The notes beneath the pieces were generated by a model. That model was not told the DNA's origin, did no database searches, and was given only the letters and a program-made list of their open reading frames with translations. From positions 1 to 24,687 of the IMG/VR virus record IMGVR_UViG_3300028569_002587: DNA of 24,687 nucleotides. One strand, 5' to 3'. Origin of the DNA: a virus. Below, piece after piece: positions 1-24,687 of this stretch (the first letter of the stretch is position 1; every line of letters begins with the position of its first letter). The translations under genes and the position numbers were made by a program.

Positions 1-1433
1 TTAAATCCAATAAATGCTGCTAATGTTGTATTACAATTAACAGTAGCTAGATTTGTGTTACTATAGAATGCATAGCTTCCAATATCAGTCACAGAATTTC
101 CAATAGTAACTGAAGTGAGTTGGTTATAACCGAATGCATAGTCTCCAATATCAGTCACAGAATTTGGAATAGTAACTGAAGTCAGTTGGTTATAACCGAA
201 TGCACCGCTTCCAATACTAGTCACAGAATTTGGAATAGTGACTGAAGTGAGTTGGTTAAAATAGAATGCATAGCTTCCAATATTTGTAGCAGAGGAGCCA
301 ATGTCTACATAACCTGCAATGTTTTGTTGGGATTTCCAAGAATCTGGAACATTTCCGTTTACTGTATCATTAATACTGTCGTCACTGTTATAAAGTACTG
401 TATCGCCTTCAGACACTAAGTCTTTTATAACTGTTACGTTATTGTTTCCTTGGAATTCTAATCCAGTTCCAGCTGTCCAAGAACTATCTGTTGTTCTGGC
501 ATGAATGGTAAGAGGACTTGCTGTGCCTACGAATGCCAGAGATCCAATAAATGCTGCTAATGTTGTATTACAATTAACAGTAGCTAGATTTGTGTTATTA
601 TAGAATGCATAGCTTCCAATACTAGTCACAGAATTTGGAATAGTAACTGAAGTGAGTTGGTTATAACGGAATGCATAGCTTCCAATACTAGTCACAGAAT
701 TTGGAATAGTAACTGAAGTGAGTTGGTTATAACGGAATGCACCGCTTCCAATACTAGTCACAGAATTTGGAATAGTAACTGAAGTGAGTTGGTTATAACC
801 GAATGCATCGTTTCCAATACTAGTCACAGAATTTGGAATAGTAACTGAAGTCAGTTGGTTAGACTGGAATGCATAGTTTCCAATACTAGTCACAGAATTT
901 GGAATAGTGACTGAAGTCAGTTGGTTACCATGGAATGCATAGTTTCCAATACTAGTCACAGAATTTCCAATAGTAACTGATTGGAGTTGGTTATTACCGA
1001 ATGCATAGTTTCCAATACTAGTCACAGAATTTGGAATAGTAACTGAAGTGAGTTGGTTAGAACCGAATGCATTGCTTCCAATATTTGTTACAGAATCTGG
1101 AATAGTTACTGAAGTAAGTTGGTTAGAACGGAATGCATAGCTTTCAATACTTGTCACAGAATTTGGAATAGTAACTGAAGTAAGTTGGTTATTATAGAAT
1201 GCCTCGCTTCCAATAATTGCAGCAGAGGAGCCAATGTCTACATAACCTGCAATGTTTTGTTGGGATTTCCAATCATCTGGAACATTTCCGTTTACTGTGA
1301 ATAGAATGTTTCCTTCGCTGTCGTAGATTGTGGTATCTAAAGGAGAAACAAAGCCTCCCCCGCCGCCACCTGATGTTGAAAAGATTGTTTTGCCAAAAAA
1401 TTTGGTATTTCCTTGTATTTTAATATTTGCCAT
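1..1433 (-). CDS. BspA-type leucine-rich-repeat surface/tail adhesin, C-terminus cut by window edge
   Basis: The frame is open from ATG at 1433 to the left edge, so the C-terminus is missing (477 codons visible). After a short N-terminus with a run of six glycines there is a linker (around [16 protein letters not shown]), then about ten 22-residue repeats of the form [20 protein letters not shown], then a capping stretch ([18 protein letters not shown]). The linker and at least four more repeats follow. This is the LRR_5/BspA family of bacterial surface leucine-rich repeats, known for adhesion in other systems. In this locus it is inferred to be a virion adhesin or accessory fibre, because it lies downstream of two fibre genes. 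The start overlaps a TAAATA box 5 nt upstream and shows no Shine-Dalgarno. Repeat units are nearly identical in nucleotide sequence. A role unrelated to the virion cannot be excluded. Confidence 0.85.
67..285 (-). repeat. Second cluster of 66-bp leucine-rich-repeat units (at least four)
   Basis: The AATGC element recurs at 67, 133, 199 and 265 with the same 66-bp period. The cluster is introduced by a second copy of the linker (near-identical segments begin near 289 and 1222) and closed by a second copy of the capping segment (near 6 and 543). The gene is therefore built from whole duplicated modules that differ in repeat number. Confidence 0.88.
598..1215 (-). repeat. About ten 66-bp coding repeats (leucine-rich repeats, first cluster)
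   Basis: The AATGC element recurs at 604, 670, 736, 802, 868, 934, 1000, 1066, 1132 and 1198, an exact 66-bp period (22 residues). Units differ by only a few bases, mostly in the codons just before the conserved Asn-Gln-Leu, which should lie on the variable face of the solenoid. Confidence 0.9.
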
Positions 1434-1438
1434 AATTT

Positions 1439-1446
1439 TATTTATT
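1439..1446 (-). promoter_or_regulatory. AATAAATA box, candidate late promoter, 5 nt before the LRR gene start
   Basis: On the minus strand AATAAATA is followed by AAATT and then the ATG at 1433. It matches the NATAAATA late-promoter element described for T4-like cyanophages. It overlaps the stop codon of the 32-aa gene upstream. Function is inferred. Confidence 0.4.
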
Positions 1447-1540
1447 TACTTTTTTTTGTTTGCACTTTTTGAGAAGATTTAGAACCTTCTTTTTTTGGTT
1501 TTTTTGTTTCTTTTTTGTGAGCGTTGTTTCCTTTTGCCAT
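1442..1540 (-). CDS. Small lysine-rich basic protein (32 aa)
   Basis: A complete 32-codon frame begins [19 protein letters not shown] and ends in KKSK before TAA. Roughly 40% of residues are lysine and there is no hydrophobic segment. The start lies just beyond a strong terminator of the upstream fibre gene, and the stop lies 9 bases before the LRR start. Short MAKG/N-K-K-rich proteins of this type occur in many phages and bacteria, but I know of no established role. Nucleic-acid binding is only a guess from charge. The gene is too short for routine ORF calling; the codon pattern and the tight fit between neighbours make it likely to be real. Confidence 0.65.
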
Positions 1541-1557
1541 AATTTATTTTTAATTTC

Positions 1558-1595
1558 AAAAAAACGCAGGAATGGGATTGGACCATCCTGCGTTT
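1558..1595 (-). terminator. Rho-independent terminator after the long coiled-coil fibre gene
   Basis: On the minus strand the 10-bp stem AAACGCAGGA/TCCTGCGTTT (1586-1595 with 1562-1571) is followed by a run of seven T. It can be extended by three more pairs past a bulge. It lies 13 bases after the stop of the 1609-3498 gene, so the two downstream genes (32-aa protein and LRR protein) probably need their own promoter or read-through. Confidence 0.85.
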
Positions 1596-1608
1596 CATTT
1601 AGTTTTTC

Positions 1609-3498
1609 TTAGAATGTTCCACCATCAATGACAGAAATCATGTAATCTACATAATTTTTGGTTGCAGCATGTGAAGCCGATAAAGGTTCAGCGATTGTAA
1701 GAGTTCCTGTGTAAGAACCAGTACCTGTCACGTCAACGTTACCTGTAATTGAACCACCAACACGCTTGTCAAGGTAGTTGTCCTCAATGTCAGCTGCGCG
1801 CGTATCGAGACCAGCAGAGATCGATGCTACAGTCGTTTCGAGAGTCGAAATTTCTGAGTCAATTTTGCTATCAAGACTAGCAGATACCGAAGCCATTGTG
1901 GACTCAATAGTAGCAACCTCTGAGTCAATTTTTGAATCGAGAGAAGCTGATACTGAAGATACAGTAGTTTCAAGAGCAAGAACTTCTGAGTCAATTTTTG
2001 AATCGAGAGAAGCTGATACTGAAGCTAATTGAGTTGAAGCAGCGTTAGCAAGTGATGTGATAGCACCATTTAAATCACCATCAGCAGCTTGGAAAGCTGA
2101 AACAATTTCAGTTAAGGAATCAAGCGCAGCAGGATCAACATTACTAAGAACGTTATCAATTTGTGATTGAAGGTTGCTAGAAACGGAGACGACTGTTGTG
2201 TTTAATGTTGAAACTTCTGAAGCAATTAAACTTTCAAGTGTTGCAACTTCGCTATCAATTTTAGAATCAAGAGTAGCAGAAGCAGATGCCATCGCAGTGC
2301 TTAGAGCACTTTCAGCGGCAGTTGCACGGCTAACTTCAGAAGCTAAGTCTGAAGCTAAAGCAGAAGAAACAGATTGAACAGTTGTGTTTAACGTTGAAAC
2401 TTCAGAGGCAATTGAGCTCTCAATTGCAGCAACTTCTGCATCAACGGATGCTGAAAGGCTTGAAACTTGACCATCAACATAACTCTTGGTTGTAGCAGCA
2501 TTAGCAGCAACAGGCTCATCAACAAAGACTTGACCGGTAGCAGAAATATTTCCGACAACGGTTAATGCTTCATTAGGAGTTTCTGTGTTGATACCAACAA
2601 CACCAGAACCAACAAACAACGACGTAGAACCACCGCCAGTTGAGATTTCTAAGCCATTAGCAGCAGTGAGAGTACCAGTTACATCAAGATTACCAGAGAT
2701 TGTGCCACCAGTAAGATTGAGGAAGTTAGTATATACATATGTGTTAAGGCCACTGATTGATGATTCAAGTGTTGCAACTTCTGAGTCAATAGTTGAGTTC
2801 AGAGTACTTACTTCTGAAGCAATTGAAGCTTCGAGTGTTGCAACTTCTGCGTCAACCGATGAGCTAAGAGAAACAATAGTTGAGTTAAGAGTGCTTACTT
2901 CTGAAGCAATAGAGCTTTCAAGAGTTGAAACTTCCGAGTCAATTTTTGAATCAAAAGCAGCGGAAACCGAAGCTAAATTTGTCGAAGCATTGCCAGCAAG
3001 AGTTGAGATAGTGTTGTTTAAGTCACTATCAGCAGTCTGGAATGCACTAACTATTTCCGTTAGAGAATCAAGAGCCGCAGGGTCAATATTACTAAGAACG
3101 CTGTTAATTTGTCCTTGAAGACTGCTGACTTGAGAGTCAACTGACGAGGACAAGCTAGCAACTTGGCTATCGATTTTTGAATCGAGAGCAGCTGAAGTAG
3201 CAGCAATTTGCGAATCAATTTTCGAGTCAAGAGATGCCGAAACAGATGCAATGGTAGTATTTAACGTACCAACTTCTGATGACAATCTTGAATCAATTGT
3301 TGATGTTAAGGAGTTAACAAGGCTGTTAGTGGCAAACGTACCAGCACCAGCAATAGATATAACACCTGCGCTAGAGCCGTAGTATAATGTTGAGTCGATT
3401 TCGTTAAATGCAAGTTCTCCACCAACTAATGTTGCTGGGGCTCCTGCACCAAGAATATTGTCGGGTAAGCGACGTTTAATTTGGATTGTATTTGACAT
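1609..3498 (-). CDS. Long coiled-coil tail fibre protein
   Basis: A 629-aa fibre. Residues 1-55 (IQIKRRLPDN... GGELAFNEIDSTLYYG) resemble the N-terminal module of many phage receptor-binding proteins (Mtd_N-like). Residues 56-255 and 346-570 are heptad-rich, built from repeats of the SASLDSKIDSEVATLES type, and should form a trimeric coiled-coil stalk. A motif NxDPAALDSLTEIVSAFQ occurs twice (near residues 137 and 453). Residues 256-345 form a beta module (GGTISGNLDVTGTL) ending in an AATTKSYVD motif. The C-terminus repeats that plan (GGSITGNVDVTG, HAATKNYVD) and ends DGGTF. AATKxYVD motifs are typical of phage fibres. Its base composition is visibly richer in GC than its left-arm neighbours, perhaps because of the Ala/Ser/Asp content. 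A candidate late promoter lies 9 nt upstream. Confidence 0.88.
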   Translation of the reverse strand: MSNTIQIKRRLPDNILGAGAPATLVGGELAFNEIDSTLYYGSSAGVISIAGAGTFATNSLVNSLTSTIDSRLSSEVGTLNTTIASVSASLDSKIDSQIAATSAALDSKIDSQVASLSSSVDSQVSSLQGQINSVLSNIDPAALDSLTEIVSAFQTADSDLNNTISTLAGNASTNLASVSAAFDSKIDSEVSTLESSIASEVSTLNSTIVSLSSSVDAEVATLEASIASEVSTLNSTIDSEVATLESSISGLNTYVYTNFLNLTGGTISGNLDVTGTLTAANGLEISTGGGSTSLFVGSGVVGINTETPNEALTVVGNISATGQVFVDEPVAANAATTKSYVDGQVSSLSASVDAEVAAIESSIASEVSTLNTTVQSVSSALASDLASEVSRATAAESALSTAMASASATLDSKIDSEVATLESLIASEVSTLNTTVVSVSSNLQSQIDNVLSNVDPAALDSLTEIVSAFQAADGDLNGAITSLANAASTQLASVSASLDSKIDSEVLALETTVSSVSASLDSKIDSEVATIESTMASVSASLDSKIDSEISTLETTVASISAGLDTRAADIEDNYLDKRVGGSITGNVDVTGTGSYTGTLTIAEPLSASHAATKNYVDYMISVIDGGTF

Positions 3499-3507
3499 AG
3501 GTACTAT

Positions 3508-3515
3508 TATTTATA
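3508..3515 (-). promoter_or_regulatory. TATAAATA, perfect T4 late-promoter match
   Basis: On the minus strand TATAAATA is followed by 9 nt (ATAGTACCT) and then ATG at 3498. No Shine-Dalgarno is present in the gap. The match to the T4 late consensus is exact; function is inferred. Confidence 0.6.
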
Positions 3516-3543
3516 GAGGCTCACTATAAATTTTTTTAATTTT

Positions 3544-5022
3544 TTAAAAAATACCACCGTCTAGCTCGTTGTTATCTCCTGGTCCTTCTCCTGCAAAAAT
3601 ATCAAGTAAGTTTCTTTCCGCTGTACCACTTAAGAATGACGAATAAGTAGTAATGTTACCTGCTACAAGCAGGTCCCCATCTATATTACCAGAAGAGAGA
3701 GAAATACTACCAGTATTTATGTTATCTGCAGATACACTACCATCAACAACCAAATCTCCTTGCATTTCACCTCCGTTAACGTATTGAACTGCCACTGAAC
3801 CCCCACCTCCTGCATAATCTAACAGAATTCTAGCATACTTTATAGCTTCTTGAGTCTTGGTATCAGTATATTTCTTTGTCTGAGCTATAATTTGCTTTGT
3901 AATATCTTTATTAGCTTTAACATTCTCTTCTATCTTCTTTAACTTTTCTTCAATTATATTATTTTTATCTCTTATATTTTTATCGAAACTAGTAATTAAG
4001 CTATCTATTTTCTTACCACTTTCAATAATAATATTATTAATAGTATTTTCTGCAGTTTCTTTTATTTGCTTAAGGTCGTTTTTATTAGATAATATATTAT
4101 CATTTATATTGTTTTTAAAATCTTGAATTATTACTTCAGTTTTTAAATTGCTTTCTACTATAATGTTATTAAATGTTTTATTAGTCTCGTTAATAGCACT
4201 GCTTGTAATATCGTAAGCTTTCGACTCTAGATTTTCTATAATAGCTTCTTTTTGTGTAAGCATATCTTCTGCTATGTTTTCTAGCTCTAACCTTACCTTC
4301 TCATAAAGATTTTTTGTTTGCTTATATAAAGTATCTCTATTGTCTTCTGTTATTTGTAAAATTTCTTTTCTAAAGTCGCCCTCATACTCGCTAATTACCT
4401 GCTTTACTATATCTCTTGATACTTCTTCGCTTATATTAAATACTTTATCCTTAAAAAATAACTCTTGTTTTTCATAAAGATCTAAAAAATTGCCAATTAT
4501 GGTCTCTTTATATTCTTCATTGAGATTTTTTGATTGATCATCTATCGATTCTTTAATAAACTGTGTTATTTTTCTATAGTCGATTTTGGCTTCTGGTACT
4601 TTAATGGAGCTTTTAAGTCTAGACACCTCCTGGGTTAAATTGTCAATTAGGAATAATATATCTGCAGAAGTGTTAGTATTAATCTCTCTACTCTCAAACA
4701 TTGATTCGTTTTGTGTATTTACAGGCTCTTTATATTGTCCAACAGGCATTCCTAGATGCTGGTTATTTACCCTTATTTTATTTTTATCACTTTTAATGAC
4801 AGTAAATTTTACATTTTCATACAACATATTATCAATTACTACAGAGCAAGAGACAATATTACTTTCGTTTATAGGACAAATGAGATTTTTATCCTGTATG
4901 CTAACGTTATAAATTCCAAAAAATTCTTCTTTTATCTCTTTGGCGTAAATTGTGTTTTCACCGGATGGGGAAACATTAATATCTTTCAACGTAGCATTAC
5001 CAATTTTAATAAAGTTTTTCAT
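3544..5022 (-). CDS. Coiled-coil virion fibre protein with N-terminal beta domain
   Basis: A 492-aa protein from ATG at 5022, which has AAGG directly before it and a GATAAATA box 10 nt upstream. An in-frame TTG 27 bases earlier is less likely because it would lie before the box. Residues 1 to about 100 look like a compact beta domain (FIKIGNATLKDINVS, YAKEIKEEFFGIYNVSI). About 120-400 is a long charged, Lys/Glu/Asn/Ile-rich coiled coil. Then come GGGGSVAVQYVNGGEMQGDL and a stretch of DGSVSADNINTGSISL-type short beta repeats, as in fibre shafts. It ends DGGIF, nearly the same last five residues as the neighbouring fibre. It is probably a tail or neck fibre; the exact place in the virion is unknown. 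Confidence 0.75.
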   Translation of the reverse strand: MKNFIKIGNATLKDINVSPSGENTIYAKEIKEEFFGIYNVSIQDKNLICPINESNIVSCSVVIDNMLYENVKFTVIKSDKNKIRVNNQHLGMPVGQYKEPVNTQNESMFESREINTNTSADILFLIDNLTQEVSRLKSSIKVPEAKIDYRKITQFIKESIDDQSKNLNEEYKETIIGNFLDLYEKQELFFKDKVFNISEEVSRDIVKQVISEYEGDFRKEILQITEDNRDTLYKQTKNLYEKVRLELENIAEDMLTQKEAIIENLESKAYDITSSAINETNKTFNNIIVESNLKTEVIIQDFKNNINDNILSNKNDLKQIKETAENTINNIIIESGKKIDSLITSFDKNIRDKNNIIEEKLKKIEENVKANKDITKQIIAQTKKYTDTKTQEAIKYARILLDYAGGGGSVAVQYVNGGEMQGDLVVDGSVSADNINTGSISLSSGNIDGDLLVAGNITTYSSFLSGTAERNLLDIFAGEGPGDNNELDGGIF

Positions 5023-5032
5023 CCTTAATATG

Positions 5033-5040
5033 TATTTATC
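5033..5040 (-). promoter_or_regulatory. GATAAATA, candidate late promoter
   Basis: On the minus strand GATAAATA lies 10 nt before ATG at 5022 and just after the terminator at 5051-5082, where a new transcription unit would be expected to start. Confidence 0.5.
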
Positions 5041-5050
5041 TATAGACAAA

Positions 5051-5082
5051 AAAAATCCCGAGTTTTTAGGCTCGGGATTTTT
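5051..5082. terminator. Strong bidirectional rho-independent terminator
   Basis: A 12-bp stem AAAAATCCCGAG/CTCGGGATTTTT (5051-5062 with 5071-5082) encloses an 8-nt loop and is flanked by A- and T-runs, so it can work on either strand. Here it closes the minus-strand unit ending with the 67-aa gene at 5097. Confidence 0.92.
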
Positions 5083-5096
5083 CTTTGTAATGAATT

Positions 5097-5300
5097 TTAC
5101 TTTTCTGTGACAAACATATAAAATTCTTCTGCTCTATCTTTAATACTTGCTGTTGAGGGTATCAATGATAAGGTGTTATCCTTACATGTATAATGACCAT
5201 CTTTATCTCTACTATTGTTCAAGTTTTCAAAATATACTGAAAACAAGTCGTCATGTGCCATCTTGAGTACTTCAAGTCTAATTTCGTATGCGTTTTTCAT
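5097..5300 (-). CDS. Conserved small phage protein (67 aa, MKNAYEIRLEVLKMA type)
   Basis: The start is placed at ATG 5300. The longer frame reaching 5390 would overlap the upstream gene by 71 bases and lacks any family signature. The N-terminus MKNAYEIRLEVLKMAHDDLF matches from memory a small conserved protein of marine T4-like phages that begins with a helix of this kind. The rest is unremarkable (FYMFVTEK at the end) with no membrane segment. Function is unknown. It is the last gene before the strong terminator and lies 19 bases after the DUF932-like gene, so it is probably co-transcribed with it. Confidence 0.75.
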   Translation of the reverse strand: MKNAYEIRLEVLKMAHDDLFSVYFENLNNSRDKDGHYTCKDNTLSLIPSTASIKDRAEEFYMFVTEK

Positions 5301-5319
5301 ATTGTGTTTTTGTGTTATC

Positions 5320-6387
5320 TTAGTTATTTTTAAAGGGGTTAGGAGCCTGTAAAGACATATCCGGTCCTTTAAAAAATAGTCGTGATGCAAGCATATTAAG
5401 ACTCATACGAGTAGGGTCGTTAAGTTCTTGATGCGAGGTGCAATGGGTGAGGCTATTAAAAAAGTCATAGCCGTTAATATTTGAATTAGCAGTAGAGAGC
5501 CATTTTTTGTTCTTGTATTTGATCTTATATGGTTTATAAGCTTCTTGAATCTCTGTATCATCAAAATAATTTTTCGTCAAATCTTTAGAGAACCCTTGCA
5601 ATGTATCTCGAGCTCCAAAAAACTCATTCAAGCTAATATTGCTTTCCTTAAGCCTGTTACAGTTTTCATTTACTACAAAGGTAAAATCCTCGTCAACAGT
5701 CTTATTGACTAGTTTATTAAAAGAATCTTGCTTAATTTTTTCACTACTAATAAAACGCTGGGCAAGCATCTCTGTAGCAGTCATACCATTAGTACATATA
5801 AGTCTGAGGAAGAAAGGACTGACCACGGTACGATTCTCTCCAAAGTTAATATTGAAGCCGGAGTTCCAATTATCGACACCATTGCTAAAAACGTCAATTT
5901 TTTTTCTCAGATTACGTACTTGAGTTTCAATTTGAAGAGTCTTAGTATTAAAGAACATACCATGAATTTTAAGATCTTTGCCGTTAGCATCCATGTAAGA
6001 TTTAATGAGTTCAATTCCGCGCGCTAGATTAAGATCTTGCTCTTCTTCAAGTGTATCTTTAAAGATTCGAGTAATAAACGTATTGTCATCATCTTTGTGT
6101 ACGATAGACGTAACGGTCCTGTCGTTTTTAATGTTAGCCAATGTCTTCTGAAGAGGCACCCATTGATCGTCGTCAGATTTGATTTCACTCAAGAGATCAT
6201 TTTTAATAGAAAAGATATTAAGAAGATCATTGAGAGCAGTACTACTTACCATTGTTGTGCCATCGTAAAAATTGGCGCCTACTTTGCGGATATTAGAGAG
6301 CTTGACTGGAACTTTATTATACTGTGAAATAGCATTAAGAACGTTTGTGGAGTATGTTTCGAGTGTAAGTGTATTTGTGTTGTTCAT
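5320..6387 (-). CDS. DUF932-like phage protein
   Basis: A 355-aa soluble protein. It has the layout I associate with DUF932 (phage/plasmid proteins): a variable N-terminal half, then a PFFLRLICTNGMT motif (CTNGM at about residue 198), a helical stretch, then a NGYDFFNSLTHCTSH motif around residue 310 and a short tail with NMLASRLFF. Family members are often found on phages and plasmids; their biochemical role is not established. The start at 6387 is the first ATG of the frame and is preceded by AAAATAAAAAAC rather than a Shine-Dalgarno. The assignment rests on two motifs and overall length, so it is moderate. Confidence 0.6.
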   Translation of the reverse strand: MNNTNTLTLETYSTNVLNAISQYNKVPVKLSNIRKVGANFYDGTTMVSSTALNDLLNIFSIKNDLLSEIKSDDDQWVPLQKTLANIKNDRTVTSIVHKDDDNTFITRIFKDTLEEEQDLNLARGIELIKSYMDANGKDLKIHGMFFNTKTLQIETQVRNLRKKIDVFSNGVDNWNSGFNINFGENRTVVSPFFLRLICTNGMTATEMLAQRFISSEKIKQDSFNKLVNKTVDEDFTFVVNENCNRLKESNISLNEFFGARDTLQGFSKDLTKNYFDDTEIQEAYKPYKIKYKNKKWLSTANSNINGYDFFNSLTHCTSHQELNDPTRMSLNMLASRLFFKGPDMSLQAPNPFKNN

Positions 6388-6517
6388 GTTTTTTATTTTA
6401 AAGGTATTTTTTAAAAATGCAATGTTTATTTTTTAAAAATGATAGGAGATGACGGTAATGCTCCGCCGAATCCTGAATGTAAGTCAGGTGTTTTGCTTTT
6501 AAACTAATCTCCCTTAA
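6388..6517. other. 130-bp intergenic stretch with a 15-bp direct repeat and a possible tiny ORF
   Basis: TATTTTTTAAAAATG occurs twice (6405-6419 and 6427-6441). Bases 6442 to about 6490 are richer in GC than the flanks and contain a small CCTGA/TCAGG hairpin. A 36-codon minus-strand frame (6508 to 6398) could be read from an ATT codon directly after AAGGGAG; this is treated as a finding and not called as a gene. Confidence 0.5.
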
Positions 6518-7300
6518 TTATTTCATCTTACTATAAGCCCAGTATAGTTTTTTGAGAAAATTTTGATAATTTTTTTTGTAATCTTTATGCTTACGGTTCC
6601 TGTATATATGTCTCAGGAAATCTGCCTTATCTAAAAGAAAGACTGGTGTTCTTTCTTCACTAGGATCTAGCTTTGCACCTCTTTTAATAAAATCAGCAAC
6701 ATAATCCTTAAGAATACTTTGTTCTAGTTTATCACTTTTCTTATAATTAGAAATTATATCTCTTGCTATAAGAGAGATATAAACTGGTATTTCTACTGGA
6801 TCAAAATAGTATGCTCTATTGCTTCTAAAAGTCTTGGTGCCGTTAGGTAAGACTCTAGGCTTTATAGCTTCTTTGTATTTCTTTCCTGTTTTTTTATACT
6901 GTTGTTTTGCATGTAATAGTTCATGTGAGAGTGTGTCTCTTACAACTCTATTATTATATTCTAAACCATAAAAATACAATATTATCTCCTTATCTCCATC
7001 GTAATATTCACCCATGCTTGTTGAACCTTTTTCAAAATTTACATATACCTTTATTTTTTTTGATTTACCATCTTGAAAATCAAGGTATTTAATAGATCCT
7101 AAAAATAAATTATTAGGATCTTTTTCGTTTAATAGATCCTTAAAATAAACTTGAGGCGTCTTAACGTGAATATTTAATGCTGTTGCTGAATCTTTAAAAA
7201 ATAATTTTTTGTATTTATTAACCAGTTTATCTATTTGTTCTTGCTCTACCGGGGTAATTTTATATACTTTTTCGAAAATATAGTCAACAAAACTGCGCAT
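6518..7300 (-). CDS. Putative zinc metallopeptidase (HExxH)
   Basis: A 260-aa protein with HELLHAKQQ at residues 126-134, the zinc-binding HExxH of zincin metallopeptidases. It lies in a suitable context: a beta strand (KEIILYFYGL) and a helix (NNRVVRDTLSHELLH) before it, and a candidate third ligand Glu170 in FDPVEIPVYIS about 40 residues later. The basic C-terminus (RNRKHKDYKKNYQNFLKKLYW) may bind nucleic acid or a partner. No signal peptide is visible, so it should act in the cytoplasm or the virion. It does not resemble the T4 gp21 prohead protease, which is a serine protease. Its substrate is unknown. A CATAAATA box lies 5 nt before the ATG. Confidence 0.72.
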   Translation of the reverse strand: MRSFVDYIFEKVYKITPVEQEQIDKLVNKYKKLFFKDSATALNIHVKTPQVYFKDLLNEKDPNNLFLGSIKYLDFQDGKSKKIKVYVNFEKGSTSMGEYYDGDKEIILYFYGLEYNNRVVRDTLSHELLHAKQQYKKTGKKYKEAIKPRVLPNGTKTFRSNRAYYFDPVEIPVYISLIARDIISNYKKSDKLEQSILKDYVADFIKRGAKLDPSEERTPVFLLDKADFLRHIYRNRKHKDYKKNYQNFLKKLYWAYSKMK

Positions 7301-7305
7301 TTGTT

Positions 7306-7313
7306 TATTTATG
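7306..7313 (-). promoter_or_regulatory. CATAAATA box, candidate late promoter, 5 nt before the metallopeptidase gene
   Basis: On the minus strand CATAAATA is followed by AACAA and then ATG at 7300. No Shine-Dalgarno is present. Confidence 0.45.
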
Positions 7314-7318
7314 GGTAC

Positions 7319-7705
7319 CTATTTAAGAAGATCCCATTTATCTTTTTCATTTAAAATACTTCTCTTATAAACTCTTGCTTCTTTTTTAAAGTAAGTAGCG
7401 TATTTTTCTATATCCATAGAATTTATAATAAACACGTCTGGAAGAGTATCAATTTTTTCAAATTTATCATTATAAATTACAAAAGCAATATAATGATTTT
7501 CTTTCTTTTCTACATTATTAATAATAAGAGATGAATAACTTCTAACTGCTTTTACATCTAGCGACAAGGCCTTGCCTTCCGAAGTAATAATACGAATATC
7601 AATAGTTTTTTTATTGCCAATAGTAATATGAGCTTCTATGTTTTGCCTGTAGAGCTGGGAGATAATAAAATATTCTGCAGCAATACCCGTATTATAGCTT
7701 TTCAC
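7319..7705 (-). CDS. PD-(D/E)XK nuclease-like protein
   Basis: A 128-aa protein (from GTG) with the restriction-endonuclease-like fold signature: a helix with Glu11 (GIAAEYFIISQL), a strand with Asp36 (TIDIRII) and Asp50-Val-Lys52 (LSLDVKAV). This order, E...D...(D/E)xK, is that of small DNA-processing nucleases. The start is uncertain. GTG 7705 overlaps the TGA of the zinc-ribbon gene as GTGA, the usual arrangement for coupled translation; an in-frame TTG at 7711 would add two residues. Coupling to a zinc-ribbon protein suggests that the two act together on DNA. Substrate is unknown, and a catalytically active enzyme is likely but not shown. Confidence 0.7.
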   Translation of the reverse strand: MKSYNTGIAAEYFIISQLYRQNIEAHITIGNKKTIDIRIITSEGKALSLDVKAVRSYSSLIINNVEKKENHYIAFVIYNDKFEKIDTLPDVFIINSMDIEKYATYFKKEARVYKRSILNEKDKWDLLK

Positions 7706-7956
7706 GCGCAAATATTTTTAGAGAAATTTTTCATTACAGATCTTGCACCGTTAGCGACAAAATATTGTTTATTTTTAGCATAATAATCAGCTGACATCGT
7801 CTGCAGCTCTCCTCCGGTTTTATGAGTAAAGACCATCACACCTTTTCTAGGTTTAATAAAGTTAAATTTATGTGCACAAGCAGAGCAAAAAACAGTATTA
7901 GGTAGAACTTCTAGTCGCTCGTCTTCAATTTGATTACCACAGGGTCTGCAATTCAT
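7702..7956 (-). CDS. DksA/TraR-like zinc-ribbon protein (84 aa)
   Basis: Four cysteines in CxxC pairs (Cys3/Cys6 and Cys24/Cys27) frame the pattern CRPCGNQIEDERLEVLPNTVFC, close to the C4 zinc finger of DksA/TraR proteins (CxxCG-I-x-RL-x-P-x-C-x-x-C). The N-terminal coiled coil of DksA is absent, so a DksA-like effect on RNA polymerase cannot be assumed. The C-terminal half (GVMVFTHKTGGELQTMSADYY) is not one I can name. The stop overlaps the next gene by a GTGA junction. Role unknown; nucleic-acid or protein contact is inferred. Confidence 0.72.
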   Translation of the reverse strand: MNCRPCGNQIEDERLEVLPNTVFCSACAHKFNFIKPRKGVMVFTHKTGGELQTMSADYYAKNKQYFVANGARSVMKNFSKNICA

Positions 7957-8000
7957 ATCATTAATAATGCAGGTTTTTTTAAAAAGGTCAAGTTTTATTT

Positions 8001-9152
8001 TTATATATTATTAGTAGTAATACCCGGTGAGGAGGGTACTATAATACCTCCTATTTTATTTTCTACATTACCAGAACCATACAGAGCATAAATTGACGGG
8101 TTAGAATAACCACCAGCTATAATTCCTTCATCATTTATAATTCTTACATTTGTATGTCTTACAACTATAGCAGGTCCAAATAATTCCTTTCTGTTATAAG
8201 AATAATTTGTATAACCTTTGCCGCCTTCTATTCTTGCTCTGCTATCACACCCATCTCTACCTCTTCCACCTGCCCCCCCTCCGGCGCTTCCACCTGCCCC
8301 TCCTATACATAAATTGCAATCACGGCTTTGAGCTTCTTGATCACGTGCACTTCCATCACTTCCCGGAGATCCATCAGGGCGGCCTTTAGCTCCACCCTTG
8401 CCAGCTGTATAAGGTTGGTAAATAGTTTGACAAAATATATCAAAAAGATTTATTGCAGGACAAGCTTCCCGAGATTTCGGTTCTGCTGCAATAGAATCAC
8501 CTCCATCACCTCCTTTTGTAGCTTCTACTGACATTAATCCTTGAGTATACTTTGCATCCTGCCCCGCGAGGCCTCCCGAAGCAGTAACCTCGCTTCCTGG
8601 TGTAACAGACTCTGTTGATGTCTTAATGCCTCCGCTTCCTCCTCCCCCTGCGCCGCCGCATAAACCCATGGATTTATCGGCTGCCTTACCTCCCTTACCT
8701 CCTCCAGCAGCAACTGTTAAAGTTGCTACTGTAACATCATGTGTTATAATTATACTGCCATTTTCAACAGATGATGCTACCTGAGCAGGTGGAGTAAAAG
8801 TATCTGAACCTTTATAATTTTTTTGACCGTAAGCGCCTATTATTTTACCTTTATTAATAATGGTTATTCTATCGTAAGGTCTAAACCTACTATCAATTAA
8901 AATAGCAGGTACGCAACTCGAAGCTGCAGGCAAATTGTTTATTAATGGCGCTAGATCTGAAGCAGAAATTACTGTACCTGGTTGAATTGTAAGAATAGCA
9001 TTTAATTTTTTACTTGCATTGGTCCATCTATAACCATAAACTCTATCAGTGTAATTTCCAATCCATTTATACAAATCTATATCGGAAGTTGTTTCTATAT
9101 CTGCCACAACATGAAACCAAGAAGTATAATACCCAGGAGGTCTTACGGACAT
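8001..9152 (-). CDS. Glycine-rich tail-fibre tip adhesin (gp38-like architecture)
   Basis: A 383-aa protein. Residues 1 to about 120 are an ordinary mixed domain (MSVRPPGYYTSWFHVVADI; DRITIINKGKIIGAYG). Residues about 145-310 are packed with Gly-Gly runs (AAGGGKGGKAADK, GGAGGGGSGG, GGAGGSAGGGAGG) separated by variable segments. The end is a beta-rich cap. This pattern matches receptor-binding adhesins of T-even phages (the gp38 type), in which glycine stretches form polyglycine-II helices and the intervening loops contact the receptor. It contains an unusual set of cysteines (SREACPAIN, DIFCQ, DCNLCIGG, GCDS). It is the last gene of a four-gene fibre operon and starts 2 bases after the previous stop. 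The family call is by architecture, not by alignment. Confidence 0.75.
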   Translation of the reverse strand: MSVRPPGYYTSWFHVVADIETTSDIDLYKWIGNYTDRVYGYRWTNASKKLNAILTIQPGTVISASDLAPLINNLPAASSCVPAILIDSRFRPYDRITIINKGKIIGAYGQKNYKGSDTFTPPAQVASSVENGSIIITHDVTVATLTVAAGGGKGGKAADKSMGLCGGAGGGGSGGIKTSTESVTPGSEVTASGGLAGQDAKYTQGLMSVEATKGGDGGDSIAAEPKSREACPAINLFDIFCQTIYQPYTAGKGGAKGRPDGSPGSDGSARDQEAQSRDCNLCIGGAGGSAGGGAGGRGRDGCDSRARIEGGKGYTNYSYNRKELFGPAIVVRHTNVRIINDEGIIAGGYSNPSIYALYGSGNVENKIGGIIVPSSPGITTNNI

Positions 9153-9154
9153 AA

Positions 9155-10174
9155 TTATGTTGTTGGTAGAAGGTCTCCAAAAAGAAAATACCTATTTCCG
9201 TTAGCCAATAAACAGGTAGCAACCGAATTAGTAAAAGCTAACTTTCTGAAATTTTGAGCAGGAGAAGTTAAAACAGTAACGCTAGAGCCTGCTTGTAACA
9301 CAACATCAGCGATACCAGCTCTGACAAAAGATACCTGCAATCCTTCTCTTAATCCAGAAGGTAAATTTACTGTAACTATAGTAGCGGAATTAATAATAAT
9401 AGTTCTATTATCATATTTGTTCTGTAGATTTAAAGTAGTTCCATCAGTCTGAGAAGACCAATATACAGGTGGCTTGGTTCCAGTCACTTCACTAATGAGA
9501 TCTCTTACATTAATCGCATTATAATTATCAGTTAAAACTGTATTATTATAATCTCTATTTAAAATTGCTGTAGAAACTTCTACAGGCATCGACTTGACCC
9601 AAGCTGTAGTGTTTATGTTTTGTGTTTTTAGTATTGCACTATCTGAAAAATTAACATTATCACTGTTTATAGTAATAGAGTTGGAGCTAGAATTACTCAA
9701 TATACTAATACTATTTTCTGTAGTATTTAATTGTGATTTTAAAGTTATTAATTTTGAAGAAGAAGACGAATTAATTTTTATAGAGGTTGTATTAGCCTCT
9801 AGCTCTTTCGATCCTAGGGTAAGTGTTCTATCAACAGAAGCTCTATTTTGTGTGTAGTTATCATCAGCTGTTTCTTTTCTTCTACTAAAAATATTATCTA
9901 CAAAAATATTACTACCTATATCAAGATTTTGTCTTATTTGCAGATCAGTATGCTTACAGTTAATTTTATCACCAGCTGTTAAAAAACCTCCATCGTAAGA
10001 TAAATTATTTCCTTCATTATTAAAACCAAAATTTTCTTGTTCTCTATTATATAAACAATAACGTGCCAAAGAAAGAGGCCCTACCGCTTTAGTATTGGTT
10101 TGCAATCCTCCATCTTTACCAGTTATATTTGTTTGAACCGCAAAATCGACTGAAATTTGTGCTACAGCTGGCAT
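9155..10174 (-). CDS. Tail fibre/virion structural protein
   Basis: A 339-aa protein. The N-terminus (AVAQISVDFAVQTNI) and an LQIRQNLDIGSNIFVDNIFSR stretch are fibre-like. The middle is rich in Ser/Asn with short beta repeats (KINSSSSSKLITLKS, ISILSNSSSNSITIN). The C-terminal ~100 residues form a beta domain (TIIINSATIVTVNLPSGLREG, VSFVRAGIADVVLQAGS, NGNRYFLFGDLLPTT) of a type often found at the end of phage tail appendage proteins. It is in tight operon order, with 4 bases after the previous stop and 2 before the next start. A perfect TATAAATA lies 5 nt before the ATG. Confidence 0.72.
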   Translation of the reverse strand: MPAVAQISVDFAVQTNITGKDGGLQTNTKAVGPLSLARYCLYNREQENFGFNNEGNNLSYDGGFLTAGDKINCKHTDLQIRQNLDIGSNIFVDNIFSRRKETADDNYTQNRASVDRTLTLGSKELEANTTSIKINSSSSSKLITLKSQLNTTENSISILSNSSSNSITINSDNVNFSDSAILKTQNINTTAWVKSMPVEVSTAILNRDYNNTVLTDNYNAINVRDLISEVTGTKPPVYWSSQTDGTTLNLQNKYDNRTIIINSATIVTVNLPSGLREGLQVSFVRAGIADVVLQAGSSVTVLTSPAQNFRKLAFTNSVATCLLANGNRYFLFGDLLPTT

Positions 10175-10178
10175 AATA

Positions 10179-10703
10179 TTATTTATATAGCAACAGACTT
10201 ACTTTATCTGCATAAGCATATCTAGAGCTATTACTTGTAAAGGTTGAATAAAAAGTTTGTATTTTAAAACTTGTTAAAGTTGGTGAATAATTACGAGAGC
10301 TTAAATCACTACCAGAATTCTTAACAAAGAAAGTATTAGCAGCACTTATAGGATCTTGAGTGTTTGTTGTTATAGATCCTGTAATAATGTAATTATTATC
10401 AGTAAAAGTATTTTGATTTAAAGTTATATAATATTCTCCAATATTTGGAGTAATACCTGTAGTTGTCACTCCACTAGATACTCCTATTACATTTGAAGAT
10501 TTACTTAAAATTTCACAAGGGTAATTTTTATTAGTTACTGGGTTAGGTACTATACCGTTAAATACTACCCAAGCTCTTGCAACTCCAGGTAATTCTGAAG
10601 GATCTACAAACAGAGGTATATTAGATTGTTTAGAAAGAAGAGTAGTATTTAAATTACTATTCTTAAGACTTTCTATTAGTGTTGCGCCAAGTTCGTTTCC
10701 CAT
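10179..10703 (-). CDS. Virion structural protein with tail-fibre C-terminal domain
   Basis: A 174-aa protein. After a short helical N-terminus it shows the pattern ARAWVVFNG ... NIGEYYITLN ... DNNYIITGS ... FKIQTFYS, which I recognise as the beta domain seen in many phage fibre and tail proteins (usually kAWVnFnG ... G.Y.v.f). It starts 1 base after the preceding fibre gene, so translation is probably coupled. A GATAAATA box (10719-10726) lies inside the end of that gene, 15 nt upstream. Confidence 0.68.
   Translation of the reverse strand: MGNELGATLIESLKNSNLNTTLLSKQSNIPLFVDPSELPGVARAWVVFNGIVPNPVTNKNYPCEILSKSSNVIGVSSGVTTTGITPNIGEYYITLNQNTFTDNNYIITGSITTNTQDPISAANTFFVKNSGSDLSSRNYSPTLTSFKIQTFYSTFTSNSSRYAYADKVSLLLYK
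10180..10187 (-). promoter_or_regulatory. TATAAATA, perfect T4 late-promoter match, 5 nt before the fibre gene at 10174
   Basis: On the minus strand TATAAATA is followed by ATATT and then ATG at 10174. The box overlaps the last codons and stop of the upstream gene (Leu-Tyr-Lys-stop), so a chance match through coding constraint is possible. Confidence 0.45.
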
Positions 10704-10704
10704 A

Positions 10705-11826
10705 TTATATTATTGTAATATTTATCTCATATACATCTATAGGTTTAGAATAAAAACTATCATATACAAAGAAATCAAAAGAAGTAAGTGTTCTAGAACT
10801 AGCATCAACCGTACCGTTGACAATAAAATCTACGTCATTTCCATTGTCTACGTTAAAAGAAACTTGCGCTATATAATCTATTGTATCTAAGGTACCACTA
10901 TCAATATATACCCTAAACCTTGTATAATTGGTATTATTATCCGGATCTGATACAACACTTGAAATATTTGTAGATATAATTTTATCAAATACACCTGTTG
11001 GACTACCATATTTTGAGTCTACTTGATCTCCAGGGTCATAACCACTTATTTTTCTAAAAAGACCTTTAGCTTTTAACGCATGTGGAGATAATGCTATCGA
11101 TGTAGGTGATATAAATCTATTAGATACAGTTTTTTCTTTTATCTCGGTTGAAGTAGCAGCGAGATCTTCAGGTATTACATCAATAGTAACATCTCCTGAT
11201 ACACTACTCATCCTTGTAGCAAAGCCGGATAAGGCCCTATGTACACCTAGAATTGTTGGATATGCTCCAACGTTACCAATACTTACTTGAACATTTGCTC
11301 CTTGCTGTAAGGGGGTTTCAAACTTGATAGCTGTAGTACCACCGTAAAACGTACTTACGTTAATTAGTGTATAATCTGATGGATAAGACTGTAAGATACC
11401 GTTTCTATATACATCAACATATCTCCAAGCATTATCATATGAAGTATCTGACTTTTCAAAGAAATAAAGAGGGGTTGTGTTTTTATCAAGTCCGGATATG
11501 GCTACTGTATTAGAAGCAAAAAAACCAGGCTGACCGGCTCGAGCATCATCTATCTCATAAAAGTATCTTCTTGTATAAGCGTGATCATCAACGTATTTTT
11601 TAGGTGCAGCGTACCAATCTTCCCTAGGCATTAAGGAGGTAAGAGCAAGAAAACCTGTCATAGGTTTATTCGGCAAAGTACCAGTAAGCTGAATGTAACC
11701 TCCTCCTACCACTCCACCTCCTAGAACATCAGATAGTGTTTTTGCACTAATACTCTTCTTTGCAGGTGGTATATCAATATACACTTCTTCCGGTGTAGCA
11801 AAATTTACTGAAATTGTAGATGCCAT
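10705..11826 (-). CDS. Tail fibre protein with YRNGxLQ domain
   Basis: A 373-aa fibre protein. Residues about 50-80 hold LTGTLPNKPMTGFLALTSLMP...YAAPKKYVDDHAYT, a variant of the HAATKKYVDD motif of phage fibres. Around 135-190 is a YVDVYRNGILQSYPSDYTL ... IKFETPLQQGANVQVSIG domain, common in phage fibre stalks. The C-terminal third is beta-rich (TRFRVYIDSGTLDTIDY, DVDFIVNGTVD). It is the first gene of the fibre operon 11826-8001. The start is preceded by a perfect AT palindrome containing a TTTAAATA box, and no Shine-Dalgarno is seen. Confidence 0.78.
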   Translation of the reverse strand: MASTISVNFATPEEVYIDIPPAKKSISAKTLSDVLGGGVVGGGYIQLTGTLPNKPMTGFLALTSLMPREDWYAAPKKYVDDHAYTRRYFYEIDDARAGQPGFFASNTVAISGLDKNTTPLYFFEKSDTSYDNAWRYVDVYRNGILQSYPSDYTLINVSTFYGGTTAIKFETPLQQGANVQVSIGNVGAYPTILGVHRALSGFATRMSSVSGDVTIDVIPEDLAATSTEIKEKTVSNRFISPTSIALSPHALKAKGLFRKISGYDPGDQVDSKYGSPTGVFDKIISTNISSVVSDPDNNTNYTRFRVYIDSGTLDTIDYIAQVSFNVDNGNDVDFIVNGTVDASSRTLTSFDFFVYDSFYSKPIDVYEINITII

Positions 11827-11830
11827 TTAT

Positions 11831-11853
11831 AATAGTTATTTAAAATAACTATT
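11831..11853. other. Perfect 11-bp AT palindrome containing a TAAATA box
   Basis: AATAGTTATTT (11831-11841) and its exact reverse complement (11843-11853) are separated by one base, so any RNA hairpin would open a few pairs at its tip. It fills the gap between the deaminase stop and the fibre start. On the minus strand it contains TTTAAATA (11837-11844) 10 nt before ATG 11826 and is not followed by a T-run, so it does not look like a terminator for the minus-strand genes. Confidence 0.6.
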
Positions 11854-11854
11854 T

Positions 11855-12277
11855 TTACACTAAAATTCGGGTAAGCTTTATATTATAAAACCTAAAAATT
11901 TCTTTTGAATTATCAGCACAAGAGTTTTCGTACTCTGAAACATACACCACTTCTGGTATATTCCAAGCTACTATCTGTTTTGCACAAGCTTCACATGGTA
12001 ATAAGGTTACTGCTACTAATCTAGCTTCGTTTCTACTAAAAAGAGAAAGTAAGTTTGTTTCTGCATGAAGCATAAAAGGTCTTCTTTTATCTCTATCTAG
12101 CCAAAAGTCTTCTGATACGCTTATACCCCCCTGCAGACCATTATACGCCACTCCTAACACTCTATTATCATAACCTAAAGCACATGCGCCTACTTTCCTA
12201 TATGGATCTTCTGATCTAAGAGAAGCAGTAGTAGCTAATCTTGCTGCGTACTCATCCCAGGGTAGTCTAGAAGACAT
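11855..12277 (-). CDS. dCMP deaminase-like cytidine/deoxycytidylate deaminase
   Basis: A 140-aa protein with both zinc-site motifs of the deaminase superfamily: His71-Ala-Glu73 (LHAETNLLSLF, with the catalytic Glu) and Pro94-Cys-Glu-Ala-Cys98 (PCEAC). YRKVGACAL and VAYNG stretches upstream are typical of deoxycytidylate deaminases. The expected reaction is dCMP to dUMP, feeding thymidylate synthesis. The length is short of T4 Cd (193 aa), and the extra zinc-binding histidine insert of T4 Cd is not obvious. It overlaps the nuclease gene upstream by 11 bases. A general CMP/dCMP-type deaminase is possible. Confidence 0.85.
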   Translation of the reverse strand: MSSRLPWDEYAARLATTASLRSEDPYRKVGACALGYDNRVLGVAYNGLQGGISVSEDFWLDRDKRRPFMLHAETNLLSLFSRNEARLVAVTLLPCEACAKQIVAWNIPEVVYVSEYENSCADNSKEIFRFYNIKLTRILV

Positions 12278-12977
12278 AATTAAGACAGCTCTCTACTTCT
12301 TCCTTTAAATAAGGTACATTATATCTCACCCATTTTGCTTTTGTGAGATCGTCGTAATTTTCTACTTTTGAACGCTTTAACCAGTAAAAACAGAGTCGAT
12401 CTACGTCTTTACCAGTTATATTTCTATAAAAATAAGCATAAAAAGAGAGTTGTAAGCTATATTTAAAATACTCACCATTTGGTAAGTGTGAAACCGGGTT
12501 TAAAAGAAATTTATCTTCGTATTCGTTTGTATATTTTATTTGCTTATTAGTCTTAAAATCAACAATACTAAATTTGCTATCCCCGTCAACAATGAGATCT
12601 GATGTACCAGCAATTTTATGCTGAGGGTCGTAAATAACAGATTCTGTTATAAAATTACCTCCAAACATAGAGGTCACTTCATTAACGATCTCCTTTACAG
12701 GCTTAAAGAAAGGACCTGGCTCAACTGTTTTCTTTATAAGTGCGTTCTCAATTAAACTATGCACTTTAGTTCCAAAATCAGTACTATCTTTATTTTTCTT
12801 AGTCCAGCTTTCTCTTACAGTTTCTACACTCATCCCATATTTCGAAGCGTAGGCTTTGCTCTTTTGCTCAAAATCAAATTGAGGTGCAAACTGATTAATA
12901 AATCTTGTGACGCTCTTATATTCCTGACCTAGTTCATCACTGTAAATGTGACTTACAGGTTCTAAAGTTATTTTCAT
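12267..12977 (-). CDS. RecB-like PD-(D/E)XK exonuclease
   Basis: A 236-aa protein with the RecB-family nuclease motifs in order: FGTKVHSLIE with His73, Glu112 (ITESVIYD), Asp127 (AGTSDLIV), Asp140-Phe-Lys142 (SIVDFKTNK) and the QLSFYAY motif (Gln176, Tyr180). Such enzymes degrade or resect DNA and are common in marine phages, where they may help recombination or host DNA breakdown. Its start shares one base with the previous stop (TAATG), and its end overlaps the deaminase start, so the three small genes and the deaminase form one tightly coupled unit downstream of the portal gene. Confidence 0.88.
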   Translation of the reverse strand: MKITLEPVSHIYSDELGQEYKSVTRFINQFAPQFDFEQKSKAYASKYGMSVETVRESWTKKNKDSTDFGTKVHSLIENALIKKTVEPGPFFKPVKEIVNEVTSMFGGNFITESVIYDPQHKIAGTSDLIVDGDSKFSIVDFKTNKQIKYTNEYEDKFLLNPVSHLPNGEYFKYSLQLSFYAYFYRNITGKDVDRLCFYWLKRSKVENYDDLTKAKWVRYNVPYLKEEVESCLNYVF

Positions 12978-13174
12978 TAATTAGTATTATAAGGGTCAAC
13001 TATTTGAAAATCAATGTCTTTATTAAAGCATCCAACTTGAAGTACATTACTTAATCCTATGAATTGATCTTTTGTGAGATAAAGAATACCTATATCATCT
13101 TTATCTGTTTTTACCTGCACATGAACACCTCCTCGTGATGTTTTACTAGTAACAATTAGTTCTATACCGTTCAT
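12977..13174 (-). CDS. Small hypothetical protein (65 aa)
   Basis: Compact and soluble with alternating strands (IELIVTSKTSRGGVHVQVKTD, DIGILYLTKDQFIGLSNVL). I do not recognise a family. Both ends overlap neighbours through TAATG junctions (13174 and 12977), strong evidence that it is translated with them. Confidence 0.75.
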   Translation of the reverse strand: MNGIELIVTSKTSRGGVHVQVKTDKDDIGILYLTKDQFIGLSNVLQVGCFNKDIDFQIVDPYNTN

Positions 13175-13371
13175 TAATCTTCACAAAAACCGTTCTTAAG
13201 ACTAAAAACAATTTTTCCATTGCTAATTATTCTTACGATTTCCTCTCTCAATGCATTAACTTGATCTAAGCACCATTTATGTGCTGAGACCACATTAGCT
13301 TCTTTTACTTGTATTTTTCTACATTTATTCTTATCATAAATGTCTTCGACTATTACCAAATAATTATTCAT
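13174..13371 (-). CDS. Small hypothetical protein (65 aa)
   Basis: A beta-alpha-beta-like small protein (NNYLVIVEDIYDKNKCRKIQV, then a helix SAHKWCLDQVNALREEIVRII, then KIVFSLKNGF). No family recognised. It ends in a TAATG overlap with the next gene, and its start lies 48 bases beyond the portal stop with AAAG close to the ATG. Confidence 0.72.
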   Translation of the reverse strand: MNNYLVIVEDIYDKNKCRKIQVKEANVVSAHKWCLDQVNALREEIVRIISNGKIVFSLKNGFCED

Positions 13372-13419
13372 TCTTTAATATATAATAGCTTACTTTTTAT
13401 TTTTTACAAGACTTTTTTT

Positions 13420-15213
13420 TTAAATTGGTGCAGCTGTGCCTACTTCAGGAGCTGGCGCGCCTGCTTCTGGTGGAGGTCCAAATTCCGGAGGGGCTGCTTC
13501 TCCACCTTCCATCGGGGGTGCTCCTGCTCCCGTATCTCCGTCTGGCATCATACTTCCTGGACTACCAGCAGCCATAGGTTGACCTTCTACACCACCACCC
13601 GGGGCAGCTGCTTTCTTCCAGTTAGGACCTGCTGCTTGTATTTGAGATAATTCCCATTCGAATTCTCTATCTTTTCTCAAGAATTCTCTATTCACCAAGA
13701 CTTCTTTATCAGACCATTTGAGATATCGTCTTTGAGCATACGTTTTAGAAATACTTTCATTTTGAGTCATTTGATTAAAAGCGTTTGCTTTAATTTCTAA
13801 TTTTTGCGATTCTCTTAATTCGTAGAAATTTGTTGGTGGTGTAAACTCTAAGTTAAATTGTGATTCTTTAAGATCACTCTTTTTCCAAATATTTTTTAAT
13901 TTAAGGTGTGTAATAAAACCATTCTTAAGACCTGTTGCAAAGTGTTGCTGCATTCTAACAAGAAATTTAGCAAATTTTAACTCCTCTCTTAACATTGTCA
14001 TGGAGTCATTAATTGCACTCTCTTTATTAAGTCGTCCTACAGGTACCTTCAAGGCTTCATATAATTTTTCTTGAAAATATTTGATGTCTGCCAATTGATC
14101 AAGATTAGCAGCACCAGGAAGCGAGTTTACTGTTGTACCCTCAGAGCCTTGTCTTTTTGCAAACCAGTAATTGTCAAGATATGATTGAGGATTAAATTTA
14201 TTTGCCTGTCCCCCTTGAGAGGAATCGTATGTTCTCTTGGACCAATAAGATTGCATGAGACGCTTTACATAAGCTTCTGCTTTTGGAGGTGACATATTAC
14301 CTACGTCAACACTAAAGACTAATCTTTCCGGAGCCCGGGCTAATCTGTAAATGACAATGCTGTCCTCAATCATAGAAAGCTGACGATATGCTCTTCTACA
14401 GTTTTCAATAAAAGGAATACGCATTGTTTTATTTTCATTCCAAGTCCCTGAATTAATGTACGTAACTTGATTTTTATCAAGCGGTATTAACTGATAATCA
14501 AGAATTTTATTAGGATTAGTAGGATCAAAAATAGGCTTTCTCAAGATATAACCTTTAATAATCATATTCTGAACGTTACCAAAGATAGGATCAACTAATT
14601 CTGTAGGTACTAGAAGTGCACCTAAGATTCCAGCTTCAGGATAATCACTGTGTATGACATGTTCAAAATATAATTCACCGTCTGTTAGAATATTTCTAAA
14701 ATACTCCCATCCTTTTTCTTCTAATTCGAAATGTTCTATATATTTTTGAAATTCTTCCTCAATATCTGTTTTTACAGATGAAGGTAACTCATCATTTTTA
14801 TAAACTACTTTAATAATACAACCGCTATCGTCTTTATTAATGCATTCATCACAAATCTCATCTAACGCATTTGCAACTTCAGCAAATGCACCCATTACTC
14901 TATAATCTCTTAATCTCGAAATTTTGTCCGCCTGAACGTTGGCGTACATGTATTGAGAAAAATTAGTGTCAATATTAAAAAACGCTGACGGAGAATCATT
15001 ATTAAATTGAGTGTTAGATGATACTGAGTGTTTAGTAAGAGCTTCAACTTTTTTTGAACCCGTATCCTGGAATTCAGCAAACTTAGGATTAAGTTTTTCA
15101 ATTGTATCTAGTGTATTATAAGAACCATACGGAAGATAGGTATTGACGTAGTTCATCAATGATTTTCCGAATGTATTCTCTCTGCCAGTACTGGAATTGC
15201 CGTATTCTGCCAC
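13420..15213 (-). CDS. 20: Portal vertex protein (T4 gp20 homologue)
   Basis: A 597-aa protein from GTG 15213. The core carries the hallmark gp20 segment: RAYRQLSMIEDSIVIYRLARAPER, then VFSVDVGNMSPPKAEAYVKR, SYLDNYWFAKRQGSEGTTV, and LPGAANLDQLADIKYFQ followed by LYEALKVPVGRL. Twelve copies form the dodecameric ring through which DNA is packaged and to which the neck attaches. It is longer than T4 gp20 (524 aa) because of a Pro/Gly/Ala-rich tail from about residue 535 (GGGVEGQPMAAGSPG... to GTAAPI), which is also locally GC-rich. A CTAAATA box lies 5 nt before the GTG. The start is supported because no other in-frame start lies nearby upstream. Confidence 0.97.
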   Translation of the reverse strand: MAEYGNSSTGRENTFGKSLMNYVNTYLPYGSYNTLDTIEKLNPKFAEFQDTGSKKVEALTKHSVSSNTQFNNDSPSAFFNIDTNFSQYMYANVQADKISRLRDYRVMGAFAEVANALDEICDECINKDDSGCIIKVVYKNDELPSSVKTDIEEEFQKYIEHFELEEKGWEYFRNILTDGELYFEHVIHSDYPEAGILGALLVPTELVDPIFGNVQNMIIKGYILRKPIFDPTNPNKILDYQLIPLDKNQVTYINSGTWNENKTMRIPFIENCRRAYRQLSMIEDSIVIYRLARAPERLVFSVDVGNMSPPKAEAYVKRLMQSYWSKRTYDSSQGGQANKFNPQSYLDNYWFAKRQGSEGTTVNSLPGAANLDQLADIKYFQEKLYEALKVPVGRLNKESAINDSMTMLREELKFAKFLVRMQQHFATGLKNGFITHLKLKNIWKKSDLKESQFNLEFTPPTNFYELRESQKLEIKANAFNQMTQNESISKTYAQRRYLKWSDKEVLVNREFLRKDREFEWELSQIQAAGPNWKKAAAPGGGVEGQPMAAGSPGSMMPDGDTGAGAPPMEGGEAAPPEFGPPPEAGAPAPEVGTAAPI

Positions 15214-15218
15214 GATTA

Positions 15219-15226
15219 TATTTAGT
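15219..15226 (-). promoter_or_regulatory. ACTAAATA, candidate late promoter, 5 nt before the portal start
   Basis: On the minus strand ACTAAATA is followed by TAATC and then the GTG start at 15213. The same octamer precedes the virion gene at 19070. No Shine-Dalgarno is present. Confidence 0.45.
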
Positions 15227-15264
15227 TATTTAATTTTATTATCTACTGATTTAAAAAAATATAG

Positions 15265-15293
15265 TTGATTTTTGTAATACCTATCATTAAAAT
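15265..15293 (+). promoter_or_regulatory. Possible sigma70-type promoter for the rightward genes
   Basis: TTGATT (15265-15270), a 17-bp spacer and TAAAAT (15288-15293) lie in the divergent gap ahead of the DUF366 gene. This could give early or middle transcription of the replication-type genes. AT-rich sequence makes such matches easy to find, so confidence is low. Confidence 0.3.
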
Positions 15294-15363
15294 CTTTATA
15301 GATATAAAAAGAAAAAATAATTTTTTTTATTGATTTATTTTTTATTTAAGTTATTATTTACTT

Positions 15364-15969
15364 ATGATTATTGATCCTACTAAAAGTCCAGAATGTAAAA
15401 TTTATGACGGAGAGCTTCTACATAACCGATTTGCCTATAGATTTTTTAAAAGTCGAGTACTTCCTCAGGGTAATATTATTGCTTTCCGGGCACCGGCAAA
15501 AGTCGAAGCAGCAGGAATGATCGATCTGGAAGATATTCTTAGCGCGGATTTTATATATAGTGATGATATGATTCACTTCATGTATGAAATACCTATTCTT
15601 AACTCCCCTTTCGGTGCTGTAGCTTTTCAGCGATTGTTTAATAGCAATATTGCTAATCTACTTGGTACAAAATATATTAACGCACCTATCGAGATGAAGG
15701 GTGATGATATGATTGTACATCGTACATTTACTAAGAATAATATTACCCAAGATAAAGGTAAAGCCAGTGTTAGCATTGTATACGTTAAAGACGGGGTTAC
15801 TCTCGGTCATACAGGTATTAACGTTAACGCAGGTTCGAGAGCTCCTTCGTTTGCTTTCAGTACTGAACTTACTGATGATAAAGCTATTAACTTTATGGAC
15901 GATAGCATAGAAGTGTTTTATCATATGGTAGAGAATATCTTCGTTGCAACGACGAAGATTATTTGTTAA
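15364..15969 (+). CDS. DUF366 family protein
   Basis: A 201-aa protein whose motifs follow the DUF366 family known mainly from archaea and some bacteria: YDGELLHNRFAYRFF near the start, IIAFRAPAKV, MIDLEDIL, DDMIHFMYEIPI, QRLFNS, KGDDMIVH, then KASVSIVYVKDGVTLGHTGINV and a C-terminal helix with VATTKI. Length is typical (about 180-200 aa). Function is not established; structural similarity to biotin/lipoate-ligase-like folds has been suggested, which I cannot test here. The stop overlaps the next start as TAATG, tying it to the clamp-loader gene. It is the first gene of the rightward unit. Confidence 0.7.
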   Translation: MIIDPTKSPECKIYDGELLHNRFAYRFFKSRVLPQGNIIAFRAPAKVEAAGMIDLEDILSADFIYSDDMIHFMYEIPILNSPFGAVAFQRLFNSNIANLLGTKYINAPIEMKGDDMIVHRTFTKNNITQDKGKASVSIVYVKDGVTLGHTGINVNAGSRAPSFAFSTELTDDKAINFMDDSIEVFYHMVENIFVATTKIIC

Positions 15970-16244
15970 TGCCAAACATATTTGACTTCCTTAACGGTAT
16001 CCTTTTCTCAAAAAAAGAGATGCCAGTTAACGGTATTGAAGATGAGAAAGGATTTGACATTTATATGGTCAACCGGTGGGTTTCTATGACTAGTCCAGAT
16101 AACGCAAAAATTATTAATGAGACTACTAATAGGTTCTCTTCTGTATTTGATTCAAAACAATCTCAGTATAAATTTTTGCAAAGTGTAATACCGAAGCAGA
16201 GATTTAAAAAGATAGAGTATATTAAGAGAAAGAGTGTTGATTAA
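15969..16244 (+). CDS. 62: Clamp-loader small subunit (T4 gp62-like)
   Basis: A 91-aa protein from ATG 15969, which shares its A with the DUF366 stop. It shows the conserved core of phage gp62 proteins: FDIYMVNRWVSM, a helix with ETTNRF, then SQYKFLQSVIPKQRF and a basic end (KKIEYIKRK). T4 gp62 (187 aa) has the matching series SKFMVENALSQ ... FNYLMAAVPRGKRYGKWAK; cyanophage versions are shorter, as here. With gp44 it loads the gp45 sliding clamp onto DNA. No gp44 or gp45 gene is in this window. Confidence 0.72.
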   Translation: MPNIFDFLNGILFSKKEMPVNGIEDEKGFDIYMVNRWVSMTSPDNAKIINETTNRFSSVFDSKQSQYKFLQSVIPKQRFKKIEYIKRKSVD

Positions 16245-16270
16245 GAGAGTTCCCTGTATAAGTCAGTTAT

Positions 16271-16723
16271 ATGGGGAAACTTAATATCGATCAACTCACA
16301 CCTAGCAAAAGTCTTATTGACTTGACTGGGTTCTCAACTAACTCCCTAGACAGTACCTTAATTGGTTATGATCTAGAAAATGTATTGGATGATATTGTTC
16401 TAGCTGAACTTATCGATGTTGGTGTTATGGGTAACGAGATTATCCGTAATGGATTGGTTATTCCTATTAATGCCGAAGCCAAAGCATGGCGCATTGGTAG
16501 AGTTGCCTTATGCGGTAAAGGTTGTGTTTTAGTAAAGCAAGGAGATTTAGTTTGTTTTCCAAATAATATGGGTATTAACATCTCTAAGCTATCTGTAGTA
16601 GATTACGGGGAAATTGAACACGGTCAATTTTTAAACGAACATAGAATTTTTGGAATTGTTAAACCAAGAAAGCCGAATAATGATAATAACACAGTCAAGT
16701 CTAGCAGCCGTTCTAAAAAATAA
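16271..16723 (+). CDS. GroES-like co-chaperonin (gp31-type)
   Basis: A 150-aa protein. Residues about 38-130 follow the GroES barrel: DDIVLAELIDVG, then NGLVIP in place of the mobile-loop GIVLxG, then WRIGRVALCGKG, KQGDLVCFPNNMG and FLNEHRIFGIVKP. T4 gp31 is the functional analogue that lets GroEL fold the major capsid protein. The first ~35 residues and a charged tail (KPNNDNNTVKSSSRSKK) are extras. The tail-coding 44 bases also encode the start of the next gene. The basal loop looks short compared with bacterial GroES. Confidence 0.8.
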   Translation: MGKLNIDQLTPSKSLIDLTGFSTNSLDSTLIGYDLENVLDDIVLAELIDVGVMGNEIIRNGLVIPINAEAKAWRIGRVALCGKGCVLVKQGDLVCFPNNMGINISKLSVVDYGEIEHGQFLNEHRIFGIVKPRKPNNDNNTVKSSSRSKK

Positions 16724-17057
16724 CGTCTGTGAGATAAAGTTTTTAAGAAGAAAACCTCGAGCAGGTAGATCACCTTTTAGACGGATGGTTTGTACTAACG
16801 CAAACCAATTGCTTTTAAATGTTGACGGTAGATTAACATTAAATTATGCTCCGCCTAAAGGTTTACCTAAATTTAATGTTAATGAAAAAAACGTCGTTGT
16901 CGCATGGGATGTGTTAATGCAGGATTTTAGAGCAATAAGTTGTGATAATTGTGACTTAATTCGAACTGTACCAGCCAATGAGGAGTTCTGGGAATATTTT
17001 AAAAACGAACTATCAATAATGTCTAGTGGACAAAAAATGATGTTTATGGACTCCTAA
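16680..17057 (+). CDS. SH3-barrel (DUF2693/WYL_2-like) phage protein
   Basis: The start is placed at ATG 16680 (125 aa), giving MIITQSSLAAVLKNNVCEIKFLRR, which fits the usual N-terminus of these small proteins (x-I-T-Q-x-x-L-x-x-x-L-x-x-x-V-C-E-V-x-F). Later motifs are RRMVCTN and VVVAWDVLMQDFRAISCDNCDLIRTV, the strand pair of the WYL/Sm-like SH3 fold. Such proteins are common in T4-like marine phages and in many Bacteroidetes phages; function is unproven, and nucleic-acid binding is suggested by the fold. The start lies 44 bases inside the co-chaperonin gene in another frame. Confidence 0.72.
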   Translation: MIITQSSLAAVLKNNVCEIKFLRRKPRAGRSPFRRMVCTNANQLLLNVDGRLTLNYAPPKGLPKFNVNEKNVVVAWDVLMQDFRAISCDNCDLIRTVPANEEFWEYFKNELSIMSSGQKMMFMDS

Positions 17058-17058
17058 T

Positions 17059-17400
17059 ATGACATCAGAAAAAAAATTTATACCATTTTTACAAAAAAAT
17101 ATTAATATTGTTTTAGATAACAAGACTCTTAAGCAAGGTAAATTATTATTATTTTGTATAAAAGATTTTTATTTAATTTTTACTTTAGCATGTAATAACG
17201 GTACTAAGACTTTTGAATTACCCTATCCTTTTGCCACATATATGGAGTCGGTATCGTCCGGTATTCTTATTTTAGATTATAGGATTAAAACCCTTACTAC
17301 AGATATACCTACCTTAACAAGGGAAAATTTATTTTTTAATACAGAAAATAAACAAATGAAATTTTTTAATAATATAATTAAAATGGTTGAAGTAAAATAA
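17059..17400 (+). CDS. Hypothetical protein (113 aa)
   Basis: A soluble, beta-rich small protein (INIVLDNKTLKQGKLLLFCIKDFYLIFTL) with an FFNTENKQMKFFNNIIKMVEV C-terminus. I do not recognise it. It starts one base after the preceding stop and is followed 20 bases later by the helicase, so it belongs to the same unit. Confidence 0.7.
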   Translation: MTSEKKFIPFLQKNINIVLDNKTLKQGKLLLFCIKDFYLIFTLACNNGTKTFELPYPFATYMESVSSGILILDYRIKTLTTDIPTLTRENLFFNTENKQMKFFNNIIKMVEVK

Positions 17401-17420
17401 AATTACTGTATACTGAAAGT

Positions 17421-19049
17421 GTGATTAATAAACTGCTAAAACACTTTCCTAAAGACTATGAGCCTTCTACCGGTCAGGTAGATATTATTAAGAGGGTCGA
17501 TCATGCCTTTACTCATAATAATAAATTTTGTATTGTATCTGCACCAACAGGCACAGGTAAGAGTTTTCTTGCAATGACGTTGGCTAATGCTAGCAATCCC
17601 CCGTCACAAAATTTTATTAATCTTATTAAATCATATGATGCTTATAAACAAGACTTTACAGGTAATTATACCAATCAGATAGAATGTGAAGAAGAGTTTC
17701 CTTTTGGGGCAATGACTCTCACAATAACAAAAAGCTTGCAGGACCAGTACAAGGAATTGTTTAATGAGGTCGCAGTATTAAAGGGGAAGAATAATTATAT
17801 GTGCGAAGTAGATCTGATATCTACAGTAGAATCAGCTCCATGCATGATTGCACCTAAGATTAAAGAATCGTGCTGGAGTTGTGATAAATGCACTTATTAT
17901 AATGATAGAAATAGTACACTGCTATCAAAGCACAGTGTTTTAAACTATAAAATGTTTTTACATTTACCACGTCATTTAAAGCGTAAGAATTATATTATTT
18001 GCGACGAGGCATCAGAGCTTGAAAATGAGATGGTAAAGATGTTTTCATTAAATTTAGATATTAGTAAGTTACAAAAACTAGGTATAAAGATACCAAAAAT
18101 TAATAAGCCTGAAAATAAGGTAGTTAAAGAGTGGCTCGGTACGTTATCTTTAGTATTAAGTAATTTTATTGAGTCTCTTGTAAAAGAACATAGTGTTAAT
18201 TCTAACCTTGTTATTGGAGTAAAGGCTAAGATTTCAATCTTAAGAAACATTTACTGGCAAATAAATCAATGTCTTACCGAGTGGCAGACCTGTGAGTGGG
18301 TTATTGATTTTCCGCAAAATGATGTACTTACTATTACTCCCCTTAAAGTAAGTACATTAACCAAGCATATATTTGATTATGCAGATCAGGTAGTATTGAT
18401 GTCTGCAACAATTATCGATCATAAGAAGTTTGCTGAATCTTTAGGTATTGAAAAATATGAGTATATTGAGACCAGTAGCAACTTTGATCCTAAGCAAAGT
18501 CCAGTTTATTTGAGTAATCAGCAAGGATTAAATCACGCTAATAAAGCTCAATTATTACCTCAGATGGCTACTCAGATCAAAGAGTTATGTAAATTATTTT
18601 CTGATAAAAAAGGCATTATACATACTCATAGTTCGGACATAACTTCTATATTACAAAAATATCTTAAGGATAATAGATTTTTATTTAGAAATGAATTGGC
18701 TAACAACGAAGATATATTGAATAAGCATATGAGCTCTAAGGATCCTACTGTTTTAGTAAGTCCTTCTCTAACTCATGGGATTGACCTAAAGGACGATTTG
18801 GCAAGATTTTGTATTATTGTTAAATTGCCTTATTTACCTCTTGGAGACAAGAGAATTAAAAAAATGTTTGATATAGACAAAGAATGGTATGAAAATCAAA
18901 TGTTAAATACACTTGTTCAAATGTGTGGTCGTGCAACTAGGAGTAAAAATGATTATAGTACTACTTATATTCTTGATGGTAACGGTATAAGAGTATTACC
19001 CAGAGTTAAAGGTAAGCTACCTGATCATTTTTTCTCTAGAATACACTAA
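17421..19049 (+). CDS. DinG/XPD-like superfamily 2 helicase with iron-sulfur cysteines
   Basis: A 542-aa protein from GTG 17421. Helicase motifs in order: Walker A APTGTGKS (41-48); a cysteine set Cys128, Cys141, Cys151, Cys154 and Cys157 between motifs I and II that fits a 4Fe-4S domain as in DinG/XPD/Rad3; motif II CDEAS (Asp195-Glu196, DEAS in place of DEAH); VVLMSATI (motif III, about 324-331); VSPSLTHGIDL (motif V); and QMCGRATRS (motif VI, 500-508). These enzymes unwind DNA 5' to 3', including forked and R-loop structures. It has five candidate cysteines where four are needed. It closes the replication-type block and is followed by virion genes. Confidence 0.92.
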   Translation: MINKLLKHFPKDYEPSTGQVDIIKRVDHAFTHNNKFCIVSAPTGTGKSFLAMTLANASNPPSQNFINLIKSYDAYKQDFTGNYTNQIECEEEFPFGAMTLTITKSLQDQYKELFNEVAVLKGKNNYMCEVDLISTVESAPCMIAPKIKESCWSCDKCTYYNDRNSTLLSKHSVLNYKMFLHLPRHLKRKNYIICDEASELENEMVKMFSLNLDISKLQKLGIKIPKINKPENKVVKEWLGTLSLVLSNFIESLVKEHSVNSNLVIGVKAKISILRNIYWQINQCLTEWQTCEWVIDFPQNDVLTITPLKVSTLTKHIFDYADQVVLMSATIIDHKKFAESLGIEKYEYIETSSNFDPKQSPVYLSNQQGLNHANKAQLLPQMATQIKELCKLFSDKKGIIHTHSSDITSILQKYLKDNRFLFRNELANNEDILNKHMSSKDPTVLVSPSLTHGIDLKDDLARFCIIVKLPYLPLGDKRIKKMFDIDKEWYENQMLNTLVQMCGRATRSKNDYSTTYILDGNGIRVLPRVKGKLPDHFFSRIH

Positions 19050-19052
19050 ATA
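19045..19052 (+). promoter_or_regulatory. ACTAAATA, candidate late promoter
   Basis: It overlaps the helicase stop codon and lies 17 nt before the inferred ATT start of the next virion gene, with a Shine-Dalgarno in between, the classical T4 late-gene order. It is identical to the box ahead of the portal gene. Confidence 0.5.
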
Positions 19053-19056
19053 CAAT

Positions 19057-19063
19057 AAAGGAG
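19057..19063 (+). promoter_or_regulatory. AAAGGAG ribosome binding site that decides the ATT start
   Basis: AAAGGAG is followed by the 6-nt spacer AAAAAT and ATT at 19070. It is the best Shine-Dalgarno sequence I noticed in the window. The first conventional in-frame start (TTG 19106) is 42 nt away, too far to use it. Confidence 0.75.
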
Positions 19064-19069
19064 AAAAAT

Positions 19070-19903
19070 ATTAAAAAACAAACTTTTCATTTTGAGATAC
19101 AAGACTTGCTAATTCAATTTTTAGCAGCTTTTGATAATGTAGTAATAAGCAGGTTTAACGACAGGGAGAGAGTAACAGGACAAAATATACAAGTAAAATA
19201 TGTTTATGCTCCTAAACAGCGTGTTTTGTATGATCTTATAAACCCTGGCCAAAATTTAGTATTACCTGTAGTCGCTGTTAATATTACTTCAATAGCCAGA
19301 GATGAAAATAGAGTTTTTAGTAAAAATTCAGGATTTTTAGCACCTTCAATGGCTAGTAAGAATACGATTTTACCTGTATCTCCTTATTATAAAACTCCTG
19401 TACCTGTAAACATATCAATAAGCATGTCAGTATTGACTAAGAATCAGATTGACATGGATCAAATTATTAGCAATTTTGTACCTTATAACAACCCTTATAT
19501 TATTATAGCATGGAAAGTACCGGAAATTTTTAACCCAGTGTACGAACAGGAAATAAGAACGGAGGTTTTATGGGACGGTAATATAAGTTTAAATTATCCT
19601 TTAGAAATTAATAATACACAAAAGGCTCAAGTTATAGCAGATACTTCTTTTACTATAAAAGGTTGGTTGTTCCCCTATGTAGATAGACCTGTTAAAAATA
19701 TATATAAGATAGATACTAGCTTTTATGCTATTAAAAAAGGTACAAATATAGATTATACAAATTATTTTGATTTATCTGCTCTGGGTTTATCTGTTCAGGA
19801 AGACAGAGAAGTATTTTATAGCAATACAACAACAGTCTCTGGTTATCCAAAATTTACAGATATTAATATTATAAAATATTATAATACCGAAGTTGATTTA
19901 TAA
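19070..19903 (+). CDS. Conserved virion (tail/baseplate-type) structural protein with probable ATT start
   Basis: 277 aa if initiated at ATT 19070, giving (M)KKQTFHFEIQDLLIQFLAAFDNVV. I recall this N-terminus, together with VKYVYAPKQRVLYDLINPGQN, LPVVAVNITSIARD, PVNISISMSV, FVPYNNPYIIIAWKVP and SFTIKGWLFPY, as a conserved structural protein of marine T4-like phages; the place in the particle is uncertain. The frame before TTG 19106 is open and encodes the conserved segment, so the shorter start would remove part of the family core. No ATG, GTG or TTG lies in this frame between the Shine-Dalgarno and 19106. It is the first virion gene after the helicase. Confidence 0.8.
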   Translation: MKKQTFHFEIQDLLIQFLAAFDNVVISRFNDRERVTGQNIQVKYVYAPKQRVLYDLINPGQNLVLPVVAVNITSIARDENRVFSKNSGFLAPSMASKNTILPVSPYYKTPVPVNISISMSVLTKNQIDMDQIISNFVPYNNPYIIIAWKVPEIFNPVYEQEIRTEVLWDGNISLNYPLEINNTQKAQVIADTSFTIKGWLFPYVDRPVKNIYKIDTSFYAIKKGTNIDYTNYFDLSALGLSVQEDREVFYSNTTTVSGYPKFTDINIIKYYNTEVDL

Positions 19904-19913
19904 CGTATCTATT

Positions 19914-19921
19914 ATTAAATA
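19914..19921 (+). promoter_or_regulatory. ATTAAATA box 9 nt before the 60-aa gene
   Basis: A TAAATA-core element at the same 9-nt spacing as the exact TATAAATA of the fibre gene at 3498. It is inferred to be a late promoter. Confidence 0.35.
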
Positions 19922-19930
19922 TAATTACAT

Positions 19931-20113
19931 ATGGAAACAACTAACGAACAACAAACATTGAGTGATGAAGATCTTATTAAAGCCAAGCAAGAAATTGAAG
20001 AAGTTCTTCAAAAGTATAAGGCAGTTTTAGTACCTATTACTATTCATCATGGTGATAAGACATTTAGTAGAATTGATATTGCCCCGGCCACAATAAATTC
20101 AGATAATAGCTAG
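19931..20113 (+). CDS. Small conserved phage protein (60 aa)
   Basis: An acidic helical N-terminus (SDEDLIKAKQEIEEVLQKY) is followed by a strand-rich half, VLVPITIHHGDKTFSRIDIAP. Small proteins of this plan lie among virion genes in marine phages, from memory; function unknown. It sits between two virion structural genes in the same direction. Confidence 0.68.
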   Translation: METTNEQQTLSDEDLIKAKQEIEEVLQKYKAVLVPITIHHGDKTFSRIDIAPATINSDNS

Positions 20114-20142
20114 ATCTAAATTTAAAATGCATAAGTAATATT

Positions 20143-22137
20143 ATGCCTTTTAAAAGTTTTAGTGATTTTGAATACGTAAATGGTAGCCGACTTCTACCTG
20201 ATGATTATCTAGTAGGATATAGAGAAGCCAATAAAGAATACAAAACAAAGATAGAAGATTTAACTATTCAATTAGTTAAAAATCTTGATCTGCAAGTAGC
20301 TCCAGAAGTTCTTTATGTAAATCTTAACGGAAAAGATACAAATAACGGCCGCTCTGATTTTAATGCCTTAAGGACTATTAAGAGAGCGGCCGCTAAAGCT
20401 TTAGAGCTTTCACGTAAAAATATGACCCTAGCTGGTAAAGCTTTGGAAGAAGCTACAGGAATATGGGGTATAGGTTCAAAGCAAGTCAATATATTTGTAA
20501 GAACAGGTGATTATTATGAAGATAACCCTATATATCTACCCCCAGCATGTGCTATTATTGGTGATAACTTAAGAACTGCAACTATTATACCAAAAAATAA
20601 ATTTTTTGATATTTTATGGGTTAATAATAGGTGCTATTGCTGGGGATTTACGTTTAGACAACATAAAAAACCTTCTTATGCAGTCGCTTATCCAGAATTT
20701 AGAAAATTACTTGGAGAAGATGTTTTGACATATCCTTATGAAGGTATGGATTTTAATGATAAAGATGCTAGACTAGTCGACTCTATTAATAGAGCCAACT
20801 TTTTTTATCAAAATTCAGATCTTTATACAGGGTTTACATATGATTCAGATTTTTACAAAAAAGTAACTAGCACTGATATTTTTCCAGATGAAATGGTAGA
20901 TTTTTCTAATGATTTTGGAGAACCTATTTTTGACCCAGCAAGAATTGCCTTTCTTAGACGATATTTTTTAAATTTAAATACAGAATTTTTTACAGAAGCT
21001 GAAATTTTAGGTACAGAAAATTTTGACGAAACAGAGTGGTATAGTAGTACAGAACCTATCAATATTTTTAGACCTTATCAAACGACATCACCCTACACTC
21101 AGGGATGTTCAAGCATTACCCAATCTTCAGAACCTGGAGCTGATGACGGAGGAAGCGGAATATATGTTGACGGCTATAAGGTTGATGGTCCCACAAGGTC
21201 GATGGTTACTGACTCCTTTACTCAATTTAATGAAGGTGGTAAAGGAATACATATTGTTAATAATGGTTATGCTCAGCTTGTTTCTACTTTTACTATATGC
21301 TGCACTGAGGGTGTAATATGTGAAACAGGTGGTACTTGCTCTATCAACACCTCTAACTGCTCTTTCGGGTTATCTGGGTTAGTGGCCAAAGGTAAGTCTC
21401 CATTACCAACTTTAGTAGGAGTTTTAGATGCAAATATTGAAGGAGTAGTAAATAGTATTAGTATAAGAGGACTTAGTGGTTTTACTGTCGAGCATGAATC
21501 AGCTTTTAATAGAGATTACCAACCCTACCCGGGTCAAATATTTTATATAGAGTTAGATTTTCAGCCTCCCCCTCAGCTTATTCCTAATCCTAATTTTCCT
21601 GAGGATGGAAGACCTGCTTTTCTACCTCACATAACTAATTCTGGAAACTTATTTAGTATTATTTCTGCTTCCCAGGCAGTATATGATGAAGAAGCTAATG
21701 ACGGTACCTACAAATGCAATGTAATACTTGAAGAAAATTATTCTCCTAGACTGGATACTTCTTACGGTGAGCAACAGAACGATTTATCTTATTATAAACA
21801 AGATACAGTTATAGCTCAAGGACATAATCATAAGATTTATATGTACATTAGAAGTGCCATTACCACTTCCTCCCACACTATGGAATATATTGGCACTGGT
21901 ACAACACTTCTTTCTGCAATACCTCAAAAAGGTGGAAGACCAGTAACAGCAAATGAAGCAGTTTTCGATCTTGAAGGAAGAGTGTATTTTACTTTAACAA
22001 ATCAATTGGGTGATTTTAGAATTGGTACAGGTCTAACTATAGTTCAAGCAACCGGAACTATTGAAGGAGAGACTTTCGAAAGATCTATTTTACAAATTAC
22101 CACTCCATTTTCAATTTCTATCGGTAGTGGAATGTAA
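20143..22137 (+). CDS. Large beta-helix virion structural protein (tail fibre/tailspike-like)
   Basis: A 664-aa protein. Residues 10-45 (RLLPDDYLVGYREANKEYKTK) resemble a fibre attachment module. About 55-160 is a LYVNLNGKDTNNGRSDFNALRTI segment of the pectate-lyase/parallel beta-helix type, followed by VNIFVRTGDYYEDNPIYLPP. About 315-425 carries the motif series SPYTQGCSSIT ... SMVTDSFTQFNEGGKGIHIVN ... STFTICCTEGVICETGGTCSINTSN, which I know from large structural proteins of marine T4-like phages. It is probably a trimeric fibre or baseplate-associated spike. No catalytic site can be assigned. An ATAAGTA element lies 5 nt before the ATG. Confidence 0.8.
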   Translation: MPFKSFSDFEYVNGSRLLPDDYLVGYREANKEYKTKIEDLTIQLVKNLDLQVAPEVLYVNLNGKDTNNGRSDFNALRTIKRAAAKALELSRKNMTLAGKALEEATGIWGIGSKQVNIFVRTGDYYEDNPIYLPPACAIIGDNLRTATIIPKNKFFDILWVNNRCYCWGFTFRQHKKPSYAVAYPEFRKLLGEDVLTYPYEGMDFNDKDARLVDSINRANFFYQNSDLYTGFTYDSDFYKKVTSTDIFPDEMVDFSNDFGEPIFDPARIAFLRRYFLNLNTEFFTEAEILGTENFDETEWYSSTEPINIFRPYQTTSPYTQGCSSITQSSEPGADDGGSGIYVDGYKVDGPTRSMVTDSFTQFNEGGKGIHIVNNGYAQLVSTFTICCTEGVICETGGTCSINTSNCSFGLSGLVAKGKSPLPTLVGVLDANIEGVVNSISIRGLSGFTVEHESAFNRDYQPYPGQIFYIELDFQPPPQLIPNPNFPEDGRPAFLPHITNSGNLFSIISASQAVYDEEANDGTYKCNVILEENYSPRLDTSYGEQQNDLSYYKQDTVIAQGHNHKIYMYIRSAITTSSHTMEYIGTGTTLLSAIPQKGGRPVTANEAVFDLEGRVYFTLTNQLGDFRIGTGLTIVQATGTIEGETFERSILQITTPFSISIGSGM

Positions 22138-22142
22138 AAAAG

Positions 22143-22150
22143 AATAAATA
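22143..22150 (+). promoter_or_regulatory. AATAAATA box, candidate late promoter, 5 nt before the 124-aa gene
   Basis: AATAAATA is followed by AAAAT and then ATG at 22156. The box and spacing are the same as ahead of the LRR gene at the other end of the window. No Shine-Dalgarno is present. Confidence 0.45.
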
Positions 22151-22155
22151 AAAAT

Positions 22156-22530
22156 ATGGCTAAAATACCTCTCAATAAATTTAAAAATATATTAATTAAC
22201 GATGTACCTACTTCCGTTGGTAATTTTATTTACGAAACACCCTTTAATAGAGCGACGATAATAATTAACGCTCAGGTTGCAAACACCACTAATACAGAAA
22301 AAACTATATCTCTCTATATATCAAATGACGAAGGATATACTTTTTATCCTTTAGTAAAAAACTTTCCTATTCCCGGATACGACGCACGGACAATTATTTC
22401 AGGAAGAGCGGTATTGCAGGGTATTGACGGTACAGTAGAAATACCTTTACCGGATCGGCTATATGTAGAGGCCAGTGAAGACGGCTTAACACTTTCGCTA
22501 AGTTTATTAGAGACTGTAAATAAAACTTAA
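22156..22530 (+). CDS. Conserved virion-associated protein (124 aa)
   Basis: A beta-sandwich-like small protein with the series IYETPFNRATIIINAQVANTT, YPLVKNFPIPGYDART, SGRAVLQGIDGTVEI and TLSLSLLETVN. I recall this pattern from conserved small proteins in marine T4-like phages that sit beside fibre genes. Exact role unknown. It lies between two large virion genes, with 18 bases before it and 6 after it. Confidence 0.7.
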   Translation: MAKIPLNKFKNILINDVPTSVGNFIYETPFNRATIIINAQVANTTNTEKTISLYISNDEGYTFYPLVKNFPIPGYDARTIISGRAVLQGIDGTVEIPLPDRLYVEASEDGLTLSLSLLETVNKT

Positions 22531-22536
22531 TAATTA

Positions 22537-24687
22537 ATGTACCTTACTCTTTCACAGAAGACAAAAACTACGCCTCCTGTGATAGCGGCAACTATACCGT
22601 CTCGTTATAGTTGGCTTTCACTTGATCTTGTAGAACCCAATCTTGGTATTGCACCCGCTCTACCACCTAACGATACAAGGGTTTATCTGTTGTCTTCTGA
22701 TCATATCGGAAATAGAGGATGGTCTAGTAGTTCTTTTAGACCTTACCAATATTCCGATAGAGAAGAAGATCTTTCTATTATACCTGTAGTGGGTAATAAC
22801 GTTGTAAACAGTATAACGTTATTTGACCCTATAGGTTATGCTTCTACTATATTAAACGGTAGTAGTAATATAATAAACATAAATTTTTCTTTTATAGGTA
22901 CAGGTAATAAAAATAAAATTTCTTTTAATTTAAACAATGTAGAGCTTAATAGTGGTTATAGTTATATTGGAACAGGTACGGAGAATTTTTCTAATAATTC
23001 ATCTTTCACTCTTTTTATTGTAGGAGACAGAAATACAATAAAAAATACTGATATTTCTACTATATTAAGTGGATCAGAAAACGTAATCGACCAAAGTAAT
23101 AGCTCAATTATAATAAACGGTGATAAAAATACCGTTAAGGGAGAATACAATATTATTAATGTAGGGGATAATAATAACGTTGTAGGGTTGGCTAATTTTG
23201 CAGGAGTGGGAGATAATAATTTTATTGAAGGTATTAATAATAGTGTCGTTAGCGGTAATGATAATATATTAAAATCAAATACCAATATTCAGCAACTTAC
23301 TTCTTTTGAGTACAATCTTTCTTATAATAATACTTTAAGCAATAACAAAGTACTTGAAAAAATAGATGTTTTTTCTAAAGCTATTAACTTATATGTAGAG
23401 AGAATAGATAACAAGTATTACGCTTATGTTGGAACTCCTTTTGAAAAATTATCTACAGGTAAGGTAGATGTTTACGAAGTACAAGCAGATAATTCTTTAT
23501 CTTTCTTAAGCACTTTAGAAAACAATATCTCAGAATCTCTCTTTGGATATCATATAAGATCAAATAGCGAAAGTAAGCAACTTTACATATCAGCGCCTAA
23601 TTTATCTAATAAAGGTGGTGTATATTGTTATGACGTAAACCCGGTATTAAACAGTTTTACCTTTAGACAGATTATTGAAACTGAAGAAGTTGATATTAAT
23701 TCACTATTTGGTCACTCTTTTGCTGTCAGTCCCCGTTCTTTACTAGTGGGTGCACCTTTTCATAATAGCGGCCGTGGGGTAGCGTTTTTATTTAAGAAAA
23801 ATAATATTAGTTTGTATGAAGATTCACCTGCTTATAGACAGATTTTAGATGGTAATGGAAATCTACAAATAGGGGAAAATTTTGGGTTTTCTGTGGATAT
23901 GTCATATAACGAAAGTAATGCAGAAGAGGATTTATATGGTAACATTTACATAGGCTCTCCTAATAAAGATTATATACTTTTTATTCCATCTCCAACCCCT
24001 ACTGCAACCCCCACAGTAACAAAAACTCCTACCGTTACACACACCCCGTCAAAGACTCCCTCTATTACTGTAACACCCTCTATATCTCCTACAGTTACAG
24101 TAACAAAAACTCCTACCGTTACACACACCCCGTCAAAGACTCCCTCTATTACTGTAACACCCTCTATATCTCCTACAGTTACAGTAACGTCTACTCCTAC
24201 AGTTACAGTAACGTCTACTCCTACAATAACACCAACTGTTACGCAAACATTAGGGTTATCGCCTTCCATAACTCCTACAGTTACAGTAACGTCTACTCCT
24301 ACAGTTACAGTAACGTCTACTCCTACAATAACACCAACTGTTACGCAAACATTAGGGTTATCGCCTTCCATAACTCCTACAGTTACAATAACGTCTACTC
24401 CTACAGTTACAGTAACGTCTACTCCTACAATAACACCAACTGTTACGCAAACATTAGGGTTATCGCCTTCCATAACTCCTACAGTTACAGTAACGTCTAC
24501 TCCTACAGTTACAGTAACGTCTACTCCTACAATAACACCAACTGTTACGCAAACATTAGGGTTATCGCCTTCCATAACTCCTACAGTTACAGTAACGTCT
24601 ACTCCTACAGTTACAGTAACGTCTACTCCTACAATAACACCAACTGTTACGCAAACATTAGGGTTATCGCCTTCCATAACTCCTACA
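22537..24687 (+). CDS. Large adhesin with Asn/Gly beta repeats, FG-GAP-like segments and Thr/Pro repeats, C-terminus cut by window edge
   Basis: The frame is open from ATG 22537 to the right edge (717 codons). It starts MYLTLSQKTKTTPPV. About residues 105-250 form irregular short repeats rich in Gly-x-x-Asn (GTGNKNKISF, VGDRNTIKN, NGDKNTVKG, VGDNNNVVG, SGNDNILKS), likely a beta-solenoid. About 325-485 contains three FG-GAP/beta-propeller-like units (FGYHI...LYISAPN, FGHSFAVSPRSLLVGAPFHNSGRGVAFLF, FGFSV...IYIGSPN), as in integrin-like domains. From about residue 487 it is Thr/Pro/Val/Ser-rich tandem repeat. It is likely a long virion adhesin; no similar named protein comes to mind. It is not in a form I can assign to a T4 gene. 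Confidence 0.75.
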   Translation, partial: MYLTLSQKTKTTPPVIAATIPSRYSWLSLDLVEPNLGIAPALPPNDTRVYLLSSDHIGNRGWSSSSFRPYQYSDREEDLSIIPVVGNNVVNSITLFDPIGYASTILNGSSNIININFSFIGTGNKNKISFNLNNVELNSGYSYIGTGTENFSNNSSFTLFIVGDRNTIKNTDISTILSGSENVIDQSNSSIIINGDKNTVKGEYNIINVGDNNNVVGLANFAGVGDNNFIEGINNSVVSGNDNILKSNTNIQQLTSFEYNLSYNNTLSNNKVLEKIDVFSKAINLYVERIDNKYYAYVGTPFEKLSTGKVDVYEVQADNSLSFLSTLENNISESLFGYHIRSNSESKQLYISAPNLSNKGGVYCYDVNPVLNSFTFRQIIETEEVDINSLFGHSFAVSPRSLLVGAPFHNSGRGVAFLFKKNNISLYEDSPAYRQILDGNGNLQIGENFGFSVDMSYNESNAEEDLYGNIYIGSPNKDYILFIPSPTPTATPTVTKTPTVTHTPSKTPSITVTPSISPTVTVTKTPTVTHTPSKTPSITVTPSISPTVTVTSTPTVTVTSTPTITPTVTQTLGLSPSITPTVTVTSTPTVTVTSTPTITPTVTQTLGLSPSITPTVTITSTPTVTVTSTPTITPTVTQTLGLSPSITPTVTVTSTPTVTVTSTPTITPTVTQTLGLSPSITPTVTVTSTPTVTVTSTPTITPTVTQTLGLSPSITPT
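24021..24188 (+). repeat. Two 84-bp tandem coding repeats (28 residues, Thr/Pro-rich)
   Basis: 24021-24104 and 24105-24188 are identical as far as I can check. They encode KTPTVTHTPSKTP-type sequence in the adhesin frame. Confidence 0.88.
24169..24687 (+). repeat. At least five 102-bp tandem coding repeats (34 residues, Thr/Pro/Val)
   Basis: The marker GCCTTCCATA recurs at 24261, 24363, 24465, 24567 and 24669, an exact 102-bp period. Units are nearly identical; the third has one G-to-A change (24388 region) turning Val into Ile. Inside each unit ACTCCTACAGTTACAGTAAC is itself repeated at 18 bp. The array continues past the edge. The open minus-strand frame here is only the reverse of the repeat. 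Confidence 0.92.

Follow-up and report, generated by a model that had tools for sequence, protein, structure and literature searches.

Evolution has been regarded as making almost no use of start codons of the ATT type. Across 36 genome groups of bacteria and archaea, AUU was gained at 1 in 61,358 ancestral AUG starts and at 1 in 5,080 GUG starts (PMC5622118). Among the systems described, infC of E. coli, the gene for initiation factor IF3, resembles the phage gene characterized here in that its AUU start is led by a Shine-Dalgarno (SD) sequence, and this unusual codon plausibly restricts translation while making it sensitive to IF3 (PMC5472188, PMC4611024). A different non-canonical codon, GTC, holds down one protein relative to its partners at sigR of Streptomyces (PMC5472188). 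The rpsU (bS21) gene of Flavobacteriales resembles our gene in its strong SD, which stands isolated in genomes otherwise making little use of SD; a search of the text of that paper found no mention of AUU (PMC9976891). By protein family, the comparison is with gp15 of phage T4 (PF16724; PDB 4huh and 3j2m by profile). An ATG opens gp15 in cultured cyanophages and in Acj9, and in most of those checked this ATG overlaps the upstream gene or directly follows it. The clade described below is unlike these in having a predicted stand-alone late promoter together with weak start codons.

The stretch of DNA that was analyzed, here called the window, comprises 24,687 nt of a viral record (IMG/VR IMGVR_UViG_3300028569_002587, positions 1 to 24,687). 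The features surrounding the start of its gp15 gene are the following.

17421-19049, + strand: UvsW-like DNA helicase gene, 542 aa (phrog_2488, E 1.8e-98; Helicase_C_2)
19045-19052, + strand: putative T4-type late promoter box, acTAAATA (the T4 form is TATAAATA at -13 to -6)
19058-19063, + strand: Shine-Dalgarno sequence AAGGAG, with a 6-nt spacer to the start codon and a computed pairing of -8.7 kcal/mol
19058-19069, + strand: predicted 12-nt mRNA leader, AAGGAGAAAAAT, placed by T4 late box geometry (PMC2988020)
19070-19072, + strand: probable ATT start codon of gp15; the homologous column holds ATG, GTG, TTG, ATT, ATC or ATA only
19070-19903, + strand: predicted gp15 (tail sheath stabiliser, or tail completion protein), 277 codons plus the stop at 19901-19903
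19106-19108, + strand: in-frame TTG at codon 13, the conventional choice of a gene caller, rejected here as the start

The order at the start of gp15 reads aaaggagaaaaat-ATT-AAA-AAA-CAA-ACT-TTT-CAT, and the GGAG core of the SD occupies 19060-19063. As at infC, the first codon is AUU, its position offers no conventional start, and an SD stands at the proper spacing. Ten open codons separate the upstream stop from the ATT at 19070, and no in-frame ATG, GTG or TTG was found in that interval; the next in-frame candidates inside the gene are the TTG at codon 13 (19106) and an ATG at codon 94. The stop codon of the helicase gene, TAA (19047-19049), forms part of the late-promoter-like box, whose TAAATA core spans 19047-19052 and whose first two positions (ac) differ from the T4 form. 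In T4 the box sits at -13 to -6, and in Aeh1 a/gC replaces TA at -13/-12 (PMC2988020). By the T4 geometry, the +1 of the gp15 mRNA would fall at about 19058, 5 nt after the box. It was also noted that a small ORF 3' of gp15 (19931-20113) has a TAAATA box of its own (window positions 19916-19931), which lies 9 nt before its ATG and predicts a 4-nt leader.

Profile matches identify the ORF at 19070-19903 as the predicted tail sheath stabiliser (gp15) of a T4-like phage, in line with the earlier note on this DNA, which had taken it for a virion gene. The match to the whole-protein profile PF16724 has an E value of 2.6e-20 and scores 73.1 bits over residues 9-226, against a curated cut-off of 25, and phrog_227 is matched at 6.7e-17. 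The family profile reaches the T4 gp15 structures (PDB 4huh/3j2m) at an E value of about 2e-5, over positions 95-223 only. The clade is distant from cultured phages, being approximately 25% identical to cultured cyanophage gp15. A scan of genome contigs found no cellular or prophage relative, and portal searches returned distant cyanophage and T4-like matches only, with no hint of the host. An A-rich upstream signature of the Bacteroidia type (A at -3 and -6) was looked for and not seen, so the host is not assignable by that route. The segment KKQTFHFEIQDL, which the earlier note had described as conserved in marine T4-like homologues, is indeed shared by homologues across a large clade of uncultured T4-like phages. 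The cultured cyanophages checked, and Acj9, lack it; there gp15 has another beginning and an ATG.

We then compared the first codon across homologues. For the 14 first relatives, which are 49-67% identical, the alignment begins at residue 1, and each has a start-type codon, ATG, GTG or ATT, exactly there; one of them, L014, is another ATT copy, with AGAGGAGG. Among 199 distinct IMG/VR homologues the first codon was GTG in 118, ATG in 39, TTG in 20, ATT in 19, ATC in 2 and ATA in 1, a set in which an ATT-selected scan had enlarged the share of ATT, so that the overall frequency is to be taken from the unselected scans. The first of these recorded 5 ATT and 1 ATA among 115 copies (5% ATT/ATA). 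The second, in which the first codon was left open, recorded 4 ATT and 2 ATC among 59, its gp15 matches showing NTG, ATT or ATC only. Scanning specifically for ATT returned 26 stretches, all of them gp15 and nearly all with a strong SD, and scanning for ATA/ATC returned 13 stretches, again all gp15 (13/13), while a VVH scan of the start column, covering 27 of the 64 codons, gave a single match and no gp15. A conventional start upstream of the ATT is absent in nearly all ATT copies, and the next NTG lies at least 12 codons inside for most of them and 51-117 codons inside for several. In homologues whose GTG or ATG occupies the position of the ATT, the reading frame is kept from codon 2.

A maximum-likelihood tree of 196 gp15 copies was used to follow the recurrence of ATT. 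About 13 changes are needed on this tree, and at least nine are forced by well-supported branches. The nearest relatives of the window copy (L002, L003) have ATG, and the neighbors of L014 are a mix of ATT, GTG, ATG and ATA copies. Identical ATT sequences were encountered in two different metagenomes for four pairs (L169/L185, L173/L190, L177/L180 and L175/L193). Two sister copies on short branches, L043 with TAAATA-N4-GTG and L055 with TAAATA-N16-ATT, the 16 nt including GGGGAGG, represent what appears to be a recent one-step switch of the start codon together with the upstream signal. From these comparisons, the relatives of gp15 have evidently switched repeatedly to weak start codons where the ribosome-binding signal is strong.

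The start codon was found to be coupled to the signals that precede it. An SD of at least 4 nt was present in 19 of the 20 ATT/ATA copies versus 9 of the 177 NTG copies (Fisher exact test; p about 1e-18, relatedness ignored), and when relatedness was corrected for by means of 9 independent pairs, the SD went with ATT in 6-7 and against it in 0 (p 0.016-0.031). The SD-led copies (n = 20) comprise 17 ATT, 1 ATA and 2 TTG, with no ATG or GTG. Where a TAAATA box ends 4-7 nt before the start (n = 140), the copies are predicted to be leaderless or nearly so, and their codons are GTG (114), ATG (14), TTG (10) and ATC (2). Copies with neither an SD nor a close box have mostly ATG (25), followed by TTG (8), GTG (4) and ATT (2). 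TAAATA stands at a distance of 5 from the start codon in 88 of the 118 GTG copies, where the mRNA would then begin with the GTG itself. In those ATT copies that have an exact box the distance is 14-26; L133 and L177 are ATT copies without an exact TAAATA. The SD-ATT rule is imperfect, because L171 lacks an SD and because ATC or ATA occurs on predicted leaderless mRNAs (L212, L258, L390). As to the first exception, L171 / L186 represents an ATT-started gp15 with no SD of any kind, 18 nt after TAAATA. In L212, L258, L383, L387 and L390, the ATC or ATA stands directly behind the late box with no SD in front, and initiation on AUC or AUA of a leaderless mRNA would be very unusual if real.

Two explanations would remove the ATT start altogether. 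According to one, the true codon is ATG and the ATT reflects an error of sequencing or assembly, or a defective gene; the window sequence does rest on one record, and the earlier note had offered a single-base change or an assembly error as its alternative. This reading is rejected and appears very remote: the aligned column shows start-type codons in 199 homologues, 19 of them ATT, and the same codon recurs with an SD where the tree has changed independently, nine times or more, and in unrelated contigs, several of the copies being identical across two metagenome assemblies. According to the other, translation begins at TTG 19106 or elsewhere and the ATT merely lies in the leader. This TTG is a conventional start, and the Pfam match is nearly equal when counted from there (5.8e-20 versus 2.6e-20). 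However, no SD was found in front of it, homologues align from codon 1 instead of beginning at its position, with the frame kept from codon 2, and in many ATT copies the first 50 codons contain no NTG; it was rejected as the start, and a start there is highly improbable. The ATT at 19070, placed 6 nt after AAGGAG as had been claimed from the sequence, is therefore very probably the genuine start codon of gp15. The expectation that homologues would begin here with ATG held for the position and failed for the codon, since most have GTG on a seemingly leaderless or near-leaderless late mRNA.

To place gp15 among the other genes of these phages, we examined related contigs. In the six ATT-type contigs, no other ORF had an SD-led ATT for which a nearby NTG alternative was lacking. 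A hexamer SD is rare in the same contigs, with 12 likely start-type cases among 714 ORFs: 5 at ATT, all of them gp15 (5/5), 6 at ATG in other genes, and 1 at an ATA that is followed by an ATG three codons later. The idea that these phages use ATT throughout was rejected, gp15 being the only convincing ATT gene in the six. A 5-nt SD precedes 8.7% of NTG starts versus 7.5% of internal controls, which is near background, with somewhat higher values in contigs G005, G008 and G009. TAAATA, on the other hand, lies 4-6 nt before the NTG start in 227 of 1109 ORFs versus 6 of 851 internal controls (nine contigs), a placement from which predicted leaderless late mRNAs appear to be general in the clade. 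The spacing TAAATA-N5-ATG was counted 147 times and TAAATA-N5-GTG 35 times in the contigs behind L306-L363 and the window, and predicted leaderless starts among conserved families are ATG in 31 and GTG in 5. These counts, like those of gp15 itself, suggest that predicted leaderless late mRNAs, mostly with ATG, are widespread in uncultured T4-like phages. Compared with the other genes of the clade, the predicted start of gp15 is unusual in preferring GTG, and ATT when an SD is present. It was noted that the portal gene of the window (gp20, phrog_213; 13420-15213, - strand) has GTG in the same predicted leaderless arrangement. This holds for its relative in G007 too; the other contigs have ATG. 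One ATT-type phage contig of 209 kb, G001 (L315, L316, L323), carries approximately 27 tRNA genes.

The reading that we favor, at a probability of roughly 0.6, is that the ATT start is genuine and that gp15 is held at a low dose, the weak codon offsetting a strong SD. The gene's own putative late promoter (TAAATA, 19047-19052) would give a transcript from about 19058, and the very short leader would open with the SD itself (AAGGAGAAAAAU-AUU), which would place the ribosome on the AUU. Across the family the codon appears to match the strength of recruitment, with AUU, AUA or UUG behind a strong SD, mostly GUG on leaderless or near-leaderless late mRNAs, and mostly AUG on leadered mRNAs lacking an SD. 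Since AUG is found where recruitment is weak and the weakest codon where it is strong, a fixed low output may have been selected; stabilising selection on low gp15 output would be the simplest reading, and the matching of start-codon weakening to a strong SD suggests that gp15 production is held down. That low dose is the purpose of the weakening we regard as an even bet, and we infer the transcription start, the protein level and the selection for low dose from sequence. T4 gp15 is hexameric, yet other hexameric virion parts show no ATT, so that low copy number alone does not predict the behavior of gp15. Furthermore, the grading of codons against recruitment takes its relative efficiencies from measurements on other bacteria; in E. 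coli, initiation on a leaderless GUG is very poor (PMC4611024). The earlier suggestion of low or regulated expression is consistent with these data insofar as the start codon co-varies with the SD and with promoter spacing. The parallel with infC is limited, infC being an autoregulating cellular initiation-factor gene and gp15 a phage late structural gene, whose relatives, unlike infC, swap AUU for GUG or AUG together with promoter spacing. In a similar manner, sigR differs in its codon, in being a cellular regulator, and in that its repression was shown by experiment.

The main rival to a fixed low dose, unlikely in our estimate and still live, is that gp15 translation follows the IF3:ribosome ratio during infection, as in infC. 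IF3 is reported to discriminate against starts without a 3' G, AUU, AUC and AUA among them, and to act against leaderless mRNAs as well (PMC4611024), and a non-canonical start with IF3-mediated repression has been shown for sigR (PMC5472188). In approximately 70% of gp15 copies the late box precedes the start by 4-7 nt, and approximately 10% have ATT, ATA or ATC; because both the SD-led AUU and the leaderless architecture would be discriminated, most copies would be IF3-sensitive in either form. Against this, leaderless ATG is common in other late genes of the same phages, so leaderlessness is not specific to gp15, GUG is not discriminated by IF3, and a change of the IF3 level in these hosts would have to be assumed. 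A more doubtful explanation, which we consider improbable, invokes a choice among ribosomes: a strong SD would have gp15 read mainly by ribosomes with an exposed anti-SD, for example those of Bacteroidota hosts that otherwise ignore SD, with bS21 missing or swapped, and extended pairing would make the identity of the start codon unimportant. In Flavobacterium johnsoniae, ribosomes without bS21 favour mRNAs with a strong SD and position the start codon even when initiator tRNA is absent (PMC9976891), and freshwater myophages encoding bS21 are predicted to infect Bacteroidetes (PMC9723584). The near-background use of SD in our contigs would fit, as would the bS21-like protein present in 5 of 13 records searched, two of them ATT-type. 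However, the window, G001, G003, G004 and G006, some of which are fragments, yielded no bS21 gene; a few other genes in the ATT-type contigs combine an SD with ATG; and the pairing of the window SD, at -8.7 kcal/mol, falls short of the < -13 reported for rpsU (PMC9976891), a threshold that only three ATT copies pass. The five phage-encoded bS21-like proteins (L375-L379, from G002, G009, G005, G008 and G010) are not uniform, that of G002 clearly differing from the other four. Broader than either explanation is the idea that the switch of start codon and SD ties one step of tail assembly to the state of the host ribosome, whether through the IF3 level or through bS21 exchange, which seems to us a long shot. 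If true, leaderless GUG and SD-led AUU, both disfavoured by ordinary 30S initiation, would allow tail completion only after late remodelling of the ribosome.

The family provides a natural experiment on the trade-off among start codon, SD and leader length, in which the supported branches require one phage gene to have gained or lost ATT nine times or more, in step with the upstream signal. Gene callers that admit only ATG, GTG and TTG would truncate gp15. The annotated gp15 start of Cyanophage P-RSM1 (L370; NC_021071.1) lies 99 nt inside the gene, although an ATG is present at the start site used by its relatives, and is likely a misannotation.
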